From assembly GCF_005490785.1 (NCBI RefSeq), contig NZ_CP027295.1, forward strand, positions 992,001 through 1,056,000: 64,000 nucleotides of DNA, given 5' to 3'. Both the position numbers and the translations under genes were made by a program. This document shows, one piece after another, positions 1 to 64,000 of this stretch. Each line of letters starts with the position of its first letter. Within the stretch, counting starts at the first letter, position 1. A model generated the notes under the pieces. The model saw only the letters and a program-made list of their open reading frames with translations. It was not told the origin of the DNA and made no database searches. Origin of the DNA: Brachybacterium sp. SGAir0954. GTDB taxonomy: Bacteria; Actinomycetota; Actinomycetes; Actinomycetales; Dermabacteraceae.

Positions 1-764
1 TCCGCGTAGCCCACGCGTCTCGCGATCCGGGCGACCGGATCCGGGGTGAGCTCGAGCAGGTGCGCGGCGAGCTCGAGGCGCTGCGCCTCCACGTACGCGG
101 CGGGCGCCGACCCCACCTGCGCGGAGAACAGGTGCGAGAACCGCGACGGGGACAGGTGCGCCACCTCGGCGAGCCGGCGCAGCGAGAGGTCCTCCGCGAG
201 GTGCGCGTCGATGTGCTCGAGCACGCGCAGCAGGCGCTCGTCGATCCGGTGCCGGCGCGGGTTCTGCGTGTCGTACCAGAGTAGCGCCGCCTCGAGCCCG
301 TTCAGCGCGAACAGCTCCGGGCGCCCCACCTCGAGGCGCGTAGCCCGCGCGGCGGAGCGCAGCGAGGGCAGCACGCGCGCCTCCACCTCCGCCCCGAGCG
401 TGATGAGCCCCGTCCCCGGCGCGGCCTCCGGCCAGTCCAGAAGCGCCGTCCAGCTCGCCGGCGGATGGACGTGGGCGTACAGCAGCCGCCAGCGCCCGCC
501 CGCGGGATCCGTGCCGTAGTCGTGGACGGTGCCCGGCGCGATCAGCGCCGCGGCACCTGGGCCCAGGCGCAGCGGCGGACCGGCCGACGGGCGCAGCAGT
601 CCCGCCCCGGCGACGGTGTGCAGCAGCAGCCAGTCCTGCGTCCCCCGCGAACGGCGTACGTGGTACCCGGCGCCCTCGTCGTGCTCCCCGGCGACGACCC
701 GGCCGAACTCCGGCGGAGGCACCTCGACAGCAGGCGCCTGGGCGCGCGCAGCAGGATCATCCAT
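1..764 (-). CDS. AraC-family transcriptional regulator (C-terminus beyond window)
   Basis: Reading leftward from the ATG at 762-764, the frame stays open to the window edge, giving about 254 residues. The N-terminal half is cupin-like (GAAALIAPGTVHDYG), and the C-terminal part has the AraC helix-turn-helix pattern, with the first helix in LSLRRLAEVAHLSPSRFSHL followed by the second helix starting VARIARRVGYAD at the edge. GGAGG lies 7 nt upstream of the start. The gene is divergent from a PhyH-type dioxygenase with only 55 bp between the two starts, so the natural inference is that it controls that gene in response to a small ligand. The last 30 or so residues are missing from the window only. 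Confidence 0.85.
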   Translation of the reverse strand, partial: MDDPAARAQAPAVEVPPPEFGRVVAGEHDEGAGYHVRRSRGTQDWLLLHTVAGAGLLRPSAGPPLRLGPGAAALIAPGTVHDYGTDPAGGRWRLLYAHVHPPASWTALLDWPEAAPGTGLITLGAEVEARVLPSLRSAARATRLEVGRPELFALNGLEAALLWYDTQNPRRHRIDERLLRVLEHIDAHLAEDLSLRRLAEVAHLSPSRFSHLFSAQVGSAPAAYVEAQRLELAAHLLELTPDPVARIARRVGYA

Positions 765-819
765 GTCCCCACCCTCCGATCACCTGGTCGCCGACGGTCG
801 CCATGACAAGACTCGCACC

Positions 820-1698
820 ATGACGACCCTCTCCGACAGCCCTTCAGACATCAGCACAGGCACCCCGGCCCCCGACGTCGATCTCCTGATCCTCGACGCG
901 GCCGGCCTCGACCCCGCCGTCCTCGCCGAGGCCTACGAGCGCAGCGGCGCCGTGCACCTGCGCCGCGTGCTCGACGCCGAGGAGATCGCCGAGCTGCGGG
1001 AGACGTACACGCGCCACATCGAGGAGGACGGCACCGGCGGCGCCTTCCACGAGACCCCCGAGGACGACCCCCTCCACGCCTACCCCCGCATGATCCAGCC
1101 GCACCGTGACGACCACGCCCCCGGCCGCCTCGCCCGGCGGTGGCTGCTCGAGCGGCGCGTCATGGGCCGCGTCGAGGAGGCCGTCGGACCCGTCTGGGCC
1201 GCGCAGTCGATGTTCTACTTCAAGCCCCCGGGCGCCCGCGGCCAGGCCATGCACCAGGACAACTACTTCCTGCAGTCCCACCCCGAGACCTGCATCGCCG
1301 CCTGGATCGCGGTGGACGACTGCGACGGCGAGAACGACGCCCTGGGCGTGGTCCCCGGCACCCACCGCTACGACATCGAGTGCCCCGAGGAGGCCGACGC
1401 CGCCGAATCGTTCACGACCATCACCGTCTCCATCCCCGAGCACCTGCGCGTGGTGCAGACGGACATGCGCGCCGGCGACATGCTGATCTTCCACGGCAGC
1501 CTCGTGCACGGCTCGAAGCCGAACACGAGCACGGACCGGTTCCGCCGCTCGCTGATCCTCCACTACATCCCCGAGGGCAGCCGCGAGGTCGCCTCGAGCT
1601 ACCAGCCGCTGCTCGACGCCCGCGGCGAGGAGGTGCGCATCGACGCCGCGGAGATGGGCGGCACCTGCGGCGAGGGGTGGATCCCGAGCAACCACTGA
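820..1698 (+). CDS. Phytanoyl-CoA dioxygenase (PhyH) family protein
   Basis: A 292-residue Fe(II)/2-oxoglutarate-dependent oxygenase. The metal triad is visible: H145-x-D147 in AMHQDNYF and H230 in GSLVHGSKPN, followed by the 2-oxoglutarate-binding arginine in RRSLILHYI. The family hydroxylates varied small molecules, and the substrate cannot be read from sequence. ATG at 820 was chosen because the frame upstream runs into the divergent AraC gene and the family N-terminus (a helix before the AVHLRRVLDAEEI segment) fits from here. Neighbours are the divergent AraC regulator and, 16 bp downstream, an alpha/beta hydrolase, which suggests a small oxidative catabolic unit. Confidence 0.85.
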   Translation: MTTLSDSPSDISTGTPAPDVDLLILDAAGLDPAVLAEAYERSGAVHLRRVLDAEEIAELRETYTRHIEEDGTGGAFHETPEDDPLHAYPRMIQPHRDDHAPGRLARRWLLERRVMGRVEEAVGPVWAAQSMFYFKPPGARGQAMHQDNYFLQSHPETCIAAWIAVDDCDGENDALGVVPGTHRYDIECPEEADAAESFTTITVSIPEHLRVVQTDMRAGDMLIFHGSLVHGSKPNTSTDRFRRSLILHYIPEGSREVASSYQPLLDARGEEVRIDAAEMGGTCGEGWIPSNH

Positions 1699-1714
1699 CG
1701 CCTAGTCTTCGGTC

Positions 1715-2623
1715 ATGACTGCAGCCGACGCCTCCCGGGACCGCCTGCGCGCGCTGCTCGGCCTGACCGAGGGGACCCCCGGCGCGGCGCACCTCGCGCC
1801 CCGCCCCGACGACCGGACGCCCGACGGCGCGGAGTCCGTGGAGATCCGCGTGCCCGGCGAGGAGGAGGGCGTGCCCGCCTTCCTGCTGCGCCCCGAGCCG
1901 GCGCGTGCGAGCGGCGCCGCCGTGGTGCTCGTCGCCGGTCACGGCCGCGGCATCGACGACCTGGTCGAGCCCGACGGCTACCACGACGCGCTCGCCCGCA
2001 AGCTCGTCGCGGCCGGGATGACGGTGCTGTGCCCGGAGATGATCAGCTTCGGCCGGCGCCGCTTCGCGCGCCCCGGCGGCGCGGTGCCGGAGGACCCGGC
2101 GGAGAGCACCTGCGGGATCGACGCCGCCCGACACCTGCTGCACGGCGCCCCCGTCATGGGGGCCCGCGTGGCCGACGCCCGCGCCGCCGCGCAGGCCCTG
2201 CGCACCCTGCCCGGCGTGGACCCGCAGCGGGTGGGCGTGGCAGGCGGCTCCGGCGGGGGAGCGGTCGCGCTGCTGCTCGCCGCCGTGGAGCCGAGCATCG
2301 CAGCATCCCTGGTCGCGACCTACTTCTCGAGCTTCGCGGCGTCGATCGCCTCGATCCGGCACTGCCCCTGCAACATCGTCCCCGGGCTGCTGCCGGAGCT
2401 CGAGATGGCCGACATCGCCGCCCTCATCGCCCCGCGCCCGCTCGTCATCGAGGCGGGCGAGCAGGACCCGATCTTCCCGATCAAGGCGACCCGGGAGGCC
2501 TTCGCCGCGCTGGGCCCCGTGTGGGAGGCGACCGGCGGGCCCGCCCCGCAGCTCGTCGTCGAGGAGGGCGGCCACGCCTTCCGAGGCGCGCGCTCCCTCG
2601 AGCTGCTCGCCGCGCGGCTCTGA
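1715..2623 (+). CDS. Alpha/beta hydrolase, dienelactone hydrolase / acetyl xylan esterase type
   Basis: 302 residues with an alpha/beta-hydrolase catalytic triad. The nucleophile is S179 in the elbow GVAGGSGGGA, the acid is probably the Asp of EAGEQDPIFP and the base is the His of EEGGHAFRG. An N-terminal strand region (GAAVVLVAGHGRG) would supply the oxyanion hole. The fold resembles secreted acetyl xylan esterases and the so-called abhydrolase_7 group, but there is no signal peptide, so it is probably cytosolic. TAGTCT at 1703-1708 is a -10 box 6 nt before the ATG and no Shine-Dalgarno is present, so the gene is probably transcribed leaderless from its own promoter although it follows the PhyH gene closely. 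Substrate unknown. Confidence 0.75.
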   Translation: MTAADASRDRLRALLGLTEGTPGAAHLAPRPDDRTPDGAESVEIRVPGEEEGVPAFLLRPEPARASGAAVVLVAGHGRGIDDLVEPDGYHDALARKLVAAGMTVLCPEMISFGRRRFARPGGAVPEDPAESTCGIDAARHLLHGAPVMGARVADARAAAQALRTLPGVDPQRVGVAGGSGGGAVALLLAAVEPSIAASLVATYFSSFAASIASIRHCPCNIVPGLLPELEMADIAALIAPRPLVIEAGEQDPIFPIKATREAFAALGPVWEATGGPAPQLVVEEGGHAFRGARSLELLAARL

Positions 2624-2648
2624 CCGCGGGGGCGCTCAATCCGGCGGG

Positions 2649-4166
2649 CTACTGGTAGGAGACGAACCAGGGGCGCGGCTCGACGTCGTAGGTCTGCTCG
2701 GGGGTGAACATCGGGGCGTCCTCGTCGTAGAAGTTCTTCCACGCCATGACGATCCCGGCGGGCAGATCCTTCTGGAGGGCGCGCCAGGTCGTGAGCTTGT
2801 CATCGGGGGTGCCGGCGCCGTCGGCGTGGACGATCATCGCGAGCTCGGGATGCGAGGTGTCCAGGTCCTGCCGGTCGGTGATCATCGAGCGGGTGAACTG
2901 GTGGAGCACGAACGCCTTCTGGGGGAGGTCGTGGCGGGCGGTGAGCTCGGCGAGCCACTGCGCGGTCCCGTTGACCTCGGCGGCGCTCACCGAGCCGATC
3001 TGCTCGAGGTGCTTCTGGCCGGGCTCCAGCCGCCACTCGGCGTCGAGGGCGAGGCCCACGTGCGGCGCCGTGAGCAGCTCCTCGACGAGCTGCGCCTGGG
3101 AGGGGAAGGACTCGGTGCCGGGCTGCAGGTCGAGCACCACGTACACCCCGGCCTCGCCGGCGGCGTCGACCCACTCGCGCAGGCCGTCGATGCCGAGCTC
3201 GCGCGAGTAGTCGCCGTCGGCCCCCGGCTGGGAGGAGGCGAGCGTCGCGATGATCTCGAGGGCGGGGACGACGACCTCGTCGGTGAGCGCCTGGTACTGC
3301 GCGGTGAGCTCCTGGACCCGGGTGATGGTCGCCTGGACGTCCTGCTCGCCGAGGATCCCCAGCGACGGGACCCCGGGGGTGCCGTAGGCGGCGACCATGC
3401 GGCGGCCGGGGAAGACGGTCTGCCCGCCGCCGGGCAGCTCGGGCACGGTGAGCACGCGCTGCAGTCGGGCCTCCCAGGCGTCGGCCGCGCCGAAGCCCGG
3501 CCCGAGGGCGAGCAGTCCGGTGGACGGGTCCTCGCCCGCGACCTCCTTCACGGCGGCGACGCTCTGCGCGCTGCGGCCGGGGTCCCCGCCGGGGGTGCGG
3601 AGCGTCCTGGCGCCGGCAGCGCGCGCGAGCGCCCCCGCGGCGGCGGCGAGGGCGGGGGACTGCTCGGGGTCCACGAGCACGGTGAGCCCCTCGGGCGGCT
3701 GCTCGAGCCGCGGGGTGGGGAGGTCCTCGAGGGGGTCCTCGGCGGCGAGGTCGATCTCGTGGAGGGTGCGGCCCTCGGCGAGGGTGCCGGTGTTCAGGCC
3801 GGCGGGCGCGCCGATCGTGCCGGCGCCGAGCCGGTCCAGCTCGGCCGCGACGGCCTCGCCCGTGCCGATCAGCAGCGGGATCCCGGCGGGGCCGGTGAGC
3901 GCGGCGAGGGCGGGGGCGGAGTCCTCGTCGGCGAGGACGACGACGTCCGCCGCCTCGAGCAGCGCGGAGGAGAGCGTGAGGGTCCCCGCGGAGGCGTCCC
4001 CCGCGGGCAGGACCGTCGAGGCGGGGACGTCGCCGACCGTGCGGACGGTCCCGTCCCCGCGCAGCAGCGAGCAGGCGCCGAGGCCGGCGGTGGTCATGCC
4101 GGCGCCCGCCGCGAGGGCGGTGCCGCGCAGCAGGGAACGGCGGGAGGGTCGGCGCATGGGCGCCAC
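2649..4166 (-). CDS. Tat-exported lipoprotein of unknown function
   Basis: 505 residues. The N-terminus has a twin-arginine motif (PSRRSLLRG), a hydrophobic stretch and a lipobox (LGAC), so it should be exported folded and anchored to the outer face of the membrane. Residues 50-250 are alternating beta/alpha with repeated phrases such as VVLADEDSAPALAAL and LLIGTG, reminiscent of cell-wall-binding repeat proteins. The C-terminal 250 residues look like a TIM barrel of the glycoside-hydrolase type (VYVVLDLQPGTESF, VGLALDAEWRL, QKAFVLHQF, IVMAWKNFYD). I cannot assign an enzyme. It stands alone, converging with the upstream hydrolase across a 25 bp gap. Confidence 0.6.
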   Translation of the reverse strand: MAPMRRPSRRSLLRGTALAAGAGMTTAGLGACSLLRGDGTVRTVGDVPASTVLPAGDASAGTLTLSSALLEAADVVVLADEDSAPALAALTGPAGIPLLIGTGEAVAAELDRLGAGTIGAPAGLNTGTLAEGRTLHEIDLAAEDPLEDLPTPRLEQPPEGLTVLVDPEQSPALAAAAGALARAAGARTLRTPGGDPGRSAQSVAAVKEVAGEDPSTGLLALGPGFGAADAWEARLQRVLTVPELPGGGQTVFPGRRMVAAYGTPGVPSLGILGEQDVQATITRVQELTAQYQALTDEVVVPALEIIATLASSQPGADGDYSRELGIDGLREWVDAAGEAGVYVVLDLQPGTESFPSQAQLVEELLTAPHVGLALDAEWRLEPGQKHLEQIGSVSAAEVNGTAQWLAELTARHDLPQKAFVLHQFTRSMITDRQDLDTSHPELAMIVHADGAGTPDDKLTTWRALQKDLPAGIVMAWKNFYDEDAPMFTPEQTYDVEPRPWFVSYQ

Positions 4167-4219
4167 CCTAGGGGAGGCGGCGTCCGGGCGGTCGTCCGGG
4201 GCGCGTCGATGACCCGTGC

Positions 4220-4272
4220 TTGAAAGATGCGCCGTCCGCGTGCTCTACTGAGCCCCACGGAAAGCGGTTACC
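4220..4272 (+). promoter_or_regulatory. Promoter with LacI-type operator for the dehydrogenase operon
   Basis: TTGAAA (4220-4225) and TCTACT (4244-4249) are 18 bp apart and form a good housekeeping promoter. Just after the expected start point lies GGAAAGCGGTTACC (4259-4272), an imperfect palindrome around a central CG, the hallmark of LacI-family operators. Position and form suggest repression by one of the nearby LacI proteins (starts at 10000 or 12106). The 5' leader is about 100 nt and ends in AAGGAGA before the ATG at 4358. Confidence 0.55.
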
Positions 4273-4357
4273 GGCCATGGGGCCGGCCGCGACCGCGACC
4301 GCACACACGCACCTCGCATCACGCACCACGCACCACGCACTCGAAGGAGAGTCACCG

Positions 4358-5527
4358 ATGGCCACTCGACGCATCGGCATCATCGTCAACGGGGCCACCG
4401 GCCGCATGGGCTACCGCCAGCACCTCGTCCGCTCCCTCCTCGCGATCCGCGAGCAGGGCGGCGTCGAGCTCGCGGGCGGCGACCGCCTGCTGCCCGAGCT
4501 GCTGCTCGTGGGCCGCAACGAGGAGAAGCTCGCGGAGATCGCCGAGCGCCACGGCCTGCAGAACTGGACCACCGACCTCGACGCCGCCCTCGCCGACGAC
4601 GACTACGAGGTCTACTTCGACGCTCTCGTCACCAGCAGGCGCCTGGACAACCTCAAGCAGGCCATCGCCGCCGGCAAGGCGATCTACACCGAGAAGCCCA
4701 CCGCGGAGACCTTCGAGGACGCCCTCGAGCTGGCCCGCCTCGCGAAGGCCGCCGGCGCCGTCTCCGGCGTGGTCCACGACAAGCTCTACCTGCCCGGCCT
4801 GCTCAAGCTGCGCCGCCTGATCGACTCCGGCTTCTTCGGCCGGATCCTCTCCGTGCGCGGCGAGTTCGGCTACTGGGTCTACGAGGGGGACTGGCAGCCC
4901 GCCCAGCGCCCCTCCTGGAACTACCGCGCGGAGGACGGCGGCGGCATCGTCGCGGACATGTTCCCCCACTGGAACTACGTCATCGAGGAGCTGTTCGGCC
5001 GTATCGAGGACGTCTACGCCCAGACCGCCACCCACATCACCGAGCGTTGGGACGAGAACGGCGAGAAGTACACCGCGACAGCCGACGACGCCGCCTACGG
5101 CGTGTTCCGCCTCGAGGGCGGGACCGTCGTCCAGATGAACTCGAGCTGGGACGTGCGCGTGCACCGCGACGAGCTCGTCGAGTTCCAGATCGACGGCACC
5201 GACGGCTCCGCCGTGGTGGGCCTGCACGGGGCATGGATCCAGCCCCGCGAGGCGACCCCGAAGCCCGTGTGGAACCCCGACGTCAAGGACGAGCACAACT
5301 ACCACGACGACTGGATCGAGGTCCCGGACAACCAGGGCCCCGCCGGCTTCGACAACGGCTTCAAGGTCCAGTGGGAGGACTTCCTGCGCCACGTCGGCGA
5401 GGGCCGCGGGGCGGAGTACCCCTACGACCTGCTCGCCGGCGCGCGCGGCGTGCGACTCGCGGAGACGGGACTCGCGAGCGCGGCCGAGGGCCGCCGGATC
5501 GCCCTCGACCCGCTCACGGAGGCGTGA
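4358..5527 (+). CDS. Gfo/Idh/MocA-family NAD(P)-dependent dehydrogenase
   Basis: 389 residues. The N-terminal Rossmann fold begins GIIVNGATGRMGYR, and the family's catalytic lysine lies in the EKP motif (AIYTEKPTAETF). The C-terminal alpha/beta domain follows (GGGIVADMFPHWNYVIEELFG). Family members oxidise a hydroxyl group on sugars, inositols or glycosides, often at C3. AAGGAGA 7 nt upstream supports ATG 4358. It is the first gene of an operon with a DUF993 protein (stop and next start 5 bp apart) and an isomerase-like protein, and precedes a beta-glucosidase, which points to oxidation of a sugar or sugar derivative. The exact substrate is not visible. Confidence 0.85.
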   Translation: MATRRIGIIVNGATGRMGYRQHLVRSLLAIREQGGVELAGGDRLLPELLLVGRNEEKLAEIAERHGLQNWTTDLDAALADDDYEVYFDALVTSRRLDNLKQAIAAGKAIYTEKPTAETFEDALELARLAKAAGAVSGVVHDKLYLPGLLKLRRLIDSGFFGRILSVRGEFGYWVYEGDWQPAQRPSWNYRAEDGGGIVADMFPHWNYVIEELFGRIEDVYAQTATHITERWDENGEKYTATADDAAYGVFRLEGGTVVQMNSSWDVRVHRDELVEFQIDGTDGSAVVGLHGAWIQPREATPKPVWNPDVKDEHNYHDDWIEVPDNQGPAGFDNGFKVQWEDFLRHVGEGRGAEYPYDLLAGARGVRLAETGLASAAEGRRIALDPLTEA

Positions 5528-5532
5528 GCGGC

Positions 5533-6762
5533 ATGGACCTCCACCTCCTGGACGAGGACGGCTCCCTGCGCACCGTCGAGCTCGGCGCCGCGGCGGCCTT
5601 CGCCCCGCCGTGCGGCCCGCTGCGCTCGCGCACCGTCTACGCCGCCGTGCACGTCATCCCCCGCCCCGCCTCGGACACCGCCCCCGGCGCCCCCGCGGAC
5701 CTCGACTGGGAGGCGACCCTCGCCTTCCGTCGCAGCATGTGGCGGCGCGGCCTCGGCGTCGCCGACGCCATGGACACCGCGCAGCGGGGCATGGGACTGG
5801 ACCCCGCGGCGACCCGCGAGCTCATCACCCGCACCGCGGGCGCCGCCCGCGAGGCCCTCGCCAATCCCACGATCGCGCGGCTGTTCCCCGCGGGCGCCGA
5901 GGTGCGCGACCTCGTCGTCGCCGGGGTCTCCACCGACCAGCGCCCCGAGGTGGAGCTGAGCCTCGACGAGATCGTCGACGCCTACCGCGAGCAGCTCGCG
6001 GCCACCGAGGCCACCGGCGCGGGCGCCGTGCTCATGGCCTCCCGGCACCTCGCCCGCGCGGCCCGCTCCGCCGCGGACTACGAGAGCGTCTACCGCCGGG
6101 TGCTCGACGCCGCGACCGCACCCGTCGTCCTGCACTGGCTGGGCACGGCCTTCGACCCGCAGCTCGAGGGGTACTTCGGCAGCACCGACGCCGCCGAGGC
6201 CTCCGCGACCCTGCTGCGGATCATCGGCGAGGACCCCTCGCGCGTGCGCGGAGTGAAGATGAGCCTGCTCGACGATGCCGCCGAGGTCGCCGTGCGCGAG
6301 CGGCTCCCCGAGGGGGTCCGCATGCTCACGGGGGACGACTTCCACTTCTCCCACCTCATCGTCGGCGAGGACGGGGCCTTCTCCCACGCCTTGCTCGGCG
6401 CCTTCGCGGCGACCGCCCCGGCGGCCTCCGCGGCCGTGCAGGCCCTGGACCGCGGGGGCCGCGCCGAGGCCCGCCGCATCCTCGACGACGCAGAGCGGCT
6501 CGCCCGGCACGTGTTCTCCGCGCCCACCTTCCACTACAAGACCGGCGTCGCCTTCCTGTCCTGGCTGAACGGCCACCAGCAGGCGTTCTCGATGGTCGGC
6601 GGCATGCACGCCGCCCGCAGCCTGCCCCACCTCTCCCGCACGGTCGAGCTGGCCGCGGCGACCGGCAACCTCGAGGACCCGCCGCTCGCGGCCGCGCGCT
6701 GGCATGCGCTGCTGTCCCTGCACGGGTTCGAGGTCACTGCCGTCGACGGAGCCGCGCGATGA
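5533..6762 (+). CDS. DUF993 family protein (dihydrodipicolinate-synthase-like aldolase fold)
   Basis: 409 residues matching the DUF993 family (predicted TIM barrel related to class I aldolases such as DapA). Recognisable segments include ELSLDEIVDAYREQL, APVVLHWLGTAFDPQL and VRGVKMSLLDDAAEV, where the lysine of VKMS sits at the strand position that carries the Schiff-base lysine in relatives. ATG 5533 is preferred because GGAGG (5518-5522) lies 10 nt upstream; a GTG at 5524 overlapping the previous stop is an alternative. It sits between a Gfo/Idh/MocA dehydrogenase and a sugar-isomerase-like TIM barrel. I infer a carbon-carbon cleaving or lyase step on an oxidised sugar; no biochemical role is established to my knowledge. 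Confidence 0.75.
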   Translation: MDLHLLDEDGSLRTVELGAAAAFAPPCGPLRSRTVYAAVHVIPRPASDTAPGAPADLDWEATLAFRRSMWRRGLGVADAMDTAQRGMGLDPAATRELITRTAGAAREALANPTIARLFPAGAEVRDLVVAGVSTDQRPEVELSLDEIVDAYREQLAATEATGAGAVLMASRHLARAARSAADYESVYRRVLDAATAPVVLHWLGTAFDPQLEGYFGSTDAAEASATLLRIIGEDPSRVRGVKMSLLDDAAEVAVRERLPEGVRMLTGDDFHFSHLIVGEDGAFSHALLGAFAATAPAASAAVQALDRGGRAEARRILDDAERLARHVFSAPTFHYKTGVAFLSWLNGHQQAFSMVGGMHAARSLPHLSRTVELAAATGNLEDPPLAAARWHALLSLHGFEVTAVDGAAR

Positions 6763-7607
6763 GCGCCCCCGTCGCCGTCCCGCGGCTCTCGATCAACCGC
6801 TGGACCTGCCGCACCACCCCGCTGCAGGACCTGCTCGAGGCGTGCGTCGCCGAGGGGATCGGCGGGATCGGCCTGTGGCGCCAGGACGTCGCGGAGATCG
6901 GCCTGGACGCCCTGCGCCGGCGTGTGGACGACGCCGGTCTCGCGGTGACGAGCCTGTGCCGCGGCGGGTTCTTCACCGCCGCGGACCCGACCGACCGCGC
7001 CGCCGCGCTCGAGGACAACCGCCGCGCGATCGACGAGGCCGTGGGCCTCGGCACGGACGTGCTCGTGCTCGTCGTCGGCGGGCTCACCCGGGAGGACAAG
7101 GACCTCGTCGCGGCCCGCGAGCGCGTCGTCGAGAACATCACCGCGCTCGCCCCGCACGCGGAGCAGGCCGGCGTGAGACTCGCGATCGAGCCCATGCACC
7201 CGATCTTCGCGGCCGATCGCGGGGTCGTCTCGACCACCGCGCAGGCGCTCGACATCGCCGAGGCGGTGGGATCGGCCGCCGTCGGCACCATCGTGGACAC
7301 GTACCACGTGTGGTGGGACCCGCAGCTCGCCGCGTCCGTGGCGCGCGCGGGGGAGAGCGGGCGGCTGATGGGCTACCAGGTGTGCGACTGGAACCTGCCG
7401 CTCGCTGCGGAGACCCTGCACTCCCGCGGCTACATGGGCGACGGCTTCGTCGACTTCCCCGCCGTGACCCGGCTCGTCGCGGGCGCGGGCTACACCGGCC
7501 CGATCGAGGTGGAGATCTTCAACGAGGACGTCTGGGCGACCCCGGTGGACGACGCCGTGCGGATCGTCCGCGAGCGCTTCGAGCAGCTGGTGCTGCCCTC
7601 CGCCTGA
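6759..7607 (+). CDS. Sugar phosphate isomerase/epimerase-like TIM-barrel protein
   Basis: 282 residues of the xylose isomerase-like / AP endonuclease 2 superfamily. Likely metal-binding residues occur in the usual places: Glu in RLAIEPMHPIF, Asp and His in TIVDTYHVWWDP, and Glu near the end in YTGPIEVEIFNED. Its start overlaps the stop of the DUF993 gene by 4 bp (ATGA), so the two are translationally coupled. Members act as epimerases, isomerases or keto-sugar lyases, often beside Gfo/Idh/MocA dehydrogenases, which fits the operon here. Confidence 0.8.
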   Translation: MSAPVAVPRLSINRWTCRTTPLQDLLEACVAEGIGGIGLWRQDVAEIGLDALRRRVDDAGLAVTSLCRGGFFTAADPTDRAAALEDNRRAIDEAVGLGTDVLVLVVGGLTREDKDLVAARERVVENITALAPHAEQAGVRLAIEPMHPIFAADRGVVSTTAQALDIAEAVGSAAVGTIVDTYHVWWDPQLAASVARAGESGRLMGYQVCDWNLPLAAETLHSRGYMGDGFVDFPAVTRLVAGAGYTGPIEVEIFNEDVWATPVDDAVRIVRERFEQLVLPSA

Positions 7608-7747
7608 CTCAGCCGCGCTTCCAGTAGGCGAGCGCGTGGACCTGCTCCCCGGGCGGGCCCGCGCATCGCCGCCGGAGGTCCTCCCGCGACCCAGCTGACA
7701 CGAGTAACCTGCCCGGAGCAGGCACGGATCTCGCAGAGGAGCACGAC

Positions 7748-10003
7748 ATGGGCCAGGACGGCACGAGCACGACGGTCGACGCGGCGGAGGTCGCCCCGCT
7801 GCCCGCAGCGGAGAAGGTCGCGCTCACCGGCGGCCAGGACTTCTGGTGCACCCACGGCGCCCCCGGCCTGGGCCTCGAGCCGATCATGACGAGCGACGGC
7901 CCGCACGGCCTGCGCACCCAGAAGGCGGAGGCGGACCACCTGGGCCTGAACGACTCCGTGCCCGCCACGTGCTTCCCGCCCGCCGTCGGCCTCGCCGCCA
8001 CCTGGAGCCGCGAGACCGCCGCCGCCGTCGCCGCGGCGATCGCCGAGGAGGCCCTCGCCGAGGGCGTCTCCGTCGTCCTCGGCCCCGGCATGAACATCAA
8101 GCGCTCGCCCCTGTGCGGCCGCAACTTCGAGTACTTCTCCGAGGACCCCCACCTCGCCGGCGAGCTCGCCGTCGCCTACGTCGACGGCATGCAGGACCGC
8201 GGCGTCGGCACCTCCGTGAAGCACTTCGCGCTGAACAACCAGGAGACGGACCGCATGCGCGTGGACGTCTCCGTCGACGAGCGCACCCTGCACGAGATCT
8301 ACCTGCGCGCCTTCCGCTCCGTCGTCACCCGCGCGCAGCCCTGGACGATCATGTGCTCCTACAACTCGGTGCTGGGCACCCTCGTCTCCCAGAACCGCTT
8401 CCTGCTCACCGAGGTGCTCCGCGAGCAGTGGGGTTTCGAGGGCGCCGTCGTCTCCGACTGGGGCGCCGTCGTGGACCGCCCCGCCGCCGTCGCCGCCGGG
8501 CTGGACCTGCAGATGCCCGCGGATCCGGGCGCCGAGCAGGCCCTCGCCGCCGCCCTCGCGGAGGGTACGGTCGACGAGGCCGCCGTGGATCGCGCCGCCG
8601 GCAAGGTCGCCCGGCTCCTGCGCCAGGGCGCCGCGCACCGCGACCCCGCCGCGACCTACGACGCGGACGCCCACCACGAGGTGGCCCTCGAGGCCGCCCG
8701 CCGCGCGATCGTGCTGCTGCGCAACGAGGGTGGCCTGCTGCCTCTCGAGGGCGACGCCGCCGCGGGCCTCGCCGTCATCGGCGACTTCGCCCGGACCCCG
8801 CGCTACCAAGGCGCCGGCTCCTCCCACGTCAACGCCACCCGCGTGACCTCCGCCCTCGAGGCGCTGCGCACGGAGCTCGGCGAGGTGCCCTTCGCCCGCG
8901 GCTTCTCCGCCGGGGCCGACGAGGCCGCGGATCCCGACGCCCTGCGCGCCGAGGCCGTCGAGCTCGCCCGCACCGCCGGCACCGTCGTCCTCTTCCTGGG
9001 CCTCGGCGAGGACGTCGAGTCCGAGGGCTTCGACCGCGCCGACATGGAGCTGCCCGCGGAGCAGGAGCGCCTGCTCGAGGAGGTCCTCGCCGCGAACCCG
9101 CGCACCGCCGTCGTCCTCACCCACGGCTCCGCGATCCGCCTCTCCGAGACCCTCCGCTCGGCACCCGCGATCCTCGAGGCCTGGCTGCTGGGCCAGGCCG
9201 GCGGCGAGGCCACCGCGGAGGTCCTGCTGGGCCGCACGAACCCCTCGGGCCGCCTCGCCGAGACCATCCCGCTGCGCCTCGCGGACGTCCCCTCCACCCC
9301 GTACTTCCCGGGCGAGCACGGCCGCGTCACCTACGGCGAGGGCCTCTTCGTGGGCTACCGCGGCTTCGACCAGCGCGGCACCGAGGTCGCCTTCCCCTTC
9401 GGCCACGGCCTGAGCTACACGACCTTCTCCCACGAGGGCCTCGAGGTCGCCGAGCAGGATGGAGGCCTCGTGGTCACCGTGCAGGTCACCAACACCGGCG
9501 AGCGGGAGGGCCGCGAGGTCGTGCAGGCCTACGTCGCCGTTCCCGGAAGCGCCATCTCCCGCGCCCCGCGCGAGCTCAAGGGCTTCGCCGAGGTCACCCT
9601 CGCCCCCGGCGCCTCCGCCGCCGTGCGCATCGACATCCCCGAGACCGAGCTGCAGTACTGGGACGCGCGCGCCGGGCAGTGGGCTGTCGAGGCCGGCACC
9701 TACCGCGTCGAGGTGGGCGCCTCGAGCCGGGACCTGCCCCTCTCCGCCGAGGTCGCGCTCGAGGGGACCGAGCCGCGGATCCCCGCGACCTTCTCCACCA
9801 CCCCGCTCGAGCTCTCCGCGATCCCCGGCGGCACCGAGGCCCTCCAGGAGCTCGTGGGCGACAGCCCGCTCTTCCAGGACCCGGAGATGGTGAAGATGTT
9901 CGAGCAGATCCCGGTGGGCCGCCTCACCGGCTTCGCGGGGCTCGCCCCGGAGCAGATCCAGGAGTTCCTGGACCGCGTCAACGCGGGCGACGGCCGGTCG
10001 TGA
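7748..10003 (+). CDS. Glycoside hydrolase family 3 beta-glucosidase
   Basis: 751 residues with GH3 architecture: an N-terminal TIM barrel (KHFALNNQETDR substrate-binding region), the nucleophile D237 in AVVSDWGAV, an alpha/beta sandwich domain (GLAVIGDFARTPRYQGAGSS, FLGLGEDVESEGFDR) and a C-terminal fibronectin type III-like domain (FPFGHGLSYTTF, VTNTGEREGREVVQAYV). About 60 extra residues follow the last domain. No signal peptide is visible, so it probably cleaves imported beta-glucosides in the cytosol. AGAGGAG precedes the ATG; TAACCT at 7705-7710 is a candidate -10 box. The stop overlaps the GTG of the next LacI gene, indicating co-transcription. Confidence 0.9.
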   Translation: MGQDGTSTTVDAAEVAPLPAAEKVALTGGQDFWCTHGAPGLGLEPIMTSDGPHGLRTQKAEADHLGLNDSVPATCFPPAVGLAATWSRETAAAVAAAIAEEALAEGVSVVLGPGMNIKRSPLCGRNFEYFSEDPHLAGELAVAYVDGMQDRGVGTSVKHFALNNQETDRMRVDVSVDERTLHEIYLRAFRSVVTRAQPWTIMCSYNSVLGTLVSQNRFLLTEVLREQWGFEGAVVSDWGAVVDRPAAVAAGLDLQMPADPGAEQALAAALAEGTVDEAAVDRAAGKVARLLRQGAAHRDPAATYDADAHHEVALEAARRAIVLLRNEGGLLPLEGDAAAGLAVIGDFARTPRYQGAGSSHVNATRVTSALEALRTELGEVPFARGFSAGADEAADPDALRAEAVELARTAGTVVLFLGLGEDVESEGFDRADMELPAEQERLLEEVLAANPRTAVVLTHGSAIRLSETLRSAPAILEAWLLGQAGGEATAEVLLGRTNPSGRLAETIPLRLADVPSTPYFPGEHGRVTYGEGLFVGYRGFDQRGTEVAFPFGHGLSYTTFSHEGLEVAEQDGGLVVTVQVTNTGEREGREVVQAYVAVPGSAISRAPRELKGFAEVTLAPGASAAVRIDIPETELQYWDARAGQWAVEAGTYRVEVGASSRDLPLSAEVALEGTEPRIPATFSTTPLELSAIPGGTEALQELVGDSPLFQDPEMVKMFEQIPVGRLTGFAGLAPEQIQEFLDRVNAGDGRS

Positions 10004-11025
10004 CCGACGGGCAGTGGCCGGGCGCCCCGGAGCGCGGCCGGCGCGTGACCAGCGCGGACGTCGCCCAGCACGCCGGGGTCTCGCGGGCGACGGTGAGCTA
10101 CGTGCTCAACGACCGGCCCGACCGGCCCCTGCCCGAGGCCACGCGCCGCAAGGTGCTCGACGCCGCCCGGGCGCTCGGCTACGTGCCGAACCCGAGCGCC
10201 CGGGCCCTGCGCGGCAAGCTCCCGCCCGTGATCCTCGCGCTTTCCCCCGCGCTGCCGCACGGGCGGAACCTCGCCGTCCTGACGGACACGCTGACCGCCC
10301 TCGCCCGCGAGCACGGCTACTCGCTGGTGTCGCTGCGCGCGGGGGACGCGGGCGCGCTCGAGGCGGCGCTCCAGCACCTCCAGCCGCAGCTCGTGCTCGC
10401 CCTCGCCGTGCTCACCGCCCCCGAGCGGACCGTGCTCGACGCGGCCCGCACGCCCACCACGCCGGACACCGGTGCGTGCCCCGGAGGTGAGGACGGCGAC
10501 CCCGTCGCGCACCTCCAGGTGCGGCACCTCCGCACGGCCGGGCACGCGCACCTCGCCCACCTCGGCGCGGAGGACCCGGAGCTCGCCGAGCTCGACGCGC
10601 AGCGCCGCACCGGCATCGAGCGCGCGTGCGCGGCGGCGGCCCTGCCCGCGCCCCGGAGCGCACGGATCGCCGCCGCGGCGCCGCTGTCGGACCTGCGCGC
10701 CCTGCTGCGCGAGTGGCGCGCCGCGGAGCCGCCTGTCACGGCCGTGGCCTGCTACAACGACCTCTGGGCCGCCGCGCTTCTGCACGCCGCCCGGGAGGAG
10801 GGCGTGGCCGTGCCCGGGGAGATCGCGGTGATCGGGATCGACGACGAGCCGATGGCCGCGCACCTCGACCCGCCGCTCACCACGATCGACCACGACCCCG
10901 CCGGCCTCGCCCGTGCGGTGTTCGCCGAGGGGCTCGCGATGATCGAACCGTCCGCGCTGCGGGGGAGCGCCGTGCTCGACGGCGCCGCCCCGCGCTTCCG
11001 GGTCGTCGAGCGCGGGAGCGTCTGA
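10000..11025 (+). CDS. LacI-family transcriptional regulator
   Basis: 341 residues. The N-terminal DNA-binding domain is typical: DVAQHAGVSRATVSYVLND as helix-turn-helix and the hinge GYVPNPSARALRG. The effector domain follows, ending with AVIGIDDEPMAAHLDPPLTT. GTG 10000 overlaps the beta-glucosidase stop by 4 bp; a second GTG at 10045 directly before TSADVAQ would also give a full HTH and could be the true start. It is the likely repressor of the beta-glucosidase and perhaps of the dehydrogenase operon at 4.2 kb, with a sugar or glycoside as inducer. Confidence 0.85.
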   Translation: MTDGQWPGAPERGRRVTSADVAQHAGVSRATVSYVLNDRPDRPLPEATRRKVLDAARALGYVPNPSARALRGKLPPVILALSPALPHGRNLAVLTDTLTALAREHGYSLVSLRAGDAGALEAALQHLQPQLVLALAVLTAPERTVLDAARTPTTPDTGACPGGEDGDPVAHLQVRHLRTAGHAHLAHLGAEDPELAELDAQRRTGIERACAAAALPAPRSARIAAAAPLSDLRALLREWRAAEPPVTAVACYNDLWAAALLHAAREEGVAVPGEIAVIGIDDEPMAAHLDPPLTTIDHDPAGLARAVFAEGLAMIEPSALRGSAVLDGAAPRFRVVERGSV

Positions 11026-11035
11026 GAGGCCGCCC

Positions 11036-12106
11036 TCAGGAGGCGGCGGTCAGCTGCGTGGACTCGCGCAGCAGCACCTCGCCGCTCACGTGGACCTCCG
11101 CCGCGGCGGGTGCCTCCTGCCCCGCGTCGCCGCGCGCGAGGACCCAGTCCACGGCCGTGCGGGCCATGTCGTCCAGCGGCAGCGCGATCGTCGAGAGGGT
11201 GGGGGCGACGTCGGCCGCGTCGGGCACGCCGCCGAACCCGGCGACGGCCACCTGACCGGGGACGTCGAGCCCGCGGCGGCGCAGCTCGCCGAGCGCGCCG
11301 AGGGCCATGACGTCCGCCGGGGCGAAGAGGCACAGCGGCAGCGGGTCCGACGGGGCCGACGAGGACGACGGCGCCGCGGCGAGATGGTCCGCGACCCGGG
11401 CGGCGGCGTCGTGCCCGCCGCTGCGGGTGAGCTCGGCGCGCAGGGTGAGCTCCGGCTCGATGCCCGCGCGGGTCAGGCCGCGCACGAAGCCGCCGGTGCG
11501 GTCCCCGGCGGAGGGGATCCCCGCGATGCCCTCGACGACCGCGAAGCGACGGTGGCCCTCGACGACGAGCGAGGTCGCGAGCTCCTCCGCGGCCTCCGCG
11601 TTGTCCGGGACGATCGTGCGGCCCACGCCGAGGGACTGGCCGAGGCCCACGACGGTGCCGCCGTTGCGGCTGAAGCCCTCGAGCAGGGTCGAGATCGCGG
11701 CGTCCGCGTCGCCGCCGTAGCGGTGCGAACCCACGAGCACGAGGGCGTCGACCTGCTGGGCGATGAGCGAGCGCAGCGCCCGCACCTCGGTCTCGTGGTC
11801 GCGGTCGGTCTGCGTGAGCAGCACCTGCGAGTCCGAGGCGAAGATCTGCTGCTGCACGGCGCGTGCGATCGCGGCGAAGTAGGGGTCCGCGATGTCGTGG
11901 ACGACGAGGCCGATGAGCCCCGAGCGGGAGCGGGCGAGGGCCTGCGCCTGGGCGTTCGGCACGTAGCCGAGCTTCGCGGCGGAGGCCTTCACCTTCTCGG
12001 CGACGTCCTTGCCGGGCACCCGGGAGGAGCCGTTGAGCACGCGGGAGGCGGTCGCGAGGGAGACGCCCGCATCCGCGGCGACGTCGCTGAGCCGGATCGC
12101 CGGCAT
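11036..12106 (-). CDS. LacI-family transcriptional regulator
   Basis: 356 residues. It begins MPAIRLSDVAADAGVSLATA, a full LacI helix-turn-helix, with the hinge AQALARSRSGLIGLVV and a periplasmic-binding-like effector domain (PYFAAIARAVQQQIF, VAVAGFGGVPDAADVAPTLS). A serine-rich insert (PSSSSAPS) occurs near residue 258. GAGGAG lies 6 nt before the ATG. It is the last gene of a leftward block after an isomerase-like gene and a YciI gene, and converges on the other LacI gene with only 10 bp between stops. Probable target: its own block or the 4.2 kb operon. Confidence 0.85.
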   Translation of the reverse strand: MPAIRLSDVAADAGVSLATASRVLNGSSRVPGKDVAEKVKASAAKLGYVPNAQAQALARSRSGLIGLVVHDIADPYFAAIARAVQQQIFASDSQVLLTQTDRDHETEVRALRSLIAQQVDALVLVGSHRYGGDADAAISTLLEGFSRNGGTVVGLGQSLGVGRTIVPDNAEAAEELATSLVVEGHRRFAVVEGIAGIPSAGDRTGGFVRGLTRAGIEPELTLRAELTRSGGHDAAARVADHLAAAPSSSSAPSDPLPLCLFAPADVMALGALGELRRRGLDVPGQVAVAGFGGVPDAADVAPTLSTIALPLDDMARTAVDWVLARGDAGQEAPAAAEVHVSGEVLLRESTQLTAAS

Positions 12107-12170
12107 GGGAGCTCCTCGGGGGTCGGGGACAGGCGCGGGTCGCGGGACGGCAACCGCTGTCCCGGGAGCC

Positions 12171-12938
12171 TCAGGATACGGCGAGCAGCTCGCGCAGGGT
12201 CCCCGCCTCGCGAGCCAGCAGCGCCGGATCGTCCCCGGGCACGAACTCGAGCAGCGCGTCGTGGTCCCCGCCGTGCGCGGCGAGCGTGGCGAAGGCCTCG
12301 CGCCACAGGTCCGACCGCGCGGACAGCGCGAGCCGCTGCGCGCCCGGCCACCAGGAGAAGACGTGGATGCTCGAGGTGCGGGGGAGCACCGCGCGCAGCG
12401 TCGCGAGCGCCTCCTCGCGCGGCATGTCCTGGTGGGGCTGCCAGTAGGTGGTGAGCGCGGGGTGGGCGACCTCCTCCAGCAGGCGCAGGGTCGAGCCGAC
12501 CTCGTCGGTGAGCGTCCCGCCGTGGAACTCGAGGCCCAGGCCGATGCCCTGCGCGGCGGCGAGCTCGCAGGCCCGGCGCAGGTTCCGCGCCACGTCCGCG
12601 CGGGCGTCCGGGGTGGCGTCGGCGGAGCCCGCCGTCCCGGCCCACACCCGCACCCGCGAGGCGCCGAGGGCGGCGGCGGCGTCGAGCACCGCCCGGGTCT
12701 CCTGCTCGGCGGCCGCGGCGGGGCCCTCGCAGCGCAGGTAGGAGCCGTAGGAGGCGACCGCGAGGCCCGCCCCCTCCGTGAGGGCGCGCACCTGCGCGGC
12801 GTGCTCCGCGTCCCCGGGCGGGACGTGCACGTCACCGCCCCATTCGATCGCCTCGAGGCCCGCCGCGGCGGCGAGCTCGACGACGGCGGGGGGCTCGAGT
12901 GCGCGCAGCGTCACCGAGCACAGGCCGGGGCGGATCAT
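12171..12938 (-). CDS. Sugar phosphate isomerase/epimerase-like TIM-barrel protein
   Basis: 255 residues starting MIRPGLCSVTLRALEPPAVV, with the AP endonuclease 2 / xylose isomerase-like pattern. A metal-ligand glutamate is seen in GIGLGLEFHGGTLTDE and a His pair region in TYWQPHQDMPRE, with SIHVFSWWPG and ALLEFVPGDDPAL later in the barrel. Its ATG overlaps the stop of the upstream YciI gene by 4 bp, so translation is coupled. Together with the downstream LacI gene it looks like a second small sugar-catabolic unit. Substrate unknown. Confidence 0.8.
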   Translation of the reverse strand: MIRPGLCSVTLRALEPPAVVELAAAAGLEAIEWGGDVHVPPGDAEHAAQVRALTEGAGLAVASYGSYLRCEGPAAAAEQETRAVLDAAAALGASRVRVWAGTAGSADATPDARADVARNLRRACELAAAQGIGLGLEFHGGTLTDEVGSTLRLLEEVAHPALTTYWQPHQDMPREEALATLRAVLPRTSSIHVFSWWPGAQRLALSARSDLWREAFATLAAHGGDHDALLEFVPGDDPALLAREAGTLRELLAVS

Positions 12939-13381
12939 CGGGCCTCGTCGCGCTGCGCCTGCTCGGCGCGCCAGACCTTCTCCTTGGCGACGTACTCGTT
13001 GTCCTCGGAGACGAGCGAGGCGATCTCCTCGTCGCCGTGGATGCGGCGCACCTCGAGCTTCATGCCCTTCCCGAGCGGGCAGCGGCTCGCCCACTGCAGC
13101 GCCTCGTCGCGCGAGGCGACCGTGAGGATCCAGAAGCCGTTGAAGAGCGCCTCGGTGGGACCGTAGGGCGCGGTGGAGACGGCCGGCGGGTCCTGGTCGA
13201 AGTCCAGGACGAAGTTCTCCGGGGCGGCGGCGTCGGTGAGGCCCTCGCCGGCGGTGAGCACGCCCGCGTCGTGGAGCGCCTCGTTGAAGGCGCCCATCGC
13301 GTTGACGACCTCCTCGAAGTCGACCTCCTGGGAGGCGGCGAGGGCGGCATCGGTCGCGCGCATGATCAGCATGTACTTCAT
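12935..13381 (-). CDS. YciI family protein
   Basis: 148 residues beginning MKYMLIMRATDAALAA, the usual opening of YCII-related (DGPF) proteins with a ferredoxin-like fold. The PYGPTEALFNGFWILTVASR segment holds the family core. Some members are dehydrochlorinases or hydrolases and many are found beside ECF sigma factors, but none of those partners is present here. A strong AGGAGGAG lies 8 nt upstream. It is the first gene of the leftward block with the isomerase-like and LacI genes. Confidence 0.75.
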   Translation of the reverse strand: MKYMLIMRATDAALAASQEVDFEEVVNAMGAFNEALHDAGVLTAGEGLTDAAAPENFVLDFDQDPPAVSTAPYGPTEALFNGFWILTVASRDEALQWASRCPLGKGMKLEVRRIHGDEEIASLVSEDNEYVAKEKVWRAEQAQRDEAR

Positions 13382-13418
13382 GGGGATCTCCTCCTGGAGC
13401 GGGCCCCGGGACGGCCCC

Positions 13419-13447
13419 GGGCGCGGGACCCCGCGGGTCCCGCGCCC
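13419..13447 (-). terminator. Rho-independent-type hairpin after the FMN reductase gene
   Basis: A 12 bp perfect stem (GGGCGCGGGACC with GGTCCCGCGCCC) with a 5 nt loop lies 34 nt past the stop of the leftward FMN reductase gene. There is no clear U tract, as is common in high-GC actinobacteria. Confidence 0.6.
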
Positions 13448-13480
13448 AGCGTAGGCGGTGCGCCCGTCGCCGTCAGCGGA

Positions 13481-14206
13481 TCAGCGCCCCAGCAGCGAGC
13501 CCATCGGCACGAAGTCAGCGAACTCGTCGTCCAGGCCCACCGCGACGGTGCGCGCGGGGGCGGCGGGGCCCGCGGGGGTCCCGGCGGCGTCGGCCGCGTC
13601 ACCGCCGTCGGCCCCGGAGGTCCCCGCGACCAGCAGCAGCAGCTCCCGGGCGGCGCGGCGGATCCGCGCGGCGAGCGGCTGCTCGTCGCCCTGGCCCTCG
13701 GTGTCCGCGCCGAAGTCCGCGGAGGCCGCGAACACGGCCGTCGGCGCGAGCTCCGCCTTGAGGGAGGCGAACATCGGGCGCAGGGCGTAGTCGATCGCGA
13801 GGGAGTGGCGGGCGGTGCCGGCGGTCGCGCCGAGCAGCACGGGCCGGCCGTTCCAGATCTCCTTGTCGACGGCGTCGACGAACATCTTGAACAGGCCCGA
13901 CGGGCCGATGTTGAACACCGGGGTCACGGCGATGACGGCGTCCGCCCGGCGCACCGCGTCGATCACCGGGGACAGCCGCTTCCCGGGGAAGCGGGTGAGC
14001 ATCAGGTCGGTGATCTCGTGGGCGTGCTCGCGCAGCTCCACGACGACGGTGGAGACGGGGCGATGGCCGGCCTCCGCGGTGACGGCGCGGGTGAGCTCGT
14101 CCGCGAGCATGCGGGTCGAGCTGGGCGTGGAGAGCCCGGCGGAGAGCACCACGAGCCGCAGCGGCTCGACGGTGGAGTCAGGAGCGGTGCTGGTCGGGGT
14201 GGTCAT
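13481..14206 (-). CDS. NAD(P)H-dependent FMN reductase, CE1759 family
   Basis: 241 residues with a flavodoxin-like fold. LVVLSAGLSTPSSTRMLAD is the phosphate-binding loop, and AVIAVTPVFNIGPSGLFKMF is the second flavin-binding loop typical of NADPH-dependent FMN reductases. The family is known to occur with CE1758-type luciferase-like monooxygenases, and here its ATG overlaps the monooxygenase stop by 4 bp. It should supply reduced FMN to that enzyme. A low-complexity Ala/Gly/Pro insert lies near the C-terminus (GTSGADGGDAADAAGTPAGP). AAGGAGGG precedes the start. Confidence 0.85.
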   Translation of the reverse strand: MTTPTSTAPDSTVEPLRLVVLSAGLSTPSSTRMLADELTRAVTAEAGHRPVSTVVVELREHAHEITDLMLTRFPGKRLSPVIDAVRRADAVIAVTPVFNIGPSGLFKMFVDAVDKEIWNGRPVLLGATAGTARHSLAIDYALRPMFASLKAELAPTAVFAASADFGADTEGQGDEQPLAARIRRAARELLLLVAGTSGADGGDAADAAGTPAGPAAPARTVAVGLDDEFADFVPMGSLLGR

Positions 14207-15369
14207 CGACGTCCCTCCTTCGCGTCCTCGGCGCGCAGGCCGGTCCAGTTGTCGCCGGTCTCGAACTTGTAGGTCGCGTCGAACGCACCGCGCTCGGCCT
14301 CCGCCGCCGCGACGAGCGAGGCGTGGGTGGGGGCGTCGGGCACGGTCGCGGGGCGGCGGGCGTCGAGCTCCTTGCGCAGCACGGGCACCACCTCGGTGCC
14401 CAGCAGCTCGATCTGCTCGAGGACGGTCTTCCGCGGCAGGCCCGCGTGGTCGAGCAGGAACAGCTGGCGCTGGTAGTCGCCCACGTGGTCCGCCATGGTC
14501 AGGTAGCGCTCGATCACCTGCTCCGGGGAGCCGACGACGAGCGGGGTCTGCCGCGTGAAGTCCTCCATCGAGGGGCCGCCGCCGTAGACGGGGGCGTTGT
14601 CGAAGTAGGGGCGGAACTCGGTGATCGCGTCCTGCGAGTTCTTCCGCATGAACGCCTGGCCGCCGAGGCCCACGATCGCCTGGTCGGCGGTGCCGTGGCC
14701 GTAGTGCTCGAAGCGCTCGCGGTAGAGCTGGACCATCTGCTTCGTGTGGGTGATGGGCCAGAAGATGTTGTTGTGGAAGAAGCCGTCGCCGTAGTACGCG
14801 GCCTGCTCGGCGATCTGCGGGGAGCGGATCGAGCCGTGCCACACGAAGGGGGCGACGCCGTCGAGCGGGCGCGGTGTCGAGGTGAACTGCTGCAGCGGGG
14901 TGCGGAACTGACCCTCCCAGTTCACGACGTCCTCGCGCCACAGGCGGTGCAGCAGCTCGTAGTTCTCCACGGCGAGCTCGATGCCCTTGCGGATGTCCTG
15001 GCCGAACCAGGGGTAGACCGGGCCGGTGTTGCCGCGGCCCATGACGAGGTCCACGCGCCCGTCCGTGAGGTGCTGGAGCATCGCGTAGTCCTCGGCGATC
15101 TTCACCGGGTCGTTGGTGGTGATCAGCGTGGTCGCGGTGGAGAGGATGATCTCGCGGGTCTTCGCGCCGATGTACGCGAGCGTCGTGGTGGGGGAGGAGG
15201 TCACGAAGGGCGGGTTGTGGTGCTCGCCGAGGGCGAAGACGTCCAGGCCCACCTGCTCGGCGAGGGTCGCCTCCTCGACCATGAGCGCGAGCCGCTCGTG
15301 CTCGGTGGGGACGCGCCCGGTGGTGGGGTCCGGGGTGATGTCGGCGATGGTGAAGATTCCGAACTGCAT
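14203..15369 (-). CDS. LLM-class flavin-dependent monooxygenase, CE1758 family
   Basis: 388 residues of the bacterial luciferase-like superfamily. Typical segments are MQFGIFTIADITPDPTTGR, DVFALGEHHNPPFVTSSP, LMVEEATLAEQVG, and RVDLVMGRGNTGPVYPWFG. It should use FMNH2 from the reductase encoded immediately downstream (overlapping genes) and O2 to oxidise an unknown small organic substrate. The promoter and a palindromic operator lie about 100 nt upstream, so the pair is probably induced by the substrate or by electrophile or oxidant stress through a repressor not encoded in the window. Confidence 0.85.
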   Translation of the reverse strand: MQFGIFTIADITPDPTTGRVPTEHERLALMVEEATLAEQVGLDVFALGEHHNPPFVTSSPTTTLAYIGAKTREIILSTATTLITTNDPVKIAEDYAMLQHLTDGRVDLVMGRGNTGPVYPWFGQDIRKGIELAVENYELLHRLWREDVVNWEGQFRTPLQQFTSTPRPLDGVAPFVWHGSIRSPQIAEQAAYYGDGFFHNNIFWPITHTKQMVQLYRERFEHYGHGTADQAIVGLGGQAFMRKNSQDAITEFRPYFDNAPVYGGGPSMEDFTRQTPLVVGSPEQVIERYLTMADHVGDYQRQLFLLDHAGLPRKTVLEQIELLGTEVVPVLRKELDARRPATVPDAPTHASLVAAAEAERGAFDATYKFETGDNWTGLRAEDAKEGRR

Positions 15370-15465
15370 GATGCGCTCCTGACGACTCGTCGTGTGCCGT
15401 CGGCGGGAGGGCCGTGCCGCGGTGCCGCGGGTCTGCGGTGCCGTGGGCGGCGCCCCTCCGACTGA

Positions 15466-15501
15466 TAGTTCGAAATTAAACTACTTTGAGGGTGTGCGCA
15501 A
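15466..15501 (-). promoter_or_regulatory. Promoter and MarR-like operator of the LLM/FMN reductase operon
   Basis: Read leftward, TTGCGC (15501-15496) and TAATTT (15478-15473) are 17 bp apart. The -10 box lies inside the imperfect palindrome TAGTTTAATTTCGAACTA (15483-15466), whose outer TAGTT/AACTA arms are exact. This is an AT-rich island in GC-rich surroundings. A repressor of MarR type bound here would block the polymerase. Confidence 0.55.
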
Positions 15502-15521
15502 GCCCCTGTGGCGCCGGTCGC

Positions 15522-15570
15522 CCGCAGGGGTGCCCGGGACCTCGCGGACGAGGCCGGGGCACCCCTGCGG
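15522..15570 (-). terminator. Long hairpin terminator after the metallopeptidase-like gene
   Basis: A 14 bp perfect outer stem (CCGCAGGGGTGCCC / GGGCACCCCTGCGG) encloses an inner CCTCG-cgga-CGAGG hairpin. It starts 8 nt past the stop of the leftward gene and separates it from the LLM promoter. Confidence 0.7.
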
Positions 15571-15577
15571 ATCGAGC

Positions 15578-16846
15578 TCAGGCGACCTCGTCGAGCGGGG
15601 CCTTCCAGGCGTTGCACGCGGCCAGGTCGCCGTCGGCCTCGAGGCCCTTCTTGATCCAGCGGGCGTGGGTCTCCGCGGTGACCGCGGGGCCGTCCTGCCA
15701 GGTCTTCGGGTCGGAGAGGATGCCGCGCACCGTCTCGCTGGGCTGCGCGGCGGTCGGGACGCGCATCGACATCAGGCTCGCCACGCAGATGTTCTGCGAG
15801 GCGTAGCGGCGCTTCGCCTCCGCCTGGCGGTCGGGATCGTCCTCGAGGCCCTGGGACATCTGGCTGTAGTAGATGCCGATCGTGCTGTCCCACCAGCCCG
15901 CGTTCACGTAGCTGTAGGAGAGGTCCCACAGGTAGGCGGTGGAGAGCTCCGCCTCGTCACCCACCGCGCCCGAGGCGCCCATCTCGTGGGCGATGCCGGA
16001 GCCGGAGGGCCAGTAGATCGTCCCGTCGATGTTGCACACGCGCGGGGTCTCCGCGTCGAAGGTGTCCGGCTCGCAAACGGCGCTCGAGGGGACGTCCGGG
16101 TGCTTGTAGACCACGAGCGAGCGGTTCGACCACGGGAGCTCGCGGTCCGAGCTCGCCGTGGACCACACCGAGCTCAGGCAGCCGCCCGCGGCGTCGAGCG
16201 TGGCCTGCAGCTGCTCGTCGGAGGGCTCCTTCGGCGTGCCCGGCAGCTCACAGCTGCCGATCGTGCTCACGGTGCCGGAGGTCATCGGGTTGTCCTCGAG
16301 GATCGACCAGATCTCGTCCGGGGTCTTGAGCGACTCGCCGTAGGGATCGGCCGGCTCGAAGGCGGCGCCCTCGGAGGATCCGGAGACCGTGGGGGCCTCC
16401 GTCGTCGCCTCCGTGGTGGGCTCCTCCGTGGGGCTCCCGGAGGTGGTCGGAGCGGCCGTGGGATCGTCGCCCCCGCCGCTGCGGTTCAGCAGCACGGTCG
16501 CGGTGATGATGCCGATCCCGAGGAACAGCGCGAGCACGCAGCCGATCGCCACGAGGATCAGCGGCCACTTCTTGCGCGGCGGCGTGGGCGGCTGCGGCGC
16601 ACCGTAGGCGGGGGAGCCGCCGTACGGGCCGCCCTGCGGCGCCCCGCCCGGGGACGGCTGCCCCCATGTCGGTGGCTGCTGCGGGGACGGCTGCTGCGGC
16701 GCGGGACCCCACCCGCCCTGCTGGCCGGGCTGCTGGCCCGGCTGCTGGGACCAGCCCTGCTGGCCCTGCGGGTTCTGGCCCCAGCCCTGCTGCGACGATC
16801 CGTCCTGAGAGGACGGCCCTTGGCCGCCCCAGCCCGACTGCGACAT
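15578..16846 (-). CDS. Membrane-anchored metallopeptidase-like protein lacking the zinc motif
   Basis: 422 residues. The first 95 are rich in Gln, Gly and Pro. One membrane segment follows (WPLILVAIGCVLALFLGIGI), then a Thr/Glu/Pro-rich linker and a folded extracytoplasmic domain with six cysteines. Around residue 270, PRVCNIDGTIYWPSG is followed by GIAHEMGASG, which aligns with the YCP-D-x-x-IY ... HExGH region of neutral zinc metallopeptidases (YpfJ-like), but the second zinc histidine is absent. It is therefore probably a non-catalytic relative, perhaps a binding or structural protein at the cell surface. The family link is my inference from pattern and cysteine spacing. Confidence 0.6.
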   Translation of the reverse strand: MSQSGWGGQGPSSQDGSSQQGWGQNPQGQQGWSQQPGQQPGQQGGWGPAPQQPSPQQPPTWGQPSPGGAPQGGPYGGSPAYGAPQPPTPPRKKWPLILVAIGCVLALFLGIGIITATVLLNRSGGGDDPTAAPTTSGSPTEEPTTEATTEAPTVSGSSEGAAFEPADPYGESLKTPDEIWSILEDNPMTSGTVSTIGSCELPGTPKEPSDEQLQATLDAAGGCLSSVWSTASSDRELPWSNRSLVVYKHPDVPSSAVCEPDTFDAETPRVCNIDGTIYWPSGSGIAHEMGASGAVGDEAELSTAYLWDLSYSYVNAGWWDSTIGIYYSQMSQGLEDDPDRQAEAKRRYASQNICVASLMSMRVPTAAQPSETVRGILSDPKTWQDGPAVTAETHARWIKKGLEADGDLAACNAWKAPLDEVA

Positions 16847-16968
16847 CCTTGCCCCCGTGATTCGTCGATTCCGGCGTTCGCGGAAGGATATCCGGGCCTG
16901 TCGCGCAGGTCACCGTCGCCGCGCAGATGGAGACCGGATGGTGACCCGGGGACGTGGTGCCCCCCGCG

Positions 16969-17029
16969 GGCGATGGTCCGATTCCGTTCCCTCGCAAGCA
17001 CCGATCCGGAACGGAATCGGACCATCGCC
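16969..17029. repeat. Perfect inverted repeat, 22 bp arms, 17 nt loop
   Basis: Arms at 16969-16990 and 17008-17029 are perfectly complementary; each contains GATGGTCCGATTCCGTTCC or its complement. The element lies 74 nt beyond the 3' end of the leftward tRNA-Ser gene and about 120 nt upstream of the metallopeptidase-like gene. It could terminate the tRNA transcript, but its length and perfection exceed most terminators and it has no U tract, so a REP-like or mobile repeat is also possible. Confidence 0.6.
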
Positions 17030-17102
17030 GCGCATGTGCGCAGGCGGGGCGGACATGCAGATCGCCCCGGATCCGCAGTGCGGGTCCAGGGCGATCATTC
17101 GG

Positions 17103-17187
17103 CGGAGGATGGGGGATTTGAACCCCCGAGGGCTTGCACCCAACACGCGTTCCAGGCGTGCGCCATAGGCCGCTAGGCGAATCCTCC
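17103..17187 (-). tRNA. tRNA-Ser (anticodon GGA)
   Basis: Read leftward, the 85 nt fold as a class II tRNA. The acceptor stem is GGAGGAT / ATCCTCC with discriminator G; the anticodon stem CACGC / GCGTG carries loop CTGGAAC with anticodon GGA (complement of 17151-17153); there is a long variable arm, and the T arm is GGGGGTTCAAATCCCCC. The CCA end is not encoded. It reads UCC and UCU serine codons. Confidence 0.95.
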
Positions 17188-17298
17188 AGTGCTCGTAAGA
17201 GCAGGCATCAGCGTACCCGAAGCCCGGGGCGGGGGCGAACCGGGCGGGCGCAGGTCACATCCGCGCCGCCGTCGGCCGCCGCTCGCGCCGCCCCGCGC

Positions 17299-17853
17299 TC
17301 AGATCTCATACTCGATCAGCTGGTGGTAGGCGCGGTTGCGGTACACGAGCGGCTCCGCGTCGAACACCTGCGCGCGATCCGCGGCGACGAGCACCAGGTG
17401 GCTGCCGCCCGCCGGGACGCGCTGCAGCACGTGCCCGCTGATCCAGCCGGAGGTGCCGCGCAGCACGGGCTCCCCGGTGGGCAGCTGCTGCCAGTCCGCC
17501 TGGGCGAAGCGGTCCACGCCGGAGGTCGCGAACACGGTGGAGACCTGACGCTGGTCCGCCGCGAGCAGGTTGATCGTCACCGACTCCGCCCGGGAGACCG
17601 CGGGCCACGAGGAGGACGTGTCGTTGATCGAGAAGGCGAGCACCGCCGGCTGCGCGGAGACCGAGATGACGGAGGTCGCGGTGAAGCCGACGGGCACGCC
17701 GTCGTCCAGCAGGGTGACGACGGCGACGCCCGCCGGGTGACGGCGGAACAGGGCGCCGAAGCTCTCCCGGTCCAGGGCGCCGTCCAGCGACGCGGCCTCG
17801 GCGGGATGGGCGACGTCGCGGTCCGGCTCGGACGGATGGGGCGCGGTGGTCAT
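17299..17853 (-). CDS. Flavin reductase family protein
   Basis: 184 residues of the flavin reductase-like (HpaC/RutF) domain family. Key segments are FRRHPAGVAVVTLLDDG, GFTATSVISVSAQPAVLAFS and NLLAADQRQVSTVFA. It reduces free FMN or FAD with NAD(P)H for partner monooxygenases. It is a close paralogue of the gene at 24572-25129; the two share most of their sequence from FRRHPAGVAV onward. No monooxygenase lies next to it, but a palindrome at its -35 position is shared with the organosulfur operon promoter, so it may serve that system. GAGGAG precedes the ATG. Confidence 0.85.
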   Translation of the reverse strand: MTTAPHPSEPDRDVAHPAEAASLDGALDRESFGALFRRHPAGVAVVTLLDDGVPVGFTATSVISVSAQPAVLAFSINDTSSSWPAVSRAESVTINLLAADQRQVSTVFATSGVDRFAQADWQQLPTGEPVLRGTSGWISGHVLQRVPAGGSHLVLVAADRAQVFDAEPLVYRNRAYHQLIEYEI

Positions 17854-17946
17854 CGGTTCTCCTCGGGTGCTCCGTGGAATCGGGTGCCGTGCGGACGCGA
17901 GATGCAGGGGTCGACACGGGACCCGTCGACAGGGGGCGTTCCGTCG

Positions 17947-17986
17947 ACAGTAGGAGCGGCGCCGCGCCGCCGTCATGTTCGTGACG
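17947..17986 (-). promoter_or_regulatory. Promoter with palindromic operator shared with the organosulfur operon
   Basis: Read leftward, TACTGT (17952-17947) is a -10 box. The palindrome CGTCACGAACATGACG (17986-17971) covers the -35 position. In a 20 nt window, GGCGTCACGAACATGACGGC here and GGCGTCACGTCTGTGACGGC at 30496-30515 differ only in the central 4 nt. The spacing to the -10 box is 18 bp here and 17 bp there. Confidence 0.6.
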
Positions 17987-18019
17987 CCAGATGACCACAT
18001 GCGTCCTGGGGCCCTCCGC

Positions 18020-19021
18020 TCAGGCGTGCACCGGACCGGTCGACGCCCGCACGTGCAGCACGGGGTCCACGACGCTCGAGGTGTCGTGGCTGCGGCCCTC
18101 GAAGCGCTCCCGCAGCATCCGTGCGGCGAGCCGCCCCATCTCGCCGCGCGGCTGGTGGACGCTCGTGAGGTGCGGGCGCACGGTGAGCGCGACCGCGGAG
18201 CCGTCGTAGCCCACGACGCTCAGGCGTCCGGGGACCTCCACCCCGAGGTCCGCCGCGCGGTGCAGCACGGAGACCGCGGCCATGTCGTTCGCGGTGAACA
18301 CCGCGGTGGGGGCGTCCGCGTCGCCGCGGCGCACGGAGCGCAGCAGCGTGGTGATGCCGTCCTCCGCACGGTCCGGGCCGATCACCGTCGCCGTGCCCCT
18401 CAGCCCCCGCCGCTCCGTCTCGGCGAGGAAGCCGGTGCGGCGGCCCGCCGGTCCCGGGCGCGAGGAGAGGGTCACGTGCGCGAGGCGGCGGTGCCCGAGC
18501 TCGACGAGGTGGCGCACCGCGAGCGCCGCACCGGCCTCGTCGTGCGTGCGCACCGCGTCCGTGCCGGGCACCGCGTCCTGCATCCGCCCGATCACCGTCA
18601 CGGGGACCACCTGCACGGCCCGGTCGAGGGCCGACGGCCGCAGCCACGTGGTCACCGCGACGATGCCGTCCACGCCGAGGTCCAGCAGGCGCTGCAGCTG
18701 CGCCTCGAGGTGCTCGGGGTCCCGCCGCCCGTGCGCGATGACGACACCGAGGCCCAGCGCATCGGCCTGACCCTCGATGCCCGCGATGACGTCCGTGTGG
18801 TACGGGTTCCCGAGGTCCGTGGGGAGCACGCCGATCAGCCCGCTGCCCCGCCCGCGCCGGCGATAGCCCAGGTGCCGCGCCGCCTCGAGCACCCGCAGCC
18901 GCGTCCCCCGGGAGACGCCGGGGCGGTCGTTGAGCGCCATCGACGCGGAGCCGGGGGAGACGCCCGCGGCCCGGGCGACCTGCGCGAGCGTGGGCCGGGA
19001 GGAGTGGGGACCATGGGTCAT
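18020..19021 (-). CDS. LacI-family transcriptional regulator
   Basis: 333 residues. The DNA-binding domain is TLAQVARAAGVSPGSASMAL and the effector domain runs from SGLIGVLPTDLGNPYHTDVI to SVVGYDGSAVALTVRPHLTS. In the recognition helix, PGSASMAL replaces the usual RATVSRVL, so the operator may be atypical. ATG 19021 was chosen; a GTG 15 nt upstream is possible. It is divergent from the HAD/ECF operon, whose transporter it may regulate. Confidence 0.85.
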   Translation of the reverse strand: MTHGPHSSRPTLAQVARAAGVSPGSASMALNDRPGVSRGTRLRVLEAARHLGYRRRGRGSGLIGVLPTDLGNPYHTDVIAGIEGQADALGLGVVIAHGRRDPEHLEAQLQRLLDLGVDGIVAVTTWLRPSALDRAVQVVPVTVIGRMQDAVPGTDAVRTHDEAGAALAVRHLVELGHRRLAHVTLSSRPGPAGRRTGFLAETERRGLRGTATVIGPDRAEDGITTLLRSVRRGDADAPTAVFTANDMAAVSVLHRAADLGVEVPGRLSVVGYDGSAVALTVRPHLTSVHQPRGEMGRLAARMLRERFEGRSHDTSSVVDPVLHVRASTGPVHA

Positions 19022-19062
19022 GCCCCGATCCCACACCCGCGGGAGCCCAGGTCAGAGCCGGG

Positions 19063-19078
19063 TCTGAAGAGTTTCAGA
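19063..19078. promoter_or_regulatory. Palindrome between the divergent LacI and HAD/ECF genes
   Basis: TCTGAAGAGTTTCAGA has exact 6 bp arms around a 4 nt spacer. It sits 41 nt from the LacI start and upstream of a candidate rightward -10 box (TAGCGT, 19142-19147), a sensible place for the divergent LacI protein to bind, though it lacks the central CG of usual LacI sites. Confidence 0.4.
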
Positions 19079-19197
19079 TCTCCTGGCCGAACGGTGGGCG
19101 ACGGTTCATCCGCTGTTCACGATGGGACCGCGAGGCCTCCGTAGCGTCGGGCATGCCGATCGGGGACCCGCCCCTCGGCCCCGCCCCGAGGAGCCCC

Positions 19198-20922
19198 GTG
19201 TCCACTACGACCCGACCCGCCGCGACCGACGCCGACCCGACGGACGCCGCCGCGCTCGCCGCCGCCGATCCCGCGACCGCCCTGCCCGCGCCCCGCGCCC
19301 TGCTGCTCGACTTCGGCGGCGTGGTCGTGACGACGGCCCCGCGGGCCGGCTGGGCGCGCGAGCTCGCCGCCGAGGTGGTCCGGCGTGCCCAGGCGATGGG
19401 CCTCCCGGCGGAGCAGGGCGAGGTCGAGGCCTCGCTGCGGGCGGGGCGCACCGCGCTCTCGCTGTGGAAGAACGCCTCCTCCCGCCGCCCCGAGCCGCGG
19501 GAGCTCACCGCCCGCGAGATCGTCGCCGAGATGCTGCTCGCGGATCTCCCCGACGCGCTCCGCCACGGACTCGCCCTCGAGGCGGGGGAGCTGCTCGAGG
19601 CCATGGCGCCGATCGTCGCGGACCACCACGTGCGCCCCGGCATCCCCGCCCTGCTCGAGGCCGCGCGCGAGCACGGCGTGCGCCTCGCGATCGTCTCCAA
19701 CGCCCACTCCGGCCGCGCCCACCGGGCGATCCTCGCCGAGGCCGGTCTCGCGGACGCGTTCGCGGTGCAGATCTACTCCGACGAGGTCGGCATCCGCAAG
19801 CCGCACCCGGGCATGCTCCTCCTCGCCGCCGAGGCCCTCGGCGTGCGGCCCGAGCAGGCCTGGTACGTGGGGGACACCTACGACCGCGACGTCGCGGCGG
19901 GCCGCCGCGCCGGGATCGGCGCCCTCGTCATCACGCGCGACCACCGCACCGACCACCCGCCCTTCGCCGTCACGGACCGCCCGGACCTCGAGCTCGACAG
20001 CCCCGAGGAGCTGCTCGCGCCGATGCTGCGGGCGCTGCGCGACGCGGCCGACGGCGGCTCCGCCTCCGTCGCGCCCTCCGCCTCCGCCGCCCCGTCGGCC
20101 GGCGCCCCGTCCGCCCTCGCCCCGTCGCCGGGCCGGCCCGCGCTGCTGCTCGACCACGGCGGCGTCATCACCCTCTCCACCCCCGCCCCCGACCGCTTCA
20201 CCCGGATGGGGGAGCGGATCGCCGCCCTCGCCGCGCAGGTGGGCGTGCCGCTCGAGCCGTCCGAGGCGACGGCCGCCGTCGAGGCCGGCTGGGACCGCCA
20301 CCGGGCCCGCAAGCACGAGCGGGACGCAGGAGGCGACGGCACCCACACCGAGATCCCCGCCGCCGAGCTCTGGGGCGACCTCGTGGGCCAGGACCTCCCC
20401 GCGGCCCTCCGCCCCGCGCTGCGGCTCGAGGCCGCGGAGCTCTCCCTCGCGCTGCACCGCGCGAAGTCCGAGCCCGCCCTGCGCCCCGGCGCCCTCGAGC
20501 TCATCACCTGGGCACGCGACCACGGGATCGTCGTCGGCATCGTCTCGAACACGATCTCCGGCCGCGGCGTGCGGGAGATCCTCGAGCGCCACGGGGTCGC
20601 CGCGATGATCGGCCCCGCCGCGTACTCGGACGAGGTCGGCGTGCGCAAGCCCGGCCGCGCGATCTTCGAGGCCGCGCTCGCCGGCCTCGAGACCCTCCCC
20701 GCCGACGTCGTCTACGTGGGGGACAAGGCCGTCAACGACGGCCGCGGCGGCACCGAGGCCGGCATCGGCGCCGTGTGCCTGCTGCGCGGCGGGAAGGACG
20801 AGGAGCCCGCCCTCGCCCGGGCCCTCGCCGTCGGCCACGCCGACCACGTCCTCGACTCCCCGGCGCAGGTGATCGACGTGCTCGCCGCGCGCCTCGCCCT
20901 CACCACCGCCACCGCCCCCTGA
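19198..20922 (+). CDS. Tandem HAD-family hydrolase (two fused domains)
   Basis: 574 residues from the GTG at 19198, which has GAGGAG 5 nt upstream; an ATG at 19153 is possible. Two complete HAD domains are joined by an Ala/Ser/Pro linker (about residues 285-315). Each has all four motifs: D38 in LLLDFGGVV, IVSNAHSG, IRKPHPG and YVGDTYDRD in the first; D319 in LLLDHGGVI, IVSNTISG, VRKPGRA and YVGDKAVND in the second. In both, motif I is DxGG, without the second aspartate of classical phosphatases. It leads an operon with a full ECF transporter, so it may dephosphorylate the imported vitamin-like compound or a derivative. Confidence 0.75.
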   Translation: MSTTTRPAATDADPTDAAALAAADPATALPAPRALLLDFGGVVVTTAPRAGWARELAAEVVRRAQAMGLPAEQGEVEASLRAGRTALSLWKNASSRRPEPRELTAREIVAEMLLADLPDALRHGLALEAGELLEAMAPIVADHHVRPGIPALLEAAREHGVRLAIVSNAHSGRAHRAILAEAGLADAFAVQIYSDEVGIRKPHPGMLLLAAEALGVRPEQAWYVGDTYDRDVAAGRRAGIGALVITRDHRTDHPPFAVTDRPDLELDSPEELLAPMLRALRDAADGGSASVAPSASAAPSAGAPSALAPSPGRPALLLDHGGVITLSTPAPDRFTRMGERIAALAAQVGVPLEPSEATAAVEAGWDRHRARKHERDAGGDGTHTEIPAAELWGDLVGQDLPAALRPALRLEAAELSLALHRAKSEPALRPGALELITWARDHGIVVGIVSNTISGRGVREILERHGVAAMIGPAAYSDEVGVRKPGRAIFEAALAGLETLPADVVYVGDKAVNDGRGGTEAGIGAVCLLRGGKDEEPALARALAVGHADHVLDSPAQVIDVLAARLALTTATAP

Positions 20923-20969
20923 GCTTCCCCTCCCCGCATCCGGTCCGCCCCACCCCCGAGGAGCACCCC

Positions 20970-21896
20970 ATGTCCACCCAGGTCCCCCCGCGTCCCGCCG
21001 AGGACGAGCGCCGCGGCGCCCTCCGCGGCACCATCGACGGCATCCGCCGCACCGAGCTGTCCACCTCGCAGAAGCTCATGATCTTCGTGCTCTCGATGTC
21101 GCTGTTCGGGCTCTCGAACATCATCCTCGAGATCATCCCGGACCCCTCCATCGGCCCTGTCGACGTCTCCGTCTCCTACATGGTGTTCGTGCCGCTCACG
21201 GTCGCCGCCCTGTTCTCCCCGTTCTGGGCGGCGCTCGGTGCGCCGCTCGGCGAGATCGTCTTCACCGACCTGCTCATGGGCGACTTCTCCGGCCTCGCCG
21301 AGGTCGAGGGCTTCCTGCAGATGTTCCTCGCCGTGTTCATCGCCGGCTCCCTCGTGCGCAACCCCCGCTCCCGCGTGCAGATCGCGATCGCCTCGGTCGT
21401 GCTGGTGCTCGTGGACAAGGTGCTCTCCGCCGTCGTGGACCTCTCCAAGGTGTGGATCGGCGTCGAGGACGCCGAGCTCGTCGAGGGCCTGCCGCAGTCG
21501 ATGCTCGCCCTCGAGACGATCGGCCTCGGCGTGGACGTGATCATGAGCGGCGTGCTGCTCGGCGCGATCCCCGCCATGTGGCTGATCCCCGCCCTGCACG
21601 GGAAGATCGAGCCGCTCATGGGCATGCGCCCCCGCGTCCCCGGGGAGCCGATCCCCGGCGCCGCCCCGCGCACCCCGCTCTTCGTGGGCGGCGCGCTGCT
21701 GCTGAGCGTCGCGAGCTTCGGCTTCGCCTTCCTCGAGGCCTTCGACATCTCCGCCGGGGCCTTCGAGCCGGACTTCATCGACCGCTTCGGCAGCGGCTTC
21801 CTGCTCGTCGCCGTCGCCGCGATCGCCGTGGTGCTCACCGTCGCCGTGCTCCTGTTCCGGCTCTCGCGCCGGGCCGCCGAGACCGCCGGCTCCTGA
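20970..21896 (+). CDS. ECF transporter substrate-binding (S) component
   Basis: 308 residues with a charged 40-residue cytoplasmic N-terminus and about six membrane segments, among them QKLMIFVLSMSLFGLSNIIL, MVFVPLTVAALFSPFWAAL, IAIASVVLVLVDKVLSAVV and FLLVAVAAIAVVLTVAVLLF. Size, topology and position directly before EcfA and EcfT genes identify it as the S unit of an energy-coupling factor importer. The ligand cannot be read from the sequence. Start at ATG 20970 with GAGGAG 7 nt upstream, the same pattern as the HAD gene before it. Confidence 0.7.
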   Translation: MSTQVPPRPAEDERRGALRGTIDGIRRTELSTSQKLMIFVLSMSLFGLSNIILEIIPDPSIGPVDVSVSYMVFVPLTVAALFSPFWAALGAPLGEIVFTDLLMGDFSGLAEVEGFLQMFLAVFIAGSLVRNPRSRVQIAIASVVLVLVDKVLSAVVDLSKVWIGVEDAELVEGLPQSMLALETIGLGVDVIMSGVLLGAIPAMWLIPALHGKIEPLMGMRPRVPGEPIPGAAPRTPLFVGGALLLSVASFGFAFLEAFDISAGAFEPDFIDRFGSGFLLVAVAAIAVVLTVAVLLFRLSRRAAETAGS

Positions 21897-21931
21897 TGCG
21901 CTCGACCCCTCGCCATCGACCCCGGAGCGCC

Positions 21932-23716
21932 ATGACCGCCCTGCCCCCGACCCTCGCCGTGCCGGCCCCCGCCGCCCCATCGGCCGACGCCGCGCCGCCC
22001 GCGATCGTCGTGAAGGACCTGTCCTTCCGGTATCCCGGCACGGACCGCGACGCCCTGCGCAACGTCGATCTCACGATCGAGCGCGGCGACTTCGTCGCGG
22101 TGGTCGGGGGCAACGGCTCCGCCAAGACCACCCTGTGCAAGACCTTCAACGGCCTCGTCCCGCACTACTGGAACGGCGACTTCGCCGGCGTCGTGCACGT
22201 GGACGGCGTGGACACCTGGGACTCCTCCGTCGCGGAGCTCTCGAGCCGCGTCGGCTACGTCTACCAGGACTTCCAGAACCAGCTCGTGCGCCCCACCGTG
22301 CGGGAGGAGGTCGCCTTCGGGCCCCTGAACTTCGGCCACGCCGACCACCGCGAGCGCACCGAGGAGGCCCTCGCGGCGCTCGGCATCGCCCACCTCGCGG
22401 ACCGCTTCGTCTGGCAGCTCTCCGGCGGTCAGGCCCACCTCGTCGCGCTCGCCGCGGTGCTCGCCCTGCGCCCCGAGGTGATCGTCGTCGACGAGCCCGT
22501 CGCGGAGCTCGACCCCGCCCGCGCCCGCGAGATCTACCTGCGCCTGCGGGAGCTGAACACGCGCCACGGCATCACCGTCGTCACCATCGAGCACCACGCC
22601 GAGTTCGTCGCCGATTTCGCCCGCTCGGTGGTGCTCATGGCCGACGGCGCCCCCGTCTGGCACCTCCCCGTGCAGGAGGCGATGGACCGCCACGGCGACC
22701 TCCGCGCCCACGGCATCCCCGCCCCCGATGCGGTCGCGCTCACCGCGGCCGTCGGCGCGGAGCGGGTCGCCCTCGACGTCCCCTCCGCGGTCACCGTGCT
22801 GCGCGAGCACCTCCGGCCCGCGGCCGAGCGGAGCGGCCCGTCGGCCCCCGTCCCGGGCCCGGCTCCCGAGCCCGCCCCCGCAGAGGTTGTCGCGTCCCTG
22901 CGCGGGGTCAGCCACGGCTACCGGGGCGTGGACGGCTCCCTCTCGACCGTCCTCGACGACCTCTCCCTCGAGCTCCGCGCGGGGGAGCGGGTCGCGCTCG
23001 TGGGCACCAACGGCGCCGGCAAGTCCACGCTCATGCGCCTGCTGACCGGGCTGATCGTGCCCCGCGCCGGCACCGTCGCCGTGGACGGCATCGACACCCG
23101 CACCCGCTCCGCCTCCCTCCTCGCGGACCACGTCTCCTACCTCGACCAGCACCCCCAGCGCATGTTCCTCAAGGACACCGTGCGCGAGGACGTCGCGCTC
23201 TTCCCGCGCGGTCGCAAGGTGCCCGACGCCGAGGCGATCGTGGACCGCATCCTCACCGAGGTGGGGCTCACCGAGCTCGCCGGGCGGGACGGCCGCACCC
23301 TCTCCGGCGGGCAGCAGCGCCGCTCGACCCTCGGCATCGGCCTCGCCATGCGGCCCCGCCTGCTGCTGCTCGACGAGCCCACCTCGAGCCTCGACATCCG
23401 CTCCCGCGACGACGTCACCGCCATGCTCGCCGCGCTCGCGGAGACCGTGCGCTGCGCCGTCGTCGCGACCCACGACATGGACCTCGTCGCCGCCTGGGCG
23501 ACCCGCGTGATCGTCCTGGACCAGGGGCGCGTGCTCGCCGACGCCGCCCCGCAGGCGCTGTTCGCCCGGCGCGAGATCACCGGCCGCGCTCGCCTCACCC
23601 CGCCGCAGGCCGCCCGGATCGCCCTCGAGCTGGGCCTGGACCCGCTGCCGCTCACCGCGACGGCGCTGCGCGAGCACCTGCGCACCGTCGGCCCCGACCC
23701 CACCCAGGAGCACTGA
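21932..23716 (+). CDS. ECF transporter ATPase, fused A and A' domains
   Basis: 594 residues with two ABC ATPase domains. The first (residues 28-270) has Walker A GGNGSAKT (59-66), signature LSGGQAHL and Walker B VIVVDEPVAELDP; the second (about 320-560) has GTNGAGKST, LSGGQQRR and LLLLDEPTSSLD. The first Walker A carries alanine (A64) where the consensus has glycine, directly before the lysine. The second catalytic glutamate is intact. It powers the importer with the S and T units flanking it; its stop overlaps the EcfT start (TGATG). Confidence 0.85.
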   Translation: MTALPPTLAVPAPAAPSADAAPPAIVVKDLSFRYPGTDRDALRNVDLTIERGDFVAVVGGNGSAKTTLCKTFNGLVPHYWNGDFAGVVHVDGVDTWDSSVAELSSRVGYVYQDFQNQLVRPTVREEVAFGPLNFGHADHRERTEEALAALGIAHLADRFVWQLSGGQAHLVALAAVLALRPEVIVVDEPVAELDPARAREIYLRLRELNTRHGITVVTIEHHAEFVADFARSVVLMADGAPVWHLPVQEAMDRHGDLRAHGIPAPDAVALTAAVGAERVALDVPSAVTVLREHLRPAAERSGPSAPVPGPAPEPAPAEVVASLRGVSHGYRGVDGSLSTVLDDLSLELRAGERVALVGTNGAGKSTLMRLLTGLIVPRAGTVAVDGIDTRTRSASLLADHVSYLDQHPQRMFLKDTVREDVALFPRGRKVPDAEAIVDRILTEVGLTELAGRDGRTLSGGQQRRSTLGIGLAMRPRLLLLDEPTSSLDIRSRDDVTAMLAALAETVRCAVVATHDMDLVAAWATRVIVLDQGRVLADAAPQALFARREITGRARLTPPQAARIALELGLDPLPLTATALREHLRTVGPDPTQEH

Positions 23717-24534
23717 TGGCCCGCACGACCCACGACGTCCTCAGCGTGGAATGGGTGCGCCTGGAGCTGCTGCGCACCGCCTACTCCACCCGCGGCGGCC
23801 TCTTCTCCCGCATGGACCCGCGCGTGGTCCTCGCCTGGTACCTGCTCATGGCGCTCGCCCCCTGGTTCACCCACTCCACCGGGGTGCTCGCCCTGCTGTT
23901 CGCGCTCGGCGCGGTCTCCGTGGCCCTCGCCCGGGTGGGCCCGCTCGTGCTGGGCCTGTTCCTCATCGGTCTGCTGGGCAACGTCGTGGGGCTGTTCGCC
24001 GCCTCGTTCCTGTTCGGCGGCGACCTGGGCACCCTCGTGGCGCTCGCGGAGCTGAACCTCAAGCTCGGCGCCGTGTCCATGGCCTCGATGGCGGCGTTCG
24101 TGTCCCTGGACCCGGAGAAGCTCTCCGACGCGCTGCTGTGGTTCCGCGCCCCGGAGCTGCTCGCCTTCGGCGTCTCCTACGGCTACCGCATGCTGCCGAT
24201 CCTCGTGGACGAGTACGTGACGGTCTTCGAGGGGCAGCGCCTGCGCCACGCCCCCGTGGAGCGACCGGGCCTGCTGGGATGGCGCGTGATCCTGCAGTGG
24301 TGCACGCTCGCGGTCACCGCGTTCTACCCGATCATGCTCAACACGGCGAAGAACGTGCGCACCACGGTCGAGGCCCTCGAGACCCGCGGCTTCACCTACG
24401 CCGCCGCGAACCCTGTGGGCCGGCGCCTGCGCCTGGCCTCCCTGCGCACCGCAGGCCTCGACTGGGTGGTGCTCGTGGTGAGCGTCGTGGCGGTGCTCGC
24501 CGCCTACCGGCTCGGGGCGCTGCTGCCCCTCTGA
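23716..24534 (+). CDS. ECF transporter transmembrane (T) component, EcfT
   Basis: 272 residues with several membrane segments (VLALLFALGAVSVALA, LVLGLFLIGLLGNVVGLFAA, LDWVVLVVSVVAVLAAYRLG). VEALETRGFTYAA matches the coupling helix that carries the A-R-G type motif of EcfT proteins and contacts the ATPases. The ATG shares bases with the stop of the ATPase gene, so the two are translationally coupled. Last gene of the HAD-S-A-T operon. Confidence 0.8.
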   Translation: MARTTHDVLSVEWVRLELLRTAYSTRGGLFSRMDPRVVLAWYLLMALAPWFTHSTGVLALLFALGAVSVALARVGPLVLGLFLIGLLGNVVGLFAASFLFGGDLGTLVALAELNLKLGAVSMASMAAFVSLDPEKLSDALLWFRAPELLAFGVSYGYRMLPILVDEYVTVFEGQRLRHAPVERPGLLGWRVILQWCTLAVTAFYPIMLNTAKNVRTTVEALETRGFTYAAANPVGRRLRLASLRTAGLDWVVLVVSVVAVLAAYRLGALLPL

Positions 24535-24571
24535 GCCCGAGCCGGCAGGCGGGGACCGGCGCCCGGCTCCC

Positions 24572-25129
24572 TCAGATCTCGTACTCGAGGAGATGGTGGT
24601 ACGTGCGGTTGCGGTACACCAGCGGCTCCTCGTGGGACAGCTGCGCCCTGTCTGCGGCGACGATCACGACGTGGCTGCCGCCCGCGGGGACCCGCTCCAG
24701 GATCCGGCCGCTGATCCAGCCGGCGGTGCCGTAGAGCACCGGCTCCCCGGTGGGCAGCTGGTGCCAGTCCACCTGGGCGAAGCGGTCGATGCCGGAGGTC
24801 GCGAAGACGGTCGAGAGCTGCCGCTGGTCCGCGGCGAGCAGGTTCACCGTGACCGTCGCCGAGCGGGACAGCGCGGGCCACGCGGAGGAGGTGTCGTTGA
24901 TGGAGAAGGCGAGCACCGCGGGCTGCGCGGACACGGAGATCACCGAGGTGGCGGTGAACCCGATCGGGCGGATCCCGTCGGTGAGGGTGATGACGGCGAC
25001 CCCCGCGGGGTGCCGGCGGAACAGGGCCGCGAAGGTCTCGCGGTCCAGGAGCCCGTCGGCGTCCGTCGGCCGACGGGCGGCGGGGGCCGTGGTCGGTGCG
25101 GTGGTGATGGTGGTGGTCTCAGGCGACAT
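24572..25129 (-). CDS. Flavin reductase family protein of the organosulfur operon
   Basis: 185 residues, paralogous to the gene at 17299-17853 (shared FRRHPAGVAV, GFTATSVISVSAQPAVLAFS, NLLAADQRQ). It should hand FMNH2 to the two LLM monooxygenases encoded just upstream, one of which it overlaps by 11 bp. GAGGAGG lies before the ATG. Last gene of the ssu-like operon. Confidence 0.85.
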   Translation of the reverse strand: MSPETTTITTAPTTAPAARRPTDADGLLDRETFAALFRRHPAGVAVITLTDGIRPIGFTATSVISVSAQPAVLAFSINDTSSAWPALSRSATVTVNLLAADQRQLSTVFATSGIDRFAQVDWHQLPTGEPVLYGTAGWISGRILERVPAGGSHVVIVAADRAQLSHEEPLVYRNRTYHHLLEYEI

Positions 25130-26252
25130 GGAGGGTCCTCCTCGATGCGGTGGTGGTGGCGGTGGAGCGCCCGGGCAGGAGCGGCAGCAGGTGCTCGCCG
25201 AGGCGCGCGACCTCCTGCAGGTACGGGGTGTCCGAGAGGATGAAGTGGGTGATCCCCCGGGAGCGGTAGGTGGTCAGGGCCGCGGCGATCTCCTGGTGCG
25301 AGCCGACGAGCCAGGTGGTCGCGGCGCCGCGGCCGCCCACCCGGGACGGGGCGGTGAAGAGGTTGTCGTCGAGCACGTCCTCGCCGGCGCCGAGGGCGTG
25401 GAGGCGGGACTGGCCCACCGACGCCTCCTGGGACAGGGCATCGGTCCCGCCGCCGTCGTGGCCGTCGACCGTCGCGGCGGCCTCCATCCCGCGCACACGG
25501 CGGCGCGCCTCCTGCCAGGCCTCCTCGGCGGTGTCGCGTGCGAGCACCGTGATCCGCAGCCCGAACTCGAGCGGGGCGTGCTCGCGGCCCACCTCCTCGC
25601 CGAGCGCCCGCAGCCGCTCGATCCGCGCGGAGATCGCGTCGTAGGGCTCGCCCCAGAACAGCTGCACGTCGGCCTGCGCGGCGGCGACCCGCTCGGCCTC
25701 GGCGGAGGCCCCGCCGAAGTACAGGGTCGGGTGGGTGCGCTCGCCGCGGACGACGGGCCGCCGCGACAGCCGCGCCCCGTCCAGGGAGTAGAAGCGGCCG
25801 TGGTGGGTGACGGACGGCTCGGTCCACAGGCGGCGCAGCACCTGCAGGAACTCCTCGGTGCGGGCGTAGCGGTCCGCCCGGGCGGTCACGGGGTCGCCGT
25901 ACTCGGCGACGGAGTCCGTGCCGGAGACGATGTTCAGCAGCGCCCGCCCCTCGGAGAGATGGTCGAGCGTCGCGGCCGACGCCGCGAGGTGCGCGGGGTC
26001 CCAGTAGCCGGGGCGCACGGCGGCGAGCGGGCGGAACGTCCGGGTGCGGGCCGCGAGGGCGGTCGCCACCGTGAGCGTGTCGGGACGGTGCCAGCCGGTG
26101 CCGATCAGGGCGCCGCCGAACCCCGCCCGCTCCACGGCGAGGGCGTGCTCCGTGAGGGTGTCGAGGCTGTCGTGGTCCTCGCGCACCTCGTCCCCGCGGT
26201 GGCCCGGGTCGATCTGGTTGGGCACGTACCAGAGGTAGGTCTCCTCGGACAT
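25119..26252 (-). CDS. LLM-class flavin-dependent monooxygenase, SsuD-like
   Basis: 377 residues related to alkanesulfonate monooxygenase SsuD. Characteristic parts are EHALAVERAGFGGALIGTGW, RTFRPLAAVRPGYWDPAHLA, GRALLNIVSGTDSVAEYGDP and THPTLYFGGASAEAERVAA. It cleaves the carbon-sulfur bond of sulfonates with FMNH2 and O2 in known relatives. ATG 26252 was chosen; a GTG at 26261 overlaps the upstream stop and could also serve. Substrate range here is unknown. Confidence 0.85.
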   Translation of the reverse strand: MSEETYLWYVPNQIDPGHRGDEVREDHDSLDTLTEHALAVERAGFGGALIGTGWHRPDTLTVATALAARTRTFRPLAAVRPGYWDPAHLAASAATLDHLSEGRALLNIVSGTDSVAEYGDPVTARADRYARTEEFLQVLRRLWTEPSVTHHGRFYSLDGARLSRRPVVRGERTHPTLYFGGASAEAERVAAAQADVQLFWGEPYDAISARIERLRALGEEVGREHAPLEFGLRITVLARDTAEEAWQEARRRVRGMEAAATVDGHDGGGTDALSQEASVGQSRLHALGAGEDVLDDNLFTAPSRVGGRGAATTWLVGSHQEIAAALTTYRSRGITHFILSDTPYLQEVARLGEHLLPLLPGRSTATTTASRRTLHVA

Positions 26253-26257
26253 CGCCG

Positions 26258-27679
26258 TCACCGCGTCCCGGCCTCGGCGAGCGGGCGTCCGAACCCAGGT
26301 GCGGCGGGCGCGGCGGACGGGGCGGCGCGGCGCTCGGGCTCCGCGGGCAGTCCCAGGCCGTAATGCCCGCGCAGGGTGGTGGCCTCGTACTCGGTGCGGA
26401 ACAGGCCACGCTCCCGCAGGATCGGCACCACCTGGTCCACGAACTCGGTCAGGCCCGAGGGGAGCACGGCGGGCATGATGTTGAAGCCGTCGGCCGCGCC
26501 GGCCTCGAACCAGGACTGCAGGGCGTCCGCGATCTGCTCCGGGGTGCCGGCGAGGGTGCGGTGGCCACGGCCGCCGGCGAGGCGGCCGATCAGCTCGCGC
26601 ACCGTGAGCTCCTCGCGGCGGGCGAGGTCGACGATCAGGGTGTAGCGGGACTTCGCGCCCTCGATCTGATCCTCGGTCGGCAGGTCCTCCGGGAGACGGT
26701 CGTCCAGGCCGAGCGACCCCTCGGGCAGGCGCAGGGTGCGGGTGAGCTGCGTGAGGGCGTAGCGGGGGTGGACCAGGTCGTCGAGCTCCCGCTCCTTCTC
26801 CCGCGCCTCCGCCTCGGTCGCGCCGATCACCGGCACCAGCCCCGGCAGGATCTTCACCCCCTCGGGGTCCCGCCCGTGGGCGACCGCCCGGCGGCGCACA
26901 TCGGCGGCGAAGTCGACGGCGTCCTCGAGCCGCTGGTGGGCGGTGAACACCGCCTCGGCGGTGCGGGCGGCGAGGTCGCGGCCCGCCTCGGAGGAGCCGG
27001 CCTGCACGAGCACCGGATGCACCTGCGGGCTGCGCTGCACGTTCAGCGGGCCCGCGACCCGGTAGTAGGTCCCGACGTGGTCCGTGGCGTGCACCTTCGC
27101 GGCGTCGCCCCAGACGGCGGCCTCCTGGTCCGCGAGCACGGCGTCGGCCTCCCAGCCGGACCAGAGCGAGCGCACCACGTCGAGGAACTCCTCGGCGCGC
27201 CGGTAGCGGTCCTCGTGCGCGGGCAGCTCCTCGAGACCGAAGTTGCGCGCCGCGTCGAGGGTCGCGGTGGTGACGATGTTCCACCCCACCCGGCCGTGGC
27301 TGATGTGGTCGAGGGAGGCGAAGCGCCGGGCGAGGTTGTAGGGGCTGTTGTAGCTGGTCGAGGCGGTGGCGATGAGCCCGATCCGCTCGGTCGCGACGGC
27401 GATCGCGCTGAGCAGGGTGAGCGGCTCGAGACCGCCGGAGGGCCGGCGCCCCACCTCCCCGCCGAGCACCGGGGAGTCGGCGAAGAAGATCGCGTCGAAG
27501 GTGCCGCGCTCGGCGGTGCGGGCGAGGTCGATGAAGTGGTCCACGTCGGTTCCGGCGCGGGGATCCGCCCCCGGGAGCCGCCAGGCGGCCTCGTGGTGGC
27601 CGCCGGTCATGAGGAAGGCGTTGAGGTGGAGCCGGCGGGGTGAACCGGTCGAACGGGGTCGGCGGGGTGAGGCGGTCAT
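26258..27679 (-). CDS. LLM-class monooxygenase, NtaA/SnaA/DszA type
   Basis: 473 residues. The order LHLNAFLMTGGHHEAAWRLP, FDAIFFADSPVL, TASTSYNSPYNLARRFASLD, RVGWNIVTTATLDAARNFG and PVLVQAGSSEAGRDLAARTA is diagnostic of the nitrilotriacetate/dibenzothiophene-sulfone monooxygenase group. It uses reduced flavin from the operon's flavin reductase. Its start overlaps the stop of the SsuB-like gene. The 40-residue Ala/Pro-rich tail is unusual. Likely role: attack on an organosulfur compound imported by the adjacent ABC transporter. Confidence 0.85.
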   Translation of the reverse strand: MTASPRRPRSTGSPRRLHLNAFLMTGGHHEAAWRLPGADPRAGTDVDHFIDLARTAERGTFDAIFFADSPVLGGEVGRRPSGGLEPLTLLSAIAVATERIGLIATASTSYNSPYNLARRFASLDHISHGRVGWNIVTTATLDAARNFGLEELPAHEDRYRRAEEFLDVVRSLWSGWEADAVLADQEAAVWGDAAKVHATDHVGTYYRVAGPLNVQRSPQVHPVLVQAGSSEAGRDLAARTAEAVFTAHQRLEDAVDFAADVRRRAVAHGRDPEGVKILPGLVPVIGATEAEAREKERELDDLVHPRYALTQLTRTLRLPEGSLGLDDRLPEDLPTEDQIEGAKSRYTLIVDLARREELTVRELIGRLAGGRGHRTLAGTPEQIADALQSWFEAGAADGFNIMPAVLPSGLTEFVDQVVPILRERGLFRTEYEATTLRGHYGLGLPAEPERRAAPSAAPAAPGFGRPLAEAGTR

Positions 27680-28449
27680 GACGAGGTCCTTCCGGAGAGG
27701 GAGGCGGGGGAGGTGACGGGGGCGCCGATGCCGAGGGCGGCGAGCAGCCTCGCCCGGTACCGGGACACGTCGGGATGCTCCGCGGTGCGCTCGGCGGGCA
27801 GGTCGATCCGCAGGTCCAGCGAGAACGCGCCGTCCTCGATGACGAGCACCCGGTCGGCGAGCAGCACGGCCTCGTCGACGTCGTGGGTGACCAGCAGCAC
27901 GGCCGGTCCGTGGGTACGCAGCAGGGCGCGCAGGAGCGCGTGCATCCGGATCCGGGTGAGCGCGTCGAGGGCCCCGAAGGGCTCGTCGGCCAGCAGCAGC
28001 TGCGGCTCGCCCACGAGGGAGCGGGCGAGGGCCGCGCGCTGCTGCTCGCCGCCGGAGAGCTCATGGGGCCAGGCGCGCTCGCGGCCGGCGAGCCCCACCT
28101 CCGCGAGCATCGCCCGGCCGCGCTCCCGGGCGGCGGCGCCGGACTGGCCCAGCACCACGTTGTCCAGCAGCCGCAGCCACGGCAGCAGCCGGGAGTCCTG
28201 GAACACGAGGGAGACCCGCTCGGGGACGAGCACCTCCCCGGAGCCGTCGACGGTGTCGTCGAGCCCGGCGACGGCGCGCAGCAGGGTCGACTTCCCCGAG
28301 CCGCTGCGCCCGATCAGCGCGACGAACTCGCCGCGGCCGATCTCGAGGTTCACGCCGTCGAGCACGTGGCGCTCGCCGAAGGAGCGGCGCAGGGCGGTGG
28401 TGCGCAGCACGGCGGGGGGCGCGGTCAGCTCGCGAGGGTGCGTCGCCAT
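27676..28449 (-). CDS. Sulfonate/nitrate-type ABC transporter ATPase, SsuB-like
   Basis: 257 residues with Walker A LIGRSGSGKST, Q-loop SLVFQDSRLLPW, signature ELSGGEQQR, Walker B LLLADEPFGALD and the switch histidine in LLVTHDVDEA, all of the SsuB/TauB group. It energises import by the neighbouring permease. The gene overlaps the permease gene by 25 bp and the downstream LLM gene by 4 bp. Confidence 0.9.
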   Translation of the reverse strand: MATHPRELTAPPAVLRTTALRRSFGERHVLDGVNLEIGRGEFVALIGRSGSGKSTLLRAVAGLDDTVDGSGEVLVPERVSLVFQDSRLLPWLRLLDNVVLGQSGAAARERGRAMLAEVGLAGRERAWPHELSGGEQQRAALARSLVGEPQLLLADEPFGALDALTRIRMHALLRALLRTHGPAVLLVTHDVDEAVLLADRVLVIEDGAFSLDLRIDLPAERTAEHPDVSRYRARLLAALGIGAPVTSPASLSGRTSS

Positions 28450-29333
28450 GAGAGGACCCTCCTCTCGAGCAGACGCACCAGGGCGTCGGAGGTGAAGCCG
28501 AAGATCCCGTAGACCACGAGCCCCACGAGGATGATGTCGGACTGCGCGTACAGCTGGGCCTGCGACATCATGTAGCCGATCCCGGAGGTGGCGTTGATGG
28601 TCTCGACGACGATCAGCGCCATCCAGGAGCCGACGACCGCGAGGCGGAAGCCCACGAAGAAGCCGGGCAGCGCACCGGGCAGCAGCACCGAGCGCACGTA
28701 CTGCCAGCGGGTCAGGCCCAACGACTCCGCGAGCTCGATGTGCTTGGTGTCGATGCCGGTCAGGGCGCTGTAGGTGTTGATGTAGATCGGGATGAGCACG
28801 CCCAGCGCGACGATCGTCACCTTGAACTCCTCGCCGATGCCGAGCCAGAGGATCAGCAGCGGGATCAGGGCGAGGTTCGGGATGGCGCGCTTGACCTGCA
28901 GGGTGCCGTCCACGAGGGACTCGCCGACGCGGGTCAGGCCCGCGACGACGGCGAGCACCACGCCCGCGACGGTGCCCAGCGCGAGCCCCAGCACCGCCCG
29001 GCCCAGGGAGGCGCCGACGTGGGTGGCGAGGGTGCCGTCCTGCAGCAGCCCCCAGCCGCTGACCGCGACGACGTCGGGCCCCGTGAGCAGGCGCGGGTCG
29101 AGCAGCCCGGCGCTCGCGGCGACCTGCCACACGAGCAGCACGAGCAGCGGGCCGGCGAGCCGCGCGCCGGGGAACAGGCGGCCGCGGCCGAGCCGTCGCC
29201 GGCGGGACTGCGGGGAGATGCGCGGGGCCTCGAGCGCCGCGGGGGCGGAGGCCTCCGCCACCCGGTCGGGGCCCGCGACCGCCGGCGCGGCGGCGCGCCC
29301 GCGGGCGAGGGCGGGGATCAGCGTGCCGGTCAT
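28425..29333 (-). CDS. Sulfonate/nitrate-type ABC transporter permease, SsuC-like
   Basis: 302 residues with six membrane segments after a basic, Ala-rich 60-residue N-terminus. The EAA loop that docks to the ATPase reads ELAESLGLTRWQYVRSVLLPG. Other typical parts are AIPNLALIPLLILWLGIGEE and GIGYMMSQAQLYAQSD. Its ATG overlaps the stop of the binding-protein gene by 4 bp. Confidence 0.9.
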   Translation of the reverse strand: MTGTLIPALARGRAAAPAVAGPDRVAEASAPAALEAPRISPQSRRRRLGRGRLFPGARLAGPLLVLLVWQVAASAGLLDPRLLTGPDVVAVSGWGLLQDGTLATHVGASLGRAVLGLALGTVAGVVLAVVAGLTRVGESLVDGTLQVKRAIPNLALIPLLILWLGIGEEFKVTIVALGVLIPIYINTYSALTGIDTKHIELAESLGLTRWQYVRSVLLPGALPGFFVGFRLAVVGSWMALIVVETINATSGIGYMMSQAQLYAQSDIILVGLVVYGIFGFTSDALVRLLERRVLSWRRTLAS

Positions 29334-30416
29334 GACGCGTCCTCCACGTAGTCGGCGCCGACGGCCTGGACCGCGACGTCCTCGAAGCGACGATCGAAGA
29401 GGTCCTCCGCGTCGAAGTCACCCGTGATGAACCCGCCGTCGATCAGCAGCTGCTGGGAGGAGCGGGCCCACTCCACGGCGATATCCCAGCTGCGCGGGAA
29501 GCGCGGGGCGCCGATCCGGGACCAGATCCGCTCGGCGTCCTCGGCGGTCACGCCCTCGGTGTCGACGTAGTAGAACTGCTTCCAGTCCTCCGCGTGCTCC
29601 CAGGCCCACACCTGGCTCTGCGCCCAGACCCGTACGTAGTCGCGGATCGCGAGCACGTTCGCCTCGTCGGCGAGCACGGTGGTGGGCGCCCACAGAACGG
29701 TGAGGAGATCGGGGACCTCGGAGGGCAGCGCGATCGCGCCGTCGGCCCCGTACTGGTCGATGTACTTGGTGACCTGGGGCTCGCTGAGCGGGGCCACGTC
29801 CACCTGCCCGCCCTGGAGGGCGGTGAGGAACTGCGTGCTCGGGAGGTCCACGAGCTCCACGTCGGCGTAGGCGATCCCGGCCTCCTGCAGGGTGCGCAGC
29901 ACGGTGTCGCCCTGGGACTGGCCCTGGGAGAAGGCGATGCGCCTCCCGGTGAAGTCGGCGACCTCGGCGATGCCGCTGCCGGTGGCGGTGGCGAACACGT
30001 AGGAGGGGTCTGGCCGCTCGAGCACGGCGACGATCTGGGCCTCGAAGCCGATCTCGCGCGCCGTGATCGGCGGGATGATCGCGTTGGAGGCGAGGTCGAG
30101 GGACTGGGCGCGGAACGCCTGGATGACGTCCGGGCCGGCCCCCCCCGTTGACCCACTCGCCGATCGTGAAGGCGGGGCCATCGATCGCATCCCCGGCGGC
30201 CTCGAGCTGCAGCTGGGTGGTGCGGCCGGCGATGCGCAGCACGGTGTCGGCCGACGGTGCGCCGGTGGGGATCGGCGCGGAGGTGGAGTACCCGGCGGCG
30301 TCCGAGCTGGAGGAGGCACAGCCGGCGAGGGACAGCATCACCCCGCCGAGCGCGAGGGCGTGGCGGCGGGTCGGGTGGAGCGGTGGGCCGGCGGGGGACG
30401 GGTGTCGTCTGCTCAT
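29330..30416 (-). pseudogene. SsuA-like sulfonate-binding lipoprotein, frameshifted in a G8 run
   Basis: The N-terminal part in one frame starts at ATG 30416 (MSRRHPSPAGPP, lipobox LSLAGCASS) and reads to GEWVNGGG. The rest (PDVIQAFRAQSLDLASNAII through VGADYVEDAS) is in another frame. The switch falls in a run of eight C on the plus strand (30139-30146). With seven, the sequence would read straight through EWVNGGAGPDVIQAF and give an intact binding protein of about 360 residues. So this is either a sequencing error, a recent mutation, or slippage that switches uptake. It would capture sulfonates outside the cell for the permease and ATPase encoded next. Confidence 0.8.
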
Positions 30417-30474
30417 CGGGTTCCTCGGGGACGGGCCGCCCGGACAATGGTCAGGCTTTTGGGCGACATAAGGA

Positions 30475-30513
30475 ACCCTAGGGGGTGGGTGGGGTGGCGT
30501 CACGTCTGTGACG
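30475..30513 (-). promoter_or_regulatory. Promoter and palindromic operator of the organosulfur operon
   Basis: Read leftward, TAGGGT (30480-30475) is a TAnnnT -10 box. The perfect palindrome CGTCAC-gtct-GTGACG in plus-strand terms (30498-30513) occupies the -35 position, 17 bp away. The same 20 nt motif, apart from its central 4 nt, stands at the same place before the flavin reductase gene at 17.3 kb. A position over -35 fits an activator or a repressor. Confidence 0.6.
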
Positions 30514-30576
30514 GCAGAAGGCCCCACGGGGTTCATACGGCCTGGTCGGCCCGTGCGCGGTCCTGACACACGAGAA

Positions 30577-30629
30577 GGACGTGAGGAGCACGCGCCCTGT
30601 CATGCACAGGGCAGGTGCTCCTCACGTCC
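30577..30629 (-). terminator. Double hairpin terminator after metS
   Basis: A 15 bp perfect outer stem (GGACGTGAGGAGCAC and its complement) encloses an inner GCCCTGT-catgc-ACAGGGC hairpin. It lies 41 nt beyond the leftward metS stop and before the ssu-like promoter region. Confidence 0.75.
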
Positions 30630-30669
30630 TCCGTGGGGCGGCGGCGCCGGAACCGGTCGCCGCCGAGGG

Positions 30670-30780
30670 TCAGTCCTCGGTCGCCTCGGGGTGGCGCACG
30701 ATGTTGATCACGGCGGCGACGAGGCCGCCCCAGACGGTGACGATCGCGACGATCATCATGACGACGGCGGATGCGGACAC
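30670..30780 (-). CDS. metS: MetS-type small subunit of methionine/alanine importer
   Basis: Only 36 residues: it starts at GTG 30780 with AAGGAGG 6 nt upstream, and reads as a single membrane helix (VVMMIVAIVTVWGGLVAAVI) ending NIVRHPEATED. In Corynebacterium the MetP transporter needs a similarly tiny MetS partner, and this ORF lies 47 bp downstream of a MetP-like gene in the same direction. Length, hydrophobicity and position support the call. Confidence 0.85.
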   Translation of the reverse strand: MSASAVVMMIVAIVTVWGGLVAAVINIVRHPEATED

Positions 30781-30827
30781 GGGGTCCTCCTTCGGTCGGA
30801 GCGGCGAGAGCGGGCGGAGCGGGACGA

Positions 30828-32477
30828 TCAGCGACGGGCCGCGGAGCGCAGCTCGTGCGGGGTGGTGGCGTCGGCCCGGGTCTCGAGGCCCTGCCCGGCC
30901 ACGACCTCCGGGGCGATCGGGTCGCCGTCGGAGTCGTCCTTGAACAGGTTCGAGGTCGCGGGCCATGGCAGCAGCGACAGGGCGATGCCCGCCACGAGCA
31001 GCGCGAGCGCCATCAGCCAGCCGAACACCACGATGAACCAGCCCGGGTACCCCGAGTAGGTGGTGGGCGAGGTGATCAGGTCGATCGTCGAGGAGACCAG
31101 CGAGACGCCCAGGACGACCGGTGCGATCAGGCCCACGCACACGAGCCACCAGCGGCCGATCGGGAAGGTGCCCCGATGGTTGAGGTGGTCGCGCAGGGTG
31201 GGCAGGCCGCGCACCACGTAGGTGACCACGATGGTGGAGACCAGTGCCGCCGCGACGATGCCGTACTCGTTGGCCCACTTGTCCAGCACGTCCAGCAGGG
31301 GCATGCCCATGGTCGTGGAGAACAGGGCCGTGGAGACCACCGCGAGCGGCACGCACACCCACAGCGTGGAGGAGATGCGGGAGAGCCCGAACTTGTCCTG
31401 GATCGCGGCGATGACGACCTCGACGATCGAGATCAGCGAGGTGAAGCCGGCGAGCACGAGCGAGCCGAAGAACAGCACGCCGATCAGGGCGCCGGCGGGC
31501 GCCTCGGAGATGATCGTCGGGAAGGCGATGAACGCGAGGCCGATCCCCGAGGAGACCACCTCGGAGACCTGCACGCCCTGTGCCTGCGCCATGAAGCCGA
31601 GCGCGGAGAACACGCCGATGCCGCACAGGATCTCGAAGCCCGAGTTCGCGAAGCCCACCACGAGGCCGGAGCCGGTGAGGTCGGTCTTCTTCTTGAGGTA
31701 CGAGGAGTAGGTGAGCATGATGCCGAAGGCGACGGACAGCGAGAAGAAGATCTGGCCGTAGGCGGCGACCCACACGCCCGGGGAGAGCAGCGCGGCCCAG
31801 TGCGGGCGGAACAGCGCCTCGAGGCCGTCGATCGCGCCGGGCAGGAACAGTGCCCGGATCACGAGGATGACGAACATGATCACGAGCAGCGGGATGAACA
31901 CGACCGAGCTCGCGGAGATGCCCTTCTGCACGCCGAGCGCCATGACGACGATCGTCGCGATCCACACGACGACCATCGACACCAGCACCGCGGGCACCAC
32001 GTCGAAGGAGATGTGCACGTCCGTGCCGGAGAGGGCCTGCGTGTACTGGCCGAAGAAGGCGTTCGGGTCATCGCCCCAGCGCTGGTCCAGCGAGAAGATC
32101 ATGTAGTTCGTGGCCCACGCGAGGATCAGCGCGTAGTACAGCGCGATGACCAGGGCGATGAGCACCTGCCACCAGCCGATGAACTCGGTCCAGCGGCGGA
32201 ACCGGCGCCAGGCCGCGGGGGCGGATCCGCGCCAGCGGTGGCCGATCGCGTAGTCGAGGAAGAGCAGCGGGATGCCGGCCGTGAGCAGGGCGACGAGGTA
32301 CGGCAGGATGAACGCGCCGCCGCCGTTCTCGTAGGCCACGGCGGGGAAGCGCCAGATGTTGCCGAGGCCCACGGCGGAGCCGATGGCCGCGAAGATGAAC
32401 GAGGTGCGCCCCGAGAAGGCGCCGCGGTCGGCGCGGCGGGCGCCGGCCTCGGCGGGTGCGGGGGAGTGTGCGCTCAA
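30828..32477 (-). CDS. metP: NSS-family sodium-dependent transporter, MetP-like
   Basis: 549 residues with about twelve membrane segments. The N-terminal FIFAAIGSAVGLGNIWRFPA is the sodium- and substrate-binding first helix of neurotransmitter:sodium symporters, followed by ENGGGAFILPYLVALLTAGIP. With the small MetS partner downstream it probably imports methionine and alanine. The start is TTG 32477 with GGAGG 9 nt upstream; no better start exists before the Gly/Pro-rich out-of-family sequence. A perfect 18 bp palindrome lies in the leader. Confidence 0.85.
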   Translation of the reverse strand: MSAHSPAPAEAGARRADRGAFSGRTSFIFAAIGSAVGLGNIWRFPAVAYENGGGAFILPYLVALLTAGIPLLFLDYAIGHRWRGSAPAAWRRFRRWTEFIGWWQVLIALVIALYYALILAWATNYMIFSLDQRWGDDPNAFFGQYTQALSGTDVHISFDVVPAVLVSMVVVWIATIVVMALGVQKGISASSVVFIPLLVIMFVILVIRALFLPGAIDGLEALFRPHWAALLSPGVWVAAYGQIFFSLSVAFGIMLTYSSYLKKKTDLTGSGLVVGFANSGFEILCGIGVFSALGFMAQAQGVQVSEVVSSGIGLAFIAFPTIISEAPAGALIGVLFFGSLVLAGFTSLISIVEVVIAAIQDKFGLSRISSTLWVCVPLAVVSTALFSTTMGMPLLDVLDKWANEYGIVAAALVSTIVVTYVVRGLPTLRDHLNHRGTFPIGRWWLVCVGLIAPVVLGVSLVSSTIDLITSPTTYSGYPGWFIVVFGWLMALALLVAGIALSLLPWPATSNLFKDDSDGDPIAPEVVAGQGLETRADATTPHELRSAARR

Positions 32478-32497
32478 GGAGATCGCCTCCGGAGGAT

Positions 32498-32515
32498 CTG
32501 CGCCCGCGGGCGCAG
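32498..32515. repeat. 18 bp perfect palindrome in the metP leader
   Basis: CTGCGCCCGCGGGCGCAG lies 21 nt upstream of the metP TTG, next to its Shine-Dalgarno region. It could be an operator or a hairpin limiting ribosome access. The rest of the 32478-32711 gap is G-rich with only a weak hairpin (CCCTGCC / GGCAGGG at 32563-32580) that may end the ulaA transcript. Confidence 0.45.
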
Positions 32516-32711
32516 GAGGAACAGGGACGGGGATGCGGCGCCGCTCTCGCGGATCGCGCGGGCCCTGCCCGGGGGCAGGGTCGTGGGCCGACGGGGGCGT
32601 CGGCGGGCCGCGGGGACCGTCGGGCCGGGGTGTGGTCCGGACGGGGGAGCGGCGGGCGGCCGGGGTGTGGCCGTGGGGGAATGCTAGTGCCCCGGCGCGC
32701 CCGCCGCCCGG

Positions 32712-34289
32712 TCAGGACTCCGGCGGCGGGGGCGGGACGGGTGCGCCGACGGGCGGCGCGACCCGCGGGTGGGCGGTGGCGCCGGCGGTGGCGGAGCCCG
32801 TCGACCGGTCGCTCGGCGCGGCCTGAGCGCCGGAGGTCGCACCCTCGCCGGCCGCGCCGCGCGCCGGGGCGGGGTCCCAGCCGGCGTCCACCACACGACG
32901 CTGCACGAGCAGGGCGGCGCCGAGGATCGCGGCGCCGATGAGCACGAGCAGCACGACGCCGCTCACCACACCCGTGCGGGCGCCGTAGCCGATGAGGATG
33001 CCGAACCAGCCGAAGTCCGTGTCGCCGAAGGTCGTGTTCGCCGAGCCGAAGCTGCCGAGCACCTTGAGCAGCAGCGCGGGCAGGAAGGTCACGAGCAGGC
33101 CGTTGACCAGGCCACCCGCGACCGCGCCGCGCTGGCCGCCGGTCGCGTTGCCGTACACGCCGGCCGCGCCGCCCGTGAAGAAGTGGGGCACGAGGCCCGG
33201 CAGCACGAGCGCGAGGCCCAGGGCCGGGCCGAGCCACACGCCGAGCAGCAGCAGGCCCAGCAGGCCGCCCGCGAAGCTCGAGAGGAAGCCGATGAGCACG
33301 GCGTTCTGCGCGTACGGGAACACGATCGGGGCGTCGAGCGCGGGGATCGCCCCGGGGACGACCTTCGCGGCGATGCCCTGGAAGGCGGGGACGAGCTCGC
33401 CGAGGATCGTGCGCACGCCGAAGAGGATCACGGCGACCGCGATGCCGAACTGGAGGCCCTGGGTCACGGACTGCATGAGGTAGTTGCCGATGCCGGTCGC
33501 GCCGTTCTCGAAGGCGCCGAAGGCGGTCTCCTGGCCGGCGCGCACCACGTACAGCACGGCGACCACGACGTACATGAGCACCATCGACAGGGCCGTCGCG
33601 ACCATCGAGTCACGCAGGAAGCGCAGCCCCTCGGGGACGTGGATGTCCTCCGTGGAGCGGCTCCTCCCCTTCGGGTCCACGAGCCGGCCGACGGCGCCCG
33701 CGGCGATGTAGCCGGCGGTGCCGAAGTGGCCGATCGCGATCGAGTCGTCGCCGGAGACGCGGCGGGTCCAGGGCTGGGCGAGCGCGGGCAGGGACACCAT
33801 GAGCACGCCCAGCAGCACCGCGCCGAGCACGACCACCACGGGCGAGGGCATGCCCGCGGAGGCCATGACGATCGTGATGAGGGTGGCCATGAACAGCAGG
33901 TGGTGGCCGGTGAGGAAGACGTAGCGCAGGGGCGTGAAGCGGGCCAGCAGGATCGCGACCACGAAGCCCAGGATCATGAGCCAGGAGACCTGCGCCCCGA
34001 ACTCCTCCTGGGCGATGCCGGCGATCGCCTCGTTCGTGGGGACGACGCCCTGGGCGCCGAGCGCGCCCTGGATCATCGCCCCGAGCGGGGTGAGGGAGGC
34101 GCTGACGAGGGTCGCTCCGGCGCCGATGAGCAGGAAGCCGAGGACGGCCTTGATGGCACCGCCCGCGACCTGGCCGACGCTGCGGCGCAGGGCGATGAGG
34201 CCGATGGCGGTGATGATGCCGATGAGATACGCGGGGACGCTGAGGATCTCGTTGACGAGGAACTGGGCGATCGCGACGAGGACGGTCAC
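32712..34289 (-). CDS. PTS ascorbate-type transporter subunit IIC (UlaA/SgaT family)
   Basis: 525 residues, GTG start with GGAGGC upstream. About ten membrane segments and the UlaA-type opening ILSVPAYLIGIITAIGLIAL are present, with GFLLIGAGATLVSASLTPLG and FTGGAAGVYGNATGGQRGAV further on. It moves L-ascorbate or a related pentose/hexitol compound while the sugar is phosphorylated. The C-terminal 50 residues are a low-complexity Ala/Pro tail. It follows the fused IIA-IIB gene by 45 bp. No ula catabolic genes are present in the window. Confidence 0.85.
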   Translation of the reverse strand: MTVLVAIAQFLVNEILSVPAYLIGIITAIGLIALRRSVGQVAGGAIKAVLGFLLIGAGATLVSASLTPLGAMIQGALGAQGVVPTNEAIAGIAQEEFGAQVSWLMILGFVVAILLARFTPLRYVFLTGHHLLFMATLITIVMASAGMPSPVVVVLGAVLLGVLMVSLPALAQPWTRRVSGDDSIAIGHFGTAGYIAAGAVGRLVDPKGRSRSTEDIHVPEGLRFLRDSMVATALSMVLMYVVVAVLYVVRAGQETAFGAFENGATGIGNYLMQSVTQGLQFGIAVAVILFGVRTILGELVPAFQGIAAKVVPGAIPALDAPIVFPYAQNAVLIGFLSSFAGGLLGLLLLGVWLGPALGLALVLPGLVPHFFTGGAAGVYGNATGGQRGAVAGGLVNGLLVTFLPALLLKVLGSFGSANTTFGDTDFGWFGILIGYGARTGVVSGVVLLVLIGAAILGAALLVQRRVVDAGWDPAPARGAAGEGATSGAQAAPSDRSTGSATAGATAHPRVAPPVGAPVPPPPPES

Positions 34290-34334
34290 GAGGGAGCCTC
34301 CGATGCTGCGGTGGGGACGGGGGAGAGGGAGGGG

Positions 34335-35156
34335 TCAGACGGCGTAGAGGCGGCGCAGCGCGGCGTCGACCTCCGCGGTCGAGGTGAAGTTCTCGATGAC
34401 GTGGACGGGCACGCCGACCTCGCCGAGGGTCTGGGCGATCGCGCCGGAGGTGAGGATCGCGTCCGCCTCCTTGGCGCGGCCCTTCGCGGAGATCGTGTCC
34501 GTCGCCTCGACGGAGAGCAGCGAGCCCCAGCCCCAGGTGCCGAGCACGGTCTCCGCCGTGTTCTTGAGGAACAGGCTCGTGCCCAGACCGTTGCCGCACA
34601 CGGTGAGCAGCAGGTTCTTCGAGGGGACCGTCGGCTCGTCGGGGTCGACCGTGGCCGACTCGGTGGCGGTCGTGGCGGCCGCGGCCGACGGGGCCGAGGC
34701 GGTGGGGCGCTCCGCGCCGAGCACCGCGAGAACCTGCTCCGGGGTCGCGGCCTCGTCGAGCGCCGCGCGGCGCGCGGGATCCGCGAGGATCCCCGCGAGG
34801 GCCGCGAGCGCCTGCTGGTGGGCGGAGGGGTCCGCGGCGGCGAGGGCGACGACCAGCGTGACCGGATCGTTGCTCTCGTGTCCGAAGACGATCGGGGCCT
34901 GCGGGCGCAGCACCGACATCGCGGTGCGGTGCACGGAGGCGTCGGGCCGGGCATGGGCGAGCGCGAAGCCCGGGGCGATGACGATGTACGGGCCGTGCTC
35001 CTCGACGCTGCGGATCATCGCCGCGGTGTACGCGGGATCCACGGCGCCCGTGGACTCGAGCAGGGCGCCGGCGGCGGTGATCACATCGCGCCAGGTCGCG
35101 GCGGGGTTCTGGAGGCTGATCGCGGCGGGGTCGACGAGATCGCTCAGCTGGGACAC
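34335..35156 (-). CDS. PTS IIA-IIB fusion protein for ascorbate-type PTS
   Basis: 273 residues. The IIA domain (1-150) carries the phospho-histidine H68 in APGFALAHARPD. An Ala/Thr/Ser linker follows, then the IIB domain with the phospho-cysteine in LLTVCGNGLGTSLFLKN. Phosphate would pass HPr to His to Cys to the sugar brought in by the IIC protein encoded just downstream. GTG start with GAGGAG upstream. In enteric bacteria the two units are separate (UlaB, UlaC), so the fusion is notable but seen in other actinobacteria. Confidence 0.85.
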   Translation of the reverse strand: MSQLSDLVDPAAISLQNPAATWRDVITAAGALLESTGAVDPAYTAAMIRSVEEHGPYIVIAPGFALAHARPDASVHRTAMSVLRPQAPIVFGHESNDPVTLVVALAAADPSAHQQALAALAGILADPARRAALDEAATPEQVLAVLGAERPTASAPSAAAATTATESATVDPDEPTVPSKNLLLTVCGNGLGTSLFLKNTAETVLGTWGWGSLLSVEATDTISAKGRAKEADAILTSGAIAQTLGEVGVPVHVIENFTSTAEVDAALRRLYAV

Positions 35157-35404
35157 GGGACTCTCCTCGGGGACGGAGCGGGACGGGCGGCGGGTCGAGG
35201 GGACCGGCCCTGGGGGACGCCCGCGCCGAGTGTAGGACCGCGCCGCGGCCCGCGTCGTCGGCGGTGCCGGGGGAGGAGACCGACCCGACGGACGGCCCGC
35301 CCGCGCGGGCCCCGCGAGCGCATCCGCCCAGCTCCGCGGCCCCCGTCCAGGGAACCTCTCGGGAACGGCGCGTGACCTGGCCGGGAACCGATACGTTGGA
35401 GCGC

Positions 35405-36766
35405 ATGTCCTCCCATCGCGCGCCCCACGACGAGGCGACCCCCACCACGCCCTCGCACGCCTACCTCGACCAGCTCCACGAGGAGCAGGCCGCGGCCGTC
35501 GCCACCGAGCGCCACCCCGGCTCCGCCTTCGCCGGCGCGCCCGCGGCGCTGCTGACCCGCCTCGAGCAGGCAGTCGAGGCGGATTCCGGCGCGATGGTGG
35601 ACCTCATGCTCGACCTCGCCGCGCACCCCGAGGTCGCCTTCGAGGAGCACCGCTCCGCCGCCGCGATCGTCGCGATCCTCGCCGAGCACGGGATCGAGGC
35701 GCAGCTCGGCGTGCACGGCCTGGACACCGCGATCCGCGCGGAGATCCACGGCGAGGGCGAGGGGCCCACGCTCGCCGTGCTCTCCGAGTACGACGCCCTG
35801 CCCGGCGTGGGCCACGGCTGCGGCCACAACGTCATCGCCGTCATGGGGCTCGGGGCCTTCCTCGCGATCCATGCGCTCGCACAGGAGGATCCGTCGGCCG
35901 TCCCTGGCACCGTCGTCTACCTCGGCACGCCCGCCGAGGAGGGCCACACCGGCAAGGAGTACATGGCCCGCGAGGGCGCCTTCGACGGCCTCGACGCCGC
36001 GGTCATGGCGCACGGCTACCCCGCCTACGACCTCGCCGACCAGGTGTGGCTCGGCCGGCGAACCCTCAAGGTCACCTTCCACGGGCACACCGCCCACGCC
36101 TCCGCGCAGCCCTTCATGGGGCGCAACGCCCTGGACGGCGCGAGCCTCATGTACCAGGGTGTGGGGCTGCTGCGGCAGCAGACGCCGCCGTCGGACCGCC
36201 TCCACGCGATCATCACCGAGGGCGGGGACCGCGCGAGCGTCATCCCGGATGTCGCCGTGGTCGAGATGTACGTGCGCTCGCAGCGGCCCGAGACCCTCAA
36301 GGACCTCTCGCGCCGCGTCGAGGACGTCGCCCGCGGCGCCGCGCTCATGGCCGGCGTGGGCGTGAGCATCGACTGGGACGAGCACCCGCCCTCGCTGCCC
36401 GTGCGCACCAACCAGGCGCTCACCGGCCGCTGGGTCGAGTCGCAGCGCCGCCGCGGCCGCGACCCGCTGCCGCTCGGCGTGGTGTCCCCCTCGCTCGCCG
36501 CCTCCACGGACTTCGGCAACGTCAGCTACCGCCTGCCCGGCATGCACCCGCTGATCCAGACCTCCGACGCCGAGGCCGCCCTGCACACGCGCGAGTTCGC
36601 CGCCCAGTCCACGGGGTCGATCGCGCGCGCCGCCGCGGCCGACGGCGCCTACGGCCTCGCCGCGACGCTGCTCGACGTGCTCCACGACCCGGCGCTCGCG
36701 GCGGAGGTCGCCGGCGAGTTCGCGGCGGCCGGCGGCGCGATCGACGTGCCCTCCTACTTCGACTGA
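35405..36766 (+). CDS. M20-family amidohydrolase (aminoacylase / AbgA-AbgB-like)
   Basis: 453 residues. Metal-binding and catalytic segments are LSEYDALPGVGHGCGHNV, LGTPAEEGHTGKEYM and AVMAHGYPAYD, followed by the dimerisation domain (KVTFHGHTAHASAQPFMGRN). Relatives hydrolyse N-acyl amino acids, or p-aminobenzoyl-glutamate when they form AbgAB. The AbgT-type transporter gene begins 72 bp downstream, so cleavage of an imported acyl-amino acid or p-aminobenzoyl-glutamate is likely. TACGTT (35392-35397) stands 7 nt before the ATG, suggesting leaderless transcription. Confidence 0.8.
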   Translation: MSSHRAPHDEATPTTPSHAYLDQLHEEQAAAVATERHPGSAFAGAPAALLTRLEQAVEADSGAMVDLMLDLAAHPEVAFEEHRSAAAIVAILAEHGIEAQLGVHGLDTAIRAEIHGEGEGPTLAVLSEYDALPGVGHGCGHNVIAVMGLGAFLAIHALAQEDPSAVPGTVVYLGTPAEEGHTGKEYMAREGAFDGLDAAVMAHGYPAYDLADQVWLGRRTLKVTFHGHTAHASAQPFMGRNALDGASLMYQGVGLLRQQTPPSDRLHAIITEGGDRASVIPDVAVVEMYVRSQRPETLKDLSRRVEDVARGAALMAGVGVSIDWDEHPPSLPVRTNQALTGRWVESQRRRGRDPLPLGVVSPSLAASTDFGNVSYRLPGMHPLIQTSDAEAALHTREFAAQSTGSIARAAAADGAYGLAATLLDVLHDPALAAEVAGEFAAAGGAIDVPSYFD

Positions 36767-36838
36767 CCCCGTCCCTCTCCTCTCCCCGTCCCTCTCCTCT
36801 CCTCTCCCCGTCCCCGACGCCCGTCTGGAGCCCCCCTC

Positions 36839-38428
36839 ATGAGCACCGCCACGACGCCCACCGGCCGCCCGCCCCTCACCGACCGCTTCCTCGGCGGGGT
36901 GGAGCGGCTCGGGAACAAGCTCCCCGAGCCGTTCATGCTGTTCCTCATCCTGTTCGCGATCACCGGGATCGTCTCGACCGCGATGGCCGCGGCCGGGGTG
37001 ACCGTCTCCGTGCCCGGCGCGGAGGAGGCCACGGTCATCAAGGGGCTGTTCACCGCGGAGGGACTCACCTGGCTCACGAGCAACCTCGGGGAGAACTACA
37101 TCGGCTTCCCGCCGCTGAAGACGGTCATGCCGATCCTGCTCGCGATCGGCGTGGCCCAGCACTCCGGCATGCTCGCCGCGATCATCCGCAAGACCTTCGG
37201 CTCCTCGCCGCGCTGGATGCTGCCGTACGTCGTGGGCTTCGTCGGCGTCATCTCCTCGATCATGGCGGACTCCGCCTTCGTGGTCGTCCCGCCGCTCGCG
37301 GCGCTCGTGTTCAAGGCCGCGGGACGTCACCCGGTCGCGGGCCTGCTCGGCGGCTTCGCCGCGGCGGGCGCCGGCTACTCCACGAACATCTTCCCCACCA
37401 GCCTCGACGCGCTCTTCGCGGGCATCACCACCTCCGTGATGGAGGCGCTGCCGGGCCTCGGCGCGACCCCGGTGAACCCGGTCTCGAACTGGTGGTTCAA
37501 CATCGCCTCCTCGCTCGTGCTGGGCCTCGTCGCGGGCTTCGTCATCGACCGGGTGCTCGAGCCGCGGCTCGTGCGCACCGACGTCCCGCGCGACGAGACC
37601 GTGGAGGACGGCGAGTCCGGGAGCGGCGGGACCGACGCCGAGCAGATGCGCGCCGCCCTCAGCCCGCAGGAGAACAAGGGCCTGCTCGTCGCCGTCCTCG
37701 CCGCCGTGGTGCTCACGGCCGTGGTGCTCGTGGCGACGCTGGTCCCCGCCTCCCCGTGGCGCAACGAGGAGGGCGGATTCCTGCCCTCCTCGCCGCTGCT
37801 GGACTCGATCGTGTTCCTCGTCTTCGCGTACTTCGTGGTGGTGGGGCTCGCCTACGGGATCGTCGTCGGCACGATCCGCTCGAGCGCCGACGGCGTGCGG
37901 ATGATGACCGACGCCCTGAAGGAGATGCTCCCCTTCATCGTGCTCGCGTTCGTGCTGGGGCAGTTCATCGCCCTGTTCAACTGGTCCGGCATCGGCTCCT
38001 GGATCGCCGTGACGGGCGCCGCTGGCCTCGAGGGGATCGGCCTGACGGGCTTCCCCGCGATCATCGGGTTCATCCTGCTGGCGAGCTGCCTGAACCTCTT
38101 CATCATCTCCGGCTCGGGCATGTGGACGATCATGGCCGCGGTGTTCGTGCCGATGTTCGCGCTGCTCGGCTACGAGCCGGCGTTCACGCAGGCCGCGTTC
38201 CGCGTGGGCGACTCCGCCACCCAGGTCATCACCCCGATGAACCCGTACATGGTCGTGCTGCTGGGCATGCTGCGGAAGTACGAGCCCGCCGCGGGCCTCG
38301 GCACGATGTTCGCGCGCATGCTGCCCTTCGTGGTCCCGTTCTGGGTGGTGTGGACGGCGATCCTCGCGATCTTCTTCTTCACCGGCCTCCCGCTGGGCCC
38401 CGGCACCGGGATCATGCTCGGGGAGTGA
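36839..38428 (+). CDS. AbgT-family transporter
   Basis: 529 residues with about eleven membrane segments. Diagnostic stretches are LGNKLPEPFMLFLILFAITG, SSIMADSAFVVVPPLAALVF, GYSTNIFPTSLDALFAGI and SATQVITPMNPYMVVLLGML. AbgT proteins import p-aminobenzoyl-glutamate or export sulfonamides in different bacteria. Pairing with the M20 amidohydrolase favours uptake of folate breakdown products. The gap before it is a pyrimidine-rich repeat tract (CCCGTCCCTCTCCT twice). Confidence 0.85.
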   Translation: MSTATTPTGRPPLTDRFLGGVERLGNKLPEPFMLFLILFAITGIVSTAMAAAGVTVSVPGAEEATVIKGLFTAEGLTWLTSNLGENYIGFPPLKTVMPILLAIGVAQHSGMLAAIIRKTFGSSPRWMLPYVVGFVGVISSIMADSAFVVVPPLAALVFKAAGRHPVAGLLGGFAAAGAGYSTNIFPTSLDALFAGITTSVMEALPGLGATPVNPVSNWWFNIASSLVLGLVAGFVIDRVLEPRLVRTDVPRDETVEDGESGSGGTDAEQMRAALSPQENKGLLVAVLAAVVLTAVVLVATLVPASPWRNEEGGFLPSSPLLDSIVFLVFAYFVVVGLAYGIVVGTIRSSADGVRMMTDALKEMLPFIVLAFVLGQFIALFNWSGIGSWIAVTGAAGLEGIGLTGFPAIIGFILLASCLNLFIISGSGMWTIMAAVFVPMFALLGYEPAFTQAAFRVGDSATQVITPMNPYMVVLLGMLRKYEPAAGLGTMFARMLPFVVPFWVVWTAILAIFFFTGLPLGPGTGIMLGE

Positions 38429-38476
38429 GGCGGGAGAGCTGGAGGGGCCGACGGGCGGTGCCGAGGTCGCCCGCGG

Positions 38477-39001
38477 TCAGCGCAGGGTGAGGCGGAGGAG
38501 CCGGTGGGGCCGGCCGTAGGACACGACGGTGCCGATGCCCCCGCCGTCGGCAGCGCCCTCGGTGAAGCCGAGCTTCTGAAGCACGTGCGCGGAGGCGGGG
38601 TTCGCCGCATCCACGAGGGCCACCACCTCGCGATGGCCCAGCTCCCTTGCCGCCTCGAGGCAGGCCCGGGCGGCCTCGGTCGCGAGCCCCTGGCCCCAGC
38701 GGTCCCGACGCAGCGTGTAGCCCAGCTCGAGCCCGTGCTCGGTGAGCTCGAAACCTGCATCCCCGATCAGTGCGCCATCGGCCCTGTCGACCACCGCCCA
38801 GAATCCGAGGCCGTGCTCGCGCTGATGAGCGATGTAGGCGGCCACCATCGCGGCCGCCTCGTCGGCGTCGACCGCTCCGCCCTCACCCACATGCCGCATG
38901 ACCTCGGCGTCCCCGTAGACGGCAGCCGCGGCGGGCACGTCCTGCACCGTGAAGGGGCGCAGCTCGAGGCGCGCGGTGCGGAGGGGGAAGCTCAGGCTCA
39001 T
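38477..39001 (-). CDS. GNAT-family N-acetyltransferase (RimJ/RimL-like)
   Basis: 174 residues opening with FPLRTARLELRPFTVQDVPA, the usual start of RimJ/RimL-type acetyltransferases. The acetyl-CoA loop is RDRWGQGLATEAARACLEAA, and ANPASAHVLQKLGFTE is the last conserved motif. Acceptor unknown. ATG 39001 has no Shine-Dalgarno, but GATACT lies 6 nt upstream, so it may be leaderless. Confidence 0.85.
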   Translation of the reverse strand: MSLSFPLRTARLELRPFTVQDVPAAAAVYGDAEVMRHVGEGGAVDADEAAAMVAAYIAHQREHGLGFWAVVDRADGALIGDAGFELTEHGLELGYTLRRDRWGQGLATEAARACLEAARELGHREVVALVDAANPASAHVLQKLGFTEGAADGGGIGTVVSYGRPHRLLRLTLR

Positions 39002-39076
39002 GGGGTCAGTATCGCCGGTGGAGGTCCCTGCGGACGAGCAGGTTCTTCTCGGGTTCCCGAACGCCCTGATCAGGTC

Positions 39077-39113
39077 GTGCCGGGACGGGACCACCGTGGT
39101 CCCGTCCCGGCAC
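39077..39113 (-). terminator. Strong hairpin terminator after the C39-type protease gene
   Basis: 16 bp perfect stem (GTGCCGGGACGGGACC / GGTCCCGTCCCGGCAC) with loop ACCGT, 9 nt past the leftward stop. Confidence 0.75.
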
Positions 39114-39121
39114 CCCGGGGA

Positions 39122-40108
39122 TCAGCCGACGATCAGGCCCCGGTCCTTCTGCAGCGCCTTCAGCAGCGCGGCGCGGCTGTATCCCTTGATCCCGATGCTC
39201 TTGGCGCGGCCAGGATCGGAGACCAGGATCCTCCCGGAGGAGTCCTTCCCCTTCGCCACGACGTAGTGCCCGTAGTTCGCCCCGGAGATGCCGAGCAGCT
39301 TCCCGTGGTTGACGTGCAGGATGGTCGTCTTCCCGGCGGCTGCGGCGTCGACCGCGGCGGCGAAGGTGACCTGCGAGGCGGACCCCTTGTTGGCCTTGAT
39401 ACCGCGGGCCAGGTCGGTGAGGTCGGAGCCGACGTAGCTGACGCTCTTCTTCATCGGCTGCCCGGCGGGGGAGAGACCGCAGGAGACGCGCATGTTCTGC
39501 ACGACCTTCGCGTTGCCGGTGACCGATGCCCGGTATCCGCTCGGGGTCTTTCCGACGGCGACCAGCGCGATGACCGCGGCCGTCGGGCCGCAGTTCTCGG
39601 CGCTGAAATGTCCCGTGTCCATCTGGTCGATCACCACGAGCTTCCCCGACGAGGAGGAGGTCCCGACCACGCGGCGCACGCCGAGCTTCGACATGGTCAG
39701 CGCTCCGGATCGACCGTCGGCGACGAGACCCTTGGAGGACTGGTACTTCTTCACGGCGGCGACCGTGACGCTGCCGTAGTCGCCGTCGACGACGAGGCCC
39801 AGCGCCTTCTGCACGGCCTTGACGACCTTCACGAGCTCGGCCTGGGTGATCGATCCGGCGTTCCCGTCGACCACGAGGGCGCGGTCGGCCTGGAAGGACT
39901 TGACCGCGGCGATGGACATCGCACCGAGTCGACCGTCGATCGCACCGCTGTAGTAGTAGAGGCCCCACAGCGACTTCTGGACGCCGGAGGTGGACAGCGC
40001 GTGGGCCGACGTGGGGACGATCAGCCCGCCGGCGGTGAGCAGGCCGGCGGCGCCGACGCCGCGGAGCAGGGCGCGGCGGTCGAGCGCAGGGAGGGGGGAC
40101 TTCGTCAT
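39122..40108 (-). CDS. Secreted peptidoglycan-binding protein with C39-like peptidase domain
   Basis: 328 residues. A Tat signal (ALDRRALLRGVGAAGLL, cleavage after SAHA) is followed by two peptidoglycan-binding repeats (LYYYSGAIDGRLGAMSIAAV; LGLVVDGDYGSVTVAAVKKY) and a cysteine-peptidase-like domain with Cys in FSAENCGPTAAVIALVAVG and His/Asp in NYGHYVVAKGKDSSG and RILVSDPG. It probably acts in or on the cell wall, perhaps trimming peptide bonds or processing a peptide. Lysine and serine use is visibly higher, and GC lower, than in its neighbours, which may indicate transfer or secretion-driven composition. ATG 40108 gives the complete signal peptide. Confidence 0.75.
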   Translation of the reverse strand: MTKSPLPALDRRALLRGVGAAGLLTAGGLIVPTSAHALSTSGVQKSLWGLYYYSGAIDGRLGAMSIAAVKSFQADRALVVDGNAGSITQAELVKVVKAVQKALGLVVDGDYGSVTVAAVKKYQSSKGLVADGRSGALTMSKLGVRRVVGTSSSSGKLVVIDQMDTGHFSAENCGPTAAVIALVAVGKTPSGYRASVTGNAKVVQNMRVSCGLSPAGQPMKKSVSYVGSDLTDLARGIKANKGSASQVTFAAAVDAAAAGKTTILHVNHGKLLGISGANYGHYVVAKGKDSSGRILVSDPGRAKSIGIKGYSRAALLKALQKDRGLIVG

Positions 40109-40516
40109 GGCGGGGTCTCCGTCGATGTCGTGATCGGGCCGTCGACCGGTTAGGGCGAACCGTGATCGGACCTCGATGCGTGAACTCCTGAAGCCTCGGT
40201 CGACGATCGCTCCCACCGACAGCACATCGGGGACTGTTCGTCGAAACGCTACTGCCCCGTCATCAGGAGAACGGGACGGCCGCGCCCTCGAAGCGGCGCC
40301 GCGGCGGACGCCCGATCTCCACCGAAAGTCGGGTGCGCCCCGCGCCCTGCCCGGTGCAGGATGGGACGCCTTGTCGCGCGCCCCGCGCGGCGCCCACGGC
40401 TTCGAGGACAGGACCTGTCCTCAGCCCCTCCTACGCTCGGGACGGCGGGACGGCCCACCGCTCTCTCCCACGCCCCCGAACACCCCTCACTCGGACCCTC
40501 CACCCCAAGGATCCTC
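40109..40516. other. Intergenic region between divergent protease and ABC exporter genes
   Basis: 408 bp with no convincing gene. The left part, up to about 40265, is less GC-rich than its surroundings and should hold the leftward promoter of the protease gene. The right part holds the palindrome and -10 box of the ABC exporter operon. Frames open here in both directions show no recognisable protein. Confidence 0.6.
40404..40437 (+). promoter_or_regulatory. Promoter and palindromic operator of the ABC exporter operon
   Basis: GAGGACAGGACCTGTCCTC (40404-40422) has exact 8 bp arms around GAC. TACGCT (40432-40437) is the -10 box, so the palindrome overlaps the -35 position, as expected for a TetR- or MarR-type repressor of a drug exporter. 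No such regulator gene is adjacent. Confidence 0.5.
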
Positions 40517-42292
40517 ATGCTCTGGACCCTCCTGCGCCGATACGGCCGGCCCTACCTCCCGCACGTCGGCGCCGTGCTCGTGCTGCAGCTCGCGACCGTG
40601 CTCGCCACCCTGTACCTGCCCAGCCTCAACGCGGACATCATCGACCACGGCGTCGCGACCGGGGACACCGACTACATCTGGCGCGTGGGCGGCGTGATGC
40701 TCGTCGTCGCCCTCGTCCAGGTCGTCACCGCGATCGCCTCCGTCTGGTTCGGCGCCCGCGCCGCCATGGGCATCGGCCGGGACCTCCGCCGTGCGGTCTA
40801 CACGCGCGTGGACCGCTTCTCCACCGAGGAGATGGGCCGCTTCGGCGCCCCGACCCTCATCACCCGCGCCACGAACGACGTCCAGCAGGTCCAGATGCTC
40901 GTGCTCATGGGCCTGAACTTCATGGTCATGGTGCCGATCATGTCGATCGGCGGCATCGTCATGGCCGTGCGCGAGGACCCGGGCCTGTCCTGGCTCGTGT
41001 GGGTCTCCGTGCCCGTCCTGCTCGTCATCGTCGGCCTGCTCGTCGTGCGCCTCATGCCGCTGTTCCAGCGCATGCAGGACAACATCGACGGCATCAACGG
41101 CGTCATGCGCGAGCAGCTCATGGGCATCCGCGTCGTCCGCGCCTTCGTGCGCGAGCAGCACGAGTCCTCCCGCTTCACCGACGCCAACCAGCTGCTCACC
41201 GACACCTCCGTCCGGATCGGCCGGCTGTTCGTGCTCATGGGCCCCGCGATCACCGTCGTCCTCCACCTCGCGACCGCCGCCGTGCTGTGGTTCGGCGGTC
41301 ACCGCGTGGACGCGGGCCTCGTGCAGGTCGGTTCGCTGACCGCCTTCATGCAGTACCTCCTGCAGATCCTCATGGCCGTCATGATGGGCACCTTCATGGT
41401 CATGATGTTCCCGCGCGCGGTCGTCGGCGGGCGCCGCATCGGCGAGGTGCTCCAGACCACGCCCACCCTCGCCGAGCCCACCGCCCCGCGCGAGCTGCCC
41501 GTGCCCGCCCCCGGCGCCGCCGTCGGCGCGAGCGTCGAGTTCCGCGACGTGAGCTTCTCCTACCCCGGCGCCGAGTCCCCGGTGCTCGACGGCGTCTCCT
41601 TCACCGCCCCCGCCGGTCGCACCACCGCCATCATCGGCGCGACCGGCTCCGGCAAGACGAGCCTCGTCAGCCTCGTCCCGCGCCTGCACGACGCGACCTC
41701 CGGCCAGGTCCTCATCGAGGGCGTGCCCGTCACGGACCTCTCCCGGGCCTCGCTCAGCGCCGCCGTCGGCCTCGTCCCGCAGCGTCCCTACCTGTTCTCC
41801 GGCACCGTCGCGGAGAACCTCCGCTTCGGCGACCCCGCGGCGAGCGAGGAGACCCTGCACGCGGCGCTCGAGGTCGCGCAGGCCTCCGGCTTCGTCCGCG
41901 ATCGCACCACCGGCAGCGGGGACGCCGCCGCGACGGGCCTGGACTCGACGATCTCGCAGGGCGGCACCGACGTCTCGGGCGGCCAGCGCCAGCGCCTGTG
42001 CATCGCCCGCACCCTCGTCGCCGCGCCGCGCGTGTACGTCTTCGACGACTCGTTCTCCGCGCTCGACGTCACGACCGATGCGAAGGTCCGCGCGGCGCTC
42101 GCCGAGCACACCGCGGGCGCGACGGTGCTCATCGTCGCCCAGCGCATCTCGACCATCACCGACGCCGATCAGATCCTCGTCCTGGACCAGGGGCGGATCG
42201 TCGGCCGCGGCACCCACGAGGAGCTGCTCGGCTCGTCGGAGACCTACCGGGAGATCGTCGACTCCCAGATCACCGTGGAGGAGCCGGCATGA
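40517..42292 (+). CDS. Heterodimeric ABC exporter, half-transporter 1 (degenerate site)
   Basis: 591 residues: six membrane helices (LPHVGAVLVLQLATVLATLY onward) and a C-terminal ATPase. Walker A is GATGSGKTS, signature VSGGQRQR, and Walker B YVFDDSFSALD, where aspartate replaces the catalytic glutamate. This half thus supplies the good signature but a weak catalytic residue, the usual division of labour in heterodimers such as LmrCD or BmrCD. AAGGA precedes the ATG; the stop overlaps the next gene by 4 bp. Likely exports drugs or lipids. Confidence 0.9.
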   Translation: MLWTLLRRYGRPYLPHVGAVLVLQLATVLATLYLPSLNADIIDHGVATGDTDYIWRVGGVMLVVALVQVVTAIASVWFGARAAMGIGRDLRRAVYTRVDRFSTEEMGRFGAPTLITRATNDVQQVQMLVLMGLNFMVMVPIMSIGGIVMAVREDPGLSWLVWVSVPVLLVIVGLLVVRLMPLFQRMQDNIDGINGVMREQLMGIRVVRAFVREQHESSRFTDANQLLTDTSVRIGRLFVLMGPAITVVLHLATAAVLWFGGHRVDAGLVQVGSLTAFMQYLLQILMAVMMGTFMVMMFPRAVVGGRRIGEVLQTTPTLAEPTAPRELPVPAPGAAVGASVEFRDVSFSYPGAESPVLDGVSFTAPAGRTTAIIGATGSGKTSLVSLVPRLHDATSGQVLIEGVPVTDLSRASLSAAVGLVPQRPYLFSGTVAENLRFGDPAASEETLHAALEVAQASGFVRDRTTGSGDAAATGLDSTISQGGTDVSGGQRQRLCIARTLVAAPRVYVFDDSFSALDVTTDAKVRAALAEHTAGATVLIVAQRISTITDADQILVLDQGRIVGRGTHEELLGSSETYREIVDSQITVEEPA

Positions 42293-44325
42293 GCGAGAAG
42301 ACCCCCACCCCGGCCGACGCCGCGACCCAGGACCTCACCGACGACGAGATCGTCCAGATGCAGGGCTCCATGGAGAGCGAATGGGGCGGCGGCCCGCCCC
42401 GTAAGGCGAAGGCCTTCTGGCCCACCGCGAAGCGACTGTTCTCCACCTTCAGCGACCACAAGCTCGGCCTCGCCGTCGTGCTCACCTTCGGCCTCATCGC
42501 GACCGTGCTCACCGTGTGGGCGCCCACGATCCTCGGCGACGCGATCGACGTCATCGTCGACGGCGTCGCCTCCGGGAACGGCGTGGACTTCGGGGCGCTC
42601 GGCCGCCTGCTCGTGGTCGTCCTCGCGATGTACGTCGTCGCGTCCCTGTTCAACTGGCTGCAGGGTCGCGTGCTCAACGACATCGTCATGCGGATCGTGT
42701 TCCGCCTGCGCGAGCGCATCGAGACCAAGATCAACCGCCTGCCGCTGCGCTACTTCGACACCCGCCAGCGCGGCGACCTGCTCTCCCGCACCACGAACGA
42801 CGTCGACAACGTGCAGACGGCGCTCCAGCAGGCCTTCGCCTCCCTCGTCTACGCGGTGCTGACGATCATCGGCATCACCGTGATGATGTTCTGGCTGTCC
42901 TGGCAGCTCGCGCTCATCGCCCTCGTGGCGCTGCCGATCTCCGGCGTGGTCGTCGGGATCATCGGCTCCCGCTCGCAGAAGCTCTTCACCGCCCAGTGGC
43001 GCAACACCGGCCGCCTCAACGGCCACGTCGAGGAGTCCTTCACCGGGCACGACCTGGTCACCGTCTTCGACCGCCAGGACGCGATGCGGGAGACCTTCGA
43101 CGAGCGCAACGAGGAGCTGTTCGAGGCCGCCTTCAAGGCCCAGTTCTTCTCCGGGATGATCATGCCGATCATGCAGTGGGTGACCTACCTCGGCTACGTC
43201 GGCATCGCGGTCGTGGGCGGCCTGCGCGTCGCGAGCGGCCAGATGTCCCTCGGTGCGGTCGTCGCGTTCATCCAGTACTCCCGCGAGTTCAACGCGCCGC
43301 TCGGCGAGGTCGCCGGCATGGCGAACATGCTGATCTCCGGCGTCGCCTCCGCCGAGCGCATCTTCGAGCTGCTCGACGCGGAGGAGGAGCAGCCCGACGG
43401 CGGGATCACCGTCGCCGAGGCGCAGGCCGACGGCACCGTCGCCGAGCGGGCGATCGCCCCCGCGGCGGCACCCGCCGAGGTGCGCGGCCGCGTCGAGTTC
43501 GCGCACGTCGCCTTCTCCTACAGCCCGGACAAGCCGCTCATCACGGATCTCTCGCTCGTCGCGGAGCCCGGCCAGACGATCGCGATCGTCGGGCCGACGG
43601 GCGCCGGCAAGACCACGCTCGTGAACCTCGTGATGCGCTTCTACGAGATCGACCGCGGCGAGATCCGCCTCGACGGCGTGGACATCCGGGCGCTGGACCG
43701 CGGCGCGGTGCGCAGCCGGGTGGGCATGGTGCTCCAGGACGCCGTGCTGTTCGGCGGCACGATCCGCGAGAACATCCGCTACGGGCGCCTCGGGGCGAGC
43801 GACGAGGAGGTGGTCGAGGCGGCCCGCGCGACCTACGTCGACCGCTTCGTGCGCACCCTCCCCGAGGGCTACGACACGGTCATCGAGGACGAGGGCGCGA
43901 ACGTCTCCGCCGGCGAGCGGCAGCTCATCACGATCGCCCGCGCCTTCCTCGCCGATCCGGCGCTGCTGATCCTCGACGAGGCCACCTCGAGCGTGGACAC
44001 CCGCACCGAGGTCCTCGTGCAGGAGGCGATGGCGGCGCTGCGCACCGACCGCACGAGCTTCGTCATCGCGCACCGGCTCTCCACGATCCGCGACGCCGAC
44101 GTCATCCTCGTGATGGAGCACGGCGACATCGTCGAGCAGGGCTCCCACGAGGCGCTGCTCGCGGCGGAGGGCGCCTACCACCGCCTGTACTGGTCGCAGT
44201 TCTCCGAGGGCACCGACCCCGACGAGGAGGCGGCCGTGCTCGAGGCCTCCGCGACCGTGACCGGCGAACTCGCCGCGGTGAGCGGGGACGATCTCCCGGC
44301 CCCGGAGCGACCTGCCGCGGAGTGA
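42289..44325 (+). CDS. Heterodimeric ABC exporter, half-transporter 2 (consensus Walker B)
   Basis: 678 residues. An extended acidic N-terminus (residues 1-50) precedes six membrane helices and the ATPase domain: Walker A GPTGAGKTT, signature VSAGERQL instead of LSGGQ, Walker B LLILDEATSSVD with intact glutamate. It complements the first half exactly, so the pair forms one active and one degenerate ATP site. A 30-residue Ala/Glu insert (TVAEAQADGTVAERAIAPAA) lies between the membrane and ATPase domains. ATGA overlap with the upstream stop ensures paired synthesis. Confidence 0.9.
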   Translation: MSEKTPTPADAATQDLTDDEIVQMQGSMESEWGGGPPRKAKAFWPTAKRLFSTFSDHKLGLAVVLTFGLIATVLTVWAPTILGDAIDVIVDGVASGNGVDFGALGRLLVVVLAMYVVASLFNWLQGRVLNDIVMRIVFRLRERIETKINRLPLRYFDTRQRGDLLSRTTNDVDNVQTALQQAFASLVYAVLTIIGITVMMFWLSWQLALIALVALPISGVVVGIIGSRSQKLFTAQWRNTGRLNGHVEESFTGHDLVTVFDRQDAMRETFDERNEELFEAAFKAQFFSGMIMPIMQWVTYLGYVGIAVVGGLRVASGQMSLGAVVAFIQYSREFNAPLGEVAGMANMLISGVASAERIFELLDAEEEQPDGGITVAEAQADGTVAERAIAPAAAPAEVRGRVEFAHVAFSYSPDKPLITDLSLVAEPGQTIAIVGPTGAGKTTLVNLVMRFYEIDRGEIRLDGVDIRALDRGAVRSRVGMVLQDAVLFGGTIRENIRYGRLGASDEEVVEAARATYVDRFVRTLPEGYDTVIEDEGANVSAGERQLITIARAFLADPALLILDEATSSVDTRTEVLVQEAMAALRTDRTSFVIAHRLSTIRDADVILVMEHGDIVEQGSHEALLAAEGAYHRLYWSQFSEGTDPDEEAAVLEASATVTGELAAVSGDDLPAPERPAAE

Positions 44326-44343
44326 TGCCCGGCGGCACCCTGC

Positions 44344-44997
44344 TCACAGGTGCAGGGTGCCGCCGAGGGCGCGGAACGCGGTGATGAAGGGCCGCGACTC
44401 GGGGTAGCTGCACTCCCGGGCCACCTGCGCCACGGGCCGCTCCGACTCCAGCAGCCGCGCCGCGTGCTCGAGCCGCAGCCGCCGCAGCTCCGCGATCATC
44501 GGGGTGCCGGTCTCCTGCCCGAACAGCCGCGCGGCGTGACGGTCGGAGAGGTGCGCGACCGCGGCGACGTCCTCCACGCGGATCGGTCGGGCGAGGTTGT
44601 CCGCGAGATAGCCGCGCATGGCGGCGACGGCGGAGGTGGCGCGCGCCCCGGGGTCGAGGGTGACCGCGAGGTCCTCGGGGGCGGCGAAGGCCCGTGCCGT
44701 CTCGATCACGAGCGCCGAGCCGAGCGCCCTGACCTGCGCGTCCACACCGGAGCGCGGACTGGCGGCCTCCGCGGCGAGCGCGGAGACGATCGCGGGCAGC
44801 GAGCCGAGGCGGGGCGAGACGAGCGGGCGCTCGCGGCGCAGCAGGCCGTCCCACCAGCCGGGGCCCTCGGGCAGGGCGGTGGTGTCCAGGGCGAACCCCC
44901 AGAAGGCGATGCCGAGGCCGGCCTCGGGACGGGAGACGATCTCGTGCACCTCGCCCTCCACGGTGAACGTGCCGGAGCCCGCGTAGGCCAGGCACAC
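44344..44997 (-). CDS. AraC-family regulator, N-terminus disrupted
   Basis: 217 residues from the first in-frame start (GTG 44997). The C-terminal DNA-binding domain is intact (IRVEDVAAVAHLSDRHAARL and RPVAQVARECSYPESRPFIT). The frame stays open upstream and encodes TPHTHSFHE, the metal-cupin motif expected at the start of such regulators, but no start codon precedes it. The missing N-terminus appears in the frame of the PhyH gene; removing one G from the G6 run at 45018-45023 would join the frames. It may be a regulator that lost its true start or is translated as a PhyH-AraC fusion after a frameshift. Confidence 0.7.
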   Translation of the reverse strand: MCLAYAGSGTFTVEGEVHEIVSRPEAGLGIAFWGFALDTTALPEGPGWWDGLLRRERPLVSPRLGSLPAIVSALAAEAASPRSGVDAQVRALGSALVIETARAFAAPEDLAVTLDPGARATSAVAAMRGYLADNLARPIRVEDVAAVAHLSDRHAARLFGQETGTPMIAELRRLRLEHAARLLESERPVAQVARECSYPESRPFITAFRALGGTLHL

Positions 44998-45025
44998 CTC
45001 GTGGAAGGAGTGGGTGTGGGGGGTG

Positions 45026-45589
45026 TTGCGCCAGACGGCCGGCGAGGATGAGCCCCTGGCCCAGGGAGTGCGTGTGGTGGTCCGTGAGCGGGAGGTCCGC
45101 CGGGTCGCGGAACTGCACGAGCCACGTGGTGCGGGCCTCGTCGCTCACGTTGACGCCGGAGCTGTGCACGGTGAGGTAGGTGAAGAACAGGACGTCGCCG
45201 GCCTCGGCCTCCACCGGCACGAGCTCCTCGACGGGGAAGCCCGGGAGGTTGAAGCTGCCCTTCGGGTCGTGCTCGCGCGGTCCCGCGAGGTGGCTGCCCG
45301 GCGCGATGCGCACGCAGCCCTTCGCGTCGGGGGCGTCGTCGAAGTGGAAGATCGCGGCGGCCACCCGGTGATGGGTGTGAGGGAAGAACGGGTGGTCCTG
45401 ATGGGGCGGGAACGGGGAGCCGTTCTCCGGCGGCTTGATGAACATCTTCGTCTGGTGCAGCTGCACGTTCGGGGTGCGCAGGACGGCCGCGGCGACGTCC
45501 GTGAAGCGCGGGTCGACGAGCAGCCGGGTGAAGGCGGCGTCGTGGAACTGGGCGTCGTGCAGGTGCTGGACGCTGGTCGCCCGGCCCAT
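45026..45589 (-). pseudogene. PhyH-family dioxygenase remnant, N-terminally truncated
   Basis: From ATG 45589 the frame encodes the PhyH core: QLHQTKMFIKPPENGSPF, iron ligands H-x-D in FPPHQDHPFF, distal His in LTVHSSGVNVSDEARTTW, and the family ending PLTDHHTHSLGQGLILAG. Family members have about 60 more residues at the N-terminus; only about 25 in-frame residues lie upstream (HELIAALDRGDDPTWDAASE), without a start codon. After LILAG no stop follows and the frame runs on through the AraC gene. Active-site residues are kept, so decay or sequence error is recent. The listed left end marks where homology stops, not a stop codon. Confidence 0.6.
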
Positions 45590-45747
45590 GGCGATCTCGG
45601 AGGCGGCGTCCCAGGTGGGGTCGTCGCCGCGGTCCAGGGCGGCGATCAGCTCATGGCTGCGCTCGACACTACGGAGCCGCCGTCGGCCCCCACCATGCGC
45701 GGGGCGGACGCGGAGGTTCGCCGGACGGACGCCCCGCGCGCTCGCGC

Positions 45748-46317
45748 TCAGCGCTCCCGCACGTACTCCGTCAGCGACACCCCGGAGTCGAAGGTCCGGG
45801 TGCGCACGTGCGCGAAGGGCTCGGGCTCGTAGTCCCCCGGGGCGAACAGCGGGACGCCGGCGCCGAACAGCAGCGGCTGGCGCTTGAGCACGAGCCGGTC
45901 GATCTCACCGCGCAGCTGGGTCGCGAGCTGCGCGCCGCCGCACAGCCAGATGTCCGCGCCGGGCTGCTCCTTGAGCGCGCGCACCACGGCGACCGGGTCC
46001 TCCGTAGTGGTGCGGAGGTTCTCCGCGGGTGGGAGCTCGCGGTGCGTGAACACGATCTGCTCGAGGTGGCGGTAGGGGCTCGGCATGGCCGGCAGGCCCA
46101 TCGCGTGGGTGGTCGCCCCCATGAGCACCGTCCCGAACCGCTCGCCGCTCTGGGGGATGCCGAGGTGGGCGGCGATGTCGGTGGGGATCGCGTCCCCGAA
46201 CTCCTCGTTGATGCCCTCCATGTGGTCGCCCTCGACGAGGAAGGCGTCGAACTGGTCCTGGGGGCCGGCGATGCAGCCGTCCAGGCTCACGGCCACGTAG
46301 TACACGAGCTCTCGCAT
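45748..46317 (-). CDS. RibD C-terminal / dihydrofolate reductase-like protein
   Basis: 189 residues starting MRELVYYVAVSLDGCIAGP, the typical opening of the DHFR-like RibD C-terminal domain family. The cofactor region is GTVLMGATTHAMG and ADIWLCGGAQLATQL. These proteins are NADPH-dependent reductases of unassigned substrate. GGGAG lies before the ATG. It stands alone. Confidence 0.85.
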   Translation of the reverse strand: MRELVYYVAVSLDGCIAGPQDQFDAFLVEGDHMEGINEEFGDAIPTDIAAHLGIPQSGERFGTVLMGATTHAMGLPAMPSPYRHLEQIVFTHRELPPAENLRTTTEDPVAVVRALKEQPGADIWLCGGAQLATQLRGEIDRLVLKRQPLLFGAGVPLFAPGDYEPEPFAHVRTRTFDSGVSLTEYVRER

Positions 46318-46471
46318 GTCACTCCCTGCTCCGGTGCGGAGCGTCGCGACGGGGCCACGACGCCTGGGGCCCCGACGATGCCAGGGGACGCGACGCCGCG
46401 CCACGGATTTTGATCGCGGCTCGCGGGCGCTCGTGGTGGATCCCGTCGAGGGACTGCTGCCGGGCTCGGGC

Positions 46472-46948
46472 TCAGCCCTCGAGCATCCGCGACCGGGTGA
46501 GGAACCGCTTGCCGTCGGGCGACTCGAGGCTGAAGCCGCCGCCGCGCCCGTCGACGAGGTCGATCGTCAGGTGCGTGTGGCGCCAGTAGGTGAACTGCTC
46601 GCGGCTCATCCAGAAGTCGAGCGGACTCGTGCCGCCTTGGGGCAGCGGCACCTCCGCGTGCCCCATGCGGACGTCCGCGTCGCCGGTGATGAAGTCGCCC
46701 TCCGGGTAGCACATGGGGGAGGAGCCGTCGCAGCAGCCGCCGGACTGGTGGAACATGAGCGGGCCGTTGCGGTCGATGAGCCGCTGCAGCATGCCCACCG
46801 CCGCCTGCGTGAAGGCGACGCGGGAGAAGTCCTCGCCCTCGACGGTGGGCTCGAGCTCGAGGACGTCGTCCTTCTCGGTCGGCTCGGGCAGGGCCGGGGC
46901 CGGCGGCTGTCCTCCCTGCCGGGCGGGGCTCGTGGGGAGCTGGGTCAT
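46472..46948 (-). CDS. DUF779 domain protein
   Basis: 158 residues. The conserved core MFHQSGGCCDGSSPMCYPEG and the following HLTIDLVDGRGGGFSLESP identify DUF779, usually encoded beside aldehyde dehydrogenase genes. The cysteines may bind a metal. Here no aldehyde dehydrogenase is adjacent; the divergent neighbour is an aldo/keto reductase. A Pro-rich 35-residue N-terminus precedes the domain. AGGAGGA lies before the ATG. Confidence 0.8.
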   Translation of the reverse strand: MTQLPTSPARQGGQPPAPALPEPTEKDDVLELEPTVEGEDFSRVAFTQAAVGMLQRLIDRNGPLMFHQSGGCCDGSSPMCYPEGDFITGDADVRMGHAEVPLPQGGTSPLDFWMSREQFTYWRHTHLTIDLVDGRGGGFSLESPDGKRFLTRSRMLEG

Positions 46949-47066
46949 GGGTCCTCCTCCTTCCCGCGCGGTGAGCGCGGCGAGGCGCCACGGCCATGTG
47001 GCGCGCGTCACCACGATACCCCCGCCCCGCAGACGACGCCGAGGTGGCGGGCCTAGGCTCCACCGC

Positions 47067-48071
47067 ATGGAACATCGCCACCTGGGACGCAGCGGACTCA
47101 AGATCAGCGAGATCATCTACGGCAACTGGCTCACCCATGCCTCGCAGGTCGAGGACGACCGGGCCCGCGCCTGCGTGCGCGCCGCCCTCGACGCCGGCAT
47201 CAGCACCTTCGACACCGCGGACACCTACGCGAACACGGCCGCGGAGGTCGTGCTCGGCGAGGCGCTGAAGGGCGAGCGCCGCGAATCCCTCGAGATCCTC
47301 ACCAAGGTCTACTTCCCGACCGGCCCCAAGGGCCACAACGACACCGGCCTCTCCCGCAAGCACATCCGCGAGTCGATCGACGGCTCCCTGCGCCGCCTGC
47401 AGACGGACTACGTCGACCTCTACCAGGCGCACCGCTACGACTACGCGACGCCGCTCGAGGAGACCATGCAGGCCTTCGCGGAGGTCGTCCGCGCCGGCAA
47501 GGCCCTCTACATCGGCGTCTCCGAGTGGAACGCGGACCAGATCCGCGCCGGCCACCAGCTCGCCCGTGAGCTCGGCATCCAGCTGGTCTCCAACCAGCCC
47601 CAGTACTCGATGCTGTGGCGGGTCATCGAGGAGCGCGTGGTCCCCACCTCCCAGGAGCTGGGCGTCTCCCAGATCGTGTGGTCCCCGGTCGCGCAGGGCA
47701 TCCTCACCGGCAAGTACAAGCCCGGCGCCGAGGTCCCCGAGGGCTCCCGCGCCCGGGACGAGAAGGGCGGCGCGGACATGATCAAGCGCTTCCTGGACGA
47801 CGAGACCCTCACTGCCGTGCAGGGGCTGCTGCCGATCGCCGACGAGCTCGGCCTCACCCCGGCGCAGCTCGCCGTGGCGTGGGTGCTCGGCAACGACAAC
47901 GTGGCGGGCGCGATCATCGGCGCCTCCCGCCCCGAGCAGGTCACCGAGAACGTCAAGGCCGCCGGCGTCACCCTCGACGCCGACGTGAAGGCGCGGATCG
48001 ACGAGGTGCTCGGCGACCTCCCCGAGACCGACCCGGCGCTCACGCTCTCCCCGGCGCGGCGCCTGGCCTGA
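47067..48071 (+). CDS. Aldo/keto reductase (Kv-beta-like)
   Basis: 334 residues. The catalytic tetrad is visible: Asp and Tyr in FDTADTYANT, Lys in EILTKVYFPTG, His in LYQAHRYDYATP. VSNQPQYSMLWR and the NADPH-binding IIGASRPEQVTENV are typical of the potassium-channel beta-subunit-like group. It reduces aldehydes or ketones with NADPH. TAGGCT (47054-47059) lies 7 nt before the ATG with no Shine-Dalgarno, so it is probably leaderless. Confidence 0.9.
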   Translation: MEHRHLGRSGLKISEIIYGNWLTHASQVEDDRARACVRAALDAGISTFDTADTYANTAAEVVLGEALKGERRESLEILTKVYFPTGPKGHNDTGLSRKHIRESIDGSLRRLQTDYVDLYQAHRYDYATPLEETMQAFAEVVRAGKALYIGVSEWNADQIRAGHQLARELGIQLVSNQPQYSMLWRVIEERVVPTSQELGVSQIVWSPVAQGILTGKYKPGAEVPEGSRARDEKGGADMIKRFLDDETLTAVQGLLPIADELGLTPAQLAVAWVLGNDNVAGAIIGASRPEQVTENVKAAGVTLDADVKARIDEVLGDLPETDPALTLSPARRLA

Positions 48072-48097
48072 GATCCGCCGCGGCCGACGGGCCGCTC

Positions 48098-48139
48098 ACG
48101 ACGAACGCCCGACCTCCGAGGAGGTCGGGCGTTCGTCGT
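48098..48139. terminator. Bidirectional terminator between convergent genes
   Basis: A 19 bp perfect stem (48098-48116 with 48121-48139) and loop CGAG lie midway between the stops of the rightward aldo/keto reductase and the leftward AGCS symporter. Confidence 0.8.
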
Positions 48140-48170
48140 CCCTGGGGGAGAGGCTCCGGGGAGGCGGGGA

Positions 48171-49709
48171 TCAGCCGATCTTGCCGGCCAGCTCCTCGCC
48201 GGTCTCGCCCTGGCGGATGCGGCCGTCGGCCCGCAGCTCCCAGAACTCGGCGTTCTTGATCCCCAGCTCGCGCGGGTCGAACTGCGGGTCCTTCCCGGCC
48301 TTCTTCTGCCGCTGGTAGTCCTTGAAGGCCTTCAGGGCGGGCTTCTGGAGGATGAGGATCGCGACGACGTTCAGCCACGCCATCGTGCCGACGCCGATGT
48401 CGCCCAGGGCCCAGGCGTTGCCGGTCGTGGTGACCGAGCCGTAGACCACCGCGACGAGGATCAGCGCCTGGAGCGCGCGCTTGAGGGTGCGTCGCACGAA
48501 CGCGTTCGGGATCCAGCGCGAGAGGTAGGTCAGGTTGACCTCGGCCATGTAGTAGTAGGCGACGATCGTGGTGAAGGCGAAGAAGAACAGCGCGAGAGCC
48601 ACGAAGGTGGGGCCCAGGCCGTGGAAGACGGTCTCGAAGCCGAACTGAGCGAACTCGGGGCCGTAGTCCGTGCCCTCGGGGATGTCGCCCTGGTAGATGA
48701 CGGTCTCCTCGTCGAGCGCGAACACCTGGTACATGTTCGTGGAGATGATGAGGAAGGCGGTCGCGGTGCAGACGAACAGGGTGTCGATGTAGACCGCGAA
48801 GGACTGCGCGAAGCCCTGCTTGGCCGGGTGGGAGACCTCCGCGGCGGCCGCCGCGTGGGGGCCCGTGCCCTGGCCGGCCTCGTTCGAGTAGAGACCGCGC
48901 TTGACGCCCATCTCGATCGCCTTGCCGACGATCGCGCCGAACACCGCGTGGGCGCCGAAGGCGCTCGAGAAGATCAGGCCGAACACGTGGCCGATCTGGT
49001 CGAAGTTCACGAAGAACACGATGAGCGCGAAGACGATGTAGAGGATCGCCATCACCGGCACCACGATCACCGCGAACTGGGCGATGCGCTTCACGCCGCC
49101 GATGATGATGAAGGCGAGCACGATGACGACGGCGACGGCGGAGACCCAGTGGGGCACGCCCCAGGCGTTGTTCACCGCGGAGGAGATGCCGTTGGCCTGC
49201 ACGCCCGGGAGGAAGAAGCACATCGCGAAGACGGTGACGATCGCGAAGACGATCGCGTAGACGAGGAACGCGGGGGCGGCGGCGGTGTGCTTGTACGCCT
49301 TCTCGATGTAGTACGCGGGACCGCCGCGGTACTCGCCGGTGTCCTTGTCCTTCTCCTTGTAGATCTGGCCCAGGGTGCACTCGATGAACGAGGTGGCCGC
49401 GCCGAGGAAGGCGATCAGCCACATCCAGAACACGGCGCCCGGGCCGCCGAGCGCGATCGCGGTCGCGACGCCGCCGATGTTGCCCATGCCGACGCGGCCG
49501 GCCAGCGACATCATGAGCGACTGGAAGGAGGAGGTGCCGTCCGGGGAGGACTCGCCCTTCTTCAGCTGGGAGAGCATGTCGGGGATGCAGCGCACCTGGA
49601 GGAACACGGTGCGCAGTGAGAAGTAGAGGCCGGTGAGCAGCAGCAGGCCCACCAGCGGGAGCGACCACACGAGGTTGTTGGCCCCGGTGATCAGGTTGTC
49701 GAAGAACAT
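48171..49709 (-). CDS. Alanine/glycine:cation symporter (AGCS family)
   Basis: 512 residues with about eleven membrane segments. Family hallmarks are SLAGRVGMGNIGGVATAIAL, GPGAVFWMWLIAFLGAATSF, and KRGLYSNEAGQGTGPHAAAA. It imports alanine or glycine with sodium or protons. A CRP-like palindrome lies 54 nt upstream of the start. Confidence 0.9.
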   Translation of the reverse strand: MFFDNLITGANNLVWSLPLVGLLLLTGLYFSLRTVFLQVRCIPDMLSQLKKGESSPDGTSSFQSLMMSLAGRVGMGNIGGVATAIALGGPGAVFWMWLIAFLGAATSFIECTLGQIYKEKDKDTGEYRGGPAYYIEKAYKHTAAAPAFLVYAIVFAIVTVFAMCFFLPGVQANGISSAVNNAWGVPHWVSAVAVVIVLAFIIIGGVKRIAQFAVIVVPVMAILYIVFALIVFFVNFDQIGHVFGLIFSSAFGAHAVFGAIVGKAIEMGVKRGLYSNEAGQGTGPHAAAAAEVSHPAKQGFAQSFAVYIDTLFVCTATAFLIISTNMYQVFALDEETVIYQGDIPEGTDYGPEFAQFGFETVFHGLGPTFVALALFFFAFTTIVAYYYMAEVNLTYLSRWIPNAFVRRTLKRALQALILVAVVYGSVTTTGNAWALGDIGVGTMAWLNVVAILILQKPALKAFKDYQRQKKAGKDPQFDPRELGIKNAEFWELRADGRIRQGETGEELAGKIG

Positions 49710-50017
49710 GGGGTCTCCAGCGGGGAAGGGAACGAGGAGGAGCGGATGTCGGGGCGCGGCGGTGTGAGTACGGTCACCCGCGACGCCGTGGGGGGAACAG
49801 TAGCGCGCGGAGCGGCCCTCCCCGCCCCGTCGAGGGCCGTCCGTTATCCGACCGCAACCCCGCCGGCCGCGCGGAGGGTGCCCCCGCCGGGCCCGACGCC
49901 CCTGCGCCGCTCGTGCTCGATCGGCTGTCGCCATGCGGCGTGTCGCCCTGGGTGAGGCCCGTGACATCACCGCTCCGCGGTTCGGCAGAGCGCCCGGACT
50001 TCGCTAGACTCGTCCGC
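49710..50017. other. Intergenic region between AGCS symporter and SRP RNA genes
   Basis: 308 bp without a gene. It holds a CRP-like site (49763-49778), a candidate leftward -10 box TACTGT (49802-49797), and, at the right end, TAGACT (50005-50010) with TTCGGC 18 bp upstream as a rightward promoter for the SRP RNA. Confidence 0.55.
49763..49778 (-). promoter_or_regulatory. CRP/GlxR-like binding site
   Basis: TGTGAGTACGGTCACC matches the TGTGA-N6-TCACA consensus at nine of ten positions. It lies between the candidate -10 box and the AGCS start, where binding would repress. Confidence 0.45.
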
Positions 50018-50105
50018 GACCCCTCGTGCGGTGTCATCTCGCTGAACTCCCCCAGGGCCTGACGGCAGCAAGGGCAGGTGGGCTCTGGCAGGTGCACGAG
50101 GGGTC
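50018..50105 (+). ncRNA. ffs: Signal recognition particle RNA (4.5S type)
   Basis: The ends pair perfectly (GACCCCTCGTGC at 50018-50029 with GCACGAGGGGTC at 50094-50105). Inside is the conserved SRP domain IV: CTGAACTCCCCCAGG, then GCC-TGAC-GGC and CAGCAAGGGCAGG. The apical loop is UGAC rather than the GGAA of E. coli. Together with Ffh it targets membrane proteins. A promoter (-10 TAGACT) sits 7 nt upstream of the helix. Confidence 0.92.
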
Positions 50106-50227
50106 GTCTCATGCCCGCGAGGAGGGAAGCCCCCGGATCCCGGATGCCTGGCGAGCCGGCTGCGCACCGGCCCCGCTCCCCACGGGCGTCGGTACGATCG
50201 AGGCGAACCCACCGGAAGGGGCCCGCC

Positions 50228-51610
50228 ATGAGGATCGTCGCCACGCATCGCATCGAGAGCCCGCACGCCGACGTGCTCGCCTGGCATGAGCGGCCCGGCG
50301 CCCTCGTGCGCCTGACCCCGCCCGGGGTCGCCACGATCGACGACCCCACCGCGGGCGGCATGCGTGCGGGACGGGTGGTCGGCGCCCATATGGGCCCCAC
50401 CGCCCTGCCGCTGCGGCCCGCCTGGGTGCTCCGGCACGCGGAGGCCACCGAGGCCGGTCGCTTCGTGGATCAGCAGGTCAGCGGCCCGTGGCGCAGCTGG
50501 CAGCACGAGCACGGCATCGTCGTCGATCCCGCGGATCCGTCGGCCACCCTGCTCACCGACACCATCGAGGTCGAGCTGCCCGGCGGGGTCGAGAGATCGA
50601 CGCCCGTGGGCGCGGCCCTCGAGCGCCGCGTGCGTCGCCTGCTCGCCTTCCGCGCACGTCAGCTGCGCGAGGACCTCGCCCTGCACACCGCGCTCGCCGC
50701 CGTCCCGCGCCGCACGATCGCGATCACCGGCGCCTCGGGACTCGTGGGCACCCAGCTCGCGGCGCTCCTCGAGAGCGGCGGCCACACGGTGCGCCGGCTC
50801 GTGCGCAAGGACCGCCCCGGTCCCGGGGAGATCCGCTGGGACCCGCGCGCGGGGGAGCTGGACCCCGGGGACCTCGAGGGCGTCGACGTGGTCGTCCACC
50901 TCGCCGGCCGCTCGATCGCGACCCGCTGGACGGACGCCGCGAAGCGCGAGATCCGCGACTCCCGGGTGGAGGGCACGGCGCTGATCGCCCGCACGCTCGC
51001 CGGGATGACGGACGGCCCGCGCACCCTCGTGACCGCCTCCGCGATCGGCGTCTACGGACCGCAGCGGCCCGGGGAGGTGCTCACCGAGGAGGACACCGCC
51101 GGCACCGGGTTCCTCGCGGACCTCGTGCGGGACTGGGAAGCCGCGACCGCACCCGCCTCCCGCGCCGGCGTGCGGGTCGCGCAGCTGCGCACGGGCGTGG
51201 TGCTCTCCGACGGCGGCGGGTCCCTGCTCCCGCAGCTTCCCCTGCTGCTCGCCGGGGTGGGCGGCCGCCTCGCCCCGCCCGATGCCGTGACCTCGTGGAT
51301 CACGCTCGACGACCTCGTGCGCGCCTACGCGACCGTGGCCCTCGCCTCGAGCGCGGAGGGCCCGCTGAACGCGGTCGCCCCGCATCCCGTCACCCAGGCG
51401 GAGCTCGTGCGCGCCCTGGGTCGCACCCTGCACCGGCCCGCGGTCGTGCCCGTGCCGGCGGCGGGCCCCGCCCTGCTGCTGGGCACGGAGGCGGCGCGCG
51501 AGCTCGTCCGCGCGGATCAGCGCGTGGACGCGACGCGGCTGCAGCAGGCCGGCGCCCGGTTCGAGCACCCGCGGGTCGAGGAGGCGCTGCACCACGTGCT
51601 GTGGCGCTGA
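50228..51610 (+). CDS. TIGR01777-family NAD-dependent epimerase with N-terminal SRPBCC-like domain
   Basis: 460 residues. Residues 1-150 resemble a START/SRPBCC ligand-binding domain (ADVLAWHERPGALVRLTPPG, RSWQHEHGIV). From about 158 the Rossmann fold RTIAITGASGLVGTQLAALL begins, followed by DVVVHLAGRSIATRW, TASAIGVYGPQRPGE and the C-terminal DUF1731-like domain (FEHPRVEEALHHVLW). Such fusions are common in actinobacteria; the substrate is unknown. GGAAGGGG precedes the ATG. Confidence 0.85.
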   Translation: MRIVATHRIESPHADVLAWHERPGALVRLTPPGVATIDDPTAGGMRAGRVVGAHMGPTALPLRPAWVLRHAEATEAGRFVDQQVSGPWRSWQHEHGIVVDPADPSATLLTDTIEVELPGGVERSTPVGAALERRVRRLLAFRARQLREDLALHTALAAVPRRTIAITGASGLVGTQLAALLESGGHTVRRLVRKDRPGPGEIRWDPRAGELDPGDLEGVDVVVHLAGRSIATRWTDAAKREIRDSRVEGTALIARTLAGMTDGPRTLVTASAIGVYGPQRPGEVLTEEDTAGTGFLADLVRDWEAATAPASRAGVRVAQLRTGVVLSDGGGSLLPQLPLLLAGVGGRLAPPDAVTSWITLDDLVRAYATVALASSAEGPLNAVAPHPVTQAELVRALGRTLHRPAVVPVPAAGPALLLGTEAARELVRADQRVDATRLQQAGARFEHPRVEEALHHVLWR

Positions 51611-51650
51611 GCGTCCCGGACCCGTGCCTCCCTGAGCGGAGCGCCCCGGA

Positions 51651-52964
51651 TCAGAGCGCGGCCGGAGGTGCCTCGGTGGAGGTCACGGCGTCCTCGACGG
51701 CGAGCGGCCCGCGACCGAGCAGGGCGTTGCCGAGCGCCGCGAGCACCACGAGCGACGCGGCCGCGATCGGCAGCAGCACGGCCGTCCCCGCCCCGGTGCT
51801 CTCCGCGACCGACCCGGTCAGCGCGGAGGCCGCGGACTGCCCGACGATCGTCGCCGAGCCGAGCATCGTCATCAGGGTCGCCGAGCGGCCCTGCGGGGAG
51901 CGCTCCGCCGCGAGGCTGTAGAGCGTGACGACCGTCGGCCCCACGCCGATCCCCGCGACCGCCATCGCCCCGACCATCACGGGCAGCGCGCCGCCCGCGA
52001 GACCGAAGGCGAGCATCGCGGCGAGCATGAGCGTGCCGAAGACCAGCCAGCGGGCGCGCAGCGAGAACCGCGACGGGAACAGGGAGGTGCTGAGCGCGAG
52101 GATCGTGGAGCCGACGCCCATCACCCCGTAGACCAGTCCCGCGGACTCCCCGTGGCCCGCCTCGGAGAGCACGGCCGTGAGCGAGGTGAGGACCGTGCCG
52201 AAGAACAGGCCCACCCCGAGAGCGCCCGCGACGATGACGAGCACGCCGGGGGCGCGCAGCTCCCGGGCGGGCGCCTGGACCACGGACTCGTGGGAGGCAG
52301 GCGCCTCGACCCTCGCCGTGGGGTGCAGCGCGAAGGCGGTGACGAACACGAGCGTGAGCACCGCGGCGCCGATCATCGGGGCGGCCGGGCTCATCGTCGT
52401 CGCGAGCAGACCCACCACGACGGGGCCGAAGACGAAGGCGGTCTCGTCGGCCGCGGACTCGTAGCCCATCGTCCCGTTCATGCTGCGGGCGCGGCGATCG
52501 GCCGGCATGCGGTGCAGGATCAGCTGCACGAGCCGGCTGCGGGAGAGCGGACCGATCTGCGGCGAGGACGCGCCGAGCACGAAGCCCACGGCGAGCACCG
52601 CCACGTCGGGCAGATCGCTGAAGGCGACGACCGCGAGGGCGAGCAGGGCGAGCGAGTTGACGAGGCCGGAGGCGAGCAGCACGGGGCGCTGGCCGATCCT
52701 GTCCGCCGCGGCGCCCAGCAGCGGGCCCACGAGCGCGGAGCCGAGGCCCACGACGGCGGAGTTCAGCCCGCCCAGCGCGATCGAGTCGCGCGCGGCGACG
52801 ACGAGCGTCAGGGTGCCCACGACCATCATCGCGAAGGGGAAGCGGGCGATGAAGGCGATCGGGAAGTACGCGGGGCCCGCGAGCCGCAGCAGTGAGGGGG
52901 CCGGCGTCGTCCCCTGGTCGGTGTGGGCGCCGGTGCGCTGCCGGTCCAGATGCGATGAGGTCAT
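51651..52964 (-). CDS. MFS transporter
   Basis: 437 residues with twelve predicted membrane segments. GLGSALVGPLLGAAADRIGQ carries the loop 2-3 motif of the major facilitator superfamily, and SAVVGLGSALVGPLLGAA and SPQIGPLSRSRLVQLILHRM follow the usual plan. Probable efflux of small molecules. The last 20 residues are cytoplasmic. A GATCC-rich leader with AGGATCC precedes the ATG. Confidence 0.85.
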   Translation of the reverse strand: MTSSHLDRQRTGAHTDQGTTPAPSLLRLAGPAYFPIAFIARFPFAMMVVGTLTLVVAARDSIALGGLNSAVVGLGSALVGPLLGAAADRIGQRPVLLASGLVNSLALLALAVVAFSDLPDVAVLAVGFVLGASSPQIGPLSRSRLVQLILHRMPADRRARSMNGTMGYESAADETAFVFGPVVVGLLATTMSPAAPMIGAAVLTLVFVTAFALHPTARVEAPASHESVVQAPARELRAPGVLVIVAGALGVGLFFGTVLTSLTAVLSEAGHGESAGLVYGVMGVGSTILALSTSLFPSRFSLRARWLVFGTLMLAAMLAFGLAGGALPVMVGAMAVAGIGVGPTVVTLYSLAAERSPQGRSATLMTMLGSATIVGQSAASALTGSVAESTGAGTAVLLPIAAASLVVLAALGNALLGRGPLAVEDAVTSTEAPPAAL

Positions 52965-53134
52965 GGGGATCCTCCGGGACGGGTGGTGCCGCCTTGGACG
53001 ATCCGTGAGAGGACCCGAGGTAGATGCACTGCGGGATGGGACGCCTGGAGCCTAGCGATCCCCGCGCAGGTGTGCCAGCGTTCCGCTCGGTGACGGCGCG
53101 GACCTCACACGTCGCCGTCCCCTGCCCGTGCGGG

Positions 53135-53170
53135 CGAGGCCCGCCCCGGACGGATCCGGGGCGGGCCTCG
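53135..53170 (-). terminator. Hairpin terminator after the dicarboxylate symporter gene
   Basis: 16 bp perfect stem CGAGGCCCGCCCCGGA with loop CGGA, 20 nt past the leftward stop. Confidence 0.75.
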
Positions 53171-53189
53171 AGGAGGAGGGCGGCGCAGG

Positions 53190-54626
53190 TCAGGCGGTGG
53201 CGCCGGCCTTCTCGCGCTCACCGGCCGGCGCGGGGCCGGCGGCATCCGCCGCGGTGTCCGCCTGCTCGGCCTGGATGGCCTGGAACGAGGTGCGGCTCGC
53301 GGCGTCGTAGGTCGCGCGGTCCAGGATCTTCTCCCGCTTCGCGACGATCACGGCGACCAGCGACTGGCCGGTGACGTTCAGGGCGGTGCGGCCCATGTCG
53401 AGGATCGGGTCGATCGCGAGCAGCAGGCCCACACCCTCGAGCGGGAGGCCCAGGGTGGAGAGGGTCAGCGTGAGCATGACGGTCGCACCGGTCATGCCGG
53501 CGGTCGCGGCGGAGCCCAGCACGGAGACCAGCACGATGAGCAGGTAGTCCGTGACGCTCAGCGGCACGCCGTAGAAGTTCGCGACGAAGATCGCGGCGAG
53601 CGAGGGGTAGATCGCGGCGCAGCCGTCCATCTTGGTCGTCGCGCCCAGCGGGATCGCGAAGGAGGCGTAGTGGCGCGGGACGCCCATGCGCTCGGTGACG
53701 GTCTGCGTCATCGGCATGGTGCCCAGCGAGCTGCGGGACACGAAGCCCAGCGAGGTCGCCGGCCACACGCCGCGGAAGAAGGAGCCGACGCCCAGGCCGT
53801 TGATCTTCAGCAGCACCGGGTACACGACGAGCAGCACGAGCAGCATGCCGATGTAGACGTCCGCGGTGAAGACGCCGAGCTGGCCGATCGCGGACCAGCC
53901 GTAGGAGGCGACCGCGTTGCCGAGCAGGCCGATGGTGCCGATCGGGGCGAGGCGGATGACCCACCACAGCAGCTTCTGCACGATCTCGAGTGCGGAGCCG
54001 GTGAAGCGCAGGAACGGCTCCGCCTTCTCGCCCACGGAGAGCACGGCGATGCCCACGGCGATCGAGATGACGAGGATCTGCAGGGCGTTGAAGGTCAGGG
54101 AGATCGAGCCGTCGTCCCCGGCGGAGCCCTCGAGGCCCAGGAAGTTCGCGGGCACGAGGCCCACGAGGAAGTCGAGCCAGCCGCCCTGGGTGGAGGAGGC
54201 CTCGGCGGTGCCGGCGTCCACGCCGGAGTTCGCGCCCGGGCTGGTCAGCGCGCCCAGCGTGATGCCGATGGAGACCGCGATGAGCGAGGTGATCGCGAAC
54301 CAGAGCAGGGTCTTGCCGGCGAGGCGGGCGGCGTTGGTGACGCCGCGCAGGTTCGCGATCGAGGTGACGATCGCGAGGAAGATCAGCGGCGGGACCAGGG
54401 CCTTCAGCAGGGTCACGAAGATCGTGCCGATGGTGTGGAGGATGGTCGTCAGCCAGTTGGCGCCGTCCGGGTTCGCCTCGGTGACGGCGACTGGGCCGAT
54501 CTGCGCGGCGACGAGGCCGAGGACCACACCGAGCACGAGGCCGATGAGGACCTGCCAGCCGAAGGGGATCCGGCCCAGCGCGCGCAACGGGTTGCGGGTG
54601 GGGGAGGAGGGGGTCGAGGTGCTCAC
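53190..54626 (-). CDS. Dicarboxylate/amino acid:cation symporter (DAACS family)
   Basis: 478 residues. Signature parts of the glutamate/C4-dicarboxylate transporter family are present: the serine-rich hairpin region (FVSRSSLGTMPMTQTVTERM), the binding motif IPLGATTKMDGCAAIYPSLA and LAIDPILDMGRTALNVTGQS. It imports glutamate, aspartate or C4-dicarboxylates with sodium or protons. The last 40 residues are charged and Ala-rich. The GTG start has no Shine-Dalgarno but follows a -10 box by 8 nt, so the mRNA may be nearly leaderless. Confidence 0.9.
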   Translation of the reverse strand: MSTSTPSSPTRNPLRALGRIPFGWQVLIGLVLGVVLGLVAAQIGPVAVTEANPDGANWLTTILHTIGTIFVTLLKALVPPLIFLAIVTSIANLRGVTNAARLAGKTLLWFAITSLIAVSIGITLGALTSPGANSGVDAGTAEASSTQGGWLDFLVGLVPANFLGLEGSAGDDGSISLTFNALQILVISIAVGIAVLSVGEKAEPFLRFTGSALEIVQKLLWWVIRLAPIGTIGLLGNAVASYGWSAIGQLGVFTADVYIGMLLVLLVVYPVLLKINGLGVGSFFRGVWPATSLGFVSRSSLGTMPMTQTVTERMGVPRHYASFAIPLGATTKMDGCAAIYPSLAAIFVANFYGVPLSVTDYLLIVLVSVLGSAATAGMTGATVMLTLTLSTLGLPLEGVGLLLAIDPILDMGRTALNVTGQSLVAVIVAKREKILDRATYDAASRTSFQAIQAEQADTAADAAGPAPAGEREKAGATA

Positions 54627-54634
54627 GTGTCTCG

Positions 54635-54665
54635 ACGCTACGCGCGGCTCCGTTGAGGTTTCAAC
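54635..54665 (-). promoter_or_regulatory. Promoter of the dicarboxylate symporter gene
   Basis: Read leftward, TTGAAA (54664-54659) and TAGCGT (54640-54635) are 18 bp apart. A GTTGA-aacc-TCAAC palindrome (54665-54652) overlaps the -35 box and could bind a regulator. Confidence 0.55.
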
Positions 54666-54813
54666 AGGATGGCTATGCGGTCACATAAGTATGCGTAGGG
54701 CATCGGTGGCGGGTCATAGGTCGTGCGGCGCCGGGACCCTCCGACCAGCGGAGGAGAGGAACGTCCACCGAAGGCGGAGGGGCGCGGCGCGTACGGCCTG
54801 GAAGGCTGGGCCC

Positions 54814-55869
54814 ATGACCGCCAGCACCGCCGCCGACGCCGCACCCCGCGACCCCGACGCGGAGGGCGAGGCGGCATTCGGGGAGCGCGAGCCGAACCGC
54901 TTCGGCGCGGACGTCGAGTACCGCGGCCGCGCCCAGGGGCACGAGTACGTGGCCCGGGTGCGCCACCGGCTGCTGGACACGAGCCTGCTCCTCGAGATCG
55001 ACGGCGTGCCGCACGACCCCGCCGCCGAGGAGAAGGCCCTCAAGGCCACGGAGAAGACCGACGGGCCCGAGGGGGACGAGGCGGCGGAAGGGGACGACGG
55101 GCCGACGGGCGCCGACGACCTCCGCTTCCGGATCGACGACGGCTTCGCGACCCTGCGCTGCACCGTCCTCCGTCGGGACTCCGACGGGGAGCACACCGAC
55201 CATGAGCTGGTCACCGTCCGCACCGCGGGCCTCGGCGGCGCGGGCGAGGTGGAGGTCTCGCGAGGGCTGCGCACCGATCCGCTGATCCCGGCCGAGGGGA
55301 GCCCGTCGGCGCTGCGGGACGAGAAGCGTGCCGCGCACCCCACGCGGTTCGCGGCGCTCGCCGCGGTGCGGCGGGCGGCCGGCTACCTGATCCCGCTGCT
55401 GGGGCTCGGCGCCCTGTTCTCGAACCTCCTGCGCCCCGTGCGCGAGTGGGTGGCGTCGTTGCTGCGACCAGTGGTGGAGGCCATCGGCGCTGTCGTGAAC
55501 CCGGTGCTCGAGGTGATCGGCGACCTCCTCCGCCCGGTGCGGGACCTGCTGGCCGCGGTGCTGCGTCCTGTCGCCCGTGCGCTTCACTGGCTCCGTGACC
55601 TGCTGCTGGGCTGGATCCCGGATCTGTCCCTGCCCTTCTCCGTGCCGGACTGGGTGCCCGACGTCGTGGTCCCGCTGATCGTGGTCCTGCTGGTGTTCAG
55701 CGCGACGCTCAGCGGCATCCGACGGCGCAGCGCCGCGCTCGAGGAGGCGAGGAAGCAGCCCGGCGGGCCCACCGATGCCCCGGACGAGCGCGAGAAGAAG
55801 GCCGCGGCCTCGCAGAAGGACGGCGGCGACGATGCTCCCGATGGCGAGGATCCCGTGGAGACACCGTGA
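54814..55869 (+). CDS. Membrane protein of unknown function
   Basis: 351 residues. Residues 1-175 are acidic and soluble-looking (YRGRAQGHEYVARVRHRLLD and LRFRIDDGFATLRCTVLRRD). Around 190 is a membrane stretch (AAGYLIPLLGLGALFSNLL), then an amphipathic region of repeated LRPV units (LLRPVREWVASLLRPVVEAI, LLRPVRDLLAAVLRPVARAL) and a second membrane helix (VVVPLIVVLLVFSATLSGI) before a charged tail. The LRPV repeat suggests a membrane-lying amphipathic helix array. I recognise no family. It precedes another small membrane protein gene by 75 bp. Confidence 0.55.
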   Translation: MTASTAADAAPRDPDAEGEAAFGEREPNRFGADVEYRGRAQGHEYVARVRHRLLDTSLLLEIDGVPHDPAAEEKALKATEKTDGPEGDEAAEGDDGPTGADDLRFRIDDGFATLRCTVLRRDSDGEHTDHELVTVRTAGLGGAGEVEVSRGLRTDPLIPAEGSPSALRDEKRAAHPTRFAALAAVRRAAGYLIPLLGLGALFSNLLRPVREWVASLLRPVVEAIGAVVNPVLEVIGDLLRPVRDLLAAVLRPVARALHWLRDLLLGWIPDLSLPFSVPDWVPDVVVPLIVVLLVFSATLSGIRRRSAALEEARKQPGGPTDAPDEREKKAAASQKDGGDDAPDGEDPVETP

Positions 55870-55944
55870 AGCCGGCCTCGTCGCCGCGCGGGGCTGCGTA
55901 GCGTCGTTCCCGGGGAGCCCGTCGGGCGCCAGGGGGAGGGGATC

Positions 55945-56454
55945 GTGAGGTCGGAGGTCAGGGCGACGCGGGTCGCAGCGGTGGTCACGGGGGTGCTCGT
56001 CCTCGTCATCGCCGCCGTCGTGGTCGGAGCGGTGCGGGGTGCGAGAGAGGTGGTCGAGGAGCTGGCCCGGGAGGAGCGGTCCCCGGCCCTCAGCGACGAC
56101 CCGCAGGAGCTGCACGAGTCCTGGGGCATCGGCGTGCCTCACGACGCCCGGGTGGTGTCCCATCGCTATGGCGAGGTCGGTCCGCACGGTGAGAGGGACG
56201 AGGTCTGGGAGCTGGATCTGCCGGCCGCGGAGCGCACGGGCTTCTGGCTCCCCGAGGAGCTCGCCGCCCCTCTCGTCGGCGCGGACCGCATCACCGCGGA
56301 GTCCGTCGCCGTGGGCGCGGCCGTGCCCGACGGCGATCTCGACCTCGAGTCGCTCACCTGCCGGGAGAAGCTCGTCCAGGACGGCGAGGACGTGCTGCTG
56401 GCCTGCATCGACCCGAGCACCGAGGAGTACGTGGTGTTCGAACGGTTCGCCTGA
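55945..56454 (+). CDS. Single-pass membrane protein of unknown function
   Basis: 169 residues from GTG 55945, with GGGAGGGG upstream. One N-terminal membrane segment (VAAVVTGVLVLVIAAVVVGA) is followed by an extracytoplasmic domain with two cysteines (LESLTCREKL, VLLACIDP). No known family is evident. It follows the LRPV-repeat membrane protein in the same direction and may be co-transcribed with it. Confidence 0.55.
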   Translation: MRSEVRATRVAAVVTGVLVLVIAAVVVGAVRGAREVVEELAREERSPALSDDPQELHESWGIGVPHDARVVSHRYGEVGPHGERDEVWELDLPAAERTGFWLPEELAAPLVGADRITAESVAVGAAVPDGDLDLESLTCREKLVQDGEDVLLACIDPSTEEYVVFERFA

Positions 56455-56574
56455 CCGTCGATGCTCGCGGACGGCTCGCTCGCGACGCCGGCGCGTCGGC
56501 GCGTCGACCGAGGCGGGCTCCGAGGTTCCCACGGCCCGTCGGCCGCCGGAGCGATCCGCCGACGCGGCACACGA

Positions 56575-56811
56575 TCAGAAGAATCCCAGATAGCGGTCGG
56601 TCTCGTCACGGAGCTCCTGCTCCGGTGTCCTCGCCGGCGGGGCGTAGGACTCGTCACCGAGGGCGGCCAGCGCTCGATCGTAGAAGTCGGCGGAGACGAG
56701 GACCGCTCGCCGGCGCACCCCGCGGCTCGAGATCGTGACGGGTTCGCGACGCGAGAGCTCGAGGTGCTCGCTGAGCCGGGTGCGGAAGCGGGAGCAAGAG
56801 ACGGTGGCCAT
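56575..56811 (-). CDS. Phd/YefM-like antitoxin, apparently orphan
   Basis: 78 residues beginning MATVSCSRFRTRLSEHLEL, followed by EPVTISSRGVRRRAVLVSADFYD, the DNA-binding N-terminal domain pattern of Phd/YefM antitoxins. The C-terminal part that would clamp a toxin is EQELRDETDRYLGFF. No RelE/Doc-like toxin gene is found on either side. ATG 56811 is preferred; GTG 56844 would add eleven residues. Confidence 0.65.
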   Translation of the reverse strand: MATVSCSRFRTRLSEHLELSRREPVTISSRGVRRRAVLVSADFYDRALAALGDESYAPPARTPEQELRDETDRYLGFF

Positions 56812-56972
56812 GCGCGGAGCCTCGCACCGGGGCCCGGGGCTCACGAGGGCAGGCTGAGGAATGTGGACGCGAGGGGCATCGGGAGGAACCGCCCGCCCGT
56901 CGATCGGTCGGCCCGTCGGCCCGTCGGCGCGAACGGGCAGAGCGCGCTGGGGACAGGGCCTCCCGGGAAAAG

Positions 56973-57000
56973 GCTGGTCATCATGTACATGATGACCAGC
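56973..57000. repeat. 28 bp perfect palindrome
   Basis: The sequence from GCTGGTCATCATG to its mirror CATGATGACCAGC is fully self-complementary around TGTACA. Read leftward it is followed by CTTTTCCC, so it could terminate the VOC transcripts. It could equally be an operator for the antitoxin gene 160 bp away. It lies in a 246 bp gap (56812-57057) with no other feature seen. Confidence 0.65.
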
Positions 57001-57057
57001 GTTTCTTGAACATGGACAGCCGCCTGCTCCGGTCCTCCACGCATCTCTGCGCGTCCT

Positions 57058-57255
57058 CTACGCGTCCCGGGAGCCGAGGGGACCGCGGCCGAGCGGCTGC
57101 TGGAATCGCAGCAGGTATCCGTCGGGATCCGTGACGAGGAACTGGCGCACGCCCGCCTCCTCCTCGTCGATCCGGTACCAGCGGGTCTCCGGCTCCATGA
57201 ACAGCGGGACGCCGTGCGCGCGGAGCTCGGCGAGGATCGGATCGAGATCCGCCAC
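57058..57255 (-). pseudogene. VOC (glyoxalase-like) protein fragment, N-terminus missing
   Basis: 65 residues from GTG 57255 contain the C-terminal half of a VOC domain (HGVPLFMEPETRWYRIDEEE, FLVTDPDGYLLRFQQPLG). In-frame sequence upstream adds WLTGELEPPYGRGLNLQIS, which also fits the family, but reaches the stop region of the neighbouring VOC gene without a start codon. About 40 N-terminal residues are absent. Probably a truncated relic. Confidence 0.6.
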
Positions 57256-57319
57256 GGAGATCTGCAGGTTCAGCCCGCGGCCGTACGGCGGTTCCAGCTC
57301 GCCGGTCAGCCAGTTCCGA

Positions 57320-57736
57320 TCATCGCGGGTGGGCGGAGAGGTACGCCTCGCGCTCCGCGGGGGAGAGGAGCACGCAGAACTGATTGCCCTCGGGATCAGC
57401 GAAGGTCACCCAGCCGCTTCCCGGACCGTGGATTCCGCGGTGGTCGGCGATGATCCTCGCCCCGCGCTCCTGCAGCCACGCGACCTCCTCCGCCGGGGTG
57501 CGCTCGCGCGGGAGCACGTCGAAGTGGATCCGCTTCTCGGGCAGCTCCGGATCGGGCACCTCGAGGAACAGGATCGTGTGCCCGGTCGCCGGGGCGTGGA
57601 TCGGGCACTCCTCGTGGCCGGGGAGGTTCGGGTCCTCGGGATCCATCTCGTAGTCGAGCACCGCCCGCCACCATTCCGAGAGCGCGAACGCGTCGTGGCA
57701 GTCGATCGTGGTGTGCGAGATGAGGACGCTCGTCAG
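57320..57736 (-). CDS. VOC family protein (glyoxalase-like domain), possible CTG start
   Basis: About 138 residues: ISHTTIDCHDAFALSEWW, LDYEMDPEDPNLPGHEECPI, TILFLEVPDPELPEKRIHFD and GSGWVTFADPEGNQFCVLLS are typical of the glyoxalase_6 type. Homologous proteins begin just before the ISHTTIDC strand; at that place the codon is CTG (57736-57734) and the first ATG/GTG/TTG in frame is GTG 57661, which would delete the first strand and helix. So either CTG initiates or the start has been lost. The function, possibly binding or modifying a small molecule, is not known. Confidence 0.65.
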   Translation of the reverse strand: MTSVLISHTTIDCHDAFALSEWWRAVLDYEMDPEDPNLPGHEECPIHAPATGHTILFLEVPDPELPEKRIHFDVLPRERTPAEEVAWLQERGARIIADHRGIHGPGSGWVTFADPEGNQFCVLLSPAEREAYLSAHPR

Positions 57737-57764
57737 GCGAGTCTCATCGGGAGCGGCCCGTCGG

Positions 57765-59180
57765 TCAACGGGAATCGTCCTCGGGGGAGGGGACGTCGGG
57801 GCGGCGGTCGCCCTTCTTCCGCTGGAGCCGCTTGATCGCGACGGTCAGGCCGACGAGCACCGCGAGCGTGACCATCGCCCAGGTGAAGCGGGGCTCGCCC
57901 GCGTCCGCGTCGGCGATGAGGATGGCGAAGACGAAGATCAGGATCACGAGCAGCGACATCAGGCGCATCGCCGCGACGTTCTGGCGGCGGTCCGCGCGGT
58001 TCGTGCTGAGCCCGTTCTCGCCGACCAGCTGCTCGGGCCGGAAGAGCGTGAGCAGCGGCATGATCACCGCGATGCTCAGGGCGAGCCCGCCGAGCATGCC
58101 CACCAGCAGGGACAGCAGCGCGCCGAGGACGAAGAACATGACCAGGGGCGAGCCCTCGGGGACGATCCCGCTGTCGCCGACGGCCGCGCGGTACTGCTCC
58201 GCGAACCCGTGGCCGACCGGCGGCACGAGGAACGCGAGGAACGCCGGGAGCAGTCCCACGATCGCGCCGAGCACCGGCACCGCCATCGTGCGGTAGAGCG
58301 CCGCCATGAGGATGCCGAGCTCCGCGTCGCGCCGCCACAGCGAGGAGAGCACCGCCCACAGCATCGCGGGGGCGGGGCACAGCACGATCACGAAGGTCAT
58401 CGCCTCGGCCGTCGGCTGCGGAAGCTCCGCGAGGGCGAACACGAGGGTCCCGGCGAGGGCGGCGAGCGAGCCGAGCACGAGCAGCACCCTCGATGCCGGG
58501 GAGAGCAGCCGTCGCAGCAGCGGGTCCTTCGCGGACGTCACCGGGGGTCTCGGGGTGCGAGGGGAGTCGGCGTCGTCGGCGGTGTCCCCGAGCTTCCCGG
58601 CGACCTCGCCGATCCGCCCGGGCAGCGCCCGCACCGTGCGGGTGCGCCGCATCATCAGCGGCAGCGCCGCGATCGCGACCAGGGCGGCGAGAGCGGCGAG
58701 GTGCACCGAGAGCACGAACGGGAGGTCCTCCGGCAGTGGGATGCCGTGCCGCAGCCGGGGCACGGCGCTCGTGCGGATCCCCTCGGCATCGGCGAGGACC
58801 TGCGCGAGGCCGAGCGTCGCGAGCGCGGCGAGGAACGCGGCGAGCGGGGGCACCGCCTCGACCAGTCGCGGCGGGGTGCGCGCCCGCAGCTGGCCCGCGG
58901 TCACGATGCCTGCATAGACCAGCAGGAGCACGTGGACCACGCAGATCAGCGCGAAGGCGAGCGCGGTCTCGTCCCCCAGCGTCACCGCGATCGCGAAGGT
59001 GAGCAGCGGGACCACGAGCAGCACGAGCGCGGCGACCACGGTGCGCTGCACCATGACCGGGCCGGTCGCGGCCTCCGACGGCGCACCGGTGCCGGTGACC
59101 GTGCCGACGTCGGAGCCGGAGCGGGAACCGAGGGCAGAGGGCGCACCGGTCCCGCGGTCCGGGGGCTGGTTCGTGCTCAC
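57765..59180 (-). CDS. Multi-pass membrane protein of unknown function
   Basis: 471 residues, GTG start. A 45-residue hydrophilic N-terminus is followed by ten or so membrane segments, for example VVAALVLLVVPLLTFAIAVT, LAFALICVVHVLLLVYAGIV, LVMFFVLGALLSLLVGMLGG and LVILIFVFAILIADADAG, and a basic cytoplasmic tail. No transporter signature is recognised. It stands divergent from dnaX, with 158 bp between starts. Confidence 0.65.
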   Translation of the reverse strand: MSTNQPPDRGTGAPSALGSRSGSDVGTVTGTGAPSEAATGPVMVQRTVVAALVLLVVPLLTFAIAVTLGDETALAFALICVVHVLLLVYAGIVTAGQLRARTPPRLVEAVPPLAAFLAALATLGLAQVLADAEGIRTSAVPRLRHGIPLPEDLPFVLSVHLAALAALVAIAALPLMMRRTRTVRALPGRIGEVAGKLGDTADDADSPRTPRPPVTSAKDPLLRRLLSPASRVLLVLGSLAALAGTLVFALAELPQPTAEAMTFVIVLCPAPAMLWAVLSSLWRRDAELGILMAALYRTMAVPVLGAIVGLLPAFLAFLVPPVGHGFAEQYRAAVGDSGIVPEGSPLVMFFVLGALLSLLVGMLGGLALSIAVIMPLLTLFRPEQLVGENGLSTNRADRRQNVAAMRLMSLLVILIFVFAILIADADAGEPRFTWAMVTLAVLVGLTVAIKRLQRKKGDRRPDVPSPEDDSR

Positions 59181-59338
59181 CCCCGCGATCCTTGCAGCTG
59201 CCCGTCCCGCCGTGAACCGTTAGCGGGAGGTTGTGGACCGCGGCGCCCGGGGGAGGGGATGTCGCCGATCCCTCCCCGCGGCCTGCTCGTCCACCGCTCG
59301 GGGCGGTGGACGTCAGCCGCCTCCACTAGCCTGTGGGG

Positions 59339-62300
59339 GTGGCCACCGCTCTGTACCGTCGATACCGCCCGGAGTCCTTCGCCGAGGTGATCGGCCAGGA
59401 CCACGTCACCACGCCCCTGCGGCGCGCGCTGCGCAACGGCCGCATCGGGCATGCCTACCTCTTCTCCGGGCCGCGCGGCTGTGGCAAGACGACCTCCGCG
59501 CGCATCCTCGCGCGCTGCCTGAACTGCGCGGAAGGACCCACGGACACTCCCTGCGGGACCTGCGACTCGTGCCGCGACCTCGCCCGCGGAGGGGCCGGCA
59601 GCCTCGACGTCGTCGAGATCGACGCCGCGAGCCACGGCGGTGTGGACGACGCCCGTGAGCTGCGCGAGCGCGCCTCCTTCGCCCCGGTGCGCGACCGCTT
59701 CAAGGTGTTCATCATCGACGAGGCGCACATGGTCACCTCCGCAGGCTTCAACGCGCTGCTCAAGCTCGTCGAGGAGCCGCCCGAGCACGTGAAGTTCGTC
59801 TTCGCGACCACGGAGCCGGACAAGGTCATCGGCACCATCCGCTCCCGCACGCACCACTACCCGTTCCGCCTGATCCCGCCGCAGGTCCTCACCCCGTACC
59901 TCGAGCAGGTGTGCGCCGCGGAGGACGTGCACGTGGGCGACGGCGTGCTGCCGCTCGTGGTCCGGGCGGGCGGCGGCTCCGCGCGCGACACGATGAGCGT
60001 GCTCGACCAGCTCATGGCCGGCGCCGGGGACGACGGCCTCGACCACGCGACCGCGATCGCGCTGCTGGGCTTCACGGACACCGCGCTCCTGGACCAGGCG
60101 ATCACCGCGATCTCCGCGCGGGACGCCGCGAGCCTGTACGACGCGGTCGAGCAGGTGCTCGCCACCGGCCACGAGCCGCGCCGCTTCGTCGAGGACCTCC
60201 TGGAGCGGGTGCGCGACCTCATCGTGCTCGCCGCGGTGCCCGAGCGCGCCGAGGACCTCCTGCCCCAGGTCCCCGCGGACGAGCTCGCGTCGATGCGGGA
60301 GCAGGCCGCCTCGATCGCCCCGGCGGATCTCTCCCGCTGCGGCGACCTCATCCACGAGACGCTCTCCACGATGAGCGGCGCCACCTCCCCGCGGCTGCAC
60401 CTCGAGCTGCTCGCCGCGCGCCTGGTGCTGCGGGACGAGCGGGCCGCCGCCGCACCGGCTCCGGGCGGCCAGGGCGGCCCGGCGGGGCAGCCCGGTCAGG
60501 GCGCACCCCGGGGTGGCCAGCAGGCGAACGGGCGCGGTCAGGGCGCCCCGGCGCCGCAGAACGGTCAGGGCGCGCCGGGCGCCGACGCCGCGCCGACGGC
60601 CGGGAGCGGCCGGGAGGAGGCGCGTCGTATCGCGCAGGAGCGCGCGGAGGCCTCGCGTCGCACGCGCGGCAGCGCCGCGGCGACCAGGCCCGACGATCGG
60701 CGGGAGGCCACCGGCACCGCGGCGCCGCAGGCACCCGCGCCCCAGCAGGCACCCGCCGCGCGGGAGGAGCCTGCCGCGCCGCAGGCGCCTGCCGCGCCGC
60801 AGGCGCCCGCGCAGCAGCAGCCTGCCGCGGCGGAGCAGTCGGCGGGCCAGGCCCTCGCGGCGTCGACCGGCAGCCGCCCCGCCACGACCTGGGACCCGAC
60901 GCCGGCGGCGGACCATGACCGGGCTCCCGCCAGGGGCGGCGCCGCACCCGTCGAGGAGGATCCCGGCCAGGGCGCGGCCCAGGGGGCTGTCGCCGAGGAG
61001 TCCGCGGCACAGGCCCCGGCGGCGCAGGCACCCGTGGAGGATGCTCCGTCGCCTGCGGCCCCAGCGGGCGGCCCGTCGACGGCCGACGTGCAGGGCAACT
61101 GGTCCGCGATCATGGACGAGCTCGCCCAGATCCGCCGTCCCAGCTGGGCGCTGATCGCGCAGAACGCCCAGCTCAACGCCATGAACGGGACGAACCTGGT
61201 GATCGGGTTCCGCACCGACGGGCTCGTGGCGGCCTTCCATCGCGGCACCGCGGCGGAGAACCTCGCCGACGCCGTGCGCCGCATCATGCACGTCGAGGTC
61301 ACCGTCCAGGCTGTCGTGGGAGACGGGCCCGGCGGTTCCGGCGGGCCCGGTCCCTCCGGCGGTCCGGGTGGGCCCGGCGGTCAGCGCGGCCCCGGCGGTC
61401 AGAGCGGCCCCAGCGGGCAGGGCGGGTCCGGAGGCCAGGTGGGCGCCGGTCGCCAGGCGGGCCTCGATGGTCAGGCAGGCGCCGGCAGCAACGCCGGATA
61501 CGGCGGCCGGGGCGGTGCCGCTGCTCAGGGCGGGAACGCCGGGCAGTCGACCTCCGGCGGGCCGCAGGGCACCCGTGCGCAGAGTGATCCCGCCGGCTCC
61601 GCCCGGGGCGGGAGCCGACCGTGGGGCGACCTCGCCGCCTCCGCCGGGTCGACCTCGCGCGGGGCCGCCGCGCCGTCCGGGCGACAGCGTCCCGCCGTCG
61701 ACGACCACGACCTCCCGCCGGAGCCCGACGACGACGAATTCCCGCCGGACCCGGAGGACTCGTTCCCGCCGGATCCTCAGGACCAGCGGTCCACTGCCCC
61801 GTCGTCGGCGCCCCGGGCCGCCGCGCCGTCCGCGAGCCGCGGCGCCGCTGCGGCGTCCGCCGCGTCCACGCCCGACGCCTCGCACAGCAGCGGCAGCGGC
61901 AACGGCGGCGGGAGCTCCTCCCGTCGCTGGTCCGATGCCCTGCCCTCCGCGGGAGGAGCCGACGCACCGACCACCGGGGCGAGCGCGCCCGGTGGCAGCG
62001 CCGATGAGGCCCCGGTCGTCGAGGACGAGGGTCGGGACAGCGTGCCCGAGGGCGAGCCCCGCACCTACGGTCAGGCCGCGATCCGGCGCGCCATCGCCGA
62101 GGGCCGCGTGGTGCGCTCCCGCCCGGCCGCGCACATCGTCGCCGCCACGACCGGTGCCGGCGACTCGACCGACGTCGGCGCCTCGTCGACGCCCGCCCCG
62201 GGCGGCCCATCGGGCATCGACCCGTCCGCCCCGTCAGGTCCCGCGCCGTCCGCCCCGTCGGCGGACGACCCTTTCGCCCTGTCGGACCCGTCGGCCTCCG

Positions 62301-62872
62301 ACCCGGGTGCCCCGTCCGCCGGTTCTGCCCTCTCGTCGGGCTCCGCGCCGTCGCCCGCATCGGCCTCCGACGCGGACGGCCCTGCCGGGGCGATGGGCGA
62401 CGCGTTCTCGTCGGGCGGGCCGTCCGAGGGTGCAGGGACCCGGGTCGCGGCACCGCTCGCACCCGGCGCCTCGCAGGCCGTCCGCCCGGCCACCGCCTGG
62501 GGTGACGCCGCTCCCGCAGCCGCCCCGTCGGCCCCGCGCCCGCAGTCGACCACCGCTCCCGCCGCTCCTGCAGCAGGATTCGCGCCGTCCGCCGAGCAGG
62601 CGGTCGACGACTCCGCCCCGCGCACCGGCGCGGCCCTCGCCCGGCATGCCTCGCAGGCGGCGCGCGCCGCGGCCGCCGACCGTCGCCAGCAGGCACAGAG
62701 CCGCAGGCCCGACGAGGCCCCCGTGCCGGAGGCCGAGGTCGACCCCACCGGCGGCGCCTCCCGTGACGACGAGGACGCCGTGGTCGCGACCCGCTCGGGC
62801 CGCCAGGTCATCGAGGCCGTGCTCGGCGGCCGGGTCCTCGAGGTCATCGACGAGACCGGCGACCGGCGCTGA
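59339..62872 (+). CDS. dnaX: DNA polymerase III subunit gamma/tau
   Basis: 1177 residues, much longer than the usual 550-850. The clamp-loader part is intact: MATALYRRYRPESFAEVIGQ, Walker A GPRGCGKT (44-51), zinc cysteines C63, C72, C75 and C78, and IIDEAHMV. A globular tau segment occurs near 585-660 (NWSAIMDELAQIRRPSWALI). The rest is low complexity, including a collagen-like Gly-Pro-Gly/Gln stretch (about 660-760) and Ala/Ser/Pro runs, ending in EAVLGGRVLEVID. GTG 59339 lies 6 nt after TAGCCT (59327-59332), so translation is probably leaderless; GTG 59333 is an alternative. Confidence 0.95.
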   Translation: MATALYRRYRPESFAEVIGQDHVTTPLRRALRNGRIGHAYLFSGPRGCGKTTSARILARCLNCAEGPTDTPCGTCDSCRDLARGGAGSLDVVEIDAASHGGVDDARELRERASFAPVRDRFKVFIIDEAHMVTSAGFNALLKLVEEPPEHVKFVFATTEPDKVIGTIRSRTHHYPFRLIPPQVLTPYLEQVCAAEDVHVGDGVLPLVVRAGGGSARDTMSVLDQLMAGAGDDGLDHATAIALLGFTDTALLDQAITAISARDAASLYDAVEQVLATGHEPRRFVEDLLERVRDLIVLAAVPERAEDLLPQVPADELASMREQAASIAPADLSRCGDLIHETLSTMSGATSPRLHLELLAARLVLRDERAAAAPAPGGQGGPAGQPGQGAPRGGQQANGRGQGAPAPQNGQGAPGADAAPTAGSGREEARRIAQERAEASRRTRGSAAATRPDDRREATGTAAPQAPAPQQAPAAREEPAAPQAPAAPQAPAQQQPAAAEQSAGQALAASTGSRPATTWDPTPAADHDRAPARGGAAPVEEDPGQGAAQGAVAEESAAQAPAAQAPVEDAPSPAAPAGGPSTADVQGNWSAIMDELAQIRRPSWALIAQNAQLNAMNGTNLVIGFRTDGLVAAFHRGTAAENLADAVRRIMHVEVTVQAVVGDGPGGSGGPGPSGGPGGPGGQRGPGGQSGPSGQGGSGGQVGAGRQAGLDGQAGAGSNAGYGGRGGAAAQGGNAGQSTSGGPQGTRAQSDPAGSARGGSRPWGDLAASAGSTSRGAAAPSGRQRPAVDDHDLPPEPDDDEFPPDPEDSFPPDPQDQRSTAPSSAPRAAAPSASRGAAAASAASTPDASHSSGSGNGGGSSSRRWSDALPSAGGADAPTTGASAPGGSADEAPVVEDEGRDSVPEGEPRTYGQAAIRRAIAEGRVVRSRPAAHIVAATTGAGDSTDVGASSTPAPGGPSGIDPSAPSGPAPSAPSADDPFALSDPSASDPGAPSAGSALSSGSAPSPASASDADGPAGAMGDAFSSGGPSEGAGTRVAAPLAPGASQAVRPATAWGDAAPAAAPSAPRPQSTTAPAAPAAGFAPSAEQAVDDSAPRTGAALARHASQAARAAAADRRQQAQSRRPDEAPVPEAEVDPTGGASRDDEDAVVATRSGRQVIEAVLGGRVLEVIDETGDRR

Positions 62873-62940
62873 GCCCCGCCGCGGAGCACACCGGCTCCGC
62901 GCCGCCGAGCCCCTCCGCGGTGCCCGGCCGCCTCGCGGGG

Positions 62941-62995
62941 CTCCGTCCTCCCGCGGCGCCTGGCCACCTCGCGCCGCTCAGTCCTCCCGCGGCGC
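62941..62995. repeat. Short direct repeat at the 3' end of the GyrI-like gene
   Basis: CTCCGTCCTCCCGCGGCGC (62941-62959) and CTCAGTCCTCCCGCGGCGC (62977-62995) differ at one base. The second copy contains the gene's stop codon, the first lies just beyond. It may reflect a small duplication of the 3' end. Confidence 0.5.
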
Positions 62996-63508
62996 GAGCA
63001 GGGTGAACAGGTCCGTGCGCAGCGTGGCCGGATCGATGTCCGGCGTCGGCGCCGTCACGTAGAACTCCCAGAACGGGAACGCCATCTGCTCGCCCGCCTC
63101 GCCGAGCTGCGCGGTGAACGCGCCCCACGCCTCCGCGAGCCCGTCGTAGCCGCCCACGTGGCTCGCCGCCGCGACGCGTCCCGCCGGCAGCACCGAGGCG
63201 CGCACCTCGAAGCCGCTGGGGAGGGTGAGGGTCTGCGTGAGGTGACCGTCCACCGGGAAGCCCACCTCGAGATCCGCGGTGTCCACGGGCATCCGACGGT
63301 GCAGCGAGAAGGCCGGGCCGATCGGCGCGATCCCCACCTCCTCCAGCGCGGGCACCAGATGGGAGAAGGTGCCGTCCATGAGCGAGGGCATCTCGTACAT
63401 GGGGAAGTCGGTGCGGGAGACGACGGCCGTGTGCACGAGCGGCGCGTCGGCGACGGTGCCCGTGCAGATCGGCTCGGCGGCGTCGTAGGGCGGGGGCAGG
63501 GTCGTCAT
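62978..63508 (-). CDS. GyrI-like small-molecule-binding domain protein
   Basis: 176 residues of the GyrI-like / effector-binding domain family: APLVHTAVVSRTDFPMYEMP, GPAFSLHRRMPVDTADLEVG, LPAGRVAAASHVGGYDGLAE and PFWEFYVTAPTPDID. Stand-alone members bind or hydrolyse hydrophobic compounds. There is no DNA-binding domain. AGGAGG lies 8 nt before the ATG. It converges on dnaX. Confidence 0.75.
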   Translation of the reverse strand: MTTLPPPYDAAEPICTGTVADAPLVHTAVVSRTDFPMYEMPSLMDGTFSHLVPALEEVGIAPIGPAFSLHRRMPVDTADLEVGFPVDGHLTQTLTLPSGFEVRASVLPAGRVAAASHVGGYDGLAEAWGAFTAQLGEAGEQMAFPFWEFYVTAPTPDIDPATLRTDLFTLLAPRED

Positions 63509-63652
63509 CGTCGGATCCTCCTGGGAGCGGTGGTGGTGCCGGGGGCCCGGTTGGAGGCCCCTGCTCGGCGCCGACGCTAACCCACGGGGCCGTGACCCGC
63601 CCGGGAGTCGCGGGCCCGGGGCGCGCTCGCCGGCGGGTATAGCGTGCCCGGC

Positions 63653-64000
63653 GTGCTCACCCTCGAGATCGACGGCTCCCGCGTCCACGACATCCCCAGC
63701 TTCTACGACGAGATCAACCGCGTGTTCATGACCGGCATGGACTGGCAGCTGGGGCCGAGCCTCGACGCGCTCGAGGACATGCTGCGCGGCGGGTTCGGCG
63801 CCCTGCACGGCCACGACGAGGCGCGCGTCGTCTGGCACGACCACGCCTGCTCCGCCGCGGCGCTGGGCGTGCAGGCCACCCGTGACCAGCTGCTCGAGAA
63901 GCTCGCGCAGCCGGGGCGCTACGACACCGCGCTCATCGCGCGCCGGCTCGAGCGGCTCGACGCGGAGGGCGGCCCCACCTACATGGACACCGTGCTCGAG
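63653..64000 (+). CDS. Barstar-family ribonuclease inhibitor-like protein (C-terminus beyond window)
   Basis: 116 residues are visible from GTG 63653 and the frame is open at the edge. LEIDGSRVHDIPSFYDEINR, QLGPSLDALEDMLRGGFGAL and ARVVWHDHACSAAALG match barstar-like proteins, which block a cognate secreted RNase in the producer cell. The visible part already exceeds the 90 residues of classical barstar. TAGCGT (63640-63645) lies 7 nt before the start, so leaderless translation is likely. No barnase-like gene is seen. Confidence 0.75.
   Translation, partial: MLTLEIDGSRVHDIPSFYDEINRVFMTGMDWQLGPSLDALEDMLRGGFGALHGHDEARVVWHDHACSAAALGVQATRDQLLEKLAQPGRYDTALIARRLERLDAEGGPTYMDTVLE

Follow-up and report, generated by a model that had tools for sequence, protein, structure and literature searches.

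Most of what is known of ECF importers concerns vitamins and metal ions; in those of the dedicated type (Group I), the S, A/A' and T components are encoded together. Among binding-protein ABC importers, excerpts of PMC4546632 describe AfuA as binding G6P, F6P and S7P at nanomolar affinity, with Ser37 and Thr150 contacting the phosphate and His205, Asp206 and Glu229 the sugar, and P5PAB, an importer described by the researchers who reported AfuABC, imports pyridoxal 5'-phosphate (excerpts of PMC8427247). Phosphatases of HAD subfamily IA include phosphoglycolate phosphatase, AlnB and the phosphatase domain of MtlD.

The locus presented here lies in the window, i.e. the whole 64,000-nucleotide stretch analysed, from the 3.41 Mb single-contig genome of Brachybacterium sp. 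SGAir0954. It resembles Group I importers in its co-encoded components and S-like predicted fold, and its A-A' and T components fall in known families; in contrast, its S component has no match to a Pfam or NCBIfam family and bears two additional C-terminal helices in the model, and the cassette is accompanied by a phosphohydrolase and by a regulator of the LacI or RpiR family. An ABC importer broadly similar to AfuABC (PMC4546632, excerpts) shares the HAD(/LacI) and PHP/RpiR partners of the ECF importer, and the work proposed here is likewise the import of a phosphorylated carbohydrate. However, the importer at this locus is an ECF importer, and the associated binding proteins do not match AfuA at H205/D206. 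P5PAB is alike in importing an intact phosphorylated nutrient, but is a binding-protein ABC importer, and its abstract (PMC8427247) mentions no phosphatase partner. No description of the present system was found in searches of open-access literature, judged by titles and abstract openings.

Layout and components of the locus

The locus comprises the following features:

18020..19021, minus strand: divergent LacI-family regulator with LacI HTH and Peripla_BP_3 domains (Pfam), ATG start
19063..19078, no strand given: probable LacI operator TCTGAAGAGTTTCAGA, a candidate site conserved in genus sequences
19103..19147, plus strand: conserved promoter-like stretch GGTTCA...TAGCGT, both words in 12/12 genus sequences
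19198..20922, plus strand: tandem HAD protein with two HAD domains (Pfam, NCBIfam; motifs; AF2 model)
20970..21896, plus strand: predicted ECF S component by its fold, with two extra C-terminal helices and no Pfam/NCBIfam match
21932..23716, plus strand: fused A-A' ATPase with two ABC_tran domains, NCBIfam ECF_ATPase_1 and ECF_ATPase_2 above cut-off
23716..24534, plus strand: T component, PF02361 CbiQ above cut-off (Pfam)

The first-pass annotation had read an operon of tandem HAD protein, S, fused A-A' and T behind a divergent LacI gene, and Pfam, NCBIfam and the predicted S fold recover every part of it, including the LacI domains on the minus strand. S, T and both ATPases are encoded together within 18020-24534, which makes the importer one of the dedicated type, and the T start overlaps the A-A' end (TGATG). 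The HAD ORF spans 19153-20922, with GAGGAG in front of the GTG start at 19198; lacI has an alternative GTG start at 19036. The GGTTCA...TAGCGT stretch may, from its sequence, act as a promoter. Two flavin reductase genes flank the cassette (17299-18000 and 24572-25129). A flavin solute was considered and set aside because tblastn found neither gene in the 15 kb stretches around the cassette of 11 genus relatives.

The tandem HAD protein contains HAD1 (approximately 19291-19932) and HAD2 (approximately 20134-20895), which are 34.5% identical. Motifs I-IV of subfamily IA (nucleophile Asp, Ser/Thr, Lys, acidic pair) are present in both domains, as D53-F-G-G, S182, K216 and G-D241-T..D246 in HAD1 and D334-H-G-G, S465, K499 and G-D524-K..D529 in HAD2. 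These residues are invariant in 28 aligned sequences, confirming the two full domains with DxGG that had been noticed earlier. The DxD form of motif I in subfamily IA is absent from both domains in 28/28 sequences, the Asp+2 acid/base being replaced by Gly; DxGG is also found in other HAD proteins. The AF2 model (pLDDT 87) aligns with HAD structures at Z 20-23 for each domain. The protein thus shares the fold and four motifs of the subfamily IA phosphatases but differs from them by its two domains in tandem on one chain and by its DxGG. Both halves are present in 114 of the 115 loci with HAD, the exception (L091) being cut by a contig end. The missing acid/base in both domains counts against the function proposed below.

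No Pfam or NCBIfam family, PF12822 (ECF S component) included, matches the S protein at E ≤ 0.01, and no solved S component was found significantly by its sequence profile. The AlphaFold2 model (mean pLDDT 78) resembles the six-helix S fold: residues of approximately 29-220 align to FolT, ThiT, RibU and PanT at Z 11.7-12.8, and the top 18 structural matches are all ECF S structures (Z 9.9-12.8), followed by matches at Z 6.2, where the structure tool notes that Z under 13 for helical bundles can reflect a common arrangement. The best Foldseek match is RibU, with E only 0.075. Helices 236-257 and 276-307 are predicted as additions C-terminal to the S fold. Helix 1 of S components carries an AXXXA motif according to excerpts of PMC11109136; it reads LSMSLFG here, with small residues at 44 and 47, and the exact motif is absent. 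The same publication, in the part available, presents a 2024 survey of the S fold built from PF12822, the family that the present S proteins do not match. No relatives of S were found on viral contigs, and a BFVD fold search gave nothing at E ≤ 0.001.

Positions 65, 95, 100, 113, 157, 166, 169 and 182 of S are acidic in 18-19 of 19 sequences, and K160 is the one equally conserved lysine on the predicted external side. Conserved charged positions on the side that the model suggests to face outward are therefore mostly acidic, which is odd for an anionic ligand and counts against a phosphorylated solute. That acidic positions exclude phosphate was considered and dropped, as AfuA contacts phosphate via Ser/Thr (PMC4546632, excerpts).

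Conservation of the cassette and its operator-like sites

S is present in 12/47 genomes of the family, all of the own genus, and in 41/396 genomes of the order, distributed over 15/110 genera. The tandem HAD protein likewise occurs in 41/396 genomes of the order (E ≤ 1e-30), and the two occur together in 40. In G171 the S match is weak (E 1e-12) and not recovered by tblastn in its stretch; G364 has a single-domain HAD only. The gene order LacI (divergent)-HAD-S-AA'-T is kept in 11/11 genus, 30/31 order and 67/80 GTDB loci, the latter being the best 80 of 181 relatives, with genomes recurring between the three sets. The pairing, whose loss in relatives the first-pass annotation had named as refutation, is thus conserved, and chance is excluded as the source of the arrangement because this order is kept. 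The exception of the order set (L051) has HAD downstream and reversed and lacks LacI, and L130 is rearranged alike. The other deviating GTDB loci, 13 with L130, are four Bacilli with PHP/RpiR, four in which a contig end lies less than 360 bases or so from S (L095, L114, L134, L140), two whose contig stops before LacI (L091, L131) and two cut before T or A-A' (L129, L141). Among these best 80 of 181 relatives are Nocardiopsis, Glycomyces, Streptomyces, Rhodococcus and the Bacilli Salibacterium and Aquibacillus.

The operator place carries CTGAAGNNTTTCAG in 11/12 genus sequences and GTGCAGATCTGCAG in the twelfth (L018). Its counterpart in relatives is a set of CTGGAACGTTCCAG palindromes in the lacI-HAD gap: with ≤2 mismatches, the gaps of 30 order loci (11.5 kb in all) contain 40 near-matches, whereas the 405.9 kb around them contain 0. 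A CTGGAACGTTCCAG-type site is present in 29/41 loci, the other 12 being 11 genus relatives and L047. At ≤1 mismatch genome-wide, 25/26 genomes possess a site: 16 in the cassette only, 7 in the cassette and elsewhere, and two (G129, G343) elsewhere only. The own genome (G000) has no such site at this threshold because its genus uses a diverged one. There are 15 distal near-matches in 9/26 genomes, against one hit of the reversed control, so the sites are not strictly private, which counts against local control. Seven of the 15, in six stretches, were inspected; most lie within apparent coding frames, a pair in L255 lies between divergent genes, and no sensible target was found at these seven. 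The distal sites may include further LacI targets, or sites of other LacI proteins with like operators. No shared palindrome was found for the RpiR of Bacilli, and a word search of the text of a LacI regulon review (PMC4052901) found no ECF, cobalt, vitamin or haloacid. From these sites the cassette looks locally controlled by LacI. HAD, importer and LacI are supported as one unit, since HAD and S co-occur in 40/396 genomes, the gene order is conserved and LacI-type sites concentrate in the gap.

Exchange of phosphohydrolases, regulators and importers

Relatives from Bacilli lack HAD and LacI; there, S-AA'-T lies between a divergent RpiR and a PHP-domain protein. S is found in 24/299 genomes of the Bacilli order, including the four Bacilli of the GTDB scan, whose loci all have PHP beside S (4/4). 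The form RpiR-S-AA'-T-PHP is seen in 17/20 other Bacilli loci, with L220 lacking PHP and L225 and L226 incomplete. A phylum-wide draw gives S matches in 9/396 genomes, three of them cassette genomes of the order. In five of the six loci in other Actinomycetota (L177-L181), PHP and RpiR lie downstream of S-AA'-T; the sixth (L182) has a weak S match and neither PHP nor RpiR by tblastn. Five plasmid records contain S, three of which form the haloarchaeal sample: Halopiger (S-AA'-T, then IMPase, with a second IMPase on the other strand), Halobacterium (S-AA'-T with ComB, then PHP) and Halostagnicola (ComB). The Streptomyces cavourensis plasmid shows the HAD/LacI form and that of Niallia the PHP/RpiR form. 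The regulator beside the cassette is LacI or RpiR accordingly. The canonical SIS phosphate loop is S-x-S-G-x-T; by eye it is absent in 28/28 aligned RpiR partners, and the equation of RpiR with a phosphosugar was dropped for this reason. PHP has a weak solved relative; the only named one, PsfC, has unusual activity, and this weakness, too, counts against the proposed function.

The importer is exchanged as well. The single HAD of G364, 41% identical to HAD1 and 30% to HAD2, sits in an operon permease-ATPase-binding protein-IMPase-HAD-IMPase. HAD matches occur in 13/198 Microbacterium-type genomes, 8 of which carry the ECF cassette (including G111, G124 and G1275). Six Microbacterium-type loci (L252 and L274-L278, of which L277, a contig of 4.2 kb, lacks the permease) combine a Fe/AfuA-type ABC importer with HAD and IMPase, and G1275 holds both forms. 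In L277 and L278 there is also a LacI that belongs to the cassette's subfamily (45% identity, near-identical recognition helix); it scores 232-243 bits, whereas six other LacIs, of which three are near-alike, reach 91-144 bits. L278 has the operator-like ATGGAACGTTCCAC at the permease start; no such site was found in the other five ABC-form loci.

PHP is present in 22/229 Bacilli genomes, and seven PHP loci away from S (L303-L309) were inspected, with Pfam run on some of their genes. L306 and L307 have the order RpiR (divergent)-PHP-binding protein-permease-ATPase-Cof-type HAD, their ABC parts being 32-44% identical to those of L252, and G990 carries both the ECF form (L212) and this ABC form (L307). 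L303-L305 contain another binding-protein ABC importer with PHP, IMPase and a sulfatase-family protein (L303, L305; a like-placed gene in L304). L308 and L309 have a PHP operon without importer. Phosphohydrolase family, regulator family and importer type are thus exchanged among relatives.

The sulfatase-family protein of the Bacilli operon type seen in L303-L305 means that the ester might not always be phosphate. More broadly, HAD, PHP, IMPase and ComB could act on another ester, e.g. sulfate, or regulate the importer, with no common phosphatase role. This would agree with the Asp+2 loss in both HAD domains, the sulfatase-family protein beside PHP and the unusual activity of PsfC, but the HAD, IMPase and ComB families owe their names to hydrolases of phosphate esters, and chance convergence of several unrelated families on one importer is unlikely; we regard it as very improbable.

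Among solved structures, the Microbacterium-type binding proteins are weakly related to iron-named proteins (best match) and to AfuA (profile E 4.8e-6). In a weak alignment to 4r72_A with inferred chain numbering, the profile of seven associated binding proteins has Ser and Lys at the positions of AfuA H205/D206; therefore AfuA's ligand cannot be claimed for them, and identity of the exchanged importer with AfuABC was dropped. The binding protein of L306 has no AfuA match at E ≤ 0.01 and a low score with a putative aminoethylphosphonate model. The unmatched AfuA residues, the iron-named best match, the result for L306 and the atypical SIS loop of RpiR count against a phosphosugar. The weak AfuA relationship of the Microbacterium-type importer counts for a phosphorylated sugar-like solute.

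Proposed function and solute

That several importers and phosphohydrolase families occur with the same partners suggests that the solute is phosphorylated. The locus would be a self-contained, LacI-controlled salvage module, in which the ECF importer (S, fused A-A', T) would take up a scarce compound already bearing a phosphate ester, a sugar or polyol phosphate being the most likely. The tandem HAD protein would strip the phosphate intracellularly, releasing the organic part to general metabolism, and LacI, a probable repressor bound at the operator between lacI and the HAD gene, would presumably free the operon in the presence of the solute or of its product. We consider it an even call that the importer is an ECF system dedicated to a phosphorylated, probably sugar-like solute whose phosphate is removed inside the cell.

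The ECF importer could also take up an unphosphorylated, scarce sugar- or vitamin-like and perhaps cationic solute, with a cellular kinase phosphorylating it and HAD, PHP or IMPase hydrolysing an intermediate or side product that carries phosphate. Most ligands known for ECF importers are free vitamins and metals. The eight conserved acidic positions of S with K160 as single external lysine, and RpiR partners without the usual phosphosugar loop, point the same way, as do dihydroxyacetone kinase genes downstream in L153 (similar-sized genes in L155 and L158). However, among neighbours common to at least 4 of 42 loci plus the window, Pfam named no kinase (crude gene calling, cassette genes aside), the neighbours being a symporter, PTS permease, radical SAM, asparaginase, dehydrogenase, RelA/SpoT and one unnamed protein; the weak solved relatives of the exchangeable ABC importer, moreover, include a sugar-phosphate binder. 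We judge this version unlikely.

Vitamin import is the role for which ECF transporters are best known, and the solute could be a phosphorylated vitamin, e.g. pyridoxal phosphate or FMN, which would lose its phosphate after import and serve cofactor salvage. The Cof-type HAD of L306 shows a resemblance, though below the cut-offs, to sugar and pyridoxal phosphatases, and pyridoxal phosphate is retained as a candidate because an importer of the same broad type as the exchanged one, P5PAB, carries it (PMC8427247, excerpts). Against this, no riboswitch was found in the window at Rfam gathering scores, the regulators are LacI or RpiR, and one related operon type contains a sulfatase-family protein; we consider a phosphorylated vitamin quite improbable.

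The first-pass annotation had suggested uptake and processing of a cofactor precursor. Uptake and processing gain strength because the combination of phosphatase-like enzyme and sugar-type regulator is seen again elsewhere, made up of unrelated families of phosphohydrolase and regulator. The cofactor precursor itself found no support: no tie to a cofactor pathway was found, and the exchangeable ABC importer and neighbouring phosphatases fit a phosphorylated sugar-like solute at least as well.

For the phosphorylated sugar-like solute, we tentatively, and with somewhat less than even confidence, propose an ECF family new to description that imports phosphorylated sugars or polyols as an interchangeable kit across two bacterial phyla and haloarchaea, in which one kind of solute is served by at least two kinds of importer (ECF and Fe/AfuA-type ABC), four or more unrelated families of phosphohydrolase and two or more of regulator. 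If coupled to phosphohydrolases, this widespread family would widen the range of ECF importers, probably to phosphorylated carbohydrates, and genes now annotated as "hypothetical protein" would become directly testable. With phosphohydrolase, regulator and importer all exchanged around one solute, its identity could be approached from several independent sides.

Genes beside S and PHP outside the genus

Neighbours of S in Halostagnicola, and of the phosphohydrolase-type PHP gene in Bacilli, were recorded as follows, PHP standing beside S in L153 and with a binding-protein ABC importer, away from S, in L303 and L305-L307.

L174 (Halostagnicola plasmid), 4936-5721: gene of the sugar phosphate isomerase/epimerase type, oriented divergently to S
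L153 (Salibacterium), 11321-13308: dihydroxyacetone kinase genes (Pfam), immediately downstream of PHP
L303, 4378-5772, and L305, 7105-8487: sulfatase-family proteins with a CVPSR stretch, each in one operon with PHP and the ABC importer
L306, 8339-8653: L-rhamnose-mutarotase gene (Pfam), near the RpiR-PHP-ABC operon
L307, 7755-8069: look-alike of the L306 gene, near the RpiR-PHP-ABC operon

The Salibacterium loci L155 and L158 are similarly arranged downstream of PHP, the Pfam identification of dihydroxyacetone kinase being confined to L153.

First Walker A of the fused ATPase

The first Walker A of A-A' (window about 22110-22136) reads GGNGSAKTT, with Ala for the usual Gly. This form is present in all 11 genus relatives and in several other genera; many other genera possess GGNGSGKTT. 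In the relative L025 (genome G027), S and HAD genes are both broken across frames, owing to either decay or sequencing errors.

Genomic location of the cassette

The window contains the following features outside the cassette.

17299-18000 and 24572-25129: flavin reductase genes, a same-family pair flanking the cassette
15578-16846: unnamed protein of 422 residues
30828-32477: sodium:neurotransmitter-symporter-family gene
50015-50111: bacterial small SRP RNA

Beyond the flavin reductases lie what we take to be luciferase-type monooxygenase and alkanesulfonate-type ABC genes. Neither flavin reductase was found by tblastn next to the cassette in 15 kb stretches of the 11 genus relatives. Because the symporter-family gene again lies near the cassette in 10 of them, and homologues of the 422-residue protein in six, the cassette appears to occupy a location common to the genus, which other genes probably entered in the window.
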